Source: an uncultured Sphingomonadaceae bacterium | GTDB lineage: Bacteria; Pseudomonadota; Alphaproteobacteria; Sphingomonadales; Sphingomonadaceae | Direction: 5' to 3' | Assembly (NCBI GenBank): GCA_913060895.1 | Contig: CAJXSN010000006.1 | Coordinates: 1-64,000 of the forward strand | DNA length: 64,000 bases | Shown here: positions 1 to 64,000 of the stretch, piece by piece | Layout of the letters: every line of letters begins with the position of its first letter | Position numbering within the stretch: position 1 is the stretch's first letter | The notes under the pieces: generated by a model | What the model was told of the DNA's origin: nothing | The model's database searches: none | Seen by the model: only the letters and a program-made list of their open reading frames with translations | Position numbers and translations under genes: made by a program

Positions 1-47
1 GAGATAGGAGTCCGTCTCGTGGGCTCGGAGATGTGTATAAGAGACAG
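1..47. other. Illumina Nextera P7 adapter and index (artefact)
   Basis: Bases 1-5 (GAGAT) match the 3' end of the Illumina P7 primer. Bases 6-13 (AGGAGTCC) are the reverse complement of i7 index N705 as read (GGACTCCT). Bases 14-47 match the 34-nt Nextera Read 2 transposon end, from GTCTCGTGGGCTCGG to AGAGACAG. This is untrimmed library sequence at a contig end, not biology. Confidence 0.97.
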
Positions 48-338
48 CCGTAATACAGCACGGCTGCGCAGTGGCCTGTTCGATATGGTGTGAGATGCGC
101 GTTTCAGTGTTCTCTCGGCGCAGGGTGGGCTGTGGCAAAGGGCCGCGCACTGAATGGTATGGAGAAGCCGCATATCTAAAAGGGTAGTTGGTTGTCGCAC
201 CACATGTGTCCGACTAACGACTGAATTTTGCGCTGCTCGCCACGTGCTACAGTTTTCTTCGCGATCCCGCCTCGCTTCGGTCAACTTCGTGTTCTTTGAA
301 GTGTAGTGCGGTGCGCCCCGTGTCGCTGCCCCTAGCTC
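48..338. other. non-coding contig-end sequence, no gene seen
   Basis: About 290 bases between the adapter and the first gene. Open frames here are short and lack a ribosome binding site or recognisable protein content. Because it is a contig end next to adapter, assembly errors are more likely here than elsewhere. Confidence 0.5.
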
Positions 339-758
339 CTATTGCACAGTATTCCGGATTCCTCGGCGCTGATCCATAAGAAGGCCGGCCGCCATGAAGG
401 CAAGTGCGGGAAGGGCCCAGAATGCGGCGCCAATAGTCAGCCAATCGTTATCGCCTTTCGGAAGCAGGATACCGCTGATCGAGAGTATGATGCTTGCCGC
501 ATGAAATCCAGCAAACCAGACTGGCCAGTGACGGTCCGATACCAGAGCATACCGAACTACAAATATCAGCAACGCTATGTCGATCAGTACAACGACGATG
601 TTGGATAGCGGATACTCCGCCAGATTATGCGCGGCCGAGGTAGCTGCTGCAGTGACAAATATTGTCAGAAGAACGCGTCGGTCTGCCCGATCCCCCGCTT
701 GCCATCCGATGGCAATGGCACCGGCCAGAAACATCCAGAAGACAAGCGGAAGGATCAT
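339..758 (-). CDS. small polytopic membrane protein, unknown function
   Basis: 139 aa with about five hydrophobic segments (residues ~3-19, 28-46, 51-72, 78-99, 105-127) and a short basic tail ending in RRGIRN, so an inner-membrane protein. I do not recognise a named family. The ATG at 758 follows a purine-rich AGAGGAA stretch. It is the last gene of a minus-strand series: 16 bp separate it from the upstream 119-aa protein, which follows a LuxR-type HTH gene with its own membrane anchor. Co-transcription and a shared membrane-linked role are inferred from spacing only. Confidence 0.7.
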   Translation of the reverse strand: MILPLVFWMFLAGAIAIGWQAGDRADRRVLLTIFVTAAATSAAHNLAEYPLSNIVVVLIDIALLIFVVRYALVSDRHWPVWFAGFHAASIILSISGILLPKGDNDWLTIGAAFWALPALAFMAAGLLMDQRRGIRNTVQ

Positions 759-774
759 GACTTTCTCTATTCCT

Positions 775-1134
775 CTAGGCCGCGTGGGCTGTGACGGGGG
801 TCGCAGTATCGCTGGCGCTTGCGCTGCCAGTGTCGGGCAGACCGCCGGGGCAACCGAACGCTACTGTTCGCAGGTTTGATCCATTTTGAACTGCTGCCAT
901 CTCAGCAGTCGCGTGACTGATGTTCCCGCGGCTGGCAATCAGGTTTTCGAGGCTTTTTCCGGCATTGGTCAATGCCATTTGGGCGGTGCTGACGGGAAGC
1001 CTGGACGCCTGACTCACTTCCACTATACTGGCGCATAGGTTCGCCAAAGACATTACCGCGTGCTCGACGGCTGCAATGGAGATCTGCGTATCGCTGGCCA
1101 CAACCTGGCCTGCACCCTTGTCAATTGTATGCAT
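775..1134 (-). CDS. conserved-looking helical protein, unknown function
   Basis: 119 aa starting MHTIDKG. I chose the ATG at 1134 rather than upstream starts because AAGGAT lies 6-7 nt before it. The N-terminal ~75 residues are Ala/Ser/Leu-rich and predicted helical by composition. The C-terminus is a Gly/Ser/Thr/Ala tail with low complexity. No signal peptide, membrane segment or named domain is visible. It sits between a membrane-anchored LuxR-type regulator (53 bp upstream) and a membrane protein (16 bp downstream), so it is probably part of the same transcript. Function unknown. Confidence 0.65.
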   Translation of the reverse strand: MHTIDKGAGQVVASDTQISIAAVEHAVMSLANLCASIVEVSQASRLPVSTAQMALTNAGKSLENLIASRGNISHATAEMAAVQNGSNLRTVAFGCPGGLPDTGSASASDTATPVTAHAA

Positions 1135-1187
1135 AATTCGATCCTTACATAGCCGCCCGAAAGATTGGCGGCGCGCAGATATGAGCA

Positions 1188-1673
1188 TTATGTCGCTTCC
1201 TCGACCAATTCGATTACACCCAGAATGGACAGGATCAGACCGCAGCTGAACATTACGGAAAAAATAGCGATCCGGGCTATCCAGCCCAAGCGAACCTTGT
1301 TCGGCGCCGCATTCGGCGTACCGCCTATCGGGGGGAGAGGAGACGGACGGTGCGCATCTTTGCGTGTCGTTGCCTGTGCATCTTCAACATAATCATGCAC
1401 ATAACTGCTCGGATCGGACTCGAGGGATAGTACAGGCGCGGGAGCGGTGTCATATAGGATAAAGAACGTAGGGGATTTCGCAGGAGGTCCGGGCTCCGGA
1501 TTGGGTGGAGGTTCGCCCCACTCTAGCTCGCGCAACCGGGATACGGCGGCGAGACGGTTGTGTACTCCAAGGGTTTCCATTGCTGCGGCAATATGCTGGT
1601 CGACTGTGCGCGGGGAAATTCCAAGTTCGCGGGCAATTTCTTTCGAGCGCAAGCCCTGTTTCACCAGTTTCAT
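1188..1673 (-). CDS. LuxR-type HTH regulator with C-terminal membrane anchor
   Basis: 161 aa from the first ATG. Residues ~8-45 form a LuxR/FixJ helix-turn-helix (SKEIARELGISPRTVDQH), followed by a proline-rich linker (~53-125) and one membrane segment (~131-155). There is no receiver domain. HTH homology clearly continues upstream of this ATG (VLKGRQSDC before MKLVKQG) for 14 codons until a stop at 1728-1726, with no ATG/GTG/TTG in between. An ATC at 1722-1720 lies 4 nt after AGGGGTG and would give the usual length of the domain. The true start may therefore be AUC at 1722, or the assembly may carry an error. The C-terminal anchor suggests a membrane-bound transcription factor (inference). 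Confidence 0.75.
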   Translation of the reverse strand: MKLVKQGLRSKEIARELGISPRTVDQHIAAAMETLGVHNRLAAVSRLRELEWGEPPPNPEPGPPAKSPTFFILYDTAPAPVLSLESDPSSYVHDYVEDAQATTRKDAHRPSPLPPIGGTPNAAPNKVRLGWIARIAIFSVMFSCGLILSILGVIELVEEAT

Positions 1674-1765
1674 GCAATCCGATTGCCGGCCTTTGAGAAC
1701 TTCCTCGCCGATGGTTCACCCCTGTCGCTTCAAATAGATCCACTTTGGATGTAACAGCTGTCTAT

Positions 1766-1794
1766 CTTATAATGCTTGAAAACGAAAGCTGCAA
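1766..1794 (-). promoter_or_regulatory. putative sigma70-type promoter for the LuxR-type gene
   Basis: On the minus strand TTGCAG (1794-1789) and TATAAG (1771-1766) are separated by 17 nt. Transcription would start near 1759, leaving a short leader before the AGGGGTG / ATC candidate start at 1722. Pattern match by eye only. Confidence 0.4.
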
Positions 1795-2061
1795 CCAACG
1801 GTGTGTCCCCGCTGCTTTTCCGCAGGTAAAAAATTCAATAATTTCCAATTTTTAGATTTAACAAATGTTAAAAGGTAGAAGCTTTATCAATACTTTTGAG
1901 TTTTTTCAATGCAGTCGGCCACTTTTCGTTTGATTATTAGGAAGAAATTTCTCGCAGTCGGTCAAATCATGAGTAATATGGTTTGTTTGTCTGGGTAAGC
2001 TACATCTCGATCAAAGTGGTAGATATGCGCAGTGGGCACAGAAAAAGGCTTTGCCGAAGTT
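1795..2061. other. AT-rich intergenic region, no gene
   Basis: This stretch is much more AT-rich than its surroundings (e.g. around 1829-1910, with several A/T runs) and contains no plausible frame. It separates the 3' end of the YaiI gene from the promoter of the LuxR-type operon. A small hairpin at 2055-2070 followed on the minus strand by a run of five T (2046-2042) could end yaiI transcription. Confidence 0.4.
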
Positions 2062-2541
2062 TCAGCTTCGCACTATTTTCACAAGCGCCGTATCCAATGC
2101 CTGAAGAAACCGCGAACGGTCTGCCTTGGTAAATGGCGGAGGGCCGCCCATATTTCCGCCAAGGGGCCCGTCCATCCCGGCCCGCAAATCTTCCATGATA
2201 GCCCGCGTTGCCAAAGCATTGCCGATGCTGGCAGCATCGAACGGCTTGCCATCATGACGCAGCACTGTCGCGCCCGCCCTGAGACAACGGTCTGCCAGAG
2301 GAATATCGGCGGTAATCACAATTGCAGCGGCAGACGCATTATCGGCGATCCAGTCATCCGCCGCGTCGAAACTGTCGGACACAACAATTCGCTTTACCAA
2401 CGGGTGCTCGGGAATGCGGAAAGGAGAGTTGCTGACAATCCGAACGGCGACTTTGTAGCGCCGTGCCACGCGGTACACCTCGTCCTTTACCGGGCAAGCA
2501 TCGGCATCGACCAGAATGACAGGGGATGGGGTATCGGTCAT
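2062..2541 (-). CDS. yaiI: YaiI/YqxD family protein (UPF0178)
   Basis: 159 aa, full length for the family. The N-terminal ILVDADACPVKDEVYR, the central ITADIPLADRCL and the late GNMGGPPPFTKADRSRF are family signatures. The conserved acidic residues in VDADACP and TADIPLAD resemble a PIN/NYN-like nuclease fold, but no function is firmly established. Cytosolic, no signal peptide. It is monocistronic here: an AT-rich gap lies downstream and a decayed fasciclin gene lies divergently upstream. Confidence 0.92.
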   Translation of the reverse strand: MTDTPSPVILVDADACPVKDEVYRVARRYKVAVRIVSNSPFRIPEHPLVKRIVVSDSFDAADDWIADNASAAAIVITADIPLADRCLRAGATVLRHDGKPFDAASIGNALATRAIMEDLRAGMDGPLGGNMGGPPPFTKADRSRFLQALDTALVKIVRS

Positions 2542-2666
2542 GCGAAGTGTTTAGCGGCAGCCGACAGGGATGTCTGCGCAAAAGGAACAGTGGTGGTGGA
2601 GGTCGGTCGTAGCGTGAGTCAGAGCAGTGTAAGGAGCTATCGTCGGGAGAGGGTGACGAGGAGGCA

Positions 2667-3018
2667 ATGATGAATGGTGTGCAGGCGATACGATGGTCGA
2701 TGGAAGCAGGCGCCAATTTACCAAAGGGAACATTAGAACAGCTGACCAAAGAAAAGGCTGAGAAGCTCGGTTCTTCTGACTTGCCACTTGCCGATGAATT
2801 GGAGGATACGGCAACCCTGACGCGAGCAATACCGAAGCCGGTGCCGCTGGCTACACAATCAACGCTATCAAAGAAGGCTCGCTCACAACGACGGCGACAA
2901 GCGGCAGAGTGACCCTAGCCGACTTAGCCGGAGAGCGATGGCAACCGTTAACGCCACCGATGCGGAGATGTCGAACGGTCTGATCCTTGTCATCGATACG
3001 GTGCTGTTGTCCGAGTAA
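2667..3018 (+). pseudogene. decayed fasciclin (FAS1) domain gene
   Basis: Three frames carry successive parts of a FAS1 domain. Frame A (from 2667) has NLPKGTLEQLTKEKAEKL, matching the usual LP-KGT-L-x-L-KPE segment. Frame B (about 2801-2935) reads GYTINAIKEGSL then GRVTLADLAG. Frame C (2938-3018) ends ATVNATDAEMSNGLILVID and TVLLSE, the classic FAS1 C-terminus (ATD-x-SNG-x-IHVID-x-VLLP), with a stop at 3016. At least two frameshifts separate them. A GAGGAGG site precedes the ATG at 2667, so an 81-residue fragment could still be translated. Intact FAS1 proteins are exported adhesion-type domains. Confidence 0.65.
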
Positions 3019-3037
3019 TCGCTAATATCATTATACT
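3007..3037 (+). promoter_or_regulatory. possible promoter for the cold-shock gene
   Basis: TTGTCC (3007-3012) and TATACT (3032-3037) with a 19-nt spacer, longer than ideal. If used, the cold-shock mRNA would have a leader of about 250 nt, a feature typical of cspA-type genes. A 48-codon frame (3057-3203) lies in that leader but shows nothing recognisable. Confidence 0.3.
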
Positions 3038-3298
3038 TTTAGCAAGGGCAGGCCGTATGCAAAAGGACTCACGCTCTTCGTCCTTTGAACCAATTGCTAG
3101 GCAAATGGCCGCTCAGCTGCTATATGTTGATATGCTGACGTCGAAATATGCGACGGACTTCGAAATTTGCGCTCCGCCGTTTGCCTGTAAGGCCCCGGCG
3201 TAAACCGGACGACGACTTCCTATCATTTGACGATTTGACGCGACCACCGCCCGGTATTCCCACCGCGCGGCAATCTCGTTTCTTGAAAGGAAACAATT

Positions 3299-3511
3299 AT
3301 GTCGAAGACCGGCACCGTAAAATTCTTCAACACCGACAAGGGCTACGGCTTCATTCAGCCCGACGATGGCTCCCCGGACAGCTTCGTGCACATTACTGCA
3401 GTACAGGCTGCTGGCATGACCACGCTCGATAAAGAGCAGCGTCTGAGCTACGAAGTCGAAACCGGCCGTAATGGCAAGGAAAGCGCCGTCAATCTGACGT
3501 CTGCCGACTAA
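3299..3511 (+). CDS. cspA: cold-shock domain protein
   Basis: 70 aa, one complete cold-shock domain. RNP-1 is KGYGFIQ (~14-20) and RNP-2 is SFVHITA (~28-34), within a five-strand OB fold that binds single-stranded RNA/DNA and acts as an RNA chaperone. The start is preceded by AAAGGA at good spacing. The 280 bases upstream hold no gene and probably form a regulated leader, as is usual for cold-shock genes. A strong hairpin follows the stop, so it is monocistronic. Confidence 0.95.
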   Translation: MSKTGTVKFFNTDKGYGFIQPDDGSPDSFVHITAVQAAGMTTLDKEQRLSYEVETGRNGKESAVNLTSAD

Positions 3512-3521
3512 TTATCGGGAC

Positions 3522-3551
3522 GGGCGCCCGGGACAATCAGCCCGGGTGCCC
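3522..3551 (+). terminator. hairpin terminator after the cold-shock gene
   Basis: GGGCGCCCGGG (3522-3532) pairs with CCCGGGTGCCC (3541-3551), an 11-bp stem with one G-T pair and an 8-nt loop, starting 10 nt after the stop codon. The T-rich tail is weak (CTTT). Confidence 0.65.
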
Positions 3552-3617
3552 CTGCCTTTGATGGCGCAGTTTCAAGCCGACAATTTCCCATTTTTACCAT
3601 CCCTTGGGAGGGGCTGA

Positions 3618-3824
3618 ATGAGCCAGGGTTACGAATTCTATATGACCCGCGCAGACGAAGCGGCCGCCGAGGCGGAAGCTGCTGCGCTCGACAATGTTCG
3701 AGATCGCGCACTGCGGGCCGAAGCCACTTGGCGCGGCCTTGCCGATCAGGCACGCGCTGTTGCGATGGAACGTGCTAAAGTTGAAAAAGAGAAGGCCGTC
3801 CAGCGCGAAGCCGCTCTGGACTAG
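3618..3824 (+). CDS. small acidic coiled-coil-like protein
   Basis: 68 aa, very rich in Ala, Glu and Arg (EAAAEAEAAALDNVRDRALRAE), predicted as one long amphipathic helix, perhaps a coiled coil. No signal peptide or membrane segment. A strong GGGAGGGG site lies 4-5 nt before the ATG, which supports real translation. It follows the terminator of the cold-shock gene. The family is not recognised; similar small helical proteins are common in sphingomonads, but no function can be given. Confidence 0.6.
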   Translation: MSQGYEFYMTRADEAAAEAEAAALDNVRDRALRAEATWRGLADQARAVAMERAKVEKEKAVQREAALD

Positions 3825-4127
3825 ATTCGTGCGTGCTCGCAATTCGGCTTTCGAGCGGACCTAATCGAACAGTCCCGCTAGAGCATATTGATGATCTGCA
3901 GGCAGAAATCGGAACTATAAATTGCTGCCGCAGCGACTGCAAAAGGCACGCTCTGCTCATATGGTGGACCCGAAAACTTAGACGTATGTTGGCCCTCGAT
4001 CTCGAACAAGCCATCCCTAATCCCGGCACAGAACGCACCTTCCCACAAGCCCATAGTCGGCTGCTTCTGTGGCAGTCCGGTTGACCTTATTCGCCCACAT
4101 AACTGCCGTCCAGATGGGGAAGCAAAA
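3825..4127. other. intergenic region, no supported gene
   Basis: About 300 bases with only overlapping short frames on both strands, none with a ribosome binding site or recognisable content. It may hold the promoter of the lipoprotein gene at 4128, whose start is preceded only by a modest GGGGAAGC. Confidence 0.4.
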
Positions 4128-4562
4128 ATGAGAGCTTATGTTCTGCTGTTCGCAAATCTGGGATTGCTCGCCTGCCAAGCAGGTCCGCAAGACGCAGAAA
4201 ATGCGCCTGGAACATCACCGGATGGCTTTACCGGGATCGCCGCAGACGAGATAATTTACTTCGGTGGAACCGAGCCATTCTGGGGTGGGGAAGTGCAGGG
4301 TAACCGCCTGAATTACACCACACCCGAAAACCCTGACGGTACCGCAATCACGGTCGAACGGTTTACCGGGCAGGGCGGGCTTGGATTCTCCGGCACGCTG
4401 GCAGGCCAGACCTTTGATATGACAGTCACGCCGGGTGAATGTGGCGACGGAATGAGCGATCGCGCCTATCCCTACACAGTCACTTTGATGCTGGATGGCG
4501 GGCAACGCAATGGTTGCGCGCACACCGATGACCAGCCGTTCGAGGGGCTAGAGAACCCTTAA
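4128..4562 (+). CDS. COG3650-like lipoprotein
   Basis: 144 aa. The N-terminal signal LLFANLGLLAC ends in a lipobox (cleavage before Cys16), so an envelope lipoprotein. The mature part has IIYFGGTEPFWGGEV and later VTPGECGDGMSDRAYPYTV, the signature of a small family of uncharacterised proteobacterial envelope proteins (COG3650-type). Cysteines in GECGDG and NGCAH could form a disulfide in the periplasm. It converges on the DUF962 gene 13 bp away. Role unknown. Confidence 0.8.
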   Translation: MRAYVLLFANLGLLACQAGPQDAENAPGTSPDGFTGIAADEIIYFGGTEPFWGGEVQGNRLNYTTPENPDGTAITVERFTGQGGLGFSGTLAGQTFDMTVTPGECGDGMSDRAYPYTVTLMLDGGQRNGCAHTDDQPFEGLENP

Positions 4563-4575
4563 CGCCAGAAGTCGG

Positions 4576-4914
4576 TTAGGCCTCGGTAATCTTTGCTTTC
4601 GCAAGATGCGGGCCCAGCCGTCCGGTGATCCACAGCCCCCACATGCGGAAATCCGCATACAAACTCCACAGCGGGTAAGTGAATGTGGCGGGCCGGTTTT
4701 TTTCCACCCGGAAATGCGCGATCCACGCGAAGAAATAGCCGGCTACCGGCATGGCTGCGAGCAGCCACCATGTTCCACTGATCACTGCATAGACCGCTAA
4801 TGCCACGACCAACGATGTGCCTATATAATGCAGTGCGCGCGTTTGTGGCAGAGAGTGCTCACGCAGATAGAACGGCCAGAATGCGGCGAAACTGGTGTAT
4901 TCTTTGTCGGCCAC
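4576..4914 (-). CDS. DUF962 / Mpo1-like membrane protein
   Basis: 112 aa with the DUF962 opening FAAFWPFYLREHS, then LHYIGTSLVVALAVYA, two to three membrane segments (~29-46, 49-67) and a central AWIAHFRVEKNRPATF. In yeast the family member Mpo1 is an Fe-dependent 2-hydroxy fatty acid dioxygenase; the conserved His residues (HSLP, LHYIG, AHF) are present here. The bacterial role is unproven. It has its own start 23 bp upstream of the S41 peptidase start region and lies downstream of that gene on the same strand. Confidence 0.85.
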   Translation of the reverse strand: MADKEYTSFAAFWPFYLREHSLPQTRALHYIGTSLVVALAVYAVISGTWWLLAAMPVAGYFFAWIAHFRVEKNRPATFTYPLWSLYADFRMWGLWITGRLGPHLAKAKITEA

Positions 4915-4937
4915 GGATCAGTCTCCTTTAAACCGGG

Positions 4938-6371
4938 CTAGAACAGGCCGGGGGTTTCACGTTGTGCTGCGGTGGGCCGGGCGGATTGCAGCAATTGTTG
5001 GCGCGATCCGGCGGAGCGCACGCCCTGTTCGCCATTAGTACCGGCAATCGCGTTGCAGGTTTCGCCGCGCAAGAAACCGAGCGCGGCCGAGACAGACGCT
5101 TCACCCGAATCCCCCAGCTGGCTGGTAATATCGTCTGCTGCTTCGCATGTTCGGGGGAAGACGCTGGCGAGGCCAGTGTAATATTCCCCTTCTCCATTCA
5201 CATTCTCGCTCTGAAACGCGACCACTCTCAAACGGTCGTCGCACGCTGCCCGGTCCAGCCCGATCTGGCCGACGGGTTTGCCGAATGTGTTGGTCCCGAT
5301 GAGCGCAGTGTTATCGTTCAGATACGGGATGAAGGAATTGGCGACCAGTTCGCTGGCAGAAGCTGTTCCGCCGCGGCCGATAAAAGCGATCTTGGTGGGC
5401 GCAATGGCCTGCGATGCCCGTTCAAACAATTCGGTCGAATTGTTTTCCGATTTGGAAGCGCGGAATCTGGTGAAGCTGAAAGTGCTGCCGACACGGTCTG
5501 CGCCCATCAGATCACCCATCAGTTCTGCAGTCCGCACCAGCCCGCCGCCATTGTAGCGAAAATCGACGATCACTTCGCGGACACCCTCCTGCCGGAAAGC
5601 GTCGTAGGCGGTGCGCAGATCATTGTCCGCCGTATCGATAAAGGTGCGCAGGTTGATGTAACCGACCGGCTTGCCGCCATCATTGATCACCTGCGCGCCG
5701 TAACGGTCGCTGACCGGATCGAGTGCAAAGTCTGCCTTGGCCACGCGGACTGTACGCAGCTGTCCCCCGTTGCGGTCCTGAATGCGGAAAGAGCGGGTCA
5801 CATCGGCATCGGACGGGCCCAGCCGGTCGACAATTCCCTGCGGACCTTCTGAAGCCATGATCGTGCCTACGTCTTCCAGAGTGGCAGTCGTATTACCGAG
5901 CGCAAGGATTTCCGTCCCCCGATCGAAGCCGTTGTCGAAAGCGGGAGCGTTTTCGAATGCTTCCAGAACGAATACCCGGTTGGCCGACGTGTCATATCCC
6001 AATCGTATTCCAAACCCGGCACTGGAGCCGGATTCAAAGAAGGCGTTTTCTTCTTCTATCGAAGTGACATACGTAAAAAATCGATCACGCGATTGCGCGC
6101 GGGCTGGGGCGACCAGTGCATCGACATAGTCGTTGATATTGTTGAAAGCTGCAGGATCGACCGACAGGTCCAGCAAGTCTGGAAAAAGATACCACTCCTC
6201 AATCTGCTCGCGGGCCCAGTCCTGCCGTGAGCGCAATGAACAGGTGCCGCCTGTCGAGGGAGGGGTGGGCGCCGCGCCATTATTGCCCGACGAATTGTTC
6301 GATCCTCCGCCACCGCATGCACTGAGAGAGATAGCCAGTGTTGCCGCGATGATGTTCCGACCGATATCCAT
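4938..6371 (-). CDS. S41 family peptidase, lipoprotein
   Basis: 477 aa from the ATG at 6371, chosen because it begins a lipoprotein signal (ATLAISLSAC, Cys19) and not the longer frame from 6422. The mature N-terminus starts CGGGG with an Asn/Ser-rich spacer. A PDZ-like region lies around residues 110-210 and the tail-specific protease core at ~230-400, with VIVDFRYNGGG and the catalytic Ser in GGTASASELVANSF. The lysine partner is not certain by eye. Expected role: periplasmic or surface C-terminal processing protease. A second lipoprotein in this window, the S8 protease at 11822, has the same CGGGG mature start. Confidence 0.9.
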   Translation of the reverse strand: MDIGRNIIAATLAISLSACGGGGSNNSSGNNGAAPTPPSTGGTCSLRSRQDWAREQIEEWYLFPDLLDLSVDPAAFNNINDYVDALVAPARAQSRDRFFTYVTSIEEENAFFESGSSAGFGIRLGYDTSANRVFVLEAFENAPAFDNGFDRGTEILALGNTTATLEDVGTIMASEGPQGIVDRLGPSDADVTRSFRIQDRNGGQLRTVRVAKADFALDPVSDRYGAQVINDGGKPVGYINLRTFIDTADNDLRTAYDAFRQEGVREVIVDFRYNGGGLVRTAELMGDLMGADRVGSTFSFTRFRASKSENNSTELFERASQAIAPTKIAFIGRGGTASASELVANSFIPYLNDNTALIGTNTFGKPVGQIGLDRAACDDRLRVVAFQSENVNGEGEYYTGLASVFPRTCEAADDITSQLGDSGEASVSAALGFLRGETCNAIAGTNGEQGVRSAGSRQQLLQSARPTAAQRETPGLF

Positions 6372-6634
6372 AAATCCCGTTCCCTGTTTGCCGCGGCACT
6401 CAAATGCGCGGAATTCCCGCAAACTCCCGTGACCGAAGCATAGTTGATACCTCGTGAATGGGAAGAGTTGGAGCCAAACAGTGCCCGCTTGATGCGCAAA
6501 TCATGCGTAAATCGGCGCTTTGGCGCTGGAAAAAGTGGAAAAACCCATCGGTACGCCCTCGCCACGCAGGGGGAATGGGCCTAGCACCCTGAGTCATAGC
6601 ACTTGTGTTAATTGATAGCTGGAGAATACCGACA

Positions 6635-7228
6635 ATGGCCGAATGGCTTGATTCTGTCCTGCCGAAGGGATGCCCCCGCAATAGCGGGCTGGCCATTGCA
6701 CGCCTTACCGAAGAGCGCCGCATCGGCCGCTCCGGCCTGACGCTGACCAGCCCTGCCTTCGCGCCAGGAGAAGCATTAGACCCTTGCTTCACCGCCGACG
6801 AAGAGGATGCTGTCGCACCGCCGCTGGAATGGACCGCACCGCCGCCGGGCACGCAGGAAATGGTTCTGGTGGTGGAAGACGCCAGTGTCAGTCCGCCGAC
6901 GCTCCACTGGTCGGTATGGGGTCTGGCAGGGCAGCGTGGGAAGTTATTGGAGGGCGAGGTTCCTCCACGCGTCGGTAAGAACTCGAAAAAGAATTCGGAA
7001 TGGCTGTTGCCGGCATTGTCGGCAGAAGATGCGGAGCATCACTATGTGTTCCAGCTGTTCGCCCTGGAGTTGCCGCTGACATTGATGCCGGGCGCGTCTG
7101 CGAAAGACGTTTTCGCTTCGATGGAAGGGCAGGTATCCGCCGCAGCCGTACTGACGGCAACCTATCGTTCCACTGGCGGATTTGATGGTGATGCCGATGG
7201 CGATTGGGATAACGAAGACGACGACTGA
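6635..7228 (+). CDS. YbhB/YbcL-type PEBP family protein
   Basis: 197 aa starting MAEWLDSVLPKG at 6635, with GGAG about 12 nt upstream; the frame also opens at a GTG at 6605. Core PEBP features: LTLTSPAF, then CFTADEEDAVAPPLEWTAPPPGTQEM (ending VLVVEDAS), LHWSVWGLAG and HHYVFQLFALELPL. PEBP-like proteins bind small anions or phospholipids, but bacterial roles are mostly unknown. The end is an Asp-rich tail (DGDADGDWDNEDDD), unusual and perhaps metal-binding. It is followed 23 bp later by the SWIB gene, likely in one transcript. Confidence 0.88.
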   Translation: MAEWLDSVLPKGCPRNSGLAIARLTEERRIGRSGLTLTSPAFAPGEALDPCFTADEEDAVAPPLEWTAPPPGTQEMVLVVEDASVSPPTLHWSVWGLAGQRGKLLEGEVPPRVGKNSKKNSEWLLPALSAEDAEHHYVFQLFALELPLTLMPGASAKDVFASMEGQVSAAAVLTATYRSTGGFDGDADGDWDNEDDD

Positions 7229-7251
7229 ATTACAGTAAAAGGAGAATTTTA

Positions 7252-7503
7252 ATGGCTGGTAAGAACAACGCACTGCAGAAACCTGTGACGGTTTCGCCCG
7301 AACTGGAAAACGTAATTGGCAAAGGCCCGCTGACGCGCGCTCAGGTAACGTCGAAGGTATGGGAATACATCAAGAAGCATGACCTCCAGAAGCCTACCGA
7401 CAAGCGCGTGATCGTGCCTGACGACAAGCTGGGCTCGGTCATTGGCAAGGAAGAAATTTCCATGTTCAAGATGACTGCTGCGGTGTCAAAGCATCTTAGC
7501 TAA
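7252..7503 (+). CDS. SWIB/MDM2 domain protein
   Basis: 83 aa consisting of a single SWIB domain: LTRAQVTSKVWEYIKKH, QKPTDKRVIVPDDKL and SMFKMTAAVSKHL. SWIB domains in eukaryotes are chromatin-remodelling subunits; stand-alone bacterial ones (also in Chlamydia) may bind DNA-associated proteins, but the function is unknown. An AAAGGAGAA site sits just before the ATG. It lies 23 bp after the PEBP gene and ends 4 bp before the convergent DoxX gene. Confidence 0.92.
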   Translation: MAGKNNALQKPVTVSPELENVIGKGPLTRAQVTSKVWEYIKKHDLQKPTDKRVIVPDDKLGSVIGKEEISMFKMTAAVSKHLS

Positions 7504-7507
7504 GTAT

Positions 7508-7921
7508 CTATTTGCGGCGGGCGAGGGGCCAGTCGGTCACCTCGCCCACCCATAATGCAAGCCAGATAATCAGGGGCTGCGCGAACATTCGCGGCACATG
7601 ATAGGCAAGGCCAAGGCCCCCTCCATCGCCAGTCTCCGCCCGGGCCATATCAAGCGCGAAATGGTTCATATTGGCGGGCCATACACACAAGGCATACAGC
7701 GCCAGTCCGATACCGGCCGCCTGCCTCAACTGCTGCGACCACGGTTGCAGCAGACCCAGCGCGCCGACAATTTCGGCAATGCCTGTCCACAGTACGACAG
7801 CTTCCGGGGCTGGTACCCAATCCGGCATGATCGTCATGAAGCTATCGGGCCGGACGAGATGAAGATACCCTGCGATCGCATAGAGCCAGGCCAGCACCCA
7901 GCGGAGGATAGAGCCTATCAT
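7508..7921 (-). CDS. DoxX family membrane protein
   Basis: 137 aa with about four membrane segments (residues ~4-20, 42-60, 70-84, 108-126). The pattern LYAIAGYLHLVRPD near the N-terminus and WTGIAEIVGALGLL fit the DoxX family. Family members are linked to quinone or thiosulfate redox in some organisms, but the role here is unknown. It is on the opposite strand to the SWIB gene and followed upstream by a DUF427 gene on the same strand (49 bp). Confidence 0.85.
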   Translation of the reverse strand: MIGSILRWVLAWLYAIAGYLHLVRPDSFMTIMPDWVPAPEAVVLWTGIAEIVGALGLLQPWSQQLRQAAGIGLALYALCVWPANMNHFALDMARAETGDGGGLGLAYHVPRMFAQPLIIWLALWVGEVTDWPLARRK

Positions 7922-7970
7922 CCGGCAGCCTTTGCACGGCTATGCACGAGGCGACAGATATAATTTCAAC

Positions 7971-8261
7971 TCAGATCTCGGTGATTTCGACGTCGCCCCA
8001 AAACGCGATGTGATCGCGGATGTTTTCCGCGTCAGGTTTGGGATTGGTGTAAGTCCATGCGGCATCGACGTTGATGTCGCCGCCTGCATCGATGGAGAAA
8101 TAGCTCGCATCGCCTTTCCAGGGGCAATGAGTGGTCTTAGACGAATGGACAAGATTGCCGCGATTGACACTGGCAGGTGGAAAATAATGGTTTCCTTCTA
8201 CCATCACGGTTTCGTCAGCGCGGGCGATTGTTTCGCCATTCCAGCGGGCTTCAATGGGCAT
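7971..8261 (-). CDS. DUF427 domain protein
   Basis: 96 aa, entirely a DUF427 domain: MPIEARWNGETIARAD, the hallmark EGNHYFPPASV, and THCPWKGDASYFSI (C-P-W-K-G). A small cytosolic beta-rich protein of unknown function. Same direction as DoxX, possibly one transcript. Its start faces the start of the dipeptidase gene across about 100 bp, which must hold both promoters. Confidence 0.92.
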   Translation of the reverse strand: MPIEARWNGETIARADETVMVEGNHYFPPASVNRGNLVHSSKTTHCPWKGDASYFSIDAGGDINVDAAWTYTNPKPDAENIRDHIAFWGDVEITEI

Positions 8262-8358
8262 ATTCGATGTCCTTCGCTAAATGCGTTCTGCTTTTGAAAT
8301 ACCAGGCACTTGCGCTAGGTTAGCGAAGAGCATCGCGACACGTTCCGAAGGATTTACC

Positions 8359-9645
8359 ATGCGTCTGTTTCCTGCCCTGCTAGCTTCTACACTGATTGCG
8401 GCTCCAATGATGGCATTGCCATTATCGGCGCAGTCTCCGCAAGAAGTGGCCGAAGCTGCGCTGGAGGCGGCGCCGGTATGGGATGGCCACAACGACGTGC
8501 CGATTCAGCTACGCAGCCGGTTCGACAATGTAATCAACGATTTCGACTTTACCGACACGACTGCCACCGCCACCGCCAACGCCACTGGCACCGATAGCCG
8601 CAATGCGATGCACACCGATCTGATCCGTCTGCGCAGAGGGAAAGTCGGGACACAGTTCTGGTCTGTCTATGTCAGCGCGTCGCTTGAGGAAGCCGAAGCT
8701 GTCCAGACTACTATCGAGCAGATCGATGTCACAAAACGACTGATTGCGCGCTATCCTGATGACCTTGTTCTCGCGCTTACTGCGGATGATGTGGAGCAGG
8801 CGCTGGCTCAGGGTAAAATGGCTTCGATGATGGGGATGGAAGGGGGCCATTCGATCGGCTCGAGTCTGGCCGTGCTGCGTCAGACCTATGATCTGGGCGC
8901 GCGGTATATGACGATTACCCATTCCAAGACGCTCGGCTGGGCGGACAGTTCGACGGACGAGCCGCGCAACAATGGCCTGACAGATTTCGGTAAGGATGTG
9001 CTGCGCGAGATGAATCGCATCGGCATGCTGGTCGATCTTAGCCATGTCAGTGAAAAGACCATGCATGACGCGCTTGATACCGTCAGCGCGCCGGTCATTT
9101 TCAGTCATTCGTCGGCCCGCGCGCTGAACGGCCATGCGCGCAATGTACCGGACGGCGTGTTGCAGCGTTTGCGTGATAATGGAGGGATTATCATGGTCAC
9201 TTTCGTGCCGGGGTTCCTGAGCGAGGAAGCACGGGTATGGAACGCCAATCGCGCGGGCGAGCAGGCGCGGCTTGAAGCGCTGTGGCAGGGGCAACCGGAT
9301 AAGGTCGAAACCAGGCTGGAGGCATGGGACGCAGCTAACCCGCTTCCACAATCCTCAATCGCGCAGGCGGCAGATCATATCGATCACGTGCGTGCCATTG
9401 CAGGTATCGACTCCATCGGCATCGGTGGCGATTATGACGGGATACCGTTCGCGCCCCCCGGGCTGGAAGACGTGTCGACTTATCCCGCATTGTTCCAGGA
9501 ATTGGCGCGGCGAGGATATTCACAAGCCGATTTGGAGAAAATCTCGATGCGCAACATGATGCGCGTGATGCGCCGCGCAGAAGCCGTTGCGGCGTCGATG
9601 GCGGATATGCAGCCATATGAATATCCAGCCGGAGCGCCGCGTTGA
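8359..9645 (+). CDS. exported membrane-dipeptidase-like M19 peptidase
   Basis: 428 aa from the ATG at 8359, preceded by GAAGGA; the upstream in-frame ATG at 8281 would spoil the signal peptide. Signal peptide residues 1-25 (ending LPLSAQS). The zinc-binding start PVWDGHNDVP (His44, Asp46), GMEGGHSIG, LVDLSHVSE and IFSHSSARAL are the M19 renal dipeptidase motifs, and GIGGDYDG is near the end. Expected to hydrolyse dipeptides (including D-residue forms) in the periplasm. Monocistronic. Confidence 0.93.
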   Translation: MRLFPALLASTLIAAPMMALPLSAQSPQEVAEAALEAAPVWDGHNDVPIQLRSRFDNVINDFDFTDTTATATANATGTDSRNAMHTDLIRLRRGKVGTQFWSVYVSASLEEAEAVQTTIEQIDVTKRLIARYPDDLVLALTADDVEQALAQGKMASMMGMEGGHSIGSSLAVLRQTYDLGARYMTITHSKTLGWADSSTDEPRNNGLTDFGKDVLREMNRIGMLVDLSHVSEKTMHDALDTVSAPVIFSHSSARALNGHARNVPDGVLQRLRDNGGIIMVTFVPGFLSEEARVWNANRAGEQARLEALWQGQPDKVETRLEAWDAANPLPQSSIAQAADHIDHVRAIAGIDSIGIGGDYDGIPFAPPGLEDVSTYPALFQELARRGYSQADLEKISMRNMMRVMRRAEAVAASMADMQPYEYPAGAPR

Positions 9646-9670
9646 GTAACCTGCCGTCTGATGCCAGGGG

Positions 9671-9919
9671 TCAAACGGTGTCGTCGGGGTCGTAGCTCCA
9701 GTCTTCAAAACTATAGCGGCAGTCGCTATCGGCATCATCGCCGTCAAGGCGCTGCGCAATGTGGTGGTGAACATAGCCTATGACCTTGCCCATATAATTC
9801 CCCGGGCTGCTGGTCAGATCATCCCTCTTCCTGCGCTTTATACAGACGACGCGGCGCCCCGATCTGTAGCTGGTGGCTTCGCCTGAAGCGTTTTCATCAC
9901 CGAGTTGCTTGGGCTGCAA
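9671..9919 (-). CDS. small hypothetical protein
   Basis: 82 aa: a basic first half (GRRVVCIKRRKRDD) and an acidic end (DGDDADSDCRYSFEDWSYDPDD). Two cysteines, no signal or membrane segment. No family recognised. It lies just downstream of the dipeptidase (convergent, 25 bp) and is followed upstream by an inverted repeat and the DUF3008 gene on the same strand. An internal start at MGKVIGYVHH is also possible. Moderately likely to be real. Confidence 0.4.
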   Translation of the reverse strand: MQPKQLGDENASGEATSYRSGRRVVCIKRRKRDDLTSSPGNYMGKVIGYVHHHIAQRLDGDDADSDCRYSFEDWSYDPDDTV

Positions 9920-9932
9920 ATTTACGCAGAGG

Positions 9933-9953
9933 TAAGACTCACCATAAGTCTTA
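9933..9953. terminator. inverted repeat, possible terminator
   Basis: TAAGACT (9933-9939) and AGTCTTA (9947-9953) form a perfect 7-bp stem with a 7-nt loop between the DUF3008 stop and the next small gene. No clear T run on the minus strand, so its action is uncertain. Confidence 0.4.
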
Positions 9954-9970
9954 TTGCGAGTGCGGCCCCA

Positions 9971-10162
9971 TCAATCGTTATCGTCTGTAGTTTCGGGCAG
10001 GCCTGACCGTTCAGTGGAGGCCATCTCCTCCAACTCGCTTTCGGTCATGCTGTCGAACATTTGTTGCGACGCGCCCTGCAGGTCGTTTTTGTCCTGCTCG
10101 CCGCGTTTGGCGGCCAAGGCAGCACCGGCTGCCTGTTGCTGCGCTTTGCTCTTGGCTTTCAT
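9971..10162 (-). CDS. DUF3008 family small protein
   Basis: 63 aa: MKAKSKAQQQAAGAALAAKRG followed by LQGASQQMFDSMTESELEEMAST, the DUF3008 pattern over its whole length. Lysine/alanine-rich start and acidic end; no function known, although such genes often sit among stress-related genes. Its start overlaps the stop of the upstream DUF2945 gene by 4 nt (10159-10162), so the two are translationally coupled. Confidence 0.88.
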   Translation of the reverse strand: MKAKSKAQQQAAGAALAAKRGEQDKNDLQGASQQMFDSMTESELEEMASTERSGLPETTDDND

Positions 10163-10395
10163 CGTCTGCTATCCTCAGCTGAAAGTTCGGACCCGCGCTT
10201 CAGGACTTCGTCGCCGTCTTCCTGCTTTATCAGGTAAGCGGGATTGTCCTCGTCGCCGTCCTTGGTGACTTCGGAATCCTGAAGCGTGCGCTTCACCTCG
10301 CGTTCGAAGCGATCTTTAATCTGGCCCTTGCCTTCCCCATCACCCCAGTTCCATTTTACATACTGGCCGGTCTGAAAACTGCTAGAATCGCTCAT
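10159..10395 (-). CDS. DUF2945 / Hva1-type TUDOR domain protein
   Basis: 78 aa. YVKWNWGDGEGKGQIKDRF, then an Asp-Asn-Pro-Ala-Tyr segment (DNPAYLIKQEDGDEVLKR), matches the small Hva1/DUF2945 family, a single SH3/TUDOR-like barrel. In fungi the relative is linked to virulence; the bacterial function is unknown. AAAGAGA lies before the ATG. Overlaps the DUF3008 start by 4 nt, indicating an operon of two very small proteins. Confidence 0.88.
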   Translation of the reverse strand: MSDSSSFQTGQYVKWNWGDGEGKGQIKDRFEREVKRTLQDSEVTKDGDEDNPAYLIKQEDGDEVLKRGSELSAEDSRR

Positions 10396-10487
10396 AACAT
10401 ATCTCTTTCAAGGGTTTAAAGCGCAATTGATCCAGATTTGAGACCGTTGGTTCTATGGGCAGTCACGATACGAGACCGACATGCTGA

Positions 10488-10793
10488 TCAGTTCTGGGGT
10501 TCGTTTTCGACCATCACCGGGGCCGTATCGTCAGCGCCTTCGATTTCGTCGGCATCCTCAATCACGATGCTGTCGGTACCGTCACCTTCTTCGGCCGTGG
10601 ATTGAATTGCACCGGAAACGGTTGCCTCTTCCTCCACGTCACCTTGAAACATTGCCGGGATGATCCAGACAGCAGACATAGCCACTAGAGCGAGGACGAG
10701 ACTGATGGCCAAGACGTAGCGCATAACGCCGGTTTTCTCGCCAGCCGACGCATGGTCGCCCTCGATGTGAATTTTGCCGTTTCTATCGTTCAT
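10488..10793 (-). CDS. small single-pass membrane protein with acidic C-terminus
   Basis: 101 aa from the ATG at 10793, supported by GGAGGGT 8 nt upstream. A short basic/polar head (~1-24), one membrane segment (~26-46, VLAISLVLALVAMSAVWII) and a strongly acidic tail rich in Asp/Glu. Likely inner membrane with the tail in the periplasm. No family recognised. It lies between dapD upstream and the DUF2945-DUF3008 pair downstream, all minus strand; a 92-bp gap precedes DUF2945. Confidence 0.6.
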   Translation of the reverse strand: MNDRNGKIHIEGDHASAGEKTGVMRYVLAISLVLALVAMSAVWIIPAMFQGDVEEEATVSGAIQSTAEEGDGTDSIVIEDADEIEGADDTAPVMVENEPQN

Positions 10794-10830
10794 AACTTTA
10801 CCCTCCAAAGCGCATGTGATTGTTAATTCG

Positions 10831-10855
10831 AACCGGTGTCCGGGCTAACTGTTCC
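10831..10855 (-). promoter_or_regulatory. possible EcfG-like general-stress promoter
   Basis: On the minus strand GGAAC (10855-10851), 16 nt, then GGTT (10834-10831), one base off the EcfG consensus GGAAC-N16-CGTT. It overlaps the end of dapD and lies about 40 nt before the start of the one-TM protein. One mismatch and a short motif mean chance occurrence is possible. Confidence 0.25.
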
Positions 10856-11677
10856 CTAGTCGCGCAGCAAATCGTTGATTGCCGTTTTCTCGCGGGTTTG
10901 CGCATCGACCGTTTTTACAATTACTGCGCAAGCGAGTGAAGGCCCGCCGTTTTTCGCCGGAAGTGTGCCGGGCACGACGACAGAATACGGCGGAATATGA
11001 CCATAGATAACCTCACCGGTGTCGCGGTAAACGATCTTGGTCGATTGGGTGATGAAGACCCCCATCGCTACAACCGCACCTTCACCCACGACCACGCCTT
11101 CGACGATTTCCGATCGCGCACCGATAAAGCAATTGTCACCGATGATTGTCGGGTTGGCTTGCAATGGCTCAAGCACGCCGCCAATCCCCGCACCTGCCGA
11201 AATATGGCAATGGGAGCCGACCTGCGCGCAGCTACCGACACTGGCCCATGTATCGATCATGGTGCCGTCGCCCACATAAGCACCGATATTGGTGAAACTG
11301 GGCATCAGCACCACGCCGCGGCCGATATGGCTGCCGCGCCGCACGATGGCGCCGGGCACGACACGGAAACCGGCATCGCGGAAGCGGGTATCGTCCCATC
11401 CCTCGAACTTACTTGGCACTTTGTCGAATGCCGGAGAGCCTACCGCGCCTTCAATTACAGCATTATCACGCAAGCGGAACGAAAGGAGCACCGCTTTCTT
11501 CAGCCACTGGTTGACCTGCCAGCCACCTTTTCCGTCAGGTTCGGCCACCCGGGCCTTGCCGGTATCTATCAGAGCAATGGCCTGTTCAACGGCTTTCGCA
11601 ATTGCGTCGCTTCCCGGGCCGACGGTATCGCGGCTTTCCCACGCGGCTTCTATGGTTTGAGCAAGGGTGTCGGTCAT
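10856..11677 (-). CDS. dapD: tetrahydrodipicolinate N-succinyltransferase
   Basis: 273 aa from the ATG at 11677 ([17 protein letters not shown]); the frame extends further upstream but homology begins here. Helical N-terminus, then hexapeptide repeats of a left-handed beta helix ([54 protein letters not shown]). It transfers succinyl from succinyl-CoA to tetrahydrodipicolinate in lysine/meso-DAP synthesis; trimeric and cytosolic. Other dap genes are not in the window. It is divergent from the subtilisin-like gene; small-protein genes follow on the same strand. Confidence 0.97.
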
Positions 11678-11821
11678 TATCGGCGTATCCTGTTTCCACC
11701 GCATGTGATGCGTTTTCTCGCTGCTACAAACAGGCGGGCGTCTCGGCAAGCAATGCAGGTGCTGGAAAGATACGGATTTTGGACCTAGGTTCTTCGATTG
11801 CAGCGGAAAAGGCGGAGCCCC

Positions 11822-14284
11822 ATGTTAAGAAAAGCGTCAGACGTCTTCCGCAAAGGTGTCCGCATGTCATTGAAACGCCAATCTTCTGTGCCGGTCCCTA
11901 TGGGTATCGCGTTCCCTCGAGCCCTAATGCTTGGATGTGCAACAGCCGTTCTGACTGCTTGTGGCGGCGGGGGCGGCGGCGGTCCGGTCAGCACACCATC
12001 TCCGCCGCCTGCTTCGCCAGCGCCATCCCCATCGCCCACACCGGTACCTGCCCCCACGCCGGCTCCTCCTCCGACATTCGATACGGCAGAGATCAACCGA
12101 TCTGATGGTCCAGGGCAGCATAATGCCGTTGCTGCGTGGCAAGACGGGACGACCGGTGATGGAGAGATAATCGCGATTATCGACACTGGCATCGATCTCG
12201 ACAATCCGGAATTTGCAGGGCGGATCGATCGTCGTTCAACTTATGTAGCGGGCACCGGCGACGCTCAGGAAGTCAACGACCACGGCACCCATGTTGCGCT
12301 GGTGGCTGCCGGTGCCCTCGACCAGACCGGAGTGGCCGGCATTGCTTACGATGCGAATATTCTGGCACTGCGCTCCGACCGTCCCGGATCGTGCACGACC
12401 GGTGTCGAGGCGACACTGGATGGATGCCGGTTCGCCGATGTTGATATTGCGAATGCTGTAACCCGCGCGACCAATGCCGGTGCTACCGTCATCAATCTCA
12501 GCTTGGGGGGAAGCAATCCGGGGCAAAGGCTGAACGATGCCGTCGCAGCAGCAGCAGCAGCTGGTATCGTCATTGTCGTTTCCGCAGGCAATGATGGCGG
12601 TTCGACTGATGCGAATATCGATCCCGCCAATCCGGACCGGTTTGCCACTGGATTGCTGGCTGCCGGCGGGGCGAATGTCATCATCGTCGGTTCGGTCGAT
12701 GCGGAGAACGAGTTTTCCGATTTCAGCAATGCAGCGGGCGATTCCGCAGCATCCTTCCTCTCGGCTCGCGGGGAGCGGGTCTGCTGCATTTACGAAGACG
12801 GGGTACTGCGCCAGACAACGCGCGATGGTTCTACCTTCGTAACCCTGTTTTCCGGGACCAGTTTTGCGGCACCGCAGGTGGCAGGAGCGGTTGCACTGCT
12901 GGCGCAGGCATTCCCCAATCTGAGCGGCGACCAGATCGTCGAGATACTGCTGGAAACCGCGGCGGAAGCCGGCGCGGCAGGAACTGATGCAACATTCGGA
13001 CGCGGCCTACTGGATATTGCCGCCGCGATTGCACCGCAGGGAACCACCCGTGTCGCCGGGACCACCACCAGTCTGCAATCGGTGGATGATTTCGCCATTG
13101 GTTCTGCAGCGATGGGCGATGCGCTGGACTCGAGCACGCTACAGACCATCGTGCTGGACGATTATGATCGGGCATACGGTTTTCAACTGGGCAGCCGCCT
13201 GCGCGGGAGCGCTCCTGCGCCGGTGCTTCGCGGTATTGTGGCCAGCAATGGCCGCAGGGTTGCAGCAGGGGCCAAGAAGCTTTCGCTGGCCTTTACTGTC
13301 GGGGCTCCCGGATCGGCGGGTGATCGTGATGCTCTGCAACCTCTCCGCTTGTCCAGCGCGCAAGCTGCGGATGCGCGGGTCCTGGCGGGACGCCTGATGG
13401 TAGCTGCCGCGCCCGGTACGAAATTGGGCTTCTCCTTCAGCGAAAGCGCGGAGGGACTGGTTGCGCATCTACAGGGCGGGGAAGCGGGCCACAGTCGTCC
13501 GGCATTTATGGTTGCGCGGGAAACGGCAGGCGACACGGGCTTTGCACAGGCCGGCAAGATGGCATTTGCGATGCGGCATCAACTGGGCAAGCTGGGCCTA
13601 ACAGTTAACGGTGCCAGCGGCGATGCCGTGTTAGGTGCCAGCAGGAGTGCGGTTGATAGTGTATCGCGCCAGCGCGAGCGTTTCGGCACCAGCAGTCTGG
13701 GTTTTGCAATGGACGGGGCCATCGGGCCTGTTCAGGCGATCGTGGGGGGCACATGGCTGTTCGAAGATCGCACGGTTCTGGGCGGATACTGGCACGAGGA
13801 GTTCGGCGCAGGAGGCGCGGACAGCGTTTTTCTCGACGGATCGCTGGGGTTCGATTTCGCGTCCGGCTGGCGTTTGGGCGCAGCCTATCGCCGAGGTATC
13901 ACGCGGGCGCAATCTGGCGGTCTGCTGGATGGCGGATCGCGGTTTTCTTCCAACGCATTTTCAATGGATTTGAGCAAGCGCCACGCGTTCATGCGCGGCG
14001 ACAGCCTGGGACTGCGCATTGCCCAGCCATTGCGGGTCACCGGCGGCGGGCTCGATATTACTCTGCCGACCGCGTATGACTATGCCAGCGAGAGCCCTGT
14101 TTATGGTACGCAGCGGATATCGCTGACGCCAGAGGGGCGCGAGCTTATGGGTGAGCTGTCATGGCAGGGCATGCTGGCGGGCGGTGCATTTTCCAGCAGT
14201 GTGTTCCTGCGTTCGCAGCCGGGGCATTACGCGCAGGCACCCGATGATGCCGGACTGGTCCTGCGCTGGAACCGCCAGTTTTAG
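11822..14284 (+). CDS. subtilisin-like S8 serine protease, lipoprotein with C-terminal barrel-like region
   Basis: 820 aa if started at 11822 (GGCGGAG upstream); an ATG at 11864 with AAAGGTG is an alternative. A lipobox VLTAC gives Cys47, followed by seven Gly and a Pro-rich linker (~53-85). Catalytic triad: Asp121 ([10 protein letters not shown]), His154 (NDHGTHVA), Ser347 ([13 protein letters not shown]), with the oxyanion Asn in VVSAGNDGG. After ~residue 405 the chain becomes Gly/Ala/Ser-rich with alternating patterns and ends in RWNRQF (terminal Phe), resembling an autotransporter beta barrel. A lipid anchor plus a barrel-like tail is an odd combination. Likely surface protease. Confidence 0.88.
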
Positions 14285-14345
14285 TGCAGGCGCTCTGACA
14301 TAGTTCAAACCCGGGCGCAGTGCTTCAGGCAGGTATCCCGGCGCT

Positions 14346-15431
14346 TCAGGCAGGCATCCCGGCCTGCAAGGCAAATGCATAGGCACTCTGAACCAGCGGG
14401 GCGACCCGCTCGCTCATCTGCTTGGCGTGGGACGAGCTGGCTGTGCCGTCGATTACGCGCTTCTTGATGCCCTGCATAATTCCGGCGAGCCGAAATAAAT
14501 TGTAAGCCCAGTACCATTCCATCGGCGGAACGGGATAGCCGGTCTTGTCGACATATCGGGCCACTGCTTCCTCGACCGATGGGATGCCCAATGCTTCGAT
14601 ATCCAGACCCGCCAATCCTGCGCGCCCGTCGGCGGGGTTATGCCAATTGAGCATCAGATAACTGAAATCGGCAATCGGATCGCCCAGCGTCGACAGTTCC
14701 CAGTCGAGCACCGCCTGAACAGTGTTCGTGTCGTTATGGAAGATCATATTGTCGAGCCGGTAATCACCATGCACGATACCACTGGCGTGCTGCGGCGGAA
14801 TGGTTTCGGGCAGCCATTCGATCAGCCGGTCCATCTCAGGGATCGTGTCGGTTTCGGACAGCTTGTACTGTTTGCTCCAGCGACTGATCTGGCGCGCGCA
14901 ATAATCCTCGCTTTTGCCGAAATCACCCAACCCGATTTCTTCCGGCTTTTGCAAATGCAGTTCCGCCATCGTGTCGATCATTGCAAAGTAGATTTCGCGG
15001 CGTTCCTCGGGCGTATTGTCCGGCAGAGCACCATTCCATAGCGACCTGCCGTCCGCCATGCTCATGACGAAGAATTTTGAACCCAGCACGTCAGAGTCTT
15101 CACACAGACCAAAGGTCTGCGGCACGGGGAAGCCAGTCGGATGCAAACCCGTCATGACCTGATATTCCCGGTCCACCGCATGAGCCGAGGGGAGCAACTT
15201 GCCGAACGGTTGGCGGCGCAGGACGTAGGATCGGGCCGGCGTATCGATCCGGTAGGTCGGATTGGACTGCCCGCCCTTGAACTTGGAATAGCTGATCGGG
15301 CCTTCATACCCAGCCACGTTGGCCTCGAACCATTCGGTCAGCGTGTCCATGTCAAGCTTGTCGCGATCCTCGACCTCGACCGTGCCGACCATTTCCTTCT
15401 GGTAATCGATTTTAGGCGCGTTTGTGCTCAT
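14346..15431 (-). CDS. APH-like phosphotransferase (ACAD10/11 kinase-domain type)
   Basis: 361 aa. Kinase-like fold: FKGGQSNPTYRID (P loop region), YVLRRQPFGKLLPSAH (Lys), catalytic HGDYRLDNMIFH and metal site AVLDWELSTLGDPIADFSY. This subgroup matches the N-terminal kinase domain of mammalian ACAD10/ACAD11 and bacterial LvaA-type enzymes that phosphorylate 4-hydroxyacyl-CoA, not drug-resistance kinases. It starts at an ATG overlapping the stop of the alcohol dehydrogenase by one base (TAATG), so they are co-translated. The ACAD11-like gene is two genes upstream in the same operon. Confidence 0.9.
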   Translation of the reverse strand: MSTNAPKIDYQKEMVGTVEVEDRDKLDMDTLTEWFEANVAGYEGPISYSKFKGGQSNPTYRIDTPARSYVLRRQPFGKLLPSAHAVDREYQVMTGLHPTGFPVPQTFGLCEDSDVLGSKFFVMSMADGRSLWNGALPDNTPEERREIYFAMIDTMAELHLQKPEEIGLGDFGKSEDYCARQISRWSKQYKLSETDTIPEMDRLIEWLPETIPPQHASGIVHGDYRLDNMIFHNDTNTVQAVLDWELSTLGDPIADFSYLMLNWHNPADGRAGLAGLDIEALGIPSVEEAVARYVDKTGYPVPPMEWYWAYNLFRLAGIMQGIKKRVIDGTASSSHAKQMSERVAPLVQSAYAFALQAGMPA

Positions 15432-16519
15432 TAATCGAACACCACAACGCTGCGGGCGCTGGTGCCAGCACGCATCTTGTCGAATCCCTTGTTGATATCT
15501 TCCAACGGGATACGCTCGGCAATGATGGTGTCCAGATCCAGCAGACCACGCATGTAAAAGCCGACCAGGCGTGGCAGATCGACCGGGAAGTGGTTTTCCC
15601 CCATGATCGCACCTTGCAATTTCTTCCCGCCGAGCAGGTCCATCGCGCTGAGGCCGACTTTGCAGTCGAGTGGCATCATGCCCAGAATGATCGCGGTGCC
15701 GCCACGTCGAAGGCTTGCCACTGCCAGGTCGGCGCTGGCCTGACGACCCACGGCTTCGATACCGTAATGGACACCGCCGCCCGATAGATTGATGATCTGC
15801 TTTGCAGCATCGTCAGCCATTGCATCGATAGTGTGCGTTGCGCCCAGAACTTTGGCGAGTTCGCGTTTCTCCGGCAACGGATCAGCTGCGATGACCATTC
15901 CGGCCCCGGCAATTTTCGCTGCGTTAATGGCGGCAAGGCCAACTCCGCCACAGCCCACGACCAGAACCGTTTCACCTGGTACGACCTTGGCTGCGTTGAA
16001 AATCGTGCCGGCTCCTGTGGTGACAGCGCATCCGATGATGGCGGCCCGGTCCAGCGGCATGTCCTTGTCGATTGAGACGCAGGCATTTTCATGAATCAGC
16101 ATCTGCTCGCTAAAGGCGGACAGGTTGAGCATCTGATTGACCTGTTCACCATCGTTTCTGGTAATCCGCGTGGGTTCACCATTCGTGCGGCGGGTATCTG
16201 CGCCCAAGCAGAGTGCCAGCCTGCCAGTGACACAGAATTCGCAGGTTCCGCAAAATGCGCTGAGACAGGAAACGACATGGTCGCCCGGTTTCACAGAGCG
16301 CACTTCGCTGCCCACGGCGCGCACGACACCCGCAGCCTCGTGTCCGGGAATTGCGGGCAGGGCATGGGGGTACGAACCATCTATAAAATGCAGGTCCGAA
16401 TGGCAAAGACCACAGGCCTTGGTGTCGATTAGCACTTCGCGCGGGCCGGGATCGGAGAGTTCTACCTCTCCGATTACCAAACCCTGACCTGGCGTTTCTA
16501 ATATTGCTGCCTTTGCCAT
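15431..16519 (-). CDS. zinc-dependent alcohol dehydrogenase (MDR family)
   Basis: 362 aa. The catalytic zinc site is ACGLCHSDLHF with GHEAAGVV; the structural zinc is held by four Cys in CGTCEFCVTGRLALC. The NAD(P) Rossmann motif is VLVVGCGGVGLAA. Of the class III/long-chain MDR type that oxidises primary or secondary alcohols. It overlaps both neighbours by one base (acyl-CoA dehydrogenase upstream, APH-like kinase downstream), so all three form one tightly coupled operon. The substrate may be a hydroxyacyl or alcohol intermediate of that pathway (inference). Confidence 0.93.
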   Translation of the reverse strand: MAKAAILETPGQGLVIGEVELSDPGPREVLIDTKACGLCHSDLHFIDGSYPHALPAIPGHEAAGVVRAVGSEVRSVKPGDHVVSCLSAFCGTCEFCVTGRLALCLGADTRRTNGEPTRITRNDGEQVNQMLNLSAFSEQMLIHENACVSIDKDMPLDRAAIIGCAVTTGAGTIFNAAKVVPGETVLVVGCGGVGLAAINAAKIAGAGMVIAADPLPEKRELAKVLGATHTIDAMADDAAKQIINLSGGGVHYGIEAVGRQASADLAVASLRRGGTAIILGMMPLDCKVGLSAMDLLGGKKLQGAIMGENHFPVDLPRLVGFYMRGLLDLDTIIAERIPLEDINKGFDKMRAGTSARSVVVFD

Positions 16520-17844
16520 TAGCGATCTCCTCCTGCTGCAGCGCTGCCTGCGCTGGCGGAATGGGCAGTCGAGCCGCGCAGTGAAGCGACCATATCATCT
16601 TCTCCTGGTACGTGTTTACCGAATTCCATGCGCGCGATAGAGCGTGCGTGAACTTCGTCTGGGCCATCCGCCAGACGCAGCGTGCGCTGGTGGGCATAGG
16701 CATTGGCGAGACCGTAATCATTCGACACGCCGCCGCCTCCATGCGCCTGAATGGCATCATCAATGATCGATAGGGCCATGTTCGGGGCCTGCACCTTAAT
16801 CATAGCGATTTCCTGCTTGGCGGCTTTGTTGCCGACCTTATCCATCATGTCGGCCGCCTTGAGGCAAAGCAGACGGGTCATGTCGATATCGATGCGGGCA
16901 CGGGCCACACGCTCTTCCCATACGGAATGCTTGTAGATCGGCTTACCGAAGGCTTCGCGGCTTTGCAGACGCTTGCACATTTTTTCCAACGCTTCTTCAG
17001 CAACGCCTATGGTGCGCATGCAGTGGTGGATACGGCCGGGGCCGAGGCGCCCCTGCGCGATCTCGAAACCGCGTCCTTCGCCTAGAAGCATAGCTGTGGC
17101 GGGCACACGCACGTCGGTCATTTCTACTTCCATGTGGCCGTGAGGCGCGTCGTCGTAACCGAAAACCGGCAGGTGGCGCAGGATATTCACGCCTTTGGCG
17201 TCGATCGGCATCAGGACCATCGACTGCTGGGCATGACGCTGGGCGCTGGTGTCTGTCTTACCCATAACAATGGCGACCTTGCAGCGCGGATCGCCAAGGC
17301 CGGAGGACCACCATTTACGGCCGTTGATCACATATTCATCGCCATCGCGTTCGATGCGGCATTCAATGTTCGTGGCATCGGAACTGGCCACATCGGGCTC
17401 GGTCATGAGGAACGCAGAACGGATTTTACCGTTCATCAGCGGCTCCAGCCATTCGTCCTTCTGCTGGCGCGTACCATAGCGGTGGAACACTTCCATATTG
17501 CCGGTGTCGGGCGCGGAGCAGTTGAACACTTCGGAAGCGAAACCGATGCGGCCCATTTCCTCTGCGCATAGCGCGTATTCGAGATTGGTCAGGCCGGGAC
17601 CTTCAAATTCGAAGCTTTCTTCCACATGATGGTGGCCGTCATTGCGCGGTGGCATAAACAGGTTCCAAATGCCCTGATCCTTAGCCTTCGCTTTCAGTTC
17701 TTCGACGACCGGAATGACTTTCCAGCGGTCACCCTCGGCGTCCTGTTGCTGATACGTCGGCACGGAGGGGCGAACGTGGCTTTCGATGAAGTCGCGCACA
17801 CGGTCGCGCCAATGGCGTTGACGGTCTGTGGGTTGGAAATCCAT
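16519..17844 (-). CDS. ACAD11-like acyl-CoA dehydrogenase
   Basis: 441 aa. Strong ACAD11-type signature: [50 protein letters not shown] then HHCMRT, and [13 protein letters not shown]-binding acyl-CoA dehydrogenase fold throughout; the end has a loose Ala/Ser/Gly tail. In mammals ACAD11 acts on 4-phosphoacyl-CoA made by its own kinase domain; here the two activities are on separate genes in one operon (with the kinase at 14346). First gene of the three-gene minus-strand set; 78 bp from the transporter gene upstream. Confidence 0.94.
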
Positions 17845-17922
17845 GTTAGGGCATCCTTATTAGGGTTGTCGAAAATACAATTGGCAGCGTGTTAAAGTGT
17901 AATTTTATAAGGGCAGATATCA

Positions 17923-19371
17923 TCAAGGCACCAGACCTTCCTGAGTAGCGTCCGCCCGCGCAAGCTGGCCGAGTTTCTCCAGCCGAGCTTCGTGATCGGC
18001 CCTGTCTATCGGGAAGCGGAGCAACCAGAAAGCTGCAAACAATGCCAGCAATACGCAGGCACCAAGATACATCAGCACCATTTCATTCAGCACCGGCGTA
18101 GCAACCGAACCCGGTAAAGCTCCAGTCGACAGCTGCGAGGCGGAAACGATCTGTCCGGTCAGGAAAATACCAAATCCGGTCGCGCATTTTTGTACCAGCC
18201 AGTTGCCGGAATAAAAGACCCCCTCGGCCCGCCGACCCCCACGCTCTTCGAACAGCTCGACAATCTCGGCGATCATGGAGGACGCGGAGATCATTACCAC
18301 TACGCCAAGAGTGTTGGCCAGAAAGGTAAAAGCATAGAACAGGACAGTAGAAGGCAGGGTGCCGACCTGGGGCCAGATGCCTGCGACGAACAGAAGATAG
18401 GGAACGCAAATCAGAGCCATGGAAACAAGCGCGCTGTAAGCTGCACTTCGCGCCTTGCCCAGTTTCTGGTGCATCGGGCCGACGATGAAAAACATCAGAA
18501 TCACGCTGAAGAACAGGACCACAGGATAGGCGATCAGTGCATTGCGATCGAGCTGCCAGACAAACAGATTCAGATAGTTCGAAATGGAAAAGGTCATGCC
18601 TTGGCTGATATAGGCGGCGAGGCCGCCAGCGGCGAAGATCAGGAACGCTTTTTCTGAAAATGCCTCCCGCACCTCGGAGAAGGCAAGGCCCAGAGAAAAG
18701 GGCTCCGGCTTATTCGCTGGATAATGCGCGACCAGTTTATGCTGCCCATAAGCTGAACCAATAACCGAAACGGCCATTAATATCGCTCCGAAGATGCCAA
18801 AGACGATGTAACCGTCCTGCTGCAACAGACCTTCCGGCCCGGGCATAAATACCGTGTACGCGAGCACCATCATCAGAAGACCGCCAGCCCAACCGGAGAG
18901 ATAGCGGTATCGGAACAGCGTGGTGCGTTCGTTGTAATCCTGCGTCAGTTCCGGGACGAGGCTGACCGAGGGAACTTCGCAGGCCGACAGCAATGCACGA
19001 ACGCTGATGGCGATTGCGAGCAGACCAAGAAAGCTCGGCGCTTCTCCGCCCGGGGGCGACCAGAGCATTATCCACATCAAGGCCAGCGGTATCGGTGCTG
19101 CATACAGCCATGGCAGGCGGCGGCCCCATTTGGTGTAGGTACGGTCCGAAAGATTGCCGAGAATAGGGTCGATTACAGCATCGACCAACAGGGCGATCAG
19201 CAAGGCGGCGCTGACTACTCCAGCATCCATACCCAGAACCTGATTGTAAAAAATCAGCAGGAAGAACGAAAAGCCGGTATCTTTCACCCCGAAAGCCACC
19301 GCGCCAAAGCCGTGAATGATTTTCAGCCGCATCGGTAGAGGATGCGGGATACGGGTGGCAGCAATCGTCAT
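17923..19371 (-). CDS. GPH-family MFS transporter
   Basis: 482 aa with about 12 membrane segments. Features of the glycoside-pentoside-hexuronide:cation symporter group: DAVIDPILGNLSDRT, KWGRRLPWLYAAPIPLAL, PELTQDYNERTTLFRYR. Such transporters in sphingomonads sit in catabolic clusters and need not carry sugars. Located between the kinase/ADH/ACAD11 operon and the plus-strand acyl-CoA dehydrogenases, so it may import the substrate of this cluster. The start has an upstream region of 240 bp shared with the divergent ACAD gene. Confidence 0.9.
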   Translation of the reverse strand: MTIAATRIPHPLPMRLKIIHGFGAVAFGVKDTGFSFFLLIFYNQVLGMDAGVVSAALLIALLVDAVIDPILGNLSDRTYTKWGRRLPWLYAAPIPLALMWIMLWSPPGGEAPSFLGLLAIAISVRALLSACEVPSVSLVPELTQDYNERTTLFRYRYLSGWAGGLLMMVLAYTVFMPGPEGLLQQDGYIVFGIFGAILMAVSVIGSAYGQHKLVAHYPANKPEPFSLGLAFSEVREAFSEKAFLIFAAGGLAAYISQGMTFSISNYLNLFVWQLDRNALIAYPVVLFFSVILMFFIVGPMHQKLGKARSAAYSALVSMALICVPYLLFVAGIWPQVGTLPSTVLFYAFTFLANTLGVVVMISASSMIAEIVELFEERGGRRAEGVFYSGNWLVQKCATGFGIFLTGQIVSASQLSTGALPGSVATPVLNEMVLMYLGACVLLALFAAFWLLRFPIDRADHEARLEKLGQLARADATQEGLVP

Positions 19372-19614
19372 AAACGCACGCGACTCGATTGCCCGAGCAG
19401 TGCGAATCCTGCCTTTGTCGCTTCATCTCCCATGCCCCGCAGCCTAGGCCAGTTGCCGCGTGCGTCAACGCGAGAATCGCTTACGCTACGGCAAGCTCGA
19501 GCTTTCGCTGGTGGCTAAAGGCATGGCTTGCACCGACGGGGGAAATGCGATTACGCTTACGTCAAACAAGGGGGGTGATAAGCCCACTGTTCAATGCCCT
19601 TCAGGAGAATATGG

Positions 19615-20820
19615 ATGTCTGACACAGCCGCTCAACTGGAAACGTTTCGCAGCGAAACTCGCATCTGGCTGGAGGCAAACTGTCCCGCCGAAATGCGTGA
19701 GCCGGTGCGCGACGAAGACGACATTTATTGGGGCGGACGCAACGCAAAATTCAAATCCGACGCTCAGAAATCGTGGTTCGAGGCCTGCGTTGCGAAAGGC
19801 TACACCGTTCCGGCATGGCCCAAGGCCTATGGAGGCGCGGGTCTGGATGCCCCGAAGGCGAAAATCCTGCGCGAGGAAATGTCGCGTATAGGCGCTCGCC
19901 CTCCTCTGTCGAGCTTCGGCATCTGGATGCTTGGCCCTGCATTGCTGCATTTCGGCACTGAAGGTCAGAAGCAGCGCTTCCTCAATGAAATTGCTCGTGG
20001 TGAAATCCGTTGGTGTCAGGGCTATTCGGAGCCGGGCAGTGGATCCGACCTCGTCTCGATGCAAACCTATGGGGAGGATAAGGGCGATCACTGGGTCGTC
20101 AACGGCCAGAAGATCTGGACGTCTTACGCCGACGAGGCGGACTGGATTTTCTGCCTCGTTCGCACCGATAAATCGAACAAGTACAAGGGTATCACCTTCA
20201 TGCTGTTCGACATGGCCGGTGGCGGTGTTACGACCAAGCCGATCCTGCTGATCAGTGGCAACAGCCCGTTCTGCGAAACCTTCATGGACGATGTGAAGGT
20301 GCCCAAGAGTTACGGGGAGGATGTTCCGGCTTTCGTAGGTGAAGTGAACCGCGGCTGGGATGTTGCCAAATATCTGCTGGGTCACGAGCGTGAGATGATT
20401 TCAGGCGCTGGTGGCGGCGATCGCAATGCGGCGATCGGTTCGGCCATGCAGCGGCGGGCTGCGAAAGAGGGCGGGGCGCTGGATCCAGTGTTGCGGGCCG
20501 AAATGGCGCAGTTCGATGTCGATGCATTGGCGTATGCTGCGATGGGTGAGAAATTCCTCGACGAGATCAAGGTGGGCAAAGCGCATCCTGCCCAGCCAAA
20601 TATGATGAAATATGTCGGAACCGAGTTGAACAAGCGTCGCCACGAACTGATGATGTCTGCTGGTGGCAGCACCGCTCTGGAATGGGACAGTGAAGAAACC
20701 AAGGGCGGCAAGCAGCCCCGGGACTGGCTGCGGACAAAGGCGAATTCGATTGAAGGCGGTACCAGCGAAGTGATGCTGAACGTTATTTCCAAACGGATTC
20801 TCGAACTGCCCGATAGCTGA
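19615..20820 (+). CDS. acyl-CoA dehydrogenase, large-type
   Basis: 401 aa from ATG 19615, with CAGGAGAA just upstream; the frame opens earlier at 19594. Core motifs GYSEPGSGSDLVSMQT, WVVNGQKIWTSYADEADW, and NSIEGGTSEVMLNVISKRIL. FAD-dependent alpha,beta-dehydrogenation of an acyl-CoA. The next gene is a second, shorter acyl-CoA dehydrogenase 112 bp downstream; paired ACADs like these often form alpha2beta2 enzymes for branched or cyclic acyl-CoA (e.g. steroid side chains). The pairing as one heteromer is inference. Confidence 0.93.
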   Translation: MSDTAAQLETFRSETRIWLEANCPAEMREPVRDEDDIYWGGRNAKFKSDAQKSWFEACVAKGYTVPAWPKAYGGAGLDAPKAKILREEMSRIGARPPLSSFGIWMLGPALLHFGTEGQKQRFLNEIARGEIRWCQGYSEPGSGSDLVSMQTYGEDKGDHWVVNGQKIWTSYADEADWIFCLVRTDKSNKYKGITFMLFDMAGGGVTTKPILLISGNSPFCETFMDDVKVPKSYGEDVPAFVGEVNRGWDVAKYLLGHEREMISGAGGGDRNAAIGSAMQRRAAKEGGALDPVLRAEMAQFDVDALAYAAMGEKFLDEIKVGKAHPAQPNMMKYVGTELNKRRHELMMSAGGSTALEWDSEETKGGKQPRDWLRTKANSIEGGTSEVMLNVISKRILELPDS

Positions 20821-20932
20821 GCAATTTCACCGGCGCGGTCCTTGACCGAGCCGATTTTCATTCGACTTTGAGATTAGCGACATTCCTTTACCCGCCGAGA
20901 TGACGGGCCGGAATGACGGGAGAGAAAACACC

Positions 20933-22072
20933 ATGCCATTGTATCACAACGAAGATCAGGCGATGCTCGCGGACTCCGCCGCTCAGTTTATGAGCGAAGA
21001 AGGTGCCATCGCAAAGCAACTGCGCCACTGGCGCGACCGCGATTGTAAGGACGGCTTCGGTCACGGCCTTTGGAAGCAGTTCGGCGAAATGGGGTTCACC
21101 GGAATTTTGATAGACGAAAACGATGGCGGCCTGGGCATGGGCCACGTCGAAGCAGGTATTGTGCTGGAACAGATCGGACGCAACCTGACCCCATCACCTT
21201 TCCTGACCAGCTCGGTTCTTGCGGCAACAGCGTTGAAGCATGGCGGTACTGACCTGAAAGGCAAATATCTTCCCGGACTGATCGCGGGGGAGCATGTCTT
21301 CGCCGTGGCGATCGACGAAGGTGCGAAGCACCGTCCTGAACGCATTGCTTGCAAAGCAGAAAAATCTGGCAACGGTTTCAAACTGTCCGGGCAGAAGAAT
21401 TTTGTTGTCTATGGGGCCAGTGCGGATATGCTTGTCGTGGCGGCACGCACTTCGGGTGGTGACAGCGATACGGACGGGATAACGCTTTTTGCCGTGCCCA
21501 GAGATGCGCCTGGCATGACGCATGATTCCGTTCGCTTGGTCGACAGTTCGATGGCGACACACACCAAATTCGATAGTGTCGAGTTGGACGGCGATGCAGT
21601 AATCGGCGAGGTCGATGGCGGACGCGAAATCCTGAATGCAATGCTGGATGCAGGCCGTGTCGGTTCCGCTGCAGAAGGTTGCGGCGTGGCGGGCGGCGCG
21701 TTCGACATGACAATCGATTACCTCAAACAGCGCAAACAATTCGGCAGACTGATCGGTGAATTTCAGGCGTTGCAGCACCGCGCCAGCCACCTTTACTCCG
21801 AAGTGGAAATCGCCCGCGCGGTGACGATCAAGGCCCAGCAACTGCTCGACGGCGGATCGGAGAAAGCATCGCTGATGGTATCGGTAGCAAAGGCCAAGGC
21901 GTCCAAAACTGCCGGCCTGTCGGTTCGGGAAGGCGTGCAGATGCATGGCGGCATCGGAATGACAGACGAATACGACATCGGCCTGTTCATGAAGCGCGAC
22001 CGGGCCCTTCAGGAATTTCTGGGCGACGAATATTACCATACCAACCGTGTCGCTGAACTGAGCGGATACTGA
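20933..22072 (+). CDS. acyl-CoA dehydrogenase, second subunit type
   Basis: 379 aa from the ATG at 20933 (MPLYHNEDQAML), with GGGAGAG upstream. Family segments: GFTGILIDENDGGLGMGHVE, KLSGQKNFVVYGASADMLV, QRKQFGRLIGEFQALQHR and VQMHGGIGMTDEYDIGLFMK. Shorter and more divergent than the preceding ACAD, as usual for partner subunits. Followed 13 bp later by an SDR gene, so the three plus-strand genes are likely one operon of a beta-oxidation-type pathway. Confidence 0.93.
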   Translation: MPLYHNEDQAMLADSAAQFMSEEGAIAKQLRHWRDRDCKDGFGHGLWKQFGEMGFTGILIDENDGGLGMGHVEAGIVLEQIGRNLTPSPFLTSSVLAATALKHGGTDLKGKYLPGLIAGEHVFAVAIDEGAKHRPERIACKAEKSGNGFKLSGQKNFVVYGASADMLVVAARTSGGDSDTDGITLFAVPRDAPGMTHDSVRLVDSSMATHTKFDSVELDGDAVIGEVDGGREILNAMLDAGRVGSAAEGCGVAGGAFDMTIDYLKQRKQFGRLIGEFQALQHRASHLYSEVEIARAVTIKAQQLLDGGSEKASLMVSVAKAKASKTAGLSVREGVQMHGGIGMTDEYDIGLFMKRDRALQEFLGDEYYHTNRVAELSGY

Positions 22073-22085
22073 GGGAGACCGGACA

Positions 22086-22895
22086 ATGATGAAACTGAAC
22101 GAACTTTTCGGCCTAGAAGGCAAAATCGCATTGGTCACCGGTGGCAGCCGCGGCATCGGCAAGATGATCGTGGAAGGCCTTCTGGAAGCTGGCTGCGCGC
22201 GGGTTTATATCGTCGCGCGCAAGAAAGAGCAGGTGGATGAAACCTCCGCCGAACTGGGTGACAAGGTCGTCGGGCTGATCGGCGATCTGTCGCAGATGGA
22301 CGGTATCACGCAGTTGACCGATGAATTGTCCTCGCGCGAAGACAGGCTGGACCTGCTGGTCAACAACGCCGGCGCTGCGTGGGGCGAGCCGTTCGAGGAA
22401 TTCGGCGAAGCAGGTTGGGACCGGACGATGGACCTCAACCTGAAAACGCCGTTTTTCCTGACGCAGAAACTGATGCCGCTGCTGAAAGCTGCTGCCACCA
22501 AGGAACGCCCTGCAAAAGTGCTGATGATTGCATCCATCGACGGGATGAAATCAAACCCGTGGCCCACCTATCCGTATCAGGCATCGAAGGCGGGCCTGAT
22601 CCACCTGACGCGCCGCATGGCGGCCGAGCTGGTCGGGCACAATATCATCGTCAACGGCATCGGGCCGGGCGCATTTCCCAGCGCAATGAACCGGGCGGCC
22701 CGCGACAATGCCGACCTGGTCGAGAAGGGCATCCCTTCGCGCCGCATCGGTGTGACCGAAGATATGGCCGCCGGCGCAATCTACCTTCTCAGCCGGGCAG
22801 GGGATTATGTTGTGGGCACGACGATCCCAATCGATGGCGGCGTGGTGAACGCCAATATCGGTGCAGGCAACTTCGTCGATCCTTCGGGAGGTTGA
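22086..22895 (+). CDS. SDR family oxidoreductase
   Basis: 269 aa. Cofactor motif VTGGSRGIGKMI, NNAGAAWGEPFEEF, catalytic Ser/Tyr/Lys region (MIASIDGM, then YPYQASKAGLIHL), and the C-terminal GTTIPIDGG. Classical short-chain dehydrogenase, probably a 3-hydroxyacyl-CoA or alcohol dehydrogenase of the cluster; RhlG-like in appearance. Last gene of the plus-strand operon; a strong bidirectional hairpin follows the stop. Confidence 0.93.
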   Translation: MMKLNELFGLEGKIALVTGGSRGIGKMIVEGLLEAGCARVYIVARKKEQVDETSAELGDKVVGLIGDLSQMDGITQLTDELSSREDRLDLLVNNAGAAWGEPFEEFGEAGWDRTMDLNLKTPFFLTQKLMPLLKAAATKERPAKVLMIASIDGMKSNPWPTYPYQASKAGLIHLTRRMAAELVGHNIIVNGIGPGAFPSAMNRAARDNADLVEKGIPSRRIGVTEDMAAGAIYLLSRAGDYVVGTTIPIDGGVVNANIGAGNFVDPSGG

Positions 22896-22901
22896 TATAT
22901 C

Positions 22902-22939
22902 GGGCAGGAAGGGGGCGCAGATTTTCCCCCCTTCCTGCC
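22902..22939. terminator. bidirectional terminator between SDR gene and gmk
   Basis: GGCAGGAAGGGGG (22903-22915) pairs perfectly with CCCCCTTCCTGCC (22927-22939), a 13-bp stem with an 11-nt loop, between two convergent genes. It can serve both the plus-strand SDR operon and the minus-strand gmk. Confidence 0.8.
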
Positions 22940-22946
22940 TATAATT

Positions 22947-23606
22947 CTAAAGCGTTAGTTCCCGGACGAATGGGATCAGGCCGGTTTGCCGTGTCCGCCG
23001 CATGCGTTCTGCGTTGAGGATTTCGCTTACCTTGGCAAAACACATTTCCAGATTGTCGTTGATCACGACGTAATCATATTCTGCCCAATGACTGATTTCC
23101 GCCTTGGCTCGTTCCATGCGTGAATCGATTATGTCGGGGCTGTCCGTTCCGCGCCCTTCCAGCCGGTGGCGCAGGGCATCGATGCTGGGCGGCAGGATAA
23201 ACACGCTGACGGTGTCCTGCTGGTCCTTCTGGTAGAGCTGCTGCGTGCCCTGCCAGTCGATATCGAACAGGAAATCCTGTCCATCTTTCAGCGCATTGCG
23301 GATGTGTCCCTTCGGCGTGCCGTAGCGATGGCCGAACACGTGGGCCCATTCGTAAAAATCGTCTTCTTCGACCATGCGATCAAAGCCCGCATCATCGACA
23401 AAATGATAATGCACGCCTTCTATCTCGCCTTCGCGGGGAGGGCGGGTCGTCACGCTGACCGAGAGTTTTATTTCCTCGTCGGAAGCCAGCAATTTGCGCG
23501 CAATCGTGGTCTTCCCCGCACCGGATGGCGAGGAAAGAATGAACATCAGTCCACGGCGGTGGAGGGTGTCGGAATCCTGTGTTTTATCGGACGGGGCACT
23601 GGTCAT
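22947..23606 (-). CDS. gmk: guanylate kinase
   Basis: 219 aa from ATG 23606. P loop ILSSPSGAGKTTIARKLL, GMP-binding SVSVTTRPPREGEIEGVHYHF, and FLFDIDWQGTQQL. It phosphorylates GMP to GDP, essential for nucleotide and ppGpp pools; cytosolic. The upstream part of the frame (to 23663) has no homology. A 135-residue hypothetical gene lies 84 bp upstream on the same strand; the strong hairpin at 22902 closes the unit. Confidence 0.97.
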   Translation of the reverse strand: MTSAPSDKTQDSDTLHRRGLMFILSSPSGAGKTTIARKLLASDEEIKLSVSVTTRPPREGEIEGVHYHFVDDAGFDRMVEEDDFYEWAHVFGHRYGTPKGHIRNALKDGQDFLFDIDWQGTQQLYQKDQQDTVSVFILPPSIDALRHRLEGRGTDSPDIIDSRMERAKAEISHWAEYDYVVINDNLEMCFAKVSEILNAERMRRTRQTGLIPFVRELTL

Positions 23607-23690
23607 GCCCGCTCTTGCCCTTTCAGCAACGGGGAAATCAAGCATAAGCAGAGCGCCGGTCATTTTCGCGGCCGAATCTAGCAGCCGGAT

Positions 23691-24098
23691 TTAGTCGTCG
23701 GATGCCTGTTTCATCAGTTCCCTGTCGCCCTTGAGCCGTGCCCTGCGCGATTTGCCCCGGTCGAACAGCGTCTTGGCAAGCATACCGCTACCCACGACCA
23801 CCGCACCGGGCAACGATCGTGTCGCCAGCTTCGCAAGCGCGAATCCGGTCAGCGATTTTGCCAGTGACCGGTTTTCGACCATCTCGGAAGCGGCATCCTT
23901 GCCGTATCGTCCGCGAAGGAGCCCCTTCTCTACAGCACCGCGCAGGACATAGGTTCCGGTGCGCATGGCGATGTCCGCCATAATGAGATTGCTCGCCGGA
24001 TTGGGGGTCGGGCCGGGGACGTCGCGCCGACTGCCCGGCGTTTCCTTGCGAACTTCATCCAGCGCTTTGGCACCATATTCCTCGACGTGTTTTACCAT
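23691..24098 (-). CDS. hypothetical protein with a hydrophobic helix
   Basis: 135 aa. N-terminal charged region with Pro/Gly (GSRRDVPGPTPNPASN), then IMADIAMRTGTYVLRGAVEKGLLRG, a mildly hydrophobic stretch (TRSLPGAVVVGSGMLAKTLF), and a very basic end (RGKSRRARLKGDRELMK). Sphingomonad-type conserved hypothetical by appearance; no named family. It sits between SspB and gmk, all minus strand. Not clearly membrane-bound. Confidence 0.65.
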   Translation of the reverse strand: MVKHVEEYGAKALDEVRKETPGSRRDVPGPTPNPASNLIMADIAMRTGTYVLRGAVEKGLLRGRYGKDAASEMVENRSLAKSLTGFALAKLATRSLPGAVVVGSGMLAKTLFDRGKSRRARLKGDRELMKQASDD

Positions 24099-24167
24099 AA
24101 GATGGCCCCTGAAACTCTGCCCCCCGCACCGAAATGCGGTGTGCCGGGCCGGTTCTGGCCTGGCGCT

Positions 24168-24671
24168 CTAACTCTTCCGACCGAAATCGACCGTAACGAC
24201 GTTTGATCCGTCGTCACTATCTGTAACGGCCGGATGCGCGCCCTGTTCCGTCTCGTCGTTCTCTGGCGTGTCGTGTTCTTCCGGAGTCATGTCAGCTACA
24301 GTCGCCTGAAACTGCAGACCAAAATCTACCGCAGGGTCCACGAAAGCGGTGATTGCCGCATAGGGAATGTCCAGCTTCGATGGCATCTGGTTGAAACTGA
24401 GGCCGACGCTGAAGCCTTCTTCGCTGACTTCCAAGTCCCAGAATTTGTTCTGCAGGACGATAGTCATCTCATCAGGGAATCGTTCCTTCAGGTGCTGCGG
24501 GATGGATACGCCCGTCGCTTCTGTTTTGAACGTGATGTAAAAATGGTGGTCGCCCGGCAGTTCGTTCGGGCCCTTGGCAATTTCGCCAAGAACGCGGCCA
24601 ACCACGGCGCGCAGGGCTTCCTGTACGATCTCGTCATAGGGGATCAGGCTGTCTGGTGCATCATCGCTCAT
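24168..24671 (-). CDS. sspB: SspB-like ClpXP adaptor (alpha type)
   Basis: 167 aa from ATG 24671 ([20 protein letters not shown]). The substrate-binding barrel includes [17 protein letters not shown] and [14 protein letters not shown], then [24 protein letters not shown] long acidic linker leads to the C-terminal ClpX-binding motif [10 protein letters not shown]. It delivers ssrA-tagged and other substrates to ClpXP. It starts about 85 bp from, and divergent to, hisB. Confidence 0.93.
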
Positions 24672-24756
24672 ATCGCGCAGACAAGTGGCGCTGGCGAGCG
24701 CGCCGGTCAAGCGGGAATGCTTGCTTGCGAACAGTCATCCCCTATATCGCGCAGCT

Positions 24757-25350
24757 ATGCGAACAGGCCGGATCAGCCGCGACACTGCGGAAACCAAAAT
24801 CGCCATCGAGGTCAATCTCGACGGGACAGGCACGTATGATGTCAGCACCGGGATCGGTTTCCTCGATCATATGGTGGAGCAGTTTTCCCGCCATTCGCTG
24901 ATCGATGTCACCATGAAGGTGGACGGCGACCTGCATATCGACCAGCATCATACCACCGAAGACAGCGCGCTGGCCCTGGGGCAGGCACTGGCAGAGGCTC
25001 TTGGCGACAAGGGCGGGATCGGCCGGTACGGCGCCGCCTATTCACCGATGGACGAGACGTTGTCGCGCGTATCGCTGGATATCTCCGGCCGTCCCTATCT
25101 GGTGTGGCGGGCGGGCTTCACTCAGGAAAAGCTGGGTGAATGGGATACCGAACTGATCGAGCACTGGTTCCATTCCGTTGCCCAGACAGCCGGACTAACG
25201 CTGCATATCGAGCTGCTGTACGGCCAGAACAACCACCACATCTGCGAGAGCATCTACAAGGGATTTGCCCGAGCAATGCGTCAGGCTGTCGAGCGCGACC
25301 CGCGCAAGGGCGACGCGATACCAAGTACCAAGGGGCAACTGGGTGGCTAA
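24757..25350 (+). CDS. hisB: imidazoleglycerol-phosphate dehydratase
   Basis: 197 aa from ATG 24757 ([15 protein letters not shown]); earlier in-frame starts run into sspB. The di-manganese His motifs HQHHTTED and NNHHICES are intact, along with TGIGFLDHM. Monofunctional HisB, lacking the phosphatase domain of enterics. It removes water from IGP to give imidazole-acetol phosphate. First of the his series; its stop overlaps the GTG start of hisH by 8 nt. Confidence 0.97.
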
Positions 25351-25960
25351 CACCGTAGCGTTGATCGATTACGGCGCGGGCAATCTTCATTCGGTAGAGA
25401 ACGCATTGCTGGCAGTGGGTGCGGACGTGGTTGTCACCGCCGACCCACGCGATGTTGCTGCGGCGAGCCGGATTGTCTTGCCCGGGGTTGGGTCTTTCAA
25501 GGCGTGCATGGATGGTCTGAGCGCGATCGGCGGCATGTCGGAAACGCTGGAAACGCGCGTGTTCAAGGACGCCGTTCCATTCCTTGGCATTTGCGTGGGC
25601 ATGCAACTGATGGCGCAGGCCGGATTGGAGCACGGCACGCACAAGGGGCTGGGCTGGGTCGAAGGATCGGTCGCTGCCATGACGGCATCTGCCGATGTGA
25701 AAGTGCCGCATATGGGCTGGAACTCGGTCACCCCGACAGGTCCGGGTTCACTGGTCGAGGCGGGCCAAGCCTATTTCCTTCATTCCTATGCTTTCGAACC
25801 GGTTCAGTCCGCCAGTTCGGTTCGCGCCGTTACGGATCATGGCGGACCTGTAGTGGCTGCAATACAGGAAGGGACGGCTCTGGGCGTGCAGTTCCATCCT
25901 GAAAAGAGCCAACGCTATGGCCTCGACCTTTTATCTCGCTTCCTGGAGTGGAAACCTTGA
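25343..25960 (+). CDS. hisH: imidazole glycerol phosphate synthase, glutaminase subunit
   Basis: 205 aa from GTG 25343 ([14 protein letters not shown]), overlapping hisB by 8 nt. Class I amidotransferase: nucleophile Cys in FLGICVGMQ, and His/Glu in [12 protein letters not shown]. It supplies ammonia to HisF for IGP and AICAR formation. Upstream frame to 25265 is not homologous, which with the overlap supports the GTG start. Confidence 0.96.
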
Positions 25961-26688
25961 TCGTATTTCCTGCAATCGACCTGAAAAACGGTGAAGTCGT
26001 CCGTCTTGCCGAAGGCGATATGGACCGCGCGACGGTTTATGGCGATGATCCGGCTGCGCAGGCCATGATGTTTGCCGAAGCCGGCGCGAAATATCTCCAT
26101 GTCGTCGACCTTGACGGCGCATTTGCCGGCGAAAGCCGCAATCGCGCCGCCGTCGAGGCGATTGTCGAGCAATTTCCGGGCCATGTGCAGTTGGGCGGCG
26201 GTATCCGTGAGCGCACTGCAGTGGACGGCTGGTTCAATCTTGGGGTCTCGCGGCTGGTAATCGGCACTGCTGCTCTCAAGAATCCCGAATTTGTAAAAGA
26301 CATGGCCCGCGAATACGAAGGCGGGATTGTCGTCGCCGTGGATGCCCGCGACGGAATGGTTGCGACCGAGGGCTGGGCCGAAGTGTCCGATGTGCCGGTA
26401 GGCGATATGGCCCGCCGGTTCGAAGATGCCGGCGTCGCCAGCCTGCTGTTTACCGATGTGGGGCGTGACGGAATGCTGACCGGCTGCAATATCGAGGCGA
26501 CGGTCGATCTGGCGCAGCAAAGCGATTTGCCAGTCATCGCCAGCGGCGGCGTGAAGGGCATCGACGACATTCACATGCTGGGCATGCAGGCGCATCACGG
26601 TATCGAAGGCGTTATCACGGGCCGTGCGATTTATGACGGGCGTCTGGATCTGGCCACTGCGCTGGCAATGGCGGCCCGCGCCGAATGA
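25957..26688 (+). CDS. hisA: phosphoribosylformimino-AICAR ribotide isomerase
   Basis: 243 aa if started at TTG 25957, giving [12 protein letters not shown] as in most HisA proteins; this TTG overlaps the hisH stop (TTGA) and has GGAG 9-10 nt upstream. A GTG at 25948 is the alternative. TIM barrel with catalytic Asp in [12 protein letters not shown] and in [12 protein letters not shown], and phosphate-binding GGGIR and SGGV. It converts ProFAR to PRFAR. Overlaps hisF start by 4 nt. Confidence 0.96.
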
Positions 26689-27446
26689 CCGTCCGCGTCC
26701 GCGTTATCCCTTGCCTCGACGTGGCCGATGGCCGCGTGGTGAAGGGCGTCAATTTCGTCGATCTGAAGGATGCGGGCGATCCGGTCGAGCAGGCGCAGGC
26801 CTATGATGCCGCTGGAGCAGACGAACTGTGTTTCCTCGATATTTCCGCCACGCATGAAGGGCGGGGCACTCTGCTCGATATGGTCCGGCGCACCGCGAAA
26901 GTGTGTTTCATGCCGCTGACCGTGGGCGGCGGAGTGGCCAGCGTGGAGGACGCACGGGCGCTGTTGCTGGCAGGCGCGGACAAGATCGCAGTCAACAGTG
27001 CGGCGGTGAAGCGACCGGAACTGGTGGCGGAGATAGCAGAGCGGATGGGCAGCCAGTGCGTGGTTGCCTCAGTAGATGCGCGACTTACACCATCCGGCAG
27101 GTGGGAAATATATACGCATGGCGGACGGCAGGCCACAGGCATCGATGCACTGGAATATGCGCGGCGGGTCGCCGGTCTGGGTGCGGGCGAGTTGCTGGTA
27201 ACGTCTATGGACGGCGACGGTACCAAGGCAGGGTATGACCTTGCCCTGACCCGCGCTATTGCCGATAGCGTCAGCATCCCCGTTATCGCCAGCGGAGGGG
27301 TCGGCACGCTCGAACACCTTGTAGAAGGCGTGACGCGGGGCGGTGCCAGCGCGGTTCTGGCAGCATCCATTTTTCACTTCGGCCAGCACACCGTTGCAGA
27401 TGCGCACGACGCGCTTCGCAAGGCGGGGCTTCCCGTCAGGGATTAA
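26685..27446 (+). CDS. hisF: imidazole glycerol phosphate synthase, cyclase subunit
   Basis: 253 aa. TIM barrel with the two catalytic Asp in [18 protein letters not shown] and [15 protein letters not shown], phosphate-binding VGGGVA and [12 protein letters not shown]. Partner of HisH; together they make IGP and AICAR. Overlaps hisA by 4 nt (ATGA). Followed by a small PEP-CTERM gene before hisE. Confidence 0.97.
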
Positions 27447-27532
27447 CATTTATTTAATTTTCAGTTCCAGAACGGGACGGCCATCTCCGCTGCGATTGCG
27501 GGGCCGCAAACTTTCGTGCTTCCCGGTCCCGT

Positions 27533-27706
27533 ATGATCCGGTCCTTTACCTCTGCTGCAGCAATTTTGTGCTTGGCCACCCCGGCATCTGCGCAAGCGGG
27601 TACCGCAATCCCGGAACCGTCGAATCTCGCATTGTTCGGAATTGGCCTCGCCGGACTGGTGATCGGCCGTCACGCGGCAAAAAGACGCGCTGACGGCGAG
27701 GATTGA
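27533..27706 (+). CDS. mini PEP-CTERM protein (57 aa)
   Basis: 57 aa, ATG 27533 to TGA 27704-27706. A signal peptide (MIRSFTSAAAILCLATPASAQA) is followed by only a few residues and then a complete PEP-CTERM tail: IPEPSNLALFGIGLAGLVIG, then RHAAKRRADGED. This tail is the sorting signal recognised by exosortase in Gram-negatives, so almost nothing is left of a mature passenger. It sits in the gap between hisF and hisE on the same strand. No clear ribosome binding site. The intact signal plus sorting tail argues strongly for a real gene. Confidence 0.75.
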   Translation: MIRSFTSAAAILCLATPASAQAGTAIPEPSNLALFGIGLAGLVIGRHAAKRRADGED

Positions 27707-27753
27707 TCTCGCGGCTTGACGCGAGGGCTGATGCACAGTCATTGCAGCGTGAT

Positions 27754-28068
27754 ATGGATACGCTGACCCGCCTCGAACGCACTATCGCATCGCGCCGTAT
27801 GGCCGATCCGTCCAGCAGTTATGTTGCCCAGCTTACCGCCCGCGGCCGCCCGGTCATGGCGCGCAAACTGGGGGAGGAAGCGGTTGAGACGACCGTTGCG
27901 GCACTGGTTGGCGATGATACCGAAGTGATCGGCGAAAGCGCCGATCTTCTGTTCCACCTGATGGTCCTTCTGGCCGACCGCGACATTGCCTTTGCCGACG
28001 TGCTGGCTGAACTGGATCGGCGCGAGGGACTTTCGGGCCTGGAAGAGAAAGCGAGCAGGAGCAACTGA
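27754..28068 (+). CDS. hisE: phosphoribosyl-ATP diphosphatase
   Basis: 104 aa from ATG 27754 (MDTLTRLERTIASRR), the usual HisE start; the frame opens at 27703. MazG-like helices with KLGEEAVETTVAAL and ESADLLFHLMVLLADR (metal-binding Glu/Asp). It hydrolyses PRATP to PRAMP, the second step of histidine synthesis. Its stop overlaps the HIT gene start (TGATG). HisE stands alone rather than fused to HisI. Confidence 0.95.
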   Translation: MDTLTRLERTIASRRMADPSSSYVAQLTARGRPVMARKLGEEAVETTVAALVGDDTEVIGESADLLFHLMVLLADRDIAFADVLAELDRREGLSGLEEKASRSN

Positions 28069-28451
28069 TGCCGATCGATGCCACCGCCCCCTATGATGAC
28101 AACAACATTTTTGCGAAGATCCTGCGCGGGGAAATTCCCTCCAATAAGGTTTACGAGGATGAATGGGCCTTCGCATTCGAAGATATTAACCCGCAGGCCG
28201 AAATACACACGCTGGTGATACCCAAAGGGCGCTATGTCAGTTGGGACGATTTCAGCGCCAATGCGCCCGACGCGGAAATCGGCGGTTTCATCCGCGCGGT
28301 CGGCCATGTGGCGCGGGCAAAGGGACTGGTCGAACCCGGCTATCGCCTGATGGCGAATATCGGCGCGCATGGCGGGCAGGAAGTGCCCCACCTCCACATA
28401 CATATTTTTGGCGGACAGCCGCTTGGGCCGATGATTTTGCAGTCTGGCTGA
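28068..28451 (+). CDS. HIT family protein (HinT-like)
   Basis: 127 aa. NIFAKILRGEIPSNKVYED at the start and the catalytic triad HLHIHIFGG near the end are diagnostic of the Hint branch of HIT proteins, nucleoside phosphoramidases that hydrolyse adenosine phosphoramidates. Cytosolic. Overlaps the hisE stop and is followed after 101 bp by ybgC; this hisE-HIT arrangement is common in sphingomonads. Confidence 0.95.
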   Translation: MPIDATAPYDDNNIFAKILRGEIPSNKVYEDEWAFAFEDINPQAEIHTLVIPKGRYVSWDDFSANAPDAEIGGFIRAVGHVARAKGLVEPGYRLMANIGAHGGQEVPHLHIHIFGGQPLGPMILQSG

Positions 28452-28552
28452 ATAATTCCGGGCCGGGCCGGGGCTTCATCGCACATCTAAATCGCTTCGT
28501 CGGTTTCGATTGCGCCTAATGCAACCTCTCCGCTAGAGGTTGGCGGCATAAA

Positions 28553-29011
28553 ATGAGCACTCAACCGCACCCTCCTGGCGGCCTTTTCGATGGCCCGGTT
28601 CACCTTTATGCGGTGCGTGTATATTACGAGGATACGGACCTGTCGGGCGTTACCTATCACGCCAATTATCTGCGGTGGTTCGAGCGTGCCCGGTCCGATG
28701 TCCTGCGCCTGCTGAAAATCGATCAACGCGCTGCGATAGAGGCTGGTACGGGCGCCTATGCGGTTGCAGACATGGCGCTGAAATATCTGCGCCCGGCGAA
28801 GCTGGACGATGATATCGTAATCCGGACATATTGTACCGATATCCGCGCTGCCTCTGTAAAGATGAGCCAGCATGCGCTGCGCGGGGAAGACGTGTTGTGC
28901 ACGGCCAGTCTCAGGATCGGCTTCGTCGCGCCCGATGGCCGCCCCCGCCGCCAGCCCGAGAAATGGTGTGATGCCTTCAAAACTGTTTTGACCGAGGAAA
29001 TGTCTCAATGA
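28553..29011 (+). CDS. ybgC: Tol-Pal associated acyl-CoA thioesterase
   Basis: 152 aa, hot-dog fold. YYEDTDLSGVTYHANYLRW carries the active-site Asp and the HANY motif. YbgC hydrolyses acyl-CoA or acyl-ACP and is the standard first gene of the tol-pal cluster. It overlaps the tolQ start by 4 nt (ATGA). Confidence 0.96.
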   Translation: MSTQPHPPGGLFDGPVHLYAVRVYYEDTDLSGVTYHANYLRWFERARSDVLRLLKIDQRAAIEAGTGAYAVADMALKYLRPAKLDDDIVIRTYCTDIRAASVKMSQHALRGEDVLCTASLRIGFVAPDGRPRRQPEKWCDAFKTVLTEEMSQ

Positions 29012-29706
29012 ACCTGTTTGCTGCCACCGCTGCGGCTGTGCCAACCCGTCTGAGCCCGATCGAGTTGTTTATGGACGCGGATATTGTTGTGCAGGCCGTC
29101 ATGGTCGGTCTGCTGCTGGCGTCTGTCTGGAGCTGGATGATCATCATCAGTTTCGGAATGCGGATATCGGGGGCCCGGCGGCGGGCCAAGGCTTTCGAAA
29201 CGGAATTCTGGCAGGCGGATGATTTCGACAGTGTCATGCGCGATCATCACAAGAAAGACGTGCCCAGCGCCCGGGTTGCCAATGCCGCCATGCTGGAATG
29301 GAAACGCTCTACCAAAGGCGGACTGAAAGACCGTGACGGCGCGCGCCAGCGGATCGCCAGCGCGATGGAAAGTCAGGTCGCGGCCGAAGCGGACGAGCTT
29401 GCCGATCGGCTTGGTTTTCTCGCCACGACCGGCTCTGTTGCGCCATTTGTCGGCCTGTTCGGCACGGTCTGGGGTATAATGAACAGCTTCTTCCAGATCG
29501 GGGCGCAGGAAAGCTCCTCCCTAGCCGTGGTTGCACCAGGCATTTCCGAGGCCCTGTTCGCTACGGCCATCGGCCTGTTTGCCGCTATTCCCGCCGTTAT
29601 CGGCTACAACCGGTTCTCCGGCGCAGTGAACACTTTCGAGGCGCGGCTGCAGCGTTTTGCCGACAGGTTCCATTCCAACCTCAGCCGGGAACTGGAGCGC
29701 GTCTAG
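29008..29706 (+). CDS. tolQ: Tol-Pal motor subunit TolQ
   Basis: 232 aa with three membrane segments (~25-48, ~135-158, ~170-192). LATTGSVAPFVGLFGTVWGI and the following MNSFF are the TolQ/ExbB hallmark. Forms the proton-driven TolQR stator that energises TolA for outer-membrane constriction at division. Overlaps ybgC by 4 nt and is directly abutted by tolR. Confidence 0.97.
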   Translation: MNLFAATAAAVPTRLSPIELFMDADIVVQAVMVGLLLASVWSWMIIISFGMRISGARRRAKAFETEFWQADDFDSVMRDHHKKDVPSARVANAAMLEWKRSTKGGLKDRDGARQRIASAMESQVAAEADELADRLGFLATTGSVAPFVGLFGTVWGIMNSFFQIGAQESSSLAVVAPGISEALFATAIGLFAAIPAVIGYNRFSGAVNTFEARLQRFADRFHSNLSRELERV

Positions 29707-30153
29707 ATGCCGATGGGCCTTCATTCCTCCGGTCGCCGCGGACCGAGTCGCGGGTCGCGTCGCGCTCCTATGGCGGAGATCAATGTTACGCCGTTTGTCG
29801 ACGTGATGCTGGTTCTGCTGATCATCTTCATGGTCACCGCTCCGCTACTGAATTCGGGCGTGCCCGTCGATTTGCCGGAAAGCCGGGCCAATGCCCTGCC
29901 TCAGGATCAGGAGCAGATAACCGTTTCGATTATCACCAACGGGACAATCTATCTGGACGACGAGTTGCTGGCACCTGGAACCTTTGCCGCAGCGTTGGAA
30001 AACCTTAGCGCGTCGGGTGAACGGCCCGAAGTGACCCTGCGTGCGGACCAGACGCTCGATTACGGATTGGTGATGGGCGTGATGGGCGAGTTGAACCGCG
30101 CCGGGTTCAACTCCATTTCGCTGGTCACCAACGGTTCAGTCGAGCAGCCATAG
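29707..30153 (+). CDS. tolR: Tol-Pal motor subunit TolR
   Basis: 148 aa. N-terminal AEINVTPFVDVMLVLLIIF contains the single membrane helix with the essential Asp, and the periplasmic domain follows. ExbD/TolR family. Starts one base after the tolQ stop, so coupled. Slightly extended basic head before the membrane helix (SSGRRGPSRGSRR). Confidence 0.97.
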   Translation: MPMGLHSSGRRGPSRGSRRAPMAEINVTPFVDVMLVLLIIFMVTAPLLNSGVPVDLPESRANALPQDQEQITVSIITNGTIYLDDELLAPGTFAAALENLSASGERPEVTLRADQTLDYGLVMGVMGELNRAGFNSISLVTNGSVEQP

Positions 30154-30163
30154 CTTTTCGATA

Positions 30164-31024
30164 ATGCCAGAACTCACCCTCAGGACAGACGAAACTGCCG
30201 CGCTTGTCGGGGCAGGGTTGCTGCATGTCGCGCTGATTGCCGTTCTGCTGCTGCAACCCGAAGACCGTGTGCCTCCACCGCTTCCCGAGCGCGTGGTGGT
30301 CAGTTTGTCAGAAGAGGTCGGGCTGGCTTCCACTGCGCCCGACCCTGTGGCGCAAAGCCGCGCTGCTCAGGCTCCGACACTGTCGGACCGTCCTGCGCCG
30401 CCAGTGCCGGTGCCCTTGCCGCAGCTAACGCAGCCGACGCCGCAGCCCACGACAGCGCCGCGACCCTCTACGCGTACGCAGACACAGCAGCCGCGGCCGC
30501 GGCCGACCCGGACCAGAACCCCTGCGCCTGCACCCACCCCTTCCTCGCAGCCCGCGCCCAGAAGAACATCCACGCCGGCGCCCCGCCCGACATCTGCGCC
30601 CGTAAGAACCGGCGGGAGCCGCATCGGCGATGATTTCCTCCCCGGAGCAGGGACCAGCGCTTCAAGCACGGAAACCCGAGTTCCGGCATCCCAGATCGGC
30701 AACAGCGCCAAGGCAGACATCGTCTCGGCCATTGCCCGGCAAGTGCGGCCTCATTTTCAGGGAAAGGTGCCGACCGGGGCCGATGCGGAAAAGCTGGTCA
30801 CCGTGCTTGCTTTCGAACTGAACGAAAACGGCTCTCTTAAAGGGCGGCCGCGTGTGGTATCCCAAAGCGGTGTCACACCGGCAAACGAGGCCCAGAAAGA
30901 CCGCCATGCAGAAGTCGCGATACGCGCGGTGCAACTGGCGGCTCCGTTCGATTTGCCGGACGAGTATTATAACGCTTGGAAATCCATAAGAGGCGCACGC
31001 TTCGATAGGAGTCTATCCCGATGA
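30164..31024 (+). CDS. tolA: TolA-like envelope-spanning protein
   Basis: 286 aa. One N-terminal membrane helix (~16-30, LLHVALIAVLLLQP), a long Pro/Thr/Arg/Gln-rich spacer (~65-150) and a C-terminal globular domain (from ~185, IVSAIARQVRPHFQGKVP) of the TolA/TonB kind. The spacer is proline-based rather than the Ala/Lys helix of enteric TolA. It links TolQR to TolB-Pal. Position between tolR and tolB confirms identity. Confidence 0.9.
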   Translation: MPELTLRTDETAALVGAGLLHVALIAVLLLQPEDRVPPPLPERVVVSLSEEVGLASTAPDPVAQSRAAQAPTLSDRPAPPVPVPLPQLTQPTPQPTTAPRPSTRTQTQQPRPRPTRTRTPAPAPTPSSQPAPRRTSTPAPRPTSAPVRTGGSRIGDDFLPGAGTSASSTETRVPASQIGNSAKADIVSAIARQVRPHFQGKVPTGADAEKLVTVLAFELNENGSLKGRPRVVSQSGVTPANEAQKDRHAEVAIRAVQLAAPFDLPDEYYNAWKSIRGARFDRSLSR

Positions 31025-32427
31025 AACTCATGGTAATTACCGCAGCGGCCCTTGTCCTGGCTATGCCTGCCACAGCGCAGGACTTGGCAGAGCCGGTGGG
31101 TAGCGAAGCATCCGTTGAAACTGTGGAGGCGGAGGCATCCGAGCCGGGCGGTGATGAAGGCGGTCTGACCTTCACCATTACCGATGAATCCAATTTCGAC
31201 GATCTCGGCATCGCTATCCCGGCTTTCGCTGCAGACCGCGATATGCCGACGCCGGCCAATGCCGGTGGAACGGCGGCCTTAGGCACGGAAATTGCCCGCG
31301 TCATCACGGCAAACCTGCGTAATAATGGCCTGTTCAAGCCGACCGGGCCCGATGCCCTGCCGCGTCCGACCTATCCGCAAATCACCGATCCTGTCTGGAC
31401 AACATGGCAAAGCCGCGGCGCGGAAATGCTGGTGCATGGCTATGTTCGTGCACAGGCGGACGGACGGCTGGTTGTCGGCTGTTATCTGTATGACATGGCC
31501 CTGCGCGATGAACTGGCGCGCTCTGGCTGGGTTGTACCGCCATCCGACTGGCGCCGTGCGGCGCACAAATGTTCCGATCTGGTCTATTCGCGTCTGACCG
31601 GAGAAGATCCGTTCTTCGACAGCCGTATCGCCTATATCGCAGAAACAGGGCCCAAGGGTAATCGCACCAAGCGGCTTGCCGTAATGGACAGCGACGGGGC
31701 CAATCATCGTTTCCTGACGCTGGGCGGATCAACGGCCCTGACACCCAAATATTCGCCCAATTATCGCCAGCTTCTGTATCTCAGCTATGTCGACGGCAAC
31801 CCGCGGATCTATATTTACGATATCGACAGCGGTCGTCAGCAATTGGTGGCGGAGACCGGCAATCCGACCTTCGCACCGCGCTGGTCACCGGATGGTAAGT
31901 GGATCCTTTATTCCATGGCGGTAAACGGCAATACAGATATTTACCGTGTTTCCAGCAGTGGGGGCCCTAGTGTGCGGCTGACCGATGCGCCGGGAATCGA
32001 CATCGGTGGGTCATACTCCCCCGACGGCAGCCGGATCGTGTTCGAAAGCGACCGTTCGGGCAGCCAGCAGATTTATGTGATGAGCTCCAATGGTGCGGAT
32101 CAGCGTCGCCTGTCCTTTTTCGGCGGGCGCGCAGCGACACCGGAATGGAGCCCCCGGGGCGACCAGATCGCTTTCACGTACATCCCCGGCGATTTCAATA
32201 TTGCAGTGATGAGCCCCGACGGCCGCAATTTCCGCAAGCTGACCAGTGCCTGGCAGGACGAGGCACCGACATGGTCGCCCAACGGAAGGATTATCCAGTT
32301 CTTCCGCACCGAGCGGAATTCGGGCAAGACAGCGATCTATCAGGTCGATCTGACTGGAGAGAACGAGCGCCGTTTGCCGACCCCGGTGAATGCATCCGAC
32401 CCCGCCTGGGGGCCGATCCTGCCATGA
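31021..32427 (+). CDS. tolB: Tol-Pal beta-propeller protein TolB
   Basis: 468 aa. Signal peptide (VITAAALVLAMPATAQD), an N-terminal D1 domain, then a beta propeller with repeated WSPDGK- and SPDGSRI-type blades (PRWSPDGKWILYSM, SYSPDGSRIVFESDRSG, PEWSPRGDQIAFTY). Periplasmic; binds Pal and TolA. An acidic insert (~27-50) lies before D1. Overlaps tolA stop by 4 nt. Confidence 0.97.
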   Translation: MKLMVITAAALVLAMPATAQDLAEPVGSEASVETVEAEASEPGGDEGGLTFTITDESNFDDLGIAIPAFAADRDMPTPANAGGTAALGTEIARVITANLRNNGLFKPTGPDALPRPTYPQITDPVWTTWQSRGAEMLVHGYVRAQADGRLVVGCYLYDMALRDELARSGWVVPPSDWRRAAHKCSDLVYSRLTGEDPFFDSRIAYIAETGPKGNRTKRLAVMDSDGANHRFLTLGGSTALTPKYSPNYRQLLYLSYVDGNPRIYIYDIDSGRQQLVAETGNPTFAPRWSPDGKWILYSMAVNGNTDIYRVSSSGGPSVRLTDAPGIDIGGSYSPDGSRIVFESDRSGSQQIYVMSSNGADQRRLSFFGGRAATPEWSPRGDQIAFTYIPGDFNIAVMSPDGRNFRKLTSAWQDEAPTWSPNGRIIQFFRTERNSGKTAIYQVDLTGENERRLPTPVNASDPAWGPILP

Positions 32428-32540
32428 TTTGAAATTTCATCCCGGGCCTTATCTTGAGCCCAAAATGAATCGATTGCCGGAAAATGCGGACAATCGGAAA
32501 AAGGTCGCTTACTATCTGTTGGTAATGTGAGGAGACGATT

Positions 32541-33053
32541 ATGACACTGCGAACGACCACTGCCATTTTGCTCGCCGGAACGCTCGCACTCGGTGCTTGC
32601 AAGAAAGACGCTCCGGAAGACCTGCCGCCACCACCGATCGATCCCAATGCCGGATCCCAGGCTCCGACCGGTCCTGTCGCCCCCGGCGTCGGCACTAACG
32701 AACATTTTGTGGCTGGTGTGAACGGCCAGAACGTCATTCTGTTCGACACGGACCGCTACAATATCGACAGCGCCGACGCTGCCGCCCTGCAGACGCAGGC
32801 GCAGTATCTGGGCCAGTATCCAAGTGTGACCATCACCATCGAGGGCCATGCCGACGAACGCGGGACGCGTGAATACAACCTTGCGCTGGGTGAGCGCCGG
32901 GCCAATGCAGCGAAGAATTATCTGACCTCGATCGGCGTTGCGGCCAATCGCATTTCTACCGTCAGCTATGGCGAGGAACGCCCGACGGCATTGGCTTCTA
33001 CGCCCGAAGCGTGGGGGCAAAACCGCCGCGCTGTCACCATTGTAGTGAACTGA
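32541..33053 (+). CDS. pal: peptidoglycan-associated lipoprotein Pal
   Basis: 170 aa. Lipobox LALGAC (Cys20), a Pro-rich linker, then an OmpA-like domain binding meso-DAP: VILFDTDRYNIDS, ITIEGHADERGTREYN, LGERRANAAKNYL. Outer-membrane lipoprotein ending the Tol system. An AGGAG lies before the ATG. The 113-bp gap after tolB may hold an extra promoter. A strong terminator follows. Confidence 0.97.
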   Translation: MTLRTTTAILLAGTLALGACKKDAPEDLPPPPIDPNAGSQAPTGPVAPGVGTNEHFVAGVNGQNVILFDTDRYNIDSADAAALQTQAQYLGQYPSVTITIEGHADERGTREYNLALGERRANAAKNYLTSIGVAANRISTVSYGEERPTALASTPEAWGQNRRAVTIVVN

Positions 33054-33080
33054 AAACAGCAATCAGTCTGATTTTCCGAG

Positions 33081-33111
33081 AAAGGCCCTGCCATCTGGCG
33101 GGGCCTTTTTT
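33081..33111 (+). terminator. Rho-independent terminator of tol-pal
   Basis: AAAGGCCCTGCC (33081-33092) pairs with GGCGGGGCCTTT (33097-33108): a 12-bp stem with one G-T pair, ATCT tetraloop and a run of T reaching 33111. It begins 28 nt after the pal stop. Confidence 0.93.
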
Positions 33112-33124
33112 ATTGGGATTTGGT

Positions 33125-33268
33125 TCAATCCACCAGCGCTGTAGGTATGAAAGACGCCGGAGCGGCTTGCCCGTGACGCGGGATATGCTCTTCGATTCCG
33201 GCCGTCAGCGCGAAAAGCGCCATGGCAGCAACGCTGGCGAAAGCAGAGACGGACAATTGTTTACTCAT
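33125..33268 (-). CDS. small exported or membrane protein (47 aa)
   Basis: 47 aa, ATG 33268 to TGA 33125. An N-terminal signal-like segment (SVSAFASVAAMALFALTAG) is followed by a short polar tail (IEEHIPRHGQAAPASFIPT). It lies convergent to pal, just after its terminator. No strong ribosome binding site. Similar tiny signal-bearing proteins are frequent in sphingomonads. Support comes from the coherent signal sequence only. Confidence 0.5.
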   Translation of the reverse strand: MSKQLSVSAFASVAAMALFALTAGIEEHIPRHGQAAPASFIPTALVD

Positions 33269-33423
33269 GATCTGACTTATAGGTTAGGTGTAACAACTGC
33301 CAATGAACATTCGGTTGCGAGCAGCATTTCTAATTGCAACTGGCTCCCATGGGTTCCTTCGCCACGCAATGTTCTCTAGATCAACGGGCATGACAATCGG
33401 ACCAATACAATCTGAGATGAACC

Positions 33424-33957
33424 GTGGCTAAGGCCGGCCGCTCCAATGACTGGGGTTTTCCCCGCTGGCGCGAATATGGCAGCGGGCGTGAAACCGTGGC
33501 CCAACGCGAGTGCGACCGCCACGGTTGCGGCGAAGCGGGCCTGTGCCCCGCCCCCAAATCGCCCAACAGCCCGGACCGGTGGTATTTCTGCCAGAAGCAC
33601 GCGGCGGAATACAACAAAGGCTGGGACTATTTCGAAGGTCTGGACAAGGAACAGGCCGCCGAACGCAAGCGGACCGAGCAGCGCGATGCCAGCGCCTATA
33701 CAGAAGCCTCCCATTACGGGTGGGCCGGAAGCGGCGATGGCACATGGTCGGCCGACGAGCTGATTGCATTGGAAATGCTGGAGCTGGAGCCGGACACTGA
33801 TTTCGACACCATCAAGCGGACCTTTCGTATCAAGGCCAAGGCAGTTCACCCCGACGTCAAACCCGACGACGAAGAGGCGGCCAAGGAATTCCAGAAAATC
33901 CAGGTGGCTTACGAAGTGCTGAAGGCGGGCGAAGAACGCCGCGCCTGGAAGGGGTAG
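33424..33957 (+). CDS. J-domain protein with Cys/His-rich head
   Basis: 177 aa from GTG 33424. The C-terminal third is a J domain (AVHPDVKPDDEEAAKEF, HPD at 142-144), which would stimulate a DnaK-type ATPase. The N-terminal part has Cys30, His33, Cys35, Cys41, Cys56 and His59 around RECDRHGCGEAGLC, a likely zinc site. No Gly/Phe or substrate domain, so not DnaJ itself. Alphaproteobacteria have such small J proteins of unknown client. Stand-alone gene before the desaturase. Confidence 0.88.
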   Translation: MAKAGRSNDWGFPRWREYGSGRETVAQRECDRHGCGEAGLCPAPKSPNSPDRWYFCQKHAAEYNKGWDYFEGLDKEQAAERKRTEQRDASAYTEASHYGWAGSGDGTWSADELIALEMLELEPDTDFDTIKRTFRIKAKAVHPDVKPDDEEAAKEFQKIQVAYEVLKAGEERRAWKG

Positions 33958-34026
33958 GGCAGAATAATCGTTACACCGGTGCTCACCGCGCGTGACAATC
34001 ACCGGCGCGCACCTTATTCTCTGCTG

Positions 34027-35100
34027 GTGAAAAACGCCCCTATCGAAACCATCGCTCCCGCAAACGCTACTGCACCTTCTGCCGAGGCGCCAGTTGTCGA
34101 TCCCCGGCAGTTGGCGCGCGAGTTGAAGGATTTTATGAAACCGCGTGCCGGGCGCAGCAGCTGGGAACTCGCGGTTACTCTAGGCGGGTTCGTGGCCCTC
34201 TTCACCGCGATCCTGTTCGCCGTCGATGCTGGATACTGGCTGGCTCTGCTGCTTTCTCCGATTGCAGGTTTGCTGCTACTGCGGCTGTTCATAATCCAGC
34301 ATGATTGTGGCCACGGATCGTTCCTGCCCAGCAAGGCAGGCAACGACTGGATCGGCCGCGCGCTGGGTGTGCTGACGCTGACCCCGTATGATTGCTGGCG
34401 GCGTGCACATGCGAAACATCATGCCTCCACGGGCAATCTGGATGCCCGCGGGTCCGGCGATGTTGATACGATGACAGTCGAGGAGTTTGCCCAGCAGACC
34501 CGGTTGCGGCGGCTGGTTTACCGGTTTTACCGCCATCCTGTGATCCTTCTGGGGGTCGGCCCGGCCTATCTGTTCCTGCTGCAGCATCGTTTGCCGGTCG
34601 GGTTCATGAAGGCCGGCTGGACCTATTGGGTCAGCGCAATGGCCACCAATGCGGCATTGGCGCTGATTGTCGGTTCCCTGATCTATGTCTTCGGTCTCGG
34701 CGTGGCGGCAGCGGTGTTCTTCCCCGTGCTGCTGACGGCGGCGTCGGTCGGCGTGTGGCTGTTTTATATCCAGCACCAGTTCGACAACGCGCATTGGCAG
34801 AAGCGGGAAACATGGTCGTTCTTCGATGCGGCGCTCAGCGGTAGCTCCTATCTTCATCTGCCCCAGCCGATGCGCTGGTTCACAGGCAACATCGGCGTGC
34901 ATCATGTGCATCATCTCGCTAGCCAGATACCGTTTTACCGGCTGCCCGAAGTGCTGAAGGCATATCCGGATCTTCAGGATTTCAACCGGTTCAGGGTGGG
35001 CCAGACATGGCGCGCGCTGACGCTGGCACTGTGGGACGAGGGCCAGCAGAAGCTGGTAACATTCCGCGAAGCCAAACTGTTGCGGGCGCAGATTACCTAG
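34027..35100 (+). CDS. membrane fatty acid desaturase
   Basis: 357 aa from GTG 34027 (VKNAPIETI); a GTG at 33979 gives 16 more residues. The three histidine boxes are HDCGH (~92), HAKHH (~128) and HHVHH (~292), with several membrane segments between them, as in integral-membrane di-iron desaturases (DesA/omega type). It introduces double bonds in membrane lipid acyl chains. The start is uncertain. Convergent with purT, 3 bp apart. Confidence 0.93.
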   Translation: MKNAPIETIAPANATAPSAEAPVVDPRQLARELKDFMKPRAGRSSWELAVTLGGFVALFTAILFAVDAGYWLALLLSPIAGLLLLRLFIIQHDCGHGSFLPSKAGNDWIGRALGVLTLTPYDCWRRAHAKHHASTGNLDARGSGDVDTMTVEEFAQQTRLRRLVYRFYRHPVILLGVGPAYLFLLQHRLPVGFMKAGWTYWVSAMATNAALALIVGSLIYVFGLGVAAAVFFPVLLTAASVGVWLFYIQHQFDNAHWQKRETWSFFDAALSGSSYLHLPQPMRWFTGNIGVHHVHHLASQIPFYRLPEVLKAYPDLQDFNRFRVGQTWRALTLALWDEGQQKLVTFREAKLLRAQIT

Positions 35101-35103
35101 CGT

Positions 35104-36276
35104 TCAGCTTTTGTAGTCTATCTGCACAGTGTCGGCCGCCGTTCGCGCTGTCTGTGTCGCATCATCCGTATCACCGGCGGTTGCCAGTGCCACGCCCATG
35201 CGGCGATAGGGGCGTGTAACAGGCTTGCCGAACAGGCGTATATCCGCGCCGTATGCCATCGCTTCCGACAATCCCGAATACTCGAAATCGTCGCTGTTCC
35301 GGTCGGCCAGAATAACGGCACTGGCGGCAGGGCGCGCACGGACGGTGCCGGGTACAGGCAGGCCAAGAATTGCGCGTGCGTGCAAATCAAATTCGCTCAG
35401 GTTCTGGCTGACCAGCGTTACCATTCCGGTATCGTGCGGGCGGGGGCTGAGTTCGGAGAAAATAACATCCTCGCCCTTCACGAAAAACTCCACTCCGTAG
35501 AGGCCATATCCGCCTAGATTGTCGACCACCTTGCGGGCCATATTCTGTGCGGCCGCAATTGCCGCATCGGCCATCGGGGCAGGTTGCCAGCTTTCACGGT
35601 AATCACCGCGTTCCTGCCGGTGACCGATAGGCGGGCAGAAGCTAACGCTGTCTCCGTCTCTGGATTTGTGCCTGACGGTCAGCAGCGTGATCTCGTAATC
35701 GAAATCAATGAACGCTTCCACGATGACCCGTGCCCGGTCTCCGCGCATTCCCGCGCAGGCATATTCCCATGCCGATTCCAGTTCACCCGCGCTGCGCACT
35801 GTGCTCTGACCCTTGCCGCTGGAGGACATCACAGGTTTGATTACGCAGGGGAAGCCTGTTGTTTCGCTGGCGATGCGCACTTCTTCCAGGCTTTCCGCGT
35901 ATCGGTAGGTCGACGTGGCAACGCCCAGTTCTTGCGCAGCCAGATCGCGGATAGCATCGCGGTTCATGGTCATCTGCGCGGCCCGCGCGCTGGGCACCAC
36001 GTTGACGCCCGATGCCTCTACCTCGGCCAGCACTTCGGTGCGGATCGCCTCCACTTCGGGAACCACATAATCGGGGGCGTGCCGATCGATCACGCTGCGC
36101 AGGGCATCGCCGTCCAGCATGGAGAAAACCTCCGATGCGTCAGCCACCTGCATGGCAGGCGCATCGGCATAGGCGTCGCAGGCCACCACATAGGCGCCCA
36201 GCCGTTTCGCCGAAATTACGAATTCACGGCCTAGCTCGCCCGAACCCAGCAGAAGAATTTTCGCAGTGAAGGCCAT
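35104..36276 (-). CDS. purT: formate-dependent phosphoribosylglycinamide formyltransferase
   Basis: 390 aa. ATP-grasp enzyme: [35 protein letters not shown], and [21 protein letters not shown]. It makes formyl-GAR from GAR, formate and ATP, an alternative to folate-dependent PurN in purine synthesis. Stand-alone here; a gap of about 300 bp follows upstream in which I see no gene. Confidence 0.96.
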
Positions 36277-36573
36277 CAGTGATTCCGCACCTTAATAATT
36301 TCGCCATGCAGTATCGTTGTAAGGACACAAATCCAGTTCATACGCTAAAACGTACCGAGCAGTTCGCACCTATGCCCATCTGCGCCAACGACTGGGGGAG
36401 GGGGTTACGCATGTCTGGCGACAGGCCGGGCATTTGGCGCTGACGGGCCATGCTCGATCTGTTGCAGCCAAGCACATCCCTTGTTCGCCCAGCCTCACGG
36501 CCCCTCCAGAATGCCGGAAGGGGGCGAGGCTTGAAAGCGTGCCTGCTAGGCGCAGCGGAGGTGCGCGGCGCGC

Positions 36574-37890
36574 TCAAACCGCTTCCAGCGCCTGCTCGAA
36601 ATCGGCGATCAGATCGTCGGCATCCTCGATCCCGATACTGATGCGGACCAACGCATCGGTGATGCCCAGTTCCTGACGGCGGCCATGCGCAACTGACAGA
36701 TGTGTCATGCTGGCCGGATGGCTGGCGAGGGTTTCCGTGCCACCGAGGCTGACCGCCAGTTTGGCTATTTTCAGATTGTCGAGGAAACGGAAGCATTCCT
36801 CCTCACCGCCTTTCAGAAACACGCTGAACGTACTGCCTGCGCCCAGACAATGCCGGTCATAGATGTCCTGCTGACGCGCGTCCTCGATCATGCCCAGATA
36901 GCCGAGGCCGTCCACCTTTGGGTGGCTTTTCAGGAAAGCGCACACCTTGGCCGCATTCTCGCCCGCGCGCTGCATCCGCAGTTCTACAGTTTCAAGACTG
37001 CGCAGCAGCATCCATGCGGTGTGGGGGTCTGTGATGCCGCCCATCGTGTTGCGCAAGGATCGGACGGGGTCCATCCATTTCTTGTCACCGGCAATGCTGC
37101 CTGCAACCAGATCCGAATGTCCGCCGACATATTTGGTCAGGGAATAGCATACGATGTCAGCACCGTGGTCCAGCGGGCGCTGCCACAGGGGGCCGAGAAA
37201 CGTGTTGTCGATGGCAATCGGGCATTCCGGGTCGAGCGCCGCATTGCGGGCATCTTTCACGGCCTCTATATCGACCAGAGCATTGGTCGGGTTGCCGGGG
37301 CTTTCGAGGTAGATCATCGCCACCTTGCCGCCGTTATCGCTAGCCTGCTTCTTGGCTTTTGACAGCACCGTGTCCAGCTCTTCACGCGTGGCACCTGCGG
37401 GGAAATCGAGATAGGTCACGTTGAATTTCGACAGCACCTTGGCCACGAAGCCTTCCGATGCGGCATAAAGAGGGCCTGAGTGGACGATCACATCGCCCGC
37501 GTTGCAGCAGGCCAGCATGAGGACGCAGATCGCGGTCATCCCGCTGGAGAAGCTGAGCGCGTCTTCCGCCCCGTCCCAGATGGCGAGCCGGTCTTCAAGA
37601 ATTTCCTGATTGGGGCCGTTGAACCGTGAATAGACAAGGCCGTCCGCGCCGCCGGGGCGCTGTCCGGTAATGCCTTCGAAATGCCGTTTGCCCGCCGCTG
37701 CATTTTCAAATGCGAATGTGCTGGTGAGGAAGATCGGCGCTTTCAGGCTGCCTTCGGACAGGGACGGGTCATAGCCGTGGCCCATCATCAATGTGCTGGG
37801 CTTCATCTTGCGGCCGTTCAGTGTCCCGATCTTCGGTTTGGGATTGCGGCGCGGTGTGGGTTTGTCGGTTGCGTCGACGGCATCGGTCAT
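36574..37890 (-). CDS. cystathionine gamma-synthase family PLP enzyme
   Basis: 438 aa. Cys/Met metabolism PLP fold: SRFNGPNQEILEDRLA, FSSGMTAI, PLYAASEGF, IDNTFLGPLWQRPL, and the PLP lysine in YSLTKYVGGHSDLVAG. Could be cystathionine gamma-synthase/lyase, O-succinylhomoserine sulfhydrylase or methionine gamma-lyase; the family alone does not decide. The N-terminus has an extra ~30 residues rich in Pro/Lys. No SAM riboswitch was recognised in its 5' region. Confidence 0.88.
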   Translation of the reverse strand: MTDAVDATDKPTPRRNPKPKIGTLNGRKMKPSTLMMGHGYDPSLSEGSLKAPIFLTSTFAFENAAAGKRHFEGITGQRPGGADGLVYSRFNGPNQEILEDRLAIWDGAEDALSFSSGMTAICVLMLACCNAGDVIVHSGPLYAASEGFVAKVLSKFNVTYLDFPAGATREELDTVLSKAKKQASDNGGKVAMIYLESPGNPTNALVDIEAVKDARNAALDPECPIAIDNTFLGPLWQRPLDHGADIVCYSLTKYVGGHSDLVAGSIAGDKKWMDPVRSLRNTMGGITDPHTAWMLLRSLETVELRMQRAGENAAKVCAFLKSHPKVDGLGYLGMIEDARQQDIYDRHCLGAGSTFSVFLKGGEEECFRFLDNLKIAKLAVSLGGTETLASHPASMTHLSVAHGRRQELGITDALVRISIGIEDADDLIADFEQALEAV

Positions 37891-38225
37891 GGTGTAGGCT
37901 TCCTGATACGAACGCTCCCAGGAAGGCAGGAGCTTATGGCGCGGCCGGGGGCGGCCCGCTCCTAACCTCCGCAGGAGCGCATCTCCGCCGGATGCGTATC
38001 TTGAACCTGCAACCTATTGCCTGGCCGCTGCAAATTCAATCGGTGTGAGCAGCCTGCGTACTTCTTTGAGATCGTGCGCTTCGCCGTATCGGGAAAAGCG
38101 GGTGAGGAGGACGAGCGAGAGCACTCCCTTGCACAGCCATCCGTCTGGACTGGTATCATGGAAGGACCGTTTGTCATCGAGCGAACTTGAACTGGGCAAA
38201 CCTATCGGTCCTGCTTGGCTCCCCC
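37891..38225. other. intergenic region with a weak minus-strand frame
   Basis: About 335 bases between the two minus-strand genes. GC-rich inverted repeats lie near 37940-37985. A minus-strand frame from a TTG near 38200 to a stop at 38014 reads DGWLCKGVLSLVLLTRFSRY then EVRRLLTPIEFAAARQ. It looks protein-like but has no standard start or ribosome site, so it may be a small gene or a remnant. Confidence 0.3.
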
Positions 38226-39686
38226 TTATGCCAAGGCTGCTGCCATGCCCCAAACGCCTGCTACGATCAGGCCCACTCCGATCAGATCGAGCACGAACCC
38301 TGCACCGACCATACGTTCGATCCGGATACGGCCGGTTGCCCATGCGATGGCGTTTGGACCGGTTCCGGCGGGAAGCATGAAGCCCCAGCTGGCGGCCAGC
38401 GCGGCGGGCATGGCCAGCAGCATCGGATCGGCATCCAGTACCGCGACCAGGCTGGCAACCACCGGGATGATCGCGCTGGCCGTGGCGACGTTGCTGGCAA
38501 ATTCGGTAATCAGGATAACCATCGCCACAATCGCCAGCGCGACCAGCGGCAGCGGCACCGCCTCCAGAAACAGCAGAGCATCGCCCAGCCATGCAGCCAG
38601 CCCGCTCGCACTCATCCCCGCCGCCAGCGCCAGTCCGCCCCCGAACATCATGATGACGCCCCACGGCGCACGATCAGCTTCCGCCCAGTTAAGCAGGGGG
38701 CGGCCCGTACCGTCCGGCGCGAGGAACAGCAGCAGGCTGGCTCCGATTGCGATGGTTCCGTCGGTCAGCGATCCCGCGGGCAGATAGGGCGCAATCAAAG
38801 GCCGTGTCATCCACAGCAGGAATGTTAGCCCGACCACCGGCACCAGCCGCCGCTCCGCGCTCGACCACAGGCTGGGCACCTGAATGGCATCCCGCGCAGC
38901 CGACACGTCGAAGGGGTGCGCACTGACCTTCTGAACTTTCGAAATAACCAGGGCGGCAAGCGGCACACCGATGATGACGATGGGCAGGCCGTACAGTGTC
39001 CACTGTGCAAAGGTGATTTCCATTCCGATAGTGGATTGCAACAGCCCGACGGCAATGGCGTTGGTCGGCGATCCGACCAATGTGCCGAGCCCGCCAATAC
39101 TGGCGGCAAAGGCAATTCCCATCGGCAGAGCGCCGTGAAGGCCGTTTTGCTCAACACCGCCACCCGATGCCATATCGCCTCCGGCACTTTGCAATGTTGA
39201 TGATGATGAGGCCGTTCCGCCCGCCAGAACGGCCAGCGCCATCGGCATCATAATCAGACTGGTGGACGTGTTGGAAATCATCATCGACAGCAGAGCCGCG
39301 CTGACCATGAAGGCGAGCAGCAATCTGCTCTGTCCGCCGCCCGTGCCGATCCCGCGCAGGATCGCAAGACTCAGCCGTTTGTGCAGTCCGGTCCGTTCGA
39401 TCGCCAATGCAATGAACGCCCCGCCCAGCAGCAGGAACAAAATCGGCGAATAATAGGTGGCAGCCGTGGCCCGCGCATCGCTGACCCCGGCAAATGGCAG
39501 AACCAGAAACGGCATCAGCGCAGTAACGGTTAGCGGCAGAGCCTCCGTCATCCACCACGCCGCCATCAGTACGACGAGCCCCGCGACGACAAACGCCTCG
39601 CGGCTCATTCCCGCCGGAGGTGGCAGGAAAGTGGCTAGCGCGAGAGCGAGAGCGCCGATAGTCAGGCCGATGAGGCGCGGTGTCAT
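38226..39686 (-). CDS. SLC13/DASS family anion transporter
   Basis: 486 aa with about 11-12 membrane segments. Signature loops: MISNTSTSLIMMPMALAVLAG (SNT motif) and ITEFASNVATASAIIPVV (second motif). DASS carriers import dicarboxylates, sulfate or related anions with sodium. A Ser/Gly-rich insert (SSSSTLQSAGGDMASGGG) lies between segments. It neighbours the cystathionine gamma-synthase-type gene, so a link to sulfur anions is possible but unproven. Confidence 0.92.
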   Translation of the reverse strand: MTPRLIGLTIGALALALATFLPPPAGMSREAFVVAGLVVLMAAWWMTEALPLTVTALMPFLVLPFAGVSDARATAATYYSPILFLLLGGAFIALAIERTGLHKRLSLAILRGIGTGGGQSRLLLAFMVSAALLSMMISNTSTSLIMMPMALAVLAGGTASSSSTLQSAGGDMASGGGVEQNGLHGALPMGIAFAASIGGLGTLVGSPTNAIAVGLLQSTIGMEITFAQWTLYGLPIVIIGVPLAALVISKVQKVSAHPFDVSAARDAIQVPSLWSSAERRLVPVVGLTFLLWMTRPLIAPYLPAGSLTDGTIAIGASLLLFLAPDGTGRPLLNWAEADRAPWGVIMMFGGGLALAAGMSASGLAAWLGDALLFLEAVPLPLVALAIVAMVILITEFASNVATASAIIPVVASLVAVLDADPMLLAMPAALAASWGFMLPAGTGPNAIAWATGRIRIERMVGAGFVLDLIGVGLIVAGVWGMAAALA

Positions 39687-39721
39687 TGCTTGGCTTGGCC
39701 CCCTTCCGAGATCAGGTCAGC

Positions 39722-39970
39722 TCAATGTGCGCCGTGCTCGTCGAAATTCAACCTTGCCTCTGCACCGCCTGCGAGCGGAGGGTTGCCCGGCTTGTCCGGC
39801 GGATCGGCAGGCATGCCGCTGCTGGGCGGGAAGGGCTTGCGCGGCGGTTTCGGTCGTCGATCTTGAGTCCTGCCTGTTCCCAACCAGTCCTGAAACATAT
39901 CGAACCAGCCGGCCCTGCTCTGCTTTCGGCGATTGAACCCAGGCCGCATGAATGGCCGCGGCCTGCTCAC
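39722..39970 (-). CDS. Pro-rich hypothetical protein
   Basis: 82 aa, overlapping the end of infC by 4 nt. Very rich in Pro, Arg and Gly (RRPKPPRKPFPPSSGMPADPP). No domain seen. The overlap with infC suggests coupling, but composition alone could reflect a GC-rich non-coding stretch. An internal start at MFQDWLGTG (about 39898) is possible. Confidence 0.4.
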   Translation of the reverse strand: MSRPRPFMRPGFNRRKQSRAGWFDMFQDWLGTGRTQDRRPKPPRKPFPPSSGMPADPPDKPGNPPLAGGAEARLNFDEHGAH

Positions 39971-40509
39971 TTCGGCGACAGCACCATCAGCATCTGACGG
40001 CCTTCGAGACGCGGGAACGCTTCGACTTTAGCCGTTTCAGCTGTATCGTCGCGGACGCGGTTGAGAAGATCCATACCCAGATTCTGATGAGCCATTTCAC
40101 GCCCGCGGAACCGCAGGGTGACCTTCACCTTGTCGCCGTTGTCGATAAACTTGTTCACGTTGCGCATTTTCACATCATAGTCGTGAACGTCGATATTCGG
40201 ACGCATCTTCACTTCTTTGATATCCTGCGTTTTCTGGGTCTTGCGCGCCAGATTCGCTTTCTTCTGCGCTTCGAACCGGTGCTTGCCCACATCGAGGAAC
40301 TTGCACACTGGCGGGTTCGCGTTCGGGGACACCTCCACGAGATTCAGGCCGACAGCCGCCGCCTGCTCGATCGCTTCATTGGTGAACATGACACCGAGAT
40401 TTTCGCCTTCACCGTCGATGACGCGGACTTTCTCGGACTGGATGAACTGGTCGTAGCGAGGGCCGCTCTTGGTCGGCGGCTGCAGGGAACGACGGGGTGG
40501 ACGAGCTAT
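39967..40509 (-). CDS. infC: translation initiation factor IF-3
   Basis: 180 aa when started at ATA 40509: IARPPRRSLQPPTKSGPRYD, then VRVIDGEGENLGVMFTNEA. There is no ATG/GTG/TTG between the in-frame stop upstream and this region, and the first ATG (40389) would delete the conserved N-terminal domain. AAAGGA lies 8 nt before the ATA. E. coli infC starts at AUU and is autoregulated by IF-3 discrimination against it. C-terminal domain has KVKVTLRFRGREMAHQNLG. rpmI and rplT do not follow, unlike in many bacteria. Confidence 0.95.
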   Translation of the reverse strand: MARPPRRSLQPPTKSGPRYDQFIQSEKVRVIDGEGENLGVMFTNEAIEQAAAVGLNLVEVSPNANPPVCKFLDVGKHRFEAQKKANLARKTQKTQDIKEVKMRPNIDVHDYDVKMRNVNKFIDNGDKVKVTLRFRGREMAHQNLGMDLLNRVRDDTAETAKVEAFPRLEGRQMLMVLSPK

Positions 40510-40523
40510 GGGGCGATTCCTTT
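40507..40523 (-). promoter_or_regulatory. Shine-Dalgarno and AUA start of infC
   Basis: AAAGGA (40523-40518) followed by 8 nt and ATA (40509-40507). A good ribosome site with a rare start codon is the arrangement by which IF-3 limits its own synthesis. Confidence 0.75.
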
Positions 40524-40598
40524 ATTTGTTTGCATGTGCAGGGCTATGTAATGCGAAAATGCAGCATTTGCTAGGTGGGTTCGGGGGTTTTGTTCGCC

Positions 40599-41327
40599 TT
40601 ACGCGGCGGCCTGCACCATGCCAGAGCCTGCACGCCACAGGGGGAAGCGCGCCAGACGTCCCCCGGCGGGGACCACAGCGTCGATTGCGCAGGCCGGTTG
40701 CAGCGCGCCGATTATCGCCGGATCGCCTGCTGGCATTCCGCCGGTCAGCGCGCCGAAAGCAGGTGCAATCATCCGGTGGGTGCCATCGCCGGTTTCTGCC
40801 ACCACCGCACAGGGACGGCTGATCCGGCGGCCGCGCACCCTCAACTGTAACTTGGGATGGAAGTGCCCGGAGATTTCGCTGCGCGTTTCACCCGGTTTCG
40901 CCTGATGGCGCAGCACGACGCCGTCCAGCTCCAATTCCTTCACCATCGCGCCGCCACACATCGCCTCGGCCACGCTACCATCGCGCCGTGAGTCGTGATT
41001 GCCGGTAATCCAGATCCAGTCCAGCGAGCCGGTCATATCCTCCAGCATGGTGCAGGCATGATCGTCCAGCCGCGATGCACCATCCGCGTCGTGGAAGTTG
41101 TCGCCCAGCGTGATGACCCGTCTCGCCCCCGTCGCTGCGACTTCCGCTGCAATCCGTTCCAGCGTTTCGCGGCTGTCATAGGGGGGCAGCATCTGGCCGT
41201 GCTGCGCGTAGAAACTGGCCTTCTCCAGATGCAGGTCGGCCACCAGTAACGCACCCTGCGCAGGCCAGTACAGCGCGCGGCCGGGCGTCAGGTGAAGCTG
41301 AGTATTGGCGAACGAAAGGGGAACCAT
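40599..41327 (-). CDS. pdeM: ligase-associated DNA damage response endonuclease PdeM
   Basis: 242 aa. Metallophosphoesterase motifs in order: VADLHLEKASFY, TLGDNFHDADG, ITGNHDSR, and SGHFHPKLQLRVRGR. The GHFHP pattern and length fit PdeM. It usually travels with an ATP-dependent DNA ligase, an Lhr-like helicase and an exonuclease in a DNA repair module; those partners are not next to it here. Divergent from hemF. Confidence 0.93.
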   Translation of the reverse strand: MVPLSFANTQLHLTPGRALYWPAQGALLVADLHLEKASFYAQHGQMLPPYDSRETLERIAAEVAATGARRVITLGDNFHDADGASRLDDHACTMLEDMTGSLDWIWITGNHDSRRDGSVAEAMCGGAMVKELELDGVVLRHQAKPGETRSEISGHFHPKLQLRVRGRRISRPCAVVAETGDGTHRMIAPAFGALTGGMPAGDPAIIGALQPACAIDAVVPAGGRLARFPLWRAGSGMVQAAA

Positions 41328-41371
41328 ATGGTGCTATTGCCGAACGCTTCGCTGCTTGGCAAGAGAGGCGG

Positions 41372-42229
41372 ATGACCGATTGGACAGACAATACCACCCG
41401 CGCCCGGACATGGTTCGAAAGCCTGCGTGACCGGATTTGCGCCAGCTTCGAGGACATCGAGCGCGAGGCGGGTTCCGATGCTTCCTTCGAATACACGCCG
41501 TGGCAGCGGGAGGAAGAAGGCAACGACAATCCCGGTGGCGGCACACGCGGCCTGTTGAAAGGCACCGTGTTCGAGAAGGCGGGGGTCAATGTTTCTACCG
41601 TTCATGGCCGGTTCGCTCCCGAGTTCGCCAAGACGATGAACGGCGTCGATCCGGACGATCCGACCTTTACCGCCACCGGCATCAGTCTGGTGGCGCATAT
41701 GGCCAACCCCCATGTGCCCGCCGTGCATATGAACACGCGGTTCCTGGTGACAGGCAAGGCATGGTTCGGGGGCGGGGCCGATCTTAATCCGCCAATCCCC
41801 TATGAGGAAGATACCGCCGATTTCCACGCTCGCCTCCGCGCGGCGTGTGCGGCGCATAACCCGACGTATTACGAACGCTACAGCAAATGGGCGGAGGAGT
41901 ATTTCTACATCCCCCACCGGCAGGTGCATCGCGGCGTGGGCGGAATATTCTACGACCATCTGGAATGCGAGAGCGAGCAGGATTTCGATCGGCATTTCGC
42001 TTTTACCCGAGATGTGGGTGAGGCGTTTCTGGACATTTATCCGCAGCTGGTGCGCCGCCGTATGGATGCCGATTTCACCGACAGCGATGTCCGCACCCAG
42101 CTGGAATGGCGGGGGCGCTATGCCGAGTTCAATCTGGTGCATGACCGGGGCACACTGTTCGGGTTGAAGACAGGCGGTAATATCGATGCCATCCTGATGA
42201 GCCTGCCGCCCCGCGCAGAATGGAGCTGA
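41372..42229 (+). CDS. hemF: oxygen-dependent coproporphyrinogen III oxidase
   Basis: 285 aa. Motifs NPGGGTRGLLKGTVFEKAGV, FGGGADLNPPIPYEEDT, YIPHRQVHRGVGGIFYDHL, and YAEFNLVHDRGTLFGLKTGG. It converts coproporphyrinogen III to protoporphyrinogen IX with O2 in heme synthesis (also bacteriochlorophyll in phototrophic relatives). Followed 7 bp later by the Rieske gene, likely one operon. An aerobic lifestyle is implied. Confidence 0.97.
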   Translation: MTDWTDNTTRARTWFESLRDRICASFEDIEREAGSDASFEYTPWQREEEGNDNPGGGTRGLLKGTVFEKAGVNVSTVHGRFAPEFAKTMNGVDPDDPTFTATGISLVAHMANPHVPAVHMNTRFLVTGKAWFGGGADLNPPIPYEEDTADFHARLRAACAAHNPTYYERYSKWAEEYFYIPHRQVHRGVGGIFYDHLECESEQDFDRHFAFTRDVGEAFLDIYPQLVRRRMDADFTDSDVRTQLEWRGRYAEFNLVHDRGTLFGLKTGGNIDAILMSLPPRAEWS

Positions 42230-42236
42230 CCGGGAT

Positions 42237-43145
42237 ATGACAAGCGGAGGCTTTGCAGGGCGCATTGCCGCAATCGACCGTAGTCAGTTGGGCGCGCTGC
42301 ATTATCTGGGCAATTACGTCCGGCGGATGCCGACCAACCTGCCGCGCATGATGGAAAACGCCTATGACTGGGAGCATCTGCCCTTCGTCCATCCGCAGGC
42401 GTTTTCCTCCATTACCATTGCCGAGGAAGGTCGCTGGGGCTGGCGCGCGGAAGCGGGCTTGCCAGCAGAGAGCGGGGGCGGAACCCAGCTGATCGAATTG
42501 CTGGTCGATACAGCGCAAGCGTATTGGGCGACGACCGTGGTGGAGGGGCTGGGGCAGGGCACCCAGATACATACGCAAGCGACGGATGTTTCAGGCGGAC
42601 CGGACTTCCCCGATGCCATAGAAATCGATGTTCGTTTCTATCTGCCGCGGGCCCCGCAGACGAGCGAGCAATCGGCCATGATTCTGGGCTATCTGCAAGC
42701 GCAATATGCCGGTCTGTACGATCAGGACGAGGCCCTGATGGTCGGGCGTCAGGAAGCTCTGGATATTTTTGCTCACAATTTTGCCGGCAGAGCGTCTCCG
42801 AATGATCCGTGCAGCGTTTCGCTTGGTAACGAGGCTGATCTGGATCGCGGCATCGTCCACCGCGTCATGCTGGCCGGTGCCGACTATGCGGTGCGCCATC
42901 ATGCCGGCGAATGGATCGCCCACCCCGCCGTCTGCCCGCATCTGCTGGGGCCGCTGGCCGATGCTCCGATCGCAGACGGATTGCTGGCCTGCCCGTGGCA
43001 CGGCTACCGCTTTCCGATTGGCGGCGGGCAGGAGACGAGTGGCAAGCCTTGCACACTTGGCCCTGCGGCTGCTGTCTCGGTAGCGAACGGTGATCTGTAT
43101 ATCAGTGCACCAAGAGGGCCGCGGCACGATCATCACACCGGGTGA
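42237..43145 (+). CDS. Rieske [2Fe-2S] protein with C-terminal Rieske domain
   Basis: 302 aa. The C-terminal part carries a Rieske cluster site: VCPHLLGPL (Cys233, His235) and ACPWHGYRF (Cys252, His255). The N-terminal ~190 residues include ENAYDWEHLPFVHPQAF, resembling the ligand-binding half of Rieske oxygenases. In ring-hydroxylating oxygenases the Rieske domain comes first, so the order here is reversed. Seven bases after hemF. Function unknown; redox or oxygenase role is plausible. Confidence 0.82.
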   Translation: MTSGGFAGRIAAIDRSQLGALHYLGNYVRRMPTNLPRMMENAYDWEHLPFVHPQAFSSITIAEEGRWGWRAEAGLPAESGGGTQLIELLVDTAQAYWATTVVEGLGQGTQIHTQATDVSGGPDFPDAIEIDVRFYLPRAPQTSEQSAMILGYLQAQYAGLYDQDEALMVGRQEALDIFAHNFAGRASPNDPCSVSLGNEADLDRGIVHRVMLAGADYAVRHHAGEWIAHPAVCPHLLGPLADAPIADGLLACPWHGYRFPIGGGQETSGKPCTLGPAAAVSVANGDLYISAPRGPRHDHHTG

Positions 43146-43266
43146 AGAGGTGATGGTATCGGGCCGGATCGAGGCGTTTGGTCTTATATGCTAGCGCCTG
43201 TTCAGGCCCACTGTGCTATGCAGGCAACCAATCGAAAAGTTTTAGATATCTGACCGGAGTTTTTCC

Positions 43267-45174
43267 ATGCATCGCCCGATCCTCGCCGTCCTTCTTGCGA
43301 CCACAACCGCCGCGTGCGCCACGACGTCCGTGATGGAGACACCGCCCATCGCCCAGCCCGCGCAAACCGAACGCATGGTGTCGCCGATACTGACTTCGCC
43401 GGAAGCGGTCGACACGCAGACCTTTGCACAGCCGCAGGTGGCCCGCGTGACTCATGTCGATCTCGACCTCGCGCTCGATTTCGTGGGCAAGAGTATGGGC
43501 GGGACGGCGGTACTGAACGTACTGGCGCAGGACGATGCCGATAACATCGTGCTCGACAGCAACGGATTGCGGATCGACCGGGTGACGGACGCTGCAGGCA
43601 ATGCGCTGCAATACACTCTCGGCGAAACTGTCGAAGGGAAGGGTGCGCCGCTGACGATCATGATGGGCAATGCCAGAAAGATCAGGATCGCCTATCGCGC
43701 CGCACCCGATGCCGACGCGCTGCAATGGCTTTCGCCGGAACAGACGGCGGGCGGCGTACATCCCTACCTCTTCAGCCAGGGACAGGCGACGCTCAACCGC
43801 ACATGGATACCCACGCAGGATAGCCCCGGCATCCGCCAGACATGGCAGGCCCGTATCACTGCGCCAAAACCGCTGGATGTCGTGATGAGCGGCGTGCGAC
43901 AGGGGGAACCGGTGGACACGGGCGACGGACGCCGCGCCTTTACATTTGTTATGGACAAACCGGTGCCGCCCTATCTGATCGCGATTGCAGCAGGCGACAT
44001 CGATTTCGCAGCGACCGGTCCGCGCACCGGCGTCTGGGCGGAACCCTCCGTACTGGCGCGCGCTGCGAAGGAAGTCGGCGATACCGAAGCGATGGTGGAG
44101 GCAGCCGAGGCGCTTTACGGACCGTATCGCTGGGGCCGCTACGACATGATCGTTCTGCCGCCCGCCTTCCCTTATGGCGGAATGGAAAACCCGGTAATGA
44201 CCTTTCTGACCCCCACTTTCATTGCAGGCGACCGGTCGAACAACGGCCTTGTCGCGCATGAACTGGCGCACAGCTGGTCGGGCAATCTCGTTACGAATGC
44301 GGTGTGGGGTGACAGTTGGCTGAACGAAGGTGTCACCACCTATTTTGAGAATCGGATCGTGGAGGAAGTTTACGGCAAGAAACGGGCAAGCCAGGAAGCC
44401 GCACTGATGTTTGCCAATATCGAGGAAACCCTTGCCGAGGTGGGCACGCATGCGCCGGGCACTGCGCTCAGTACAGATGGTGAATACGAACTGGGCAGCG
44501 CAATCGCCTATGACAAGGGCGCGTTTTTCCTGATGACGGTGGAAAGCATAGTGGGGCGCGAGCGGTTCGATGGCTGGCTGCGCCAGTGGTTCGACAACCA
44601 CGCCTTCCAGCCTGCGACCAGCGAACTGTTCTACGAAGATATGATGGCAAATCTGGTGCGCAGCGATGCAGAGGCAAAAAGCCTGAGTTTGCGCGAGTGG
44701 ATCTTCGAACCGGGGCTGCCGTCAAATGTCGCTGCACCTGATCCCGCCGCCTTTGCCGAAGTCGATAGAGCGGTGGGCATCTATGCAAAATCCGGCACCA
44801 TTCCAGCTGCGTGGGCCGGCTGGTCCAGTGCCGAGCGTCAGCGCTTCCTCGATAACATCCCCAAGGAGCGGACGGCGGCCCAGCTTGCCACGCTGGACGA
44901 TGCACTTGGACTGTCAGGCAGCGGGAATAACGAGGAACTGTTTCTCTGGCTCGAACTTGCACTGGCCAATCGCTACGATCCGGCGGTGCCGCAGGCAGAA
45001 AGCTTTCTTGCCACGGTCGGCAGGGCAAAATTCGTTCGTCCGTTGTTCGAAACGCTGTGGGAACAGGGCGACTGGGGCCGCCCGATTGCGACCAGCATCT
45101 ATGCCACCACCCGCGGCAGTTACCATTCCGTGACCCGCCGCGGAGTGGACCGGGTGATGGACGAAAGCGAGTAA
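43267..45174 (+). CDS. M1 family zinc metallopeptidase, lipoprotein
   Basis: 635 aa. Lipobox TTTAAC (Cys17), then the M1 fold: substrate motif YGGMENPVMTF and zinc site VAHELAHSW (His331, Glu332, His335) with Glu354 in WLNEGVTTYFENR. C-terminal leukotriene A4 hydrolase-like helical domain. Expected to trim N-terminal residues of peptides in the periplasm. TTTTTCC precedes the ATG, with no strong ribosome site. Confidence 0.93.
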   Translation: MHRPILAVLLATTTAACATTSVMETPPIAQPAQTERMVSPILTSPEAVDTQTFAQPQVARVTHVDLDLALDFVGKSMGGTAVLNVLAQDDADNIVLDSNGLRIDRVTDAAGNALQYTLGETVEGKGAPLTIMMGNARKIRIAYRAAPDADALQWLSPEQTAGGVHPYLFSQGQATLNRTWIPTQDSPGIRQTWQARITAPKPLDVVMSGVRQGEPVDTGDGRRAFTFVMDKPVPPYLIAIAAGDIDFAATGPRTGVWAEPSVLARAAKEVGDTEAMVEAAEALYGPYRWGRYDMIVLPPAFPYGGMENPVMTFLTPTFIAGDRSNNGLVAHELAHSWSGNLVTNAVWGDSWLNEGVTTYFENRIVEEVYGKKRASQEAALMFANIEETLAEVGTHAPGTALSTDGEYELGSAIAYDKGAFFLMTVESIVGRERFDGWLRQWFDNHAFQPATSELFYEDMMANLVRSDAEAKSLSLREWIFEPGLPSNVAAPDPAAFAEVDRAVGIYAKSGTIPAAWAGWSSAERQRFLDNIPKERTAAQLATLDDALGLSGSGNNEELFLWLELALANRYDPAVPQAESFLATVGRAKFVRPLFETLWEQGDWGRPIATSIYATTRGSYHSVTRRGVDRVMDESE

Positions 45175-45201
45175 GGGTGGGGACCTCGAAAGGGCCTGCC
45201 C

Positions 45202-46812
45202 TTACTGGCCCCACCCTTCCTTGCGCACCCGGTATTCCCCGTAGGCAATCAGGCAGCGCATGAAGCGTTTGTGAAACTGCACAGGGTTGTCCACACGGTT
45301 GTCCACATCGCGCCATTGCCGGCAGGTCAGGCTGTCGGGCGCACCGCCATTCTCCGGGTTGGGCAGGGTATGGGTGAATTGCGCGACGTCAGCGCCGATC
45401 CGCATGAAGTGAAGGCAGCCAGCCTCGTCGCAGGTGGATTGGCCCACTTCCTGTGCAGAGAAGCGGTACACCTGATTGACCAACACCTTCTCTGATCCCA
45501 GCGCCAGCTCCAGAATATTCCATTTCCGGTGTTTGCCCTGATTCCCGCCATCAGGGGGGAAGGCCTGACACATCGCCGGATTTTCCTTGGGGCATTTGGG
45601 CGGGGGCATGTCCAGCGTGCCGTTGACCACAGCGTAAATGGTTGGAGGCGGCGCGATCAGACCCTGTCCGCTCAACGCCGCGCGTTTGCGGCGCACCTCC
45701 ATCATGGGTGCGGAGAACATTCCGAACCGGCTGCCGCCGTCGATATACATCGCATTGTCGATGAATACCGGCGGTGCTGCCATCGGGGTGGAGGAGGAAG
45801 CGATTATCGCCTCGACATAACAATCTTTCCAGCGAGCCTTCCCGGCAGGATCGACGGTGTCGGAATACCGCGTCGCCATATGGCCCAGATCGAACGCCAC
45901 GCCTTCGCCCGTATCGACATTCGTCGCGCCGACATACAGGCGGCGCTTTGCACGGTGCCCCGCTGCAATCCGCTCCATCATCGCATCGTCAAGGAAATGC
46001 TTCAGCCGATCGCGGAGCGGGACCAGATCGGCGAAGGAGCCGCGCCGCAGCAGAGTCGGGAAATTACGCGCCGTTATACTGCCGCCGGTGGGTCTGACGT
46101 AAGGCGTCAGAAGCTGTGTTTCCTTGTCGATTGTATAACCCAGCCGCGCGCCTTCCTTGCTTCCTGCGAAGGCGAAGCTGGCCAGAATAGCTCCGGTACT
46201 GACCCCGGTGACTGTCCGGAATTCAGGCAGCGGGCCGTTCCAGCCAGACAGGATGCCTGCACCGAATGAGCCGTTCTCGCTCCCGCCCGAAAGCGCCAGA
46301 AGGATGTCGGGCGTATGCTGCACAGGAGGCAGTGGAACCGGTGGCGGTGACGGTAGCAGTGACGGTAGCGGGGGAAGGGACGCCCCCGTGACGCTGCGGG
46401 GAGGGGGAGGCAGAGGAGCGGGCGGCGGCGGAGCCCTGACAGGCGCCGTCAGGCTATCTTCGATCATCTGTGCCAGTGGGGAAGCAGGTTCAGAGGGCTG
46501 GGCAGATGAAGGCATGGTGCGCGCTGATCGCTCGTCCGACCCTGCTGCAATGGTGGGGGCCGGAATAGGCGCAGGTGGAGGAATTTCCAACGGGACTGGA
46601 GCCGGAGGAGCGGATACAGAAGAAGGTGGAGGCATAGCTGCTGCCACAGCGGGCAAGCCGGGGTCAGGCGCCCGGGTTACCAGTTCCACCGTTTCAAAGC
46701 CGCAAAAAGCCCCCGGCTCCGTCAGCTGGGCAGTCTGGCTGCATGCGCCAAGGCCCAGCCCCGCGATAATGACCGCGGCGATAGGGCGGTGTATTACTCG
46801 AAATGATTGCAT
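45202..46812 (-). CDS. patatin-like phospholipase, lipoprotein
   Basis: 536 aa. Lipobox GLGAC (Cys24), a ~140-residue Pro-rich stretch (~50-165), then the patatin domain: oxyanion region LALSGGSENGSFGAG, nucleophile GVSTG (Ser205), and the dyad Asp in YIDGGSRFG. Probable envelope phospholipase/acyl hydrolase. The long Pro linker is unusual and would place the enzyme far from its lipid anchor. Divergent from rel. Confidence 0.9.
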   Translation of the reverse strand: MQSFRVIHRPIAAVIIAGLGLGACSQTAQLTEPGAFCGFETVELVTRAPDPGLPAVAAAMPPPSSVSAPPAPVPLEIPPPAPIPAPTIAAGSDERSARTMPSSAQPSEPASPLAQMIEDSLTAPVRAPPPPAPLPPPPRSVTGASLPPLPSLLPSPPPVPLPPVQHTPDILLALSGGSENGSFGAGILSGWNGPLPEFRTVTGVSTGAILASFAFAGSKEGARLGYTIDKETQLLTPYVRPTGGSITARNFPTLLRRGSFADLVPLRDRLKHFLDDAMMERIAAGHRAKRRLYVGATNVDTGEGVAFDLGHMATRYSDTVDPAGKARWKDCYVEAIIASSSTPMAAPPVFIDNAMYIDGGSRFGMFSAPMMEVRRKRAALSGQGLIAPPPTIYAVVNGTLDMPPPKCPKENPAMCQAFPPDGGNQGKHRKWNILELALGSEKVLVNQVYRFSAQEVGQSTCDEAGCLHFMRIGADVAQFTHTLPNPENGGAPDSLTCRQWRDVDNRVDNPVQFHKRFMRCLIAYGEYRVRKEGWGQ

Positions 46813-46943
46813 CGACCTTATCCCTCAAATGGCTAGATCGACCCGTTTTTCTTTCTCCACTACGCATTTTCGTCCTGAAGACAAACCGCGCCTGTGCTTT
46901 TTGCATTGCAAATTGTCACCATCAGGCCACATCATCACCCCCT

Positions 46944-49037
46944 ATGCTGCGCCAGTACGAACTTGTGGAACGGGTCAAGGAATACGACCCGGACGCCGAC
47001 GAGGCGATGCTGAACCGCGCCTATGTCTATACCGTCCAGAAACACGGCACCCAGAAACGGGCCAGCGGAGACCCCTATTTCAGCCATCCGGTAGAAGTCG
47101 CCGGATTGATGACCGACCTGAAACTGGATCAGGCAACTGTGATGACAGCGCTGCTGCATGATACGGTCGAAGATACGCTGGCGACGATCGACGATATCGA
47201 GGAAAACTTTGGCGCGGACGTCGCACGGCTGGTCGACGGGGTGACCAAGCTCAGCAAGATCGAGCAGATGCCGGAGAACGAGCGCGCGGCGGAAAACCTG
47301 CGCAAGTTCCTGCTGGCTATGAGTGAGGATATCCGCGTCCTGCTGGTGAAGCTGGGGGACCGGCTGCACAATATGCGAACCCTGCATTTCATCAAGAAGG
47401 AAGAGAAGCGCCAGCGCATCGCGCGCGAAACACTGGATATATACGCGCCGCTGGCAGAGCGCATCGGAATGTACGAATATATGCGCGAGATGCAGGCACT
47501 GGCGTTCCGGCATCTGGAGCCGGAAGCCCACAAGACGATTACCGGGCGCCTTGACCAGATCCGTAAGGAGGACGGGGCGCAGGTCGATGCGATTGCGCTG
47601 GAGATCAAACAGTCGCTGGCCGAGGCAGGCTTGCAGGTGGAGGTGCACGGGCGCGAGAAGCAGCCCTATTCCATCTGGCGCAAGATGGCCGAACGGCACG
47701 TCCATTTCGATGCCATCACCGATATTTTCGCATTCCGCGTGCTGACCGAGAGCCAGGAGGATTGCTACCGCGCGATGGGCATCCTCCATACGACTTGGCA
47801 ATTCATTCCCGGGCGGTTCAAGGATTACATCTCGACGCCCAAGAACAATGGCTACAAGTCGCTCCACACCTCCCTGATTTTCGACAAGTCCATGCGGGTG
47901 GAGGTGCAGATACGCAGTCACGATATGCATCGTACCAACGGCTTCGGGCTGGCTGCGCACTGGGCTTACAAACAGGCGGACGAACAGGACGGGCAGGTCG
48001 CGTGGCTGCGTGACCTTATCGAGATCGTGGATGCCAGCCACGATGCAGAGGAGCTGTTGGAGCATACAAGGCTGGCGATCTATCAGGATCGCATCTTCGC
48101 CTTCACCCCCAAGGGTGCGCTGTTCCAGCTGCCCAAGGGCGCGACGCCGGTAGATTTCGCTTTCGCCGTCCACACCGATCTGGGCGCGCAGACCGTTGGC
48201 GCAAAAATCAACGGGCGGCATATGCCGCTGCGCACGGTGCTCAGCAATGGCGACGTTGTGGAGATCGTGAAGGCGGATACGGCAGAGCCGCAGATGGCAT
48301 GGCTGGGCTATGTCGTTACGGGCAAGGCGCGGGCTGCCATCCGCCGCTCCGTGCGGCTGAAAGAACGCGAGGAAATCGCCACCCTTGGCCGTAAGCTGTT
48401 CGAGGATATTGCGGACCAGGTGCCCGCGAAGATCGGCAAGAAAGCCATCCGTGCCGCCGTAAACCGTTTGGATATGGAGGACGAGGACGATCTGATGCAT
48501 GCCATCGGTGCTACCAAGATCGACGACCGGGCGGTGATGGAAGCTCTGGTGCCCGGCTGCACCGACGGGCTGGAAAAGGGCGATGGCGACTGGGCTCGCC
48601 GCGATCGGGCCATATCCATCCGCGGGCTGACACCGGGTGTCGGGTTTGAGCTGGCCGAGTGCTGCCACCCAGTACCGGGCGACCGCATCGTGGGCCTGCG
48701 CCGACCTGCTGACAGCGTGCAGGTCCATGCGATCGACTGCCTGACGCTGGCCAGCGGGATCGATACCGACTGGCTGGATTTGCAATGGGCGAAGGACAGC
48801 GAAGGTGCATATGGCCTTCTGCGCGTGACGCTGTACGACCGGATGGGAACGCTGGCCGAAATGGCGGGCATTTTCGCCAAGAACCACGTCAATGTCCGCA
48901 GCCTGCAACAGACTCAACTGGACCATCCTTTCACCAGCTACGAAATCGAACTGGAAGTGCAGAATCTGGCACATCTGACCCGGATATTAAGTGCGCTACG
49001 GGCAAGCGATGCGGTGGCGCAGGCGGACAGGGGGTAG
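46944..49037 (+). CDS. rel: bifunctional (p)ppGpp synthetase/hydrolase
   Basis: 697 aa from ATG 46944 (MLRQYELVERVKEY). HD hydrolase domain with YFSHPVEVA and ALLHDTVEDT; synthetase domain with GRFKDYISTPKNNGYKSLHT; then TGS (IFAFTPKGALFQLPKG), helical, zinc-finger-like (ECCHPVPGD) and C-terminal ACT (VTLYDRMGTLAEMAGIFAK). Both catalytic centres look intact, so one Rel enzyme controls the stringent response. The frame to 46803 has no homology. Confidence 0.97.
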   Translation: MLRQYELVERVKEYDPDADEAMLNRAYVYTVQKHGTQKRASGDPYFSHPVEVAGLMTDLKLDQATVMTALLHDTVEDTLATIDDIEENFGADVARLVDGVTKLSKIEQMPENERAAENLRKFLLAMSEDIRVLLVKLGDRLHNMRTLHFIKKEEKRQRIARETLDIYAPLAERIGMYEYMREMQALAFRHLEPEAHKTITGRLDQIRKEDGAQVDAIALEIKQSLAEAGLQVEVHGREKQPYSIWRKMAERHVHFDAITDIFAFRVLTESQEDCYRAMGILHTTWQFIPGRFKDYISTPKNNGYKSLHTSLIFDKSMRVEVQIRSHDMHRTNGFGLAAHWAYKQADEQDGQVAWLRDLIEIVDASHDAEELLEHTRLAIYQDRIFAFTPKGALFQLPKGATPVDFAFAVHTDLGAQTVGAKINGRHMPLRTVLSNGDVVEIVKADTAEPQMAWLGYVVTGKARAAIRRSVRLKEREEIATLGRKLFEDIADQVPAKIGKKAIRAAVNRLDMEDEDDLMHAIGATKIDDRAVMEALVPGCTDGLEKGDGDWARRDRAISIRGLTPGVGFELAECCHPVPGDRIVGLRRPADSVQVHAIDCLTLASGIDTDWLDLQWAKDSEGAYGLLRVTLYDRMGTLAEMAGIFAKNHVNVRSLQQTQLDHPFTSYEIELEVQNLAHLTRILSALRASDAVAQADRG

Positions 49038-49135
49038 GATGTTAGAGGTGTTAGAAATTTCGCCGCTGGCGGAGGGCGGGTGTTTTTGTTTGGACCCTGC
49101 GACCGCCGGCGCTTGAGGCAAAAGAATCAAACCCG

Positions 49136-49513
49136 GTGACTATCCTCGCCATCGACCACATTCAGCTCGCCATCCCCGCCGGGGAGGAAGATCGTGCTCG
49201 GGCGTTCTACTGCGACTTGCTCGGCTTTACCGAGGTAGCCAAGCCCGCCAACCTGTCACCCAGCGGCTGCTGGTTCGAAAGCGGACAGGTGGCCTTGCAT
49301 GTCGGCATCGACCCCAACTTTCGCCCAGCGACGAAGGCCCACCCTGCCTTCCGGGTCGACGACCTCGCTTCCTTACGCAAGCGCCTGAAGCAAGCAGGCC
49401 ACGAAACGAAAGACGATACTCCGATCGAGAGCTATGATCGCTTTTTCACCAGCGATCCTTTCGGAAACCGGGTGGAATTGATGCAGAAGATTCAAGGTTT
49501 AGTATCGCGTTGA
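49136..49513 (+). CDS. VOC superfamily (glyoxalase-like) protein
   Basis: 125 aa from GTG 49136. Two beta-alpha-beta-beta-beta modules: ILAIDHIQLAIPAGEEDRA and a later DPFGNRVELMQKI. His8, a mid Glu/His (VALHVGID) and the terminal Glu (RVELM) could form the metal site. Members include glyoxalases, dioxygenases and resistance proteins; the role is not assignable. No ribosome site is obvious at the GTG. Confidence 0.85.
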   Translation: MTILAIDHIQLAIPAGEEDRARAFYCDLLGFTEVAKPANLSPSGCWFESGQVALHVGIDPNFRPATKAHPAFRVDDLASLRKRLKQAGHETKDDTPIESYDRFFTSDPFGNRVELMQKIQGLVSR

Positions 49514-49545
49514 TTGCACCTCAGCACGTTTGCAGGCGGTATGTG

Positions 49546-49605
49546 ACTGCACTTCGCACGCAAAAGCAGCCAGCCCGCTAGCGACCCAGTTGCGGACGCT
49601 CAGTG
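49546..49605. repeat. short dispersed intergenic repeat, copy 1
   Basis: Shares the core AAAAGCAGCCAG-C/T-CCGC with copy 2 at 50841, plus a GGAC-x-x-TCA end and a preceding CTTTGC/CTTCGC-like half. AAAGC and GCTTT-like halves could form a hairpin. Two copies flank the small unknown genes at 49753-50690. Confidence 0.5.
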
Positions 49606-49752
49606 TTAGGTTGACAACGCCCTAAAGCTGCCGTCCAGACAGGTTCATCTACTCCTAATTGAAAAATCTGGAAATCAACGGATAAAAGAACGAAAGCTTT
49701 CAGACGCTACCCTAGATATAATGCGCAAAATTTTATTAGGCAGGTGAAGTCA

Positions 49753-50007
49753 ATGCAATTGGTTCTGTTCGCGTTTGCCATATTGAGCGGCTCTTTGTCA
49801 TTGAACGCGTCAAACAAAGACGAGAACACTGATGCGCCAATCGCCAACGAAGAGTTGCGATTGGCGCAACTTATTGAGTGCGCAATATTAGCCGGCCGAC
49901 TTGAAGCCGACGCCGCACATCTCAATGAGCGCCTGTCCGAAGACGAACGGCGTGATGCACAAAGCCAATTTTCTATGATTCTGATAAGAGCGGACCGGTG
50001 CGAATAG
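49753..50007 (+). CDS. small exported hypothetical protein
   Basis: 84 aa from ATG 49753 (MQLVLFAFAILSGSLSLNAS), chosen over GTG 49744 because AGGTGA lies just upstream. A signal peptide of ~20 residues is followed by a charged, helical, Glu/Asp/Arg-rich mature part with two cysteines (IECAILAGR, RADRCE). Secreted or periplasmic. No family recognised. Base use is more AT-rich than nearby core genes, in a region bounded by dispersed repeats; recent gain is possible. Confidence 0.55.
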   Translation: MQLVLFAFAILSGSLSLNASNKDENTDAPIANEELRLAQLIECAILAGRLEADAAHLNERLSEDERRDAQSQFSMILIRADRCE

Positions 50008-50040
50008 GCGACGAATTTTGTGCGCAATCGAAAGAAGATT

Positions 50041-50514
50041 ATGGCAGGCAGCATCGACCGCCTGTTGTTTGTCAAGTTGTTGGAGAAAGACCGATCATGT
50101 GATATCGGGCTTGCGTCCATCATGGTCGACCGTTGGAATGATCCCTATTTCAACTTGGCTGACCGGATTGCCCTGCGACATAAGGCTGCTGCGCATCTCG
50201 ACGCTGCTGAAGTTTCCGGCGCCAAAGCGATCATGAACGACGCTGAAGATGAGTTGCTCGATATGAGCGCGATGAGCACACTGTGGAGATCAAGGATTAG
50301 AGCTCTAGGTGTGTATCCAGAATCCGCTAAGCGGGATAGCTATCTTGAGGAAGTCGGCGGCAAGATGTTGGCGGAACGATTGATCGTTGGTACGCCAGTA
50401 GCAAATGGACTGCTGACATACATGGCGAAAAAAATCGCTGCGATCTCGTTGAGTAATTTCTCCGCAATGGTCCAGAAAGTTGCGATAAATCTGTTGCTTG
50501 GTCTAAACCATTAG
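50041..50514 (+). CDS. hypothetical protein, possibly frameshifted
   Basis: 157 aa from ATG 50041 (MAGSIDRLLFVKLLEKD); a GTG at 50020 is in frame. Helical and charged, no signal or membrane segment until a mildly hydrophobic end. No domain recognised. Directly downstream another frame stays open for 77 codons to 50690 with protein-like content, so the gene may be broken near its 3' end. A run of seven A at 50428-50434 is a possible indel site, but a shift there alone meets a stop. Confidence 0.5.
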   Translation: MAGSIDRLLFVKLLEKDRSCDIGLASIMVDRWNDPYFNLADRIALRHKAAAHLDAAEVSGAKAIMNDAEDELLDMSAMSTLWRSRIRALGVYPESAKRDSYLEEVGGKMLAERLIVGTPVANGLLTYMAKKIAAISLSNFSAMVQKVAINLLLGLNH

Positions 50515-50690
50515 AGTTTTCGAAAACAATTTTTAGCGAAACGAATATCGAGCAACCCTTGCTCGTCGATGAGAGCATCCAAAATGCGTTGTCTCAACCG
50601 ACCCCGTGGGCGCGACTGACACATATTGTTCGCTTTGTCGGTGCTGCCAATGAAGCACTTGAATCTTTGCAGTTCGATCATGGCAACTAA
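50457..50690 (+). other. open frame overlapping and extending past the previous gene
   Basis: 77 codons between TAA 50454 and TAA 50688, without a standard early start codon. It reads WSKPLEFSKTIFSETNIEQP, later WARLTHIVRFVGAANEALES. The content is coherent. It could be the true C-terminus of the 50041 gene after a frameshift, or the remnant of another gene. Confidence 0.35.
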
Positions 50691-50840
50691 CGTTGTGGCA
50701 TCAGCGTCAAATCTGCTTTAGTGAATGGTTACATATACAGCGCTTTTAATTACGAACTCTTTTAGTAAGAGCCAGTCTCCAGGTAGTGACTGCAATAACA
50801 ACCGTGACCTGTCGAGCGCGAGACGCGCGTAAAGTCGGCA

Positions 50841-50905
50841 AACGACCGCTTTGCGGCCTAAAAGCAGCCAGTCCGCCTCCCACCCCATAATCGGACATTC
50901 ACTAT
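50841..50905. repeat. short dispersed intergenic repeat, copy 2
   Basis: Core AAAAGCAGCCAGTCCGC aligned with copy 1 at 49546; preceded by ACCGCTTTGCGGCC, which itself is partly palindromic, and followed by TCGGACATTCA. The 78-residue frame on the minus strand here arises from the repeat and is not called. Confidence 0.5.
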
Positions 50906-51323
50906 GGGCGCGCATTCTGCCGAACACGGAAAGGGCGACCTTCACTGAACACACGAGATCATCGGGTGACGACCGGAGCGTGGTTGGCGCGGAGCGTTAC
51001 GGGAGTAGCTTCGTGCGGATTTGGTAAGTTGATGACGGAAACGCCGCCGCACTTTTTAACATTTGTTCGGCGCTGGACCACCGGGCGCCGGCGGTGCGGA
51101 CCGCGCCCTTGTCCCTAACGCGAGGGCACACTCCTGCATTGCTGGCGGGTCGGCTCCCTGCGATCGCCGGTGAATCGCTTGCATGGGGACTAAGGTGGAC
51201 CCCTCTTACAAACGCCGACCGTCAACGCCTTGACGTCAAGCGGAGCGCAAACCGCTACTACACCAGCGGCCTTGATAACCAAATAGGTTTAAAAGGGCGC
51301 GGTGGATTGCCTCTCCGGCAACC
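50906..51323. other. empty intergenic stretch with a 3' hairpin
   Basis: About 400 bases with no convincing frame. GGATTGCC (51304-51311) and GGCAACCC (51317-51324) form a stem just after the cyclophilin stop on the minus strand, a possible terminator. Nothing else recognised. Confidence 0.4.
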
Positions 51324-52274
51324 CTATTTCGTGGCGTTTATACGTCTGACGGGCACTGGAATGTTGCAGATATCCGCGCCGCCCACAGGGGTAATAAAGA
51401 AAGGATCGCGCCGGTTCCCGCGCGCATCGGCGTAACGGGCGAAGGTCTCGCCTCCGGTGTTCAGGTATTCAAAGTCAGGTTGCCCGGCAGCAGGCAGATC
51501 GCTCGCTATGCGGATGCTTTCGATGGGCACGCGCTTGCCCGCATCTTCGTAAAATCCCAGCAACCCCTTGCCGCGCGGCAGGCTGGAGAGATGCTCGATC
51601 CCCCCGATCACCCGCCCGACCAGCGCGATGTTGCGGTCGAGATGGCGCGGCGCGTGGCCGATCACGGTGTAGAGTTCCGCGCCCGAGCCGGTATCGGGCG
51701 AGTAGGAGCGGCCAACGCCGACCATGCCGTAGCAGTGGACGGGCCAACTCTGTGCCTCTGCCCACGAAATGGGCCAACCCTGTTCGAAAAAACTCGTTTC
51801 CGCGTAGGGGTCTTCTTCGATCTCTACTTCGTTCATCGAAAGAGCCAGCCCTAGTGCTTCCGTCATGTATTCGGTTTCCGGCACCTTGTTCAGCCCTATT
51901 GGAAGCGGCTTTGCCGGGCCGTCCGCTTCGGGATTGTCGACATTGGGATCGCCCCATTGCACGACGTAATTGTCCTGCACGCGGTTCACGCTGATGCCGT
52001 CATACCATTGTGCGCGGGCGAGGGTGCGGATGTTCTCCACCCAGCCTTGCGAAAATGGCGCGGGCATCAGCTGGATTACCACCTGCCGGGCCTTGCCTTG
52101 CGCGTCGGGCGCGAGCGTCATCACCAACAGATCTTCCGGAGATATCGCCACCCACTCCGATGCGGCTGCGCTCTCGACGATCTGGTTCGGGGATGGCGCG
52201 CCTTTGGGTTCCTCCTGAGCGGAGACGGGCAGAGTCAGGGCGAAAGCGGCGGTGGCGGCGAGGAGATGTTTCAT
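51324..52274 (-). CDS. periplasmic cyclophilin-type peptidyl-prolyl isomerase
   Basis: 316 aa. Signal peptide (LLAATAAFALTLPVSAQ), an N-terminal domain of ~50 residues, then the cyclophilin core: ARAQWYDGISVNRVQDNYVV then QWGD, the late GRSYSPDTGSGAELYTVIGHA and NIALVGRVIGG. Larger than minimal PpiA because of extra segments. Catalyses proline isomerisation during envelope protein folding. Confidence 0.9.
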   Translation of the reverse strand: MKHLLAATAAFALTLPVSAQEEPKGAPSPNQIVESAAASEWVAISPEDLLVMTLAPDAQGKARQVVIQLMPAPFSQGWVENIRTLARAQWYDGISVNRVQDNYVVQWGDPNVDNPEADGPAKPLPIGLNKVPETEYMTEALGLALSMNEVEIEEDPYAETSFFEQGWPISWAEAQSWPVHCYGMVGVGRSYSPDTGSGAELYTVIGHAPRHLDRNIALVGRVIGGIEHLSSLPRGKGLLGFYEDAGKRVPIESIRIASDLPAAGQPDFEYLNTGGETFARYADARGNRRDPFFITPVGGADICNIPVPVRRINATK

Positions 52275-52537
52275 GAAGAGGGTTCTGCCACGATGGAAGC
52301 CAAGCGCCTAGAGGTGACGTCCTTGTCTCATACTCCCCCATCCCTGGGCGCGTCCTCGGTGCTGTTTTGGCCCGTGCCGGGCCGGACACCTGCGGGGCCT
52401 TGCAAGACCTTCGGGCTTCGAGCCATCCCAAGCTCACTGCAGTGTCGCGGAGCTCGGTCGGCGCCCAGCCGATCGCAAGGGCGTAGCGGAGAAACAGCTC
52501 TGAGGACGAGCGCGCGGATGCGGGTTCGTAAAACATG

Positions 52538-52954
52538 CTACTCCGCGCCGTCTTCTTCACCATCCTCCAGCGCGTGCATATCCTCATCGCTGAGCCCGAA
52601 GTGGTGCCCGATTTCGTGGATCACCACATGGTCCACCAGATGCTCCAGCGTCTCGTCCCCGCGTTCTGCCCATTCGTCCAGGATCGGGCGGCGATAAAGG
52701 AACACGGTTGGCGGCATCCGGCCAGAATGTTCAATGCTCCGCTGGGTCAATGCCTCTCCTTCATACAGGCCGGTGAGGGCAAAGGGATTGTCGATACCCA
52801 AATCGTCCAGCACCTCCTGAGCAGCAAAATCCTCCACCTTGAACACGAGGTCGTGCATTTGCTCCCGAAAGGCAGGCGGCAACCGCTCCACCGCGGCGCG
52901 GGCCATCGCTTCCATTTCGAGAAGAGTGCAGGCGTTTGCGAAAGTGCGCATCAT
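52538..52954 (-). CDS. small HExxH metallopeptidase-like protein
   Basis: 138 aa. Near the C-terminus VVIHEIGHHFGLSDEDM gives HExxH with a following Asp/Glu, the zincin-like pattern of the COG3824-type MMP family. N-terminal half is helical. Cytosolic; no substrate known. The 263 bp between its stop and the cyclophilin start hold only a minus-strand frame that runs into the cyclophilin gene, so nothing is called there. Confidence 0.88.
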   Translation of the reverse strand: MMRTFANACTLLEMEAMARAAVERLPPAFREQMHDLVFKVEDFAAQEVLDDLGIDNPFALTGLYEGEALTQRSIEHSGRMPPTVFLYRRPILDEWAERGDETLEHLVDHVVIHEIGHHFGLSDEDMHALEDGEEDGAE

Positions 52955-53070
52955 CTGTTCCAGCTAGGTGCGAGAGGCTTGCAGTGCAATCGCATCACCG
53001 CTAAGCGCGCGCCTCTGTCCAAACAGGCCGATGCGCTTAAGAAGCGAAGCGGGACGAGCGGGCAGAATGC

Positions 53071-53160
53071 GGAGACGTGGCCGAGTGGTCGAAGGCGCAC
53101 GCCTGGAAAGTGTGTAAAGGGGCAACTCTTTCGTGGGTTCGAATCCCACCGTCTCCGCCA
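53071..53160 (+). tRNA. tRNA-Ser (GGA)
   Basis: Acceptor stem GGAGACG/CGTCTCC, long class II variable arm, anticodon GGA at 53105-53107 in loop CTGGAAA, T loop GGTTCGAATCC, discriminator G and encoded CCA at 53158-53160. Confidence 0.97.
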
Positions 53161-53183
53161 TACCCTGCATTCAATAGGCTAAA

Positions 53184-53888
53184 TCAGCTCAACGCGACGC
53201 GGTCGGGCATTACCTTGCGAACAATTGCATCGGCCTGCGCATAGAGCCCGGCAATAGAGGCGCGCGCCGCCATCCGCTCGCAATGCGCGGCAAGCTCAGG
53301 GTAAGGCGACAGGTCCAGATCGGCCACCAGCGCCATCTGCATCATGCAAGCGGTCACAGTGATATCGGCGATGGTCAAATCGGCGCCGACGAAGAAATCC
53401 CCGCCTTCCAGCGATCCGTCGAGGTAGCCAAGGATGGACGGCATTTTTTCCGACCAGGTGGCGCGGGCGCGGTCCATATCCGGTTCCTTGCCCTGTGAAA
53501 TCGAGAAAAAGATCGGCCGGAAAATACCTAGCCCGCCCGTAGCGGCCAGATGCGTATCGGCGTATTCCTCGATAAACAGCGCCCGCGCATGGTCGAAGGC
53601 CTCTGCCGGATATAACGGAGTGGCGATCTCCTTGCGCTCGATATAAGCGCAGATTGCGCTCGAATCCGCGATGGTTCCACCCGGTCCCTCGGCGGCAATC
53701 GCGCGGTCGCGCAGCACCGGAATGCGTTTCATCGGGCTGATATCAGCAAACCACTGCGGCGGGTTGAACACGTCGACGCCTTCGATCTCGAAATCTATCT
53801 TTTTCTCAATACAAGCGGCCGCCACCTTGCGCACGAAGGGCGAGACTGGGCTGCCATAAATGACGAGATCGGCTGCAGATTGGGACAT
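53184..53888 (-). CDS. glutathione S-transferase family protein
   Basis: 234 aa from ATG 53888 (MSQSAADLVIYG). Thioredoxin-like N-terminal half with YGSPVSPFVRKVAAACIEKK and KRIPVLRD, glutathione-contact ADSSAICAYIERK, then an all-helical C-terminal half. Probable detoxification or isomerase role. 24 bp after the tRNA-Ser, convergent with it. Confidence 0.9.
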   Translation of the reverse strand: MSQSAADLVIYGSPVSPFVRKVAAACIEKKIDFEIEGVDVFNPPQWFADISPMKRIPVLRDRAIAAEGPGGTIADSSAICAYIERKEIATPLYPAEAFDHARALFIEEYADTHLAATGGLGIFRPIFFSISQGKEPDMDRARATWSEKMPSILGYLDGSLEGGDFFVGADLTIADITVTACMMQMALVADLDLSPYPELAAHCERMAARASIAGLYAQADAIVRKVMPDRVALS

Positions 53889-54085
53889 TGTGTGCTTCTC
53901 CATTGGCTATCTACGCCCACAAATAAGGCAATGCAGGGCGACCGCAATCGGTAGCGTATTGGAAAGACGCATCGCTTTGTCGTGACCGTTAATCCTTATG
54001 GCGGAAACTGATTGCTTAACCGGCGGAGAGCCTCCATCTGTTGGACAGAGGTTGATTTGAAAACATAGATCAGGAGAGGCAGCTT

Positions 54086-55510
54086 ATGGCGACCCAATAT
54101 AAAAATCTTATCGGCGGCAAGATGGTCGAAGCGAGCGGCTGGCTCGACGTGGTGAATCCGGCCACTGAACAGGTTATTGGTCAGGTTCCTGCCTGCGGTT
54201 CGGAAGAACTGGATGCTGCCGTTGCCGCTGCCCGCAAAGCTTTCAAAACGTGGTCGAAAACGTCGATGGACGAACGCCGCGCGGCAATCAACGCAATCGC
54301 CGGTGCGATCAGCGAGAACTCCGAAGAATTGTATCGTCTGTTGACCAGCGAACAGGGCAAGCCGCACGAGCAGGCCAAGGGCGAAATTATGGGCGCAGCC
54401 TATATGGCGTCCGCGCAGGCAAAGCTCGATCTTGATGACGAGATGGTTCAGGACGACGAGAAGGAATCGATCCGCACGCGCCGCGTTCCGGTCGGCGTGG
54501 TCGGTGGCATCGTGCCGTGGAATTTCCCCGTCTCGATGGCGATCCAGAAAATCGTGCCCGCTATGCTGTCGGGCTGCACTATCGTGCTCAAACCATCACC
54601 GTTCACTCCGCTGACAACATTGAAGGTTGCCGAGCTGATCGCCGACAAGGTGCCTGCTGGTGTGGTCAACATCATCACCGGTGAAGACACACTCGGCCCG
54701 CTCATCACCGAGCATGCGGATATCGATAAGATTACCTTCACCGGTTCCACCGCTACCGGCAAGAAAATCATGGAAGGCGCTGCCAGCGATCTAAAACGGA
54801 TCACCCTGGAACTGGGCGGCAACGATGCGAGCATCGTGATGCCCGATGCCGATGTGGAGAAAGTGGCGGAGCAGCTGTTCTGGGCCAGCTTCACGAATGC
54901 AGGCCAGATCTGCATCGCGGCCAAGCGCGTATATATTCATGAGGACATTTATGAGGATATGTCCAAGGCCATCGCGGAATATGCCAAGGGTGTGACCGTC
55001 GGTGACGGTTCGCAGCAGGGCACGGGCGTGGGCCCCATCCAGAACAAGAAGCAGTTCGACCGTGTGTGTGAGCTGATTCAGGATGCGAAGGACAATGGTT
55101 ATCCGTTCCTGACGGGCGGTGATGTCGATCCTTCGGGCACGGGCTATTTTGTGCCTCTGACCATTCTCGACAATCCGCCGGAAGATGCGCGCATCGTGGC
55201 CGAGGAGCAGTTTGGCCCTGTTATGCCATTGATGAAATTCTCTACCGAGGAAGAAGCTATCTCGCGGGCCAACAACTCCGATTACGGTCTGGCGGGCGCA
55301 GTCTGGACGAAGGACGAAGAGAACGGAGTGAAAATCGCCGAGCAGCTGGAAACCGGCACGGTCTGGGTCAACCAGTTCCTGAAGCTGACACCGCATACGC
55401 CGTTTGCCGGGCATAAACAGTCCGGTCTGGGTGCGGAATACGGCAAGGAAGGTCTGCTTGAGTTTACCTACCCTCAGGTCATCATGTTGAAGAAAAACGC
55501 ACCGGTTTAA
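54086..55510 (+). CDS. NAD(P)-dependent aldehyde dehydrogenase
   Basis: 474 aa. IVPWNFPVSMAIQKIVPAML, catalytic Glu in ITLELGGNDASIV and Cys in NAGQICIAAKRVYIH, and the late NQFLKLTPHTPFAGHKQSG. Class of broad ALDHs oxidising aliphatic or hydroxy aldehydes; exact substrate unknown. AGGAGAGGC lies before the ATG. A hairpin at 55551-55575 inside the convergent moeA end may terminate it. Confidence 0.93.
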   Translation: MATQYKNLIGGKMVEASGWLDVVNPATEQVIGQVPACGSEELDAAVAAARKAFKTWSKTSMDERRAAINAIAGAISENSEELYRLLTSEQGKPHEQAKGEIMGAAYMASAQAKLDLDDEMVQDDEKESIRTRRVPVGVVGGIVPWNFPVSMAIQKIVPAMLSGCTIVLKPSPFTPLTTLKVAELIADKVPAGVVNIITGEDTLGPLITEHADIDKITFTGSTATGKKIMEGAASDLKRITLELGGNDASIVMPDADVEKVAEQLFWASFTNAGQICIAAKRVYIHEDIYEDMSKAIAEYAKGVTVGDGSQQGTGVGPIQNKKQFDRVCELIQDAKDNGYPFLTGGDVDPSGTGYFVPLTILDNPPEDARIVAEEQFGPVMPLMKFSTEEEAISRANNSDYGLAGAVWTKDEENGVKIAEQLETGTVWVNQFLKLTPHTPFAGHKQSGLGAEYGKEGLLEFTYPQVIMLKKNAPV

Positions 55511-55526
55511 GAACCGGAGTGCCCTT

Positions 55527-56738
55527 TCATAAGGGCAGGTACGAAACGAGCGCCCCGGCCTGAATAGCCGGGGCGTTTGCGTTTCGGAACAGCAAGGCGT
55601 TGGCGGCGGCCAGCGGGCGCAGCAGACTGCTGTCCTGCGATCCGGTCTGGGCAATAGCCGTGGTGCCGTCGGCGCGGAGGGATAGGACGGCGCGCTGGAA
55701 AGTATCGCGAGGGCCATTGGCTGGCAGATTTTCACTGACAAGCGCCGGGCGGAACGTGTCGGTCACATCCAAGGCGGGCGGCGTGCCCGTTAGGCACTGG
55801 ATCACAAGCCTGCCGAACAGTTCGGCGGTGACGTAGCTCGAGGCGGGATTGCCGGGCAGGCCGAGGACGTGGGTGCCCGACGACAGCTTTCCGAACCACA
55901 CCGGCTTACCCGGTTTAAGGGCAACCTTACTGAACACAATTGTTCCGCCAAGTGCGGCAAATGCCCCCTTCACCAGGTCATGCGGGCCGACCGATGCACC
56001 GCCTGCAATGACTAGCAAATCGGCGTTCGCTCCGCGCGCAAGCATCGTTTTGACCTGGTCCTGCCGGTCTCCAGCACGGCCAATCCAATGCGCCTCTGCG
56101 CCGAAAGCAGTGAACTGCGCGGGCAAAGCGATGGAATTGCTATCGTAGACCGTAGGCCCGGCCGGCGATGTGCCGGGGTCGAGCAATTCATCCCCATTGG
56201 TCAGCACAGCCACGCGCGGGCGACGTTGCACAGCAACTGTACCGAGGCCCGCTGCGGCGGTGAGAGCCAGCGCTGCCGGGGTCAGGCGTGTGCCGCTGTG
56301 AACCAGAATATCGCCATAGGAAAAATCGATCCCCTCGTGCCGGATATGCCGAGCGTCAGACTGTTCATCGGTCACGCGCACAGTATTTGCGCTTCGTTCT
56401 CCGTCCTCCAAAATCAGAACACGATCGGCCCCGTCCGGAATATGCGCTCCGGTAGAAATCAGTGTCGCCTTGCCTTCCGCGATACTCCCGTCAAAGGGCG
56501 CACCGGCGCGGCTCTCACCGATAATTTCAAGGCATGATCCAAGCGCGCAATCGGCATTGCGTACGGCATATCCGTCCATCGCCGCGAGAGCGTGGGGAGG
56601 GTGCGATACAACCGCCGTCACATCCTGAGCAGCGACCATGCCAAGCGCATCGGCCAGAGGCAGTTCCTGCACATCGAGCGTAGTGCAGGCGTCTATAATC
56701 AAGTGCCTTGCTTCCCTAAGGGATAGCGGTCCGCTCAT
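55527..56738 (-). CDS. moeA: molybdopterin molybdotransferase
   Basis: 403 aa. Domains in order: [64 protein letters not shown], and [17 protein letters not shown]. It inserts molybdate into adenylylated molybdopterin. Overlaps the acs stop by 4 nt, an unusual coupling with no obvious metabolic reason. Confidence 0.95.
55551..55575 (+). terminator. hairpin downstream of aldehyde dehydrogenase
   Basis: CGCCCCGGC (55551-55559) pairs with GCCGGGGCG (55567-55575), a perfect 9-bp stem with a 7-nt loop, followed by TTTGCGTTT. It lies within the 3' end of moeA on the other strand. Confidence 0.6.
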
Positions 56739-58621
56739 AATATAATACGGCGCTCGACCAGATCGTCGACCACTGCGGGATCGGCCAGTGTCGAGACATC
56801 GCCCACCTGGTCGGGCGCGCCTTCGGCAATTTTACGCAGGACGCGGCGCATGATCTTCCCGCTGCGGGTTTTTGGCAAAGCGGGCGCGAATTGCAGCGCG
56901 TCGGGCGTGGCGATCGGTCCGATTTCTTTGCGCACCCATTGGCGAAGCTCACCGCGCAATTCGTCCGTTTCTTCGATTCCTGCGATCAGCGTGACGAAGG
57001 CGTAGATGCCCTGGCCCTTGATATCGTGCGGCATGCCGACAACAGCGGCCTCGGCCACATCGGGATGTGCAACCAGTGCGCTTTCGACCTCTGCGGTCCC
57101 CATCCGGTGGCCGGAGACATTGATGACATCGTCTACGCGCCCGGTAATCCAGTAATACCCGTCCTCGTCCCGGCGGCACCCGTCGCCGGTGAAATAATAT
57201 CCGGGGTAAGTGCTGAAATAGGTCTCAAAAAAACGCTCGTGATCGCCGTAAACGCTGCGCATCTGGCCGGGCCAGCTTTGGGTCAGGCACAAATTGCCCT
57301 GCGTCGCCCCTTCCAGCGTAGCGCCCTCAGCATCTACCAGCAAAGGATGTACGCCGGGTAAGGGCAAAGTGGCGCTGCCCGGTTTGGTCGCTACCACATC
57401 CGGGACCGGGGCAATCAATGCGCCGCCGGTCTCTGTTTGCCACCACGTATCGACAATTTCGCAATTCCCGCCGCCCACGACGCGGTGATACCAGTTCCAT
57501 GCCTCCGGATTGATCGGTTCACCCACGGTGCCCAGCAGACGGATAGAGGACAGGTCATGTTTCGCCACCCATTCCTCACCCTCGCGCATCAGGGCGCGAA
57601 TAGCCGTCGGGGCGGTATAGAAAATGCTCACGCCCAGTCGCTCACAGGTTTCCCAGAATCGGCCCGGATCGGGATAATTGGGTACTCCGTCGAACATCAC
57701 CGTCTTCGCGCCGTTGGCCAGCGGACCATAGACCAGATAGCTGTGCCCGGTGATCCAGCCGACGTCGGCTGTGCACCAGAACAGATCATCCGGCCCAGAA
57801 TCGAACAACAGGTCAAATGTCAGGGTGACCCACAGCAGGTATCCACCGGTCGTGTGCAGTACGCCCTTCGGTTTGCCCGTCGACCCGCTGGTGTAGAGGA
57901 TGAACAGCGGGTCTTCCGCTTCCATCGGTTCGGGTGCGCATTCCGGCTCCACCGTAGCGCGCGCCTCGTGCCACCATACATCACGGCCTTTCGTGAACGC
58001 CATATCGCCCCCGGTACGCTCGATCATCAGCACCGTGTGGACATCGGGGCATCTCTCCAGCGCGGCGTCGCAATTGGCTTTCAACGGTATGCGCTTGCCC
58101 CCGCGAGTACCTTCGTCGGCTGTTATTAGCGCAGTCGCACCGCAATCACTGATCCGGTCGGCCAGGCTGTCGGGAGAGAACCCGCCAAACACTACCGAAT
58201 GCACCGCACCGATGCGCGCGCAGGCGAGCATGGCAAAGGCGGCTTCGGGAATGTTGGGCATATAGATGATGACCCGGTCGCCCTTCGCAATGCCGCGACT
58301 TTTCAGCACATTGGCAAAACGGCAGACCTCTTCGTACACTTCGCGGTAAGTAAGCTGGCGGCCTTCGCCAGGCTCGTCCCCCTCAAAAACGATGGCAGTC
58401 CGGTCGCCGCTTTTGTCCAGATGCCTGTCTAAGCAATTGACGCTGACATTCAGCTGCCCGTCGCCAAACCAGCGGATGCCAAAATCCGCTTTGTCGAAAG
58501 AGCTTTCATCGGCTCGCGTAGGAAACCGCAACCAGTCCAGACGTTTTGCCTGTTCCAGCCAATGTGATTCGCTATCTGCGGCAAGCGACTTCTGCATTCC
58601 GCCAAGTGTTCTTTCGACCAT
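56735..58621 (-). CDS. acs: acetyl-CoA synthetase
   Basis: 628 aa from ATG 58621 ([14 protein letters not shown]), with CAGGAAC upstream; the frame opens at 58639. AMP-forming motifs: [50 protein letters not shown] and [15 protein letters not shown] with the acetylatable Lys. Converts acetate, ATP and CoA to acetyl-CoA. First of an acs-moeA pair. Confidence 0.96.
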
Positions 58622-58791
58622 GTTCCTGTCTCTCTCCATTTACGCAGCATTGGTGGACGCAGGCTGGCCACTCGGTCAAGGATAAGCCTGTCTTGGCGGG
58701 CGTGTTTTGCTGTAATCAGACGCATTGCGGGTGGGCCGTCGTTTGACTAGGGAAACGCTATACTAACCCGGGGGGCTGCATAGGCACTTGC

Positions 58792-61008
58792 ATGAGCATC
58801 AGGGCGAGCAATGACGATTTCCAGGCTGTCGCGCATGGCGCTCTGGCTGGTGACAGATCCCATGCAGATACGGAGGCCGATGCCGTCTCTGTCGAAATCG
58901 GCGAAACCTATTTCAACCGCGAGCTGAGCTGGCTGGAGTTTAACGACCGCGTGCTGGAAGAGGCGCGCAACCCCGCCTATCCTCTGCTCGAACGGCTGCG
59001 TTTCCTGTCGATCTCGGGCAGCAATCTGGATGAATTTCTGATGATTCGCGTCGCCGGTCTTGTGGGGCAGGTGCAGCGCGGCATCGATCGTGTTTCCGAC
59101 GATGGGCGATCGCCGCAGCGTCAGCTATCCGAAATCCACGGCCGATTGGCGCAGCTCAATGCCAAGCAACAGGAAACCTGGCGCGATTTGCAGGACAGTC
59201 TTTCTGACACCGGCATCCATATCACCGATGAAGGCCAGGTGGATGCAGAGGCGTATGAATGGCTGAAGGCGTATTTCCTCGATGAAATCGCGCCAATTAT
59301 TACGCCGCAGGCATTGGACCCTGCGCATCCGTTTCCATTTATCCAGAATGAAGGTTTGGGCCTGCTGTTCACCCTCAACAAGGGCGATCAGGAACTGGTC
59401 GAAATGATTTTGATTCCCGCTGCTCTACCCCGTTTTCTGCGCGTTCCAAGAACGGGGGCCAGCGACGAGGCGCTGTATATCAGCATCGAAAGTCTTATCA
59501 CCCGTTTCGCCCATTACCTGTTTCCCGGGTTCGACATTGTCGGCGACGGCGCGTTTCGTGTTCTGCGCGACAGCGATATCGAGATAGAGGAAGAGGCAGA
59601 AGATCTGGTCCGTACTTTCCGTACGGCAATCCAGCGACGGCGGCGCGGGCAGGTCATCCAGCTGGAGCTGGAAGATGATTTTTGCCCCACCTCGGAGGCG
59701 CTGCTGCGCCAGCGGCTCGATACGCCCGGTGCCACCATTATCAAGACTGAGGGGATGCTGGGGATCAAGGGGTTGTCCGGTATTGTCGATGAAGACCGGC
59801 CGGATCTGAAATTCGCGCATTATTCACCACGTTATCCGGAGCGCGTGCTGGAGCATGACGGCGATCTGTTCTCCGCCATCAGCGAAAAAGACATCGTGAT
59901 CCACCATCCGTATGAAAGTTTCGATGTGGTGGTCGATTTCATCCGTCAGGCAGCGCGTGATCCCAATGTGGTGGCGATCAAGCAGGCGCTGTACCGTGCA
60001 GGCACGCAGTCCAAGGTAATCGAGGCACTGGTAGAAGCAGCCGAGAACGGCAAATCGGTGACCGCCGTAGTCGAGCTGAAAGCACGTTTCGATGAAGAGC
60101 AGAACCTGTACTGGGCCAGCCAGCTGGAGCGGGCGGGTGTGCAGGTCATCTACGGCTTCGTGGAATGGAAAACCCATGCAAAGGTCGCGATGGTCGTGCG
60201 GCGGGAAGACAGTGGATTTCGCACCTACTGCCATTTCGGCACGGGCAATTATCACCCTGTCACAGCCAAGATATACACCGATCTCAGTTACTTCACGGCC
60301 AACCCGAGGCTGGGCCGCGATGCGGCGAAGTTGTTCAATTTCGTCACCGGCTATGTGGAACCGCGAAAGATGGAGATGCTGTCCATTTCTCCCATCGATT
60401 TGCGTGAAGAATTATATGCACGGATAGATGCAGAGATGGACCACGCCCGCGCTGGACGTCCGGCTAATATCTGGATGAAGATGAACCAGCTGAGCGACAG
60501 CGGCATTATCGACCGTCTGTATGCAGCCAGCGAAGCAGGTGTGGAAATCCAGCTGGTGGTGAGGGGCATCTGCAATCTACGGCCCGGAGTGGAGGGCCTG
60601 TCCGAGAACATTCGCGTCAAATCCATTATCGGGCGCTTTCTGGAGCACAGCCGTGTCTATGCCTTTGGTAACGGGCACCCGATGCCCAGCGCGGATGCAC
60701 GGCTGTACATTTCCTCTGCCGATCTGATGGGCCGCAATCTGGACCGCCGGGTGGAGCAATTGGTGCCAATCGAAAATCCAACTGTCCACAACCAGATATT
60801 GCAACAGGTGTTGCTGGCTAATCTGCTGGATAGCGAACAAAGTTGGGAGCTGCTGCCCGATGGCCGATACGAACGTATTCCCGACGGGGAAAAGCCTTTC
60901 AACTGTCACCGGTATTTCATGACCAATCCCTCCCTATCAGGACGTGGCGGCGCGCTGGAAGCAGGTGATGTGCCCAAGCTGGCGCTGCGCAAGAGTGCCG
61001 GCCGTTGA
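58792..61008 (+). CDS. ppk1: polyphosphate kinase 1
   Basis: 738 aa. N-terminal YFNRELSWLEFNDRVLEEAR, middle EKDIVIHHPYESFDVVVDF, catalytic segment VEWKTHAKVAMVVRRE and CHFGTGNYHP, C-terminal SSADLMGRNLDRRVE. Polymerises polyphosphate from ATP through phosphohistidine. An Asp/Glu-rich extra N-terminus of ~35 residues. Its stop overlaps the ppx start (TTGA). Confidence 0.97.
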   Translation: MSIRASNDDFQAVAHGALAGDRSHADTEADAVSVEIGETYFNRELSWLEFNDRVLEEARNPAYPLLERLRFLSISGSNLDEFLMIRVAGLVGQVQRGIDRVSDDGRSPQRQLSEIHGRLAQLNAKQQETWRDLQDSLSDTGIHITDEGQVDAEAYEWLKAYFLDEIAPIITPQALDPAHPFPFIQNEGLGLLFTLNKGDQELVEMILIPAALPRFLRVPRTGASDEALYISIESLITRFAHYLFPGFDIVGDGAFRVLRDSDIEIEEEAEDLVRTFRTAIQRRRRGQVIQLELEDDFCPTSEALLRQRLDTPGATIIKTEGMLGIKGLSGIVDEDRPDLKFAHYSPRYPERVLEHDGDLFSAISEKDIVIHHPYESFDVVVDFIRQAARDPNVVAIKQALYRAGTQSKVIEALVEAAENGKSVTAVVELKARFDEEQNLYWASQLERAGVQVIYGFVEWKTHAKVAMVVRREDSGFRTYCHFGTGNYHPVTAKIYTDLSYFTANPRLGRDAAKLFNFVTGYVEPRKMEMLSISPIDLREELYARIDAEMDHARAGRPANIWMKMNQLSDSGIIDRLYAASEAGVEIQLVVRGICNLRPGVEGLSENIRVKSIIGRFLEHSRVYAFGNGHPMPSADARLYISSADLMGRNLDRRVEQLVPIENPTVHNQILQQVLLANLLDSEQSWELLPDGRYERIPDGEKPFNCHRYFMTNPSLSGRGGALEAGDVPKLALRKSAGR

Positions 61009-62555
61009 GTTTGCGAGGGCGCAAGACAGACCGGGACGGCCTGTTCTCCGGCGAAAAAGCAGAGCGCGCGATTATCGATATCGGGTCGAACACGGTCCGG
61101 CTTGTTCTTTACGGCGCTTCGATGCGCGCGCCGAAGGTTCTGCTGAACGAAAAAGTCGCTGCACGGCTGGGCCGCGACATTACCACCAAGGGGAAACTTG
61201 CACGGGAAGCGGTCGATCTGGCAATGCGCGGCATGCGGCGATACGCGCTGATGCTGGGCGATCTGGGGATTGCGGATATCGAAGTGGTGGCGACGGCTGC
61301 CGTTCGGGAGGCCTCTAATAGCGAAGCCTTTCTTGATGAATTGCGCGGTCTGGGATTTGCGCCAAGGATATTGAGTGGCGAGGAAGAAGCCCTAGCCAGC
61401 GCATGGGGCGTAATCGGTGCTTTTCCAAAAGCGCGCGGCATAGTCGCCGATCTGGGCGGTGGCAGTCTGGAACTGGTCAATGTTGCCGATGGCGAACCGA
61501 ACAAAGCCAAGAGCATGCCGATCGGCAATTTGCGACTGCCTGAATTGGCGGATGACCATAGCGGCCTGAAAAAAGCGCTCGAGAAGGTGCTGCGTAAAGC
61601 CGAAGTCGGAAAGATCGACGGATCTCTGTATCTTGTCGGCGGTACATTCCGCGCAATGGCGGTGATTGCGATGCAGCGGGCAGGAACACCGCTGACCGAT
61701 CCCCACGGCCTTAGCCTACCGTATGACGAGGCGCTGGCGCTGGCGAAGGATTTGGCAAATGCAGACGGCAATGCGCTCGGCGCGCAGCCACGCATTTCCT
61801 CGATGCGGGCCGCGATGTTGCCAGATGCTTCTGTTCTAATGCTGGCTCTGCTCAAACAGCTGAAGCCGAAGAAAGTGGTCATTTCCGCGTGGGGTCTGCG
61901 TGAAGGGCTCCTGTTCAGCCGTCTGCCCGATCATGCACGCCGGCAGGATCCCTTACTCGCGGGCATCGCCCATTTTGCGGCCCAGCGCGGCGCGCCGCCT
62001 CTGCTGGCTACCCGCGTTGCCGGATGGACCGTTGGGGCCGTGGCGAGCGATGTGCGCGGCAGCGAACGGCTGCGGCTTGCAGCGACTATGCTGTCTCTTG
62101 CGGCGATGCAGATAGAGCCGAACCTGCGTATCCGACAGGGCGTTGAATGGGCGCTTCATAAACGCTGGCTGGCTATCGATCCGATTGGCCGGGCGATGAT
62201 TGCGGCTGCAATCTGCGCCAATGGCAATGCGCTGGATTTGCCGGATGAGTTGTATGCCATTGCCGACAAGGACGCCCTGGAAGAGGCAATCTGCTGGGGC
62301 TTCGCCACACGGCTGTGCCGCCGTCTGGGTGGACGTTCACGCAGATCGTTCGAGGCAAGCCAACTACTGGTCGAAGACGGCGTTCTTATCCTGCGCTTGC
62401 AGGAAAGCCATGCGGCCCTGTTCGGAGTGCCCAACGAGAAAGATCTGGGACTGCTGGCCAGCCAGTTGAAGCTGGATGCGCGTATGGAAGTGGTCGAGTC
62501 TGTCGAGACGAATACGCCTTTGGCCGTATCCGGCGGCCTTTCGATTGTGGGTTAG
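61005..62555 (+). CDS. ppx: exopolyphosphatase (Ppx/GppA family)
   Basis: 516 aa from TTG 61005, overlapping ppk1 by 4 nt. Acetate/sugar kinase-like ATPase fold: IIDIGSNTVRLVLYG, GEEEALASAWGV, GIVADLGGGSLELVNV, and the C-terminal HD-like helical region. Degrades polyphosphate, and may also act on pppGpp. Together with ppk1 it sets polyphosphate levels in the same operon. Confidence 0.95.
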   Translation: MSLRGRKTDRDGLFSGEKAERAIIDIGSNTVRLVLYGASMRAPKVLLNEKVAARLGRDITTKGKLAREAVDLAMRGMRRYALMLGDLGIADIEVVATAAVREASNSEAFLDELRGLGFAPRILSGEEEALASAWGVIGAFPKARGIVADLGGGSLELVNVADGEPNKAKSMPIGNLRLPELADDHSGLKKALEKVLRKAEVGKIDGSLYLVGGTFRAMAVIAMQRAGTPLTDPHGLSLPYDEALALAKDLANADGNALGAQPRISSMRAAMLPDASVLMLALLKQLKPKKVVISAWGLREGLLFSRLPDHARRQDPLLAGIAHFAAQRGAPPLLATRVAGWTVGAVASDVRGSERLRLAATMLSLAAMQIEPNLRIRQGVEWALHKRWLAIDPIGRAMIAAAICANGNALDLPDELYAIADKDALEEAICWGFATRLCRRLGGRSRRSFEASQLLVEDGVLILRLQESHAALFGVPNEKDLGLLASQLKLDARMEVVESVETNTPLAVSGGLSIVG

Positions 62556-62570
62556 CCGGATGCGGGGCAG

Positions 62571-63323
62571 CTAGTCAGCCTGCTTGGCAAATGGGGAGAA
62601 ATTGGTGCCCGTGTCATAGATATCGATCCCTTCGCTCCGCTTCAGCCAGTTGATTGCGATATAGGTGAAGGGTGTCAGCAGTACCTCCCACGCTGTCTTT
62701 ATGAGCCACTGCGAGAGCACGACCTGCCACAGCAATTCGGGCGGCCAGCCAGCAATGCCCCAGAAAGCCAGTGGGTAGAAAATCAGACTGTCCAGACCTT
62801 GCCCCACTACGGTAGAACCGATTGTACGCGACCATAAGACGCGGCCTTTTGTCCAGATCTTCATTTTCGCCAGAACCAGTGAATTTGCGAATTCGCCGAC
62901 CCAGAATGCGATGATGGAAGCGAACACGATGCGCCAGGTATTGCCGAAAACAGATTCGTAAGCTGACTGGCCATTCCAGCCCGGCGCAGCCGGCAGCGAC
63001 ACCACGGCCCATGCCATGAATGCCATAAACAGCATGGCGGCAAACCCCGTCCAGATCACCCGGCGCGCCCTGGCATAGCCATACACTTCGGTAAGGATGT
63101 CGCCGATGATGTAGCTAACTGGAAAGAACAATACGCCTGCCCCGAACGACCAAATATGGCCGCCGGGCAGGGTGATGTAGCTGGGCTTGGACGCGCCGAT
63201 AAGGTTGGACAGCAGCAGAATGGTGACAAACGCTGCCATGGCGAGATCGTAATAGCGGAAACGAATCGCCCGGGTCGACCCATCGTGCTGCCGCGGAGCC
63301 GTTGGCGGAGACGTGTTTTTCAT
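62571..63323 (-). CDS. queuosine precursor transporter (YhhQ/VUT family)
   Basis: 250 aa with about six membrane segments. Motifs FPVSYIIGDILTEVYGYARARRVIW and IIAFWVGEFANSLVLAKMK, then STVVGQGLDSLIFYPLAF, define the DUF165/YhhQ family, importers of preQ0/preQ1 for tRNA queuosine. No queC-queF genes nearby. Convergent with ppx, 15 bp apart. Confidence 0.93.
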   Translation of the reverse strand: MKNTSPPTAPRQHDGSTRAIRFRYYDLAMAAFVTILLLSNLIGASKPSYITLPGGHIWSFGAGVLFFPVSYIIGDILTEVYGYARARRVIWTGFAAMLFMAFMAWAVVSLPAAPGWNGQSAYESVFGNTWRIVFASIIAFWVGEFANSLVLAKMKIWTKGRVLWSRTIGSTVVGQGLDSLIFYPLAFWGIAGWPPELLWQVVLSQWLIKTAWEVLLTPFTYIAINWLKRSEGIDIYDTGTNFSPFAKQAD

Positions 63324-63383
63324 CGCACCGATGCCTATCGCGGATTTACGGATGTGAAAAGCACGCTATTACCCCGTCAGTGC

Positions 63384-63460
63384 GCGCCCGTAGCTCATCT
63401 GGATAGAGCGCGAGCCTTCTAAGCTTGAGGCAGCAGGTTCGAGTCCTGCCGGGCGCGCCA
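63384..63460 (+). tRNA. tRNA-Arg (UCU)
   Basis: 77 nt. Acceptor stem GCGCCCG/CGGGCGC, D arm with AGCTCATCTGGATAGAGC, anticodon stem CGAGC/GCTTG with loop CTTCTAA and anticodon TCT (63418-63420), T arm GGTTCGAGTCC, and encoded CCA at 63458-63460. Confidence 0.96.
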
Positions 63461-63684
63461 TTCCCATGTCGCTGTCATTCCAAAGTGACCCTGACCTTCC
63501 CCCAACTTTATTCGGTGGAGACGGTGTGATGCTGCAGGTCCAGCATCGGTCCCCTTGGGCATTCGCGCACCAGGTTCGCAATAGCCGGAAACTGAATTCG
63601 CTCAGGTGGTTCCGGCTATTCCTTTCAATCATAATCTACACAATGGTGCCAAGCTCTGCGGCGCATGCCGGGCTCGCCCTTGGT

Positions 63685-64000
63685 TCAGGGCTTTAGCCTA
63701 GCACCACCATGCACTTCGACGAAGCTACGCTGGTCGGCGCTAACCACCAGTATGTGCACGGACTGGCACTGCTCACCCATAAAGTCTTCAAACGAAATCT
63801 CCAAGGTGAACAATATGTCTTCCGAAATATCGATCATCTCCAGCGTCGCGGAGATCCGGAACGGCAGGACCAACACCTTGGCATAACCAATTTCTCGGTT
63901 TGCAGACGTGACCAGAACATTGCGAGCAGCTGTTCTACCTACATTGACAACTTCGAAGCCAACCATGCTCGGTCCATTATCCCGGCACGTCATGGACAAG
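63685..64000 (-). CDS. partial hypothetical protein, runs off the window
   Basis: At least 104 residues, truncated at the window end. Contains VGFEVVNVGRTAARNVLVTS then VLVLPFRISATLEMI and ISEDILFTLEISFEDFMGEQC, a beta-rich pattern resembling immunoglobulin-like or C2-type folds. Not recognised. It lies 224 bp beyond the tRNA-Arg, on the opposite strand, in sequence that differs in style from the core genes, so it may mark the edge of an inserted island; this cannot be tested here. Confidence 0.45.
   Translation of the reverse strand, partial: LSMTCRDNGPSMVGFEVVNVGRTAARNVLVTSANREIGYAKVLVLPFRISATLEMIDISEDILFTLEISFEDFMGEQCQSVHILVVSADQRSFVEVHGGARLKP

Follow-up and report, generated by a model that had tools for sequence, protein, structure and literature searches.

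An acyl-CoA dehydrogenase (ACAD), a zinc alcohol dehydrogenase (Zn-ADH) and an APH-fold kinase (K) are encoded next to each other in an uncultured Sphingomonadaceae bacterium, and their sequences make it very likely that kinase and ACAD form a genuine split 4-phosphoacyl-CoA module. The locus as a whole probably encodes catabolism of a 4-hydroxy (or 4-oxo) acyl substrate, a reading of the complete scheme in which we place good confidence. The split K/ACAD chemistry is mostly known, as split bacterial pairs have been published (PMC11342911). The new part seems to be the NAD-type Zn-ADH within the kinase/ACAD gene set, and the open-access literature searched yielded nothing direct on this Zn-ADH or on a sphingomonad version of the module.

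In the window, by which we mean the whole stretch of 64,000 nucleotides analysed (contig CAJXSN010000006.1), K (14346-15431, 361 amino acids; Pfam APH, 5e-52), Zn-ADH (15431-16519, 362 amino acids; ADH_N, 2.9e-24, and ADH_zinc_N, 1.1e-25) and ACAD (16519-17844, 441 amino acids; Acyl-CoA_dh_1/M/N, 5.9e-37/4.4e-18/3.9e-14) all lie on the reverse strand with ATG starts. The first gene of this same-strand run encodes an MFS_2 (GPH-type) transporter (17923-19371, reverse strand; PF13347, 1.5e-109). The divergent run on the forward strand comprises the large-subunit-type acyl-CoA dehydrogenase AcdL (19594-20820, Pfam; its real start may lie some codons downstream), the partner acyl-CoA dehydrogenase AcdS (20900-22072, Pfam) and an SDR family dehydrogenase (22086-22895; PF00106, 1.4e-44), which closes it. 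A sequence-only reading had described an APH-like kinase, a zinc ADH and an ACAD11-like dehydrogenase with one-base overlaps, accompanied by a transporter and further ACAD genes; ORFs, coordinates and Pfam domains agree with this description, and MFS_2, AcdL and AcdS are indeed present. The overlaps fall at 15431 (K/ADH) and 16519 (ADH/ACAD), both as TAATG. Gene spacing varies among relatives, with about 208 nt between the ACAD and ADH matches in one of them (L007), so the overlap is not conserved, carries little weight and was dropped as evidence on its own. The host bacterium is close to Erythrobacter.

Among solved structures, the ACAD is closest to ACAD11 (2wbi, 1.2e-139; 8v3u, 2.3e-139) and 4hr3 (6.5e-132), the next being FadE3 at 6e-39, and it shares 55.5% identity over 400 amino acids with the ACAD domain of mouse ACAD11. 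The signature residues of this type, R626, HCMR (H634-R637) and the catalytic D753, are taken from PMC12440821, in which mutation proved R626, H634 and R637 of ACAD11 to be required. Equivalents of R626, R631, H634-C-M-R637 and D753 (mouse ACAD11 numbering, taken from alignment columns) are found in the window ACAD, and the R626/HCMR/D753 signature recurs in 151/151 ACAD ORFs with 50% identity or more, which comprise 138 distinct sequences. The ACAD10/11-type signature is absent from AcdL, AcdS and the other kinase-linked ACAD of the genome. The window ACAD is predicted to be of the ACAD10/11-LvaC type, converting 4-phosphoacyl-CoA to 2-enoyl-CoA.

The position of human ACAD11 Pro463, the conserved cavity-widening proline published for ACAD10/11, is occupied by Ser in the window ACAD when mapped by numbering, a point against the main reading. 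In this mapping, the chain index plus one equals the mouse number and the human number is one higher, anchored on R626/R627 and D753, and the published Pro463 falls on the P of FAPDV, not on the proline of NCxAP. Since Ser is found in 107/107 relatives of at least 65% identity, and Ser, Pro and Ala in 16, 15 and 13 of the 44 relatives of 50-65%, the proline would be no family-wide bacterial feature if the numbering map holds. The altered pocket residue might hint that K acts on another hydroxyacyl-CoA (5-hydroxy, or with a bulky ring hydroxyl) and that ACAD eliminates that phosphate, and the resemblance of the adjoining AcdL/AcdS to alpha2beta2 ACADs (6wy8/6wy9, 4x28) points the same way. We consider this distinctly unlikely, as the phosphate-binding and catalytic residues agree with those of ACAD11 and LvaC, and two papers on the ACAD10/11-LvaC family describe 4-hydroxy chemistry.

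For K, the closest solved relatives are 3dxp (6e-106) and then mouse ACAD11 (3e-66), with 36% identity to the ACAD11 kinase domain. By alignment, its D223 and N228 correspond to the catalytic Asp220 and Asn225 of that domain and R180 to the CoA-side Arg176; these three residues and D243 are invariant in 11/11 aligned kinases. In a kinase tree of 63 rows, with little resolution at its base, K falls in a group of bacterial kinases that also includes 3dxp and the ACAD11 kinase. DUF6285-linked kinases split off on a long branch of their own (100/100, length 3.86), and two APH paralogs from the same genome lie outside (83/78) on very long branches. K probably belongs to the ACAD10/11-type kinases, and we predict that it is a 4-hydroxyacyl-CoA kinase. 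The split ACAD10/11-type module proposed in the sequence-only reading thereby gains support from the PDB relatives, the ACAD signature residues and the tree position of the kinase. The APH fold and the database label 'aminoglycoside phosphotransferase' on relatives would also suit an antibiotic (aminoglycoside) phosphotransferase, but K strongly matches the ACAD11 kinase domain, adjoins ACAD in many loci and scores 31 bits against the APH(3') NCBIfam model, whose equivalog cut-off is 205. A drug-resistance kinase was therefore rejected, its probability being close to negligible, and the assignment of K corrects such labels.

As a lead to LvaA-like kinases, DUF6285 pointed to distant kinases (23-28% identity to K) that are followed by small DUF6285 ORFs and mostly paired with ACADs devoid of the signature; one locus (L205) has the order SDR-ACAD (with signature)-kinase-DUF6285. 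The single PF19802 (DUF6285) match of the genome lies on contig C7 and is fused to a different kinase, and there is none at the K/ACAD locus. LvaB is presumably a DUF6285 protein.

Direct observation at this locus covers gene content, residues, relationship and conserved synteny. The reactions of K and ACAD, which we infer from these sequences, are highly probable. K would use ATP to phosphorylate the 4-hydroxyl of 4-hydroxyacyl-CoA. The catalytic Asp of ACAD would then abstract the C2 proton of the 4-phosphoacyl-CoA, with FAD serving as internal electron shuttle, and phosphate would be lost to give a 2-enoyl-CoA destined for ordinary beta-oxidation. ADH may interconvert 4-oxoacyl-CoA and 4-hydroxyacyl-CoA with NAD(H), supplying or draining the 4-hydroxy substrate, the MFS transporter may take up the acid or a precursor, and AcdL/AcdS with the SDR might continue the beta-oxidation of a chain that is branched or bulky. 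That ADH carries out the 4-oxo/4-hydroxy step of LvaD is a guess held with somewhat less than even confidence, and that the substrate is bulky is a weaker guess still.

The K/ACAD chemistry, with which mammals degrade 4-hydroxy fatty acids, resides in one chain in ACAD10/11 and in separate chains in LvaA/LvaC. As in mammalian ACAD11/ACAD10, the window combines the same kinase and ACAD types, with equivalents of kinase D220/N225 and of ACAD R626/R631/HCMR/D753. Unlike in the mammalian proteins, kinase and ACAD are separate ORFs with the ADH gene in between, so the single-polypeptide feature of ACAD10/11 is missing; Ser replaces Pro463, and Pfam detects no HAD domain in the window genes. According to PMC11342911, split LvaA/LvaC orthologs of B. 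pseudomallei were tested in vitro, and the pair can replace the ACAD10 domains, a precedent that the sequence-only reading had not mentioned. The window resembles that pair in its separate kinase and ACAD, as compared through a Burkholderia relative (L145) whose kinase and ACAD are 50% and 61% identical to those of the window and whose kinase is 76% identical to 3dxp. In contrast, the Burkholderia locus has no Zn-ADH match and runs kinase then ACAD, as opposed to ACAD-ADH-K here.

The lvaABCDE set of P. putida, likened here by its published description, also keeps kinase and ACAD as separate genes of one catabolic operon, plus a dehydrogenase. PMC9399607 describes LvaD, an SDR that reduces levulinyl-CoA, as the 4-oxo reductase of the set; the small LvaB acts with LvaA, according to PMC6692424 and PMC9399607. 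Unlike the lva set, the window has a Zn-ADH in the K/ACAD run and an SDR only in the divergent run; no small LvaB-like ORF was noted, and an acyl-CoA synthetase is missing among the seven window genes (Pfam).

The ADH is an NAD-type medium-chain Zn-ADH with three catalytic zinc ligands, four structural Cys and an Asp at the end of beta2 (62/62), and its S41, H44 and D213 are conserved in 62/62 ADH ORFs with 50% identity or more. We take S41 and H44 as counterparts of the proton-relay residues Ser and His in liver ADH. Its best PDB relative, 7aas (1.8e-68), is an S-(hydroxymethyl)glutathione dehydrogenase, which would fit a class III, glutathione-dependent formaldehyde or aldehyde dehydrogenase merely travelling with the operon. 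However, the two relay positions are Thr/Tyr in 7aas and Ser/His in 62/62 ADH ORFs, and the NCBIfam class III score is 256.5 bits against a cut-off of 543.95. The class III formaldehyde dehydrogenase assignment was rejected on both grounds; the contiguity described below further argues against a mere passenger, and we regard this explanation as very improbable. A more plausible though still doubtful alternative leaves the K/ACAD chemistry unchanged and places the Zn-ADH upstream, acting on free alcohols, aldehydes or lactols (1,4-diols, gamma-lactols, 4-hydroxyalkenals) to give a 4-hydroxy acid or gamma-lactone. It accords with the primary-alcohol-type fold carrying S41/H44 in 62/62, with esterase-like genes (PF00144) in two related clusters (L077 and L080) and with carboxylesterase and serine hydrolase genes in a Croceicoccus cluster, whereas Pfam finds neither an aldehyde dehydrogenase nor a lactonase among the seven window genes. 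Bradyrhizobium, Tardiphaga, Cupriavidus and Acidisoma have ADH homologs of 51-57% identity that stand apart from K, which counts against the main reading.

ADH was found in 45 of the 147 genomes of the order, all 45 of which also contain K and ACAD. ACAD-ADH-K is contiguous in 42 of these 45 (match coordinates compared by eye), indicating that the grouping exceeds chance. Elsewhere, K and ADH are adjacent with ACAD about 4 kb away on the other strand (G114), ACAD and ADH are adjacent with K at another place (G122), or ADH and K are adjacent with a piece of ACAD on another contig (G130). K and ACAD occur together in 110/147 genomes, ACAD only in 4, K only in 5 and neither in 28 (Fisher 7e-21, kinship ignored), a co-occurrence that mixes clades because K matches above E 1e-40 take in different-clade kinases of family f5 (33-38% identity). 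All 45 ADH genomes fall within the 110 (Fisher 1.7e-7, kinship ignored). ADH adjacency traces to a single clade of ACADs, with some losses, and the Zn-ADH is a conserved, lineage-specific operon part, a feature that the sequence-only reading had not described. In 6/6 relatives with ACAD and K but no ADH, the whole genome yielded no ADH of 50% identity or more; ADH is therefore dispensable. An SDR stands in place of the Zn-ADH at four loci (L054, L061, L185, L190), which favours the proposed ADH role, LvaD being an SDR. Several ADH-bearing clusters also carry SDRs beside K, so a simple SDR-for-ADH swap misfits the latter. In Erythrobacter longus (L071), without ADH, an extra SDR gene abuts MFS; replacement of a lost ADH by this SDR is not supported, since other ADH-bearing loci carry SDRs too. 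Across the phylum, ACAD was matched in 85/299 genomes (E <= 1e-90); by this measure, a separable bacterial form of the 4-hydroxy acid pathway, which was assigned in mammals only recently, is widespread.

Of the 30 best-matching loci (L006-L035), 29 have the MFS match next to ACAD. Both AcdL and AcdS are present at 16 of the 21 named loci with ADH, and the SDR adjoins AcdS in several relatives, among them L068-L070, L073, L074 and L076-L078. The MFS transporter, alpha2beta2-type ACADs and SDR around ACAD-ADH-K are a conserved acyl-CoA catabolic cluster. AcdL resembles the alpha2beta2 ACADs (Tcur3483/Tcur3481; 4x28) in that its nearest solved chains are Tcur3483 (6wy9, 1e-34) and 4x28_A (1.1e-34), and the genes are likewise paired. 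Unlike in those enzymes, AcdS is nearer isovaleryl-CoA dehydrogenase (4kto, 6.6e-42) than Tcur3481 (6wy8_A, 1.7e-36). Alpha2beta2 ACADs are known from steroid side-chain degradation. The conserved Zn-ADH, transporter and paired ACADs could point to a natural bacterial substrate, unlike the levulinate studies. We speculate, while thinking it unlikely, that a Sphingomonadales lineage has its own 4-oxo/4-hydroxyacyl-CoA pathway, with a Zn-ADH instead of an SDR at the 4-position, an ACAD11-type kinase/phospho-lyase pair and alpha2beta2 ACADs, and that its natural substrate is not levulinate but bulky (an isoprenoid, lactone or sterol-like gamma-hydroxy acid). An example could be a 16-hydroxy C22 steroid acid in tomatine-degrading Sphingobium, which would count formally as a 4-hydroxy acid.

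The divergent MFS/AcdL intergenic region of the window contains no exact inverted repeats of at least 7 bases. It does contain ACGCTACGGCA (19483-19493, forward strand), whose exact match there is the only one in the 2.73 Mb genome. This element was not found in the same interval of L071, L077 and L078, is present with one mismatch in L073, L074 and L080, and recurs exactly in L068, L069, L070, L076 and L085, making it a candidate regulatory site.

On the minus strand of the window, the ORFs for an APH-fold kinase (K, 14346-15431), an NAD-type medium-chain zinc alcohol dehydrogenase (Zn-ADH, 15431-16519) and an acyl-CoA dehydrogenase (ACAD, 16519-17844) are joined by TAATG overlaps at both junctions, confirming the one-base overlaps of the sequence-only reading. 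The transporter and ACAD genes that it placed nearby are also found: an MFS_2 transporter (17923-19371, minus strand) lies upstream of ACAD, and a divergent run encodes the large-subunit-type dehydrogenase AcdL (19594-20820), its partner AcdS (20900-22072) and an SDR (22086-22895). An ORF adjoining the operon (11798-14284) has, by eye, an S8-type serine-protease-like and autotransporter-like make-up; its orthologs adjoin K in the related loci L071, L072, L074 and L076.

Kinases of the ACAD10/11 type form 4-phosphoacyl-CoA; the ACAD part needs no external electron acceptor to convert this to 2-enoyl-CoA, and the ACAD10 domain can be replaced by its B. pseudomallei ortholog, whether kinase or ACAD (PMC12440821, PMC11342911). 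The P. putida levulinate route comprises LvaE, the SDR LvaD, LvaA with LvaB, and LvaC (PMC9399607, PMC6692424). Since these orthologs and Lva enzymes are already published, a split bacterial kinase/ACAD pair is not new; both the chemistry and the split arrangement are known.

Among solved structures, ACAD comes closest to ACAD11 of human and mouse and to 4hr3 (E 1e-139 to 6e-132; next match 6e-39); it is 55.5% identical to the mouse ACAD11 domain over 400 residues. By mutation, R626, H634 and R637 (mouse ACAD11 numbering) matter for the phosphorylated substrate (PMC12440821); the window ACAD has equivalents of all three, the catalytic D753 and the entire HCMR motif. This R626/HCMR/D753 set is common to all 151 ACAD ORFs that are 50% or more identical (138 distinct sequences) and is missing from AcdL, AcdS and the ACAD adjoining the genome's other kinase. 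These features uphold the proposed ACAD11-like dehydrogenase; against it, a proline of ACAD10/11 named in PMC11342911 maps, by residue numbering, to Ser in the window and in 107/107 close relatives, with S16/P15/A13 in 44 more distant ones and Pro in the Burkholderia relative L145. Because this proline test failed, our confidence in the reading as a whole decreased marginally, leaving it quite probable. For the predicted K/ACAD step itself, the certainty is close to the most that sequence can give short of an assay.

For K, the best solved relatives are 3dxp (6e-106) and mouse ACAD11 (3e-66), with a hygromycin kinase at 0.004, and the catalytic Asp, Asn and CoA-side Arg are invariant in 11/11 aligned kinases. 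Its nearest named relatives are from Erythrobacter and Qipengyuania (78-81% identity). In a tree of 63 rows, built without P. putida LvaA, K is part of a supported group from sphingomonads, set among kinases including 3dxp and Burkholderia guangdongensis L145; the ACAD11 kinase is also there, together with other bacterial kinases, and kinases linked to DUF6285 branch off far away. With the basal fork open and very long branches in places, this grouping favours, but does not prove, the anticipated placement of K within the ACAD10/11 clade. A K 78% identical to that of the window occurs at L075:9001-10059, in a record with the title 'Marine gamma proteobacterium HTCC2080'; the ten remaining query genes have no match in this 19 kb locus, pointing at gene transfer or contamination. 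The window's genome also carries a second pair (L207:6609-9244, contig C7), in which an APH kinase fused to DUF6285 is directly followed by an ACAD lacking the ACAD10/11 signature; in other Pseudomonadota, small DUF6285 ORFs come after distant kinases similar to this one.

The ligands of the catalytic Zn, four structural Cys, liver-ADH-like Ser/His pair and NAD-type Asp of Zn-ADH are present in 62/62 ADH ORFs of at least 50% identity. Its assignment as a class III ADH was rejected, the score being far under the class III cut-off. Across 147 genomes of the order (E <= 1e-100 for ACAD and ADH, <= 1e-40 for K), ACAD occurs in 114, K in 115 and ADH in 45; 110 have both ACAD and K, 4 only ACAD, 5 only K and 28 neither. 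All 45 ADH genomes fall within the 110, and ACAD-ADH-K is contiguous in 42 of them. Fisher tests, with kinship ignored, give 7e-21 for K with ACAD and 1.7e-7 for ADH within K + ACAD genomes. On a quick-method ACAD tree of 105 rows, ADH adjacency is confined to a single 68-row clade (58 rows have it, 10 lack it; SH-aLRT 96) and requires 7 changes vs 34.2 in shuffles. One gain with several losses is the simplest reading, although starred branches force only 3 changes. In one of the rows lacking adjacency, L012, the ADH lies ~4 kb off. L071, L072 (a MAG), L101, L104, L114 and L118 keep ACAD and K with no ADH of at least 50% identity genome-wide; ADH homologs of 51-57% identity are found elsewhere, apart from K. 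The cluster of Erythrobacter longus DSM 6997 (L071:5046-10083), whose genome's best ADH match is 36%, is a natural case of ADH loss; an extra SDR gene is present instead, abutting MFS by one base.

In L054, L061, L185 and L190, the place that Zn-ADH has in the window, between K and ACAD, is taken by an SDR, which suggests by analogy that Zn-ADH may perform an LvaD-type oxo/hydroxy step. The main rival is that it oxidises diols, lactols or aldehydes upstream.

The surroundings of K/ADH/ACAD are a putative beta-oxidation cluster. The MFS match adjoins ACAD in 29 of the 30 best-matching loci (AcdL does so in the exception, L034), and AcdL and AcdS lie inside 16/21 named ADH-bearing loci; of the other five, L079 and L083 are short. 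Among solved chains, AcdL comes nearest to Tcur3483 and 4x28_A, and AcdS to isovaleryl-CoA dehydrogenase, with Tcur3481 matched too. Sphingomonad clusters also hold a double TetR-type regulator, an acyl-CoA thioesterase, further SDRs, PF00144 hydrolases and fused enoyl-CoA hydratase/3-hydroxyacyl-CoA dehydrogenases. In the open-access literature searched, we found no description of the conserved Zn-ADH or of the MFS/alpha2beta2-ACAD setting.

The conjugative plasmid pTomMM15b of Sphingobium sp. TomMM15, a host from tomatine-treated soil, carries an ACAD-K-SDR-SDR-fadJ-CoA ligase-ACAD-thiolase-hydratase cluster (L058, 7748-18945). The main text of the tomatine paper nowhere mentions a phosphotransferase. 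Formally, a steroid acid of the 16-hydroxy C22 kind would count as a 4-hydroxy acid. Upstream of AcdL in the window, the element ACGCTACGGCA (19483-19493) is a candidate operator, conserved in the intergenic region of L068-L070, L073, L074, L076, L080 and L085, with one exact match in the genome and 5 for the reversed-pattern control.
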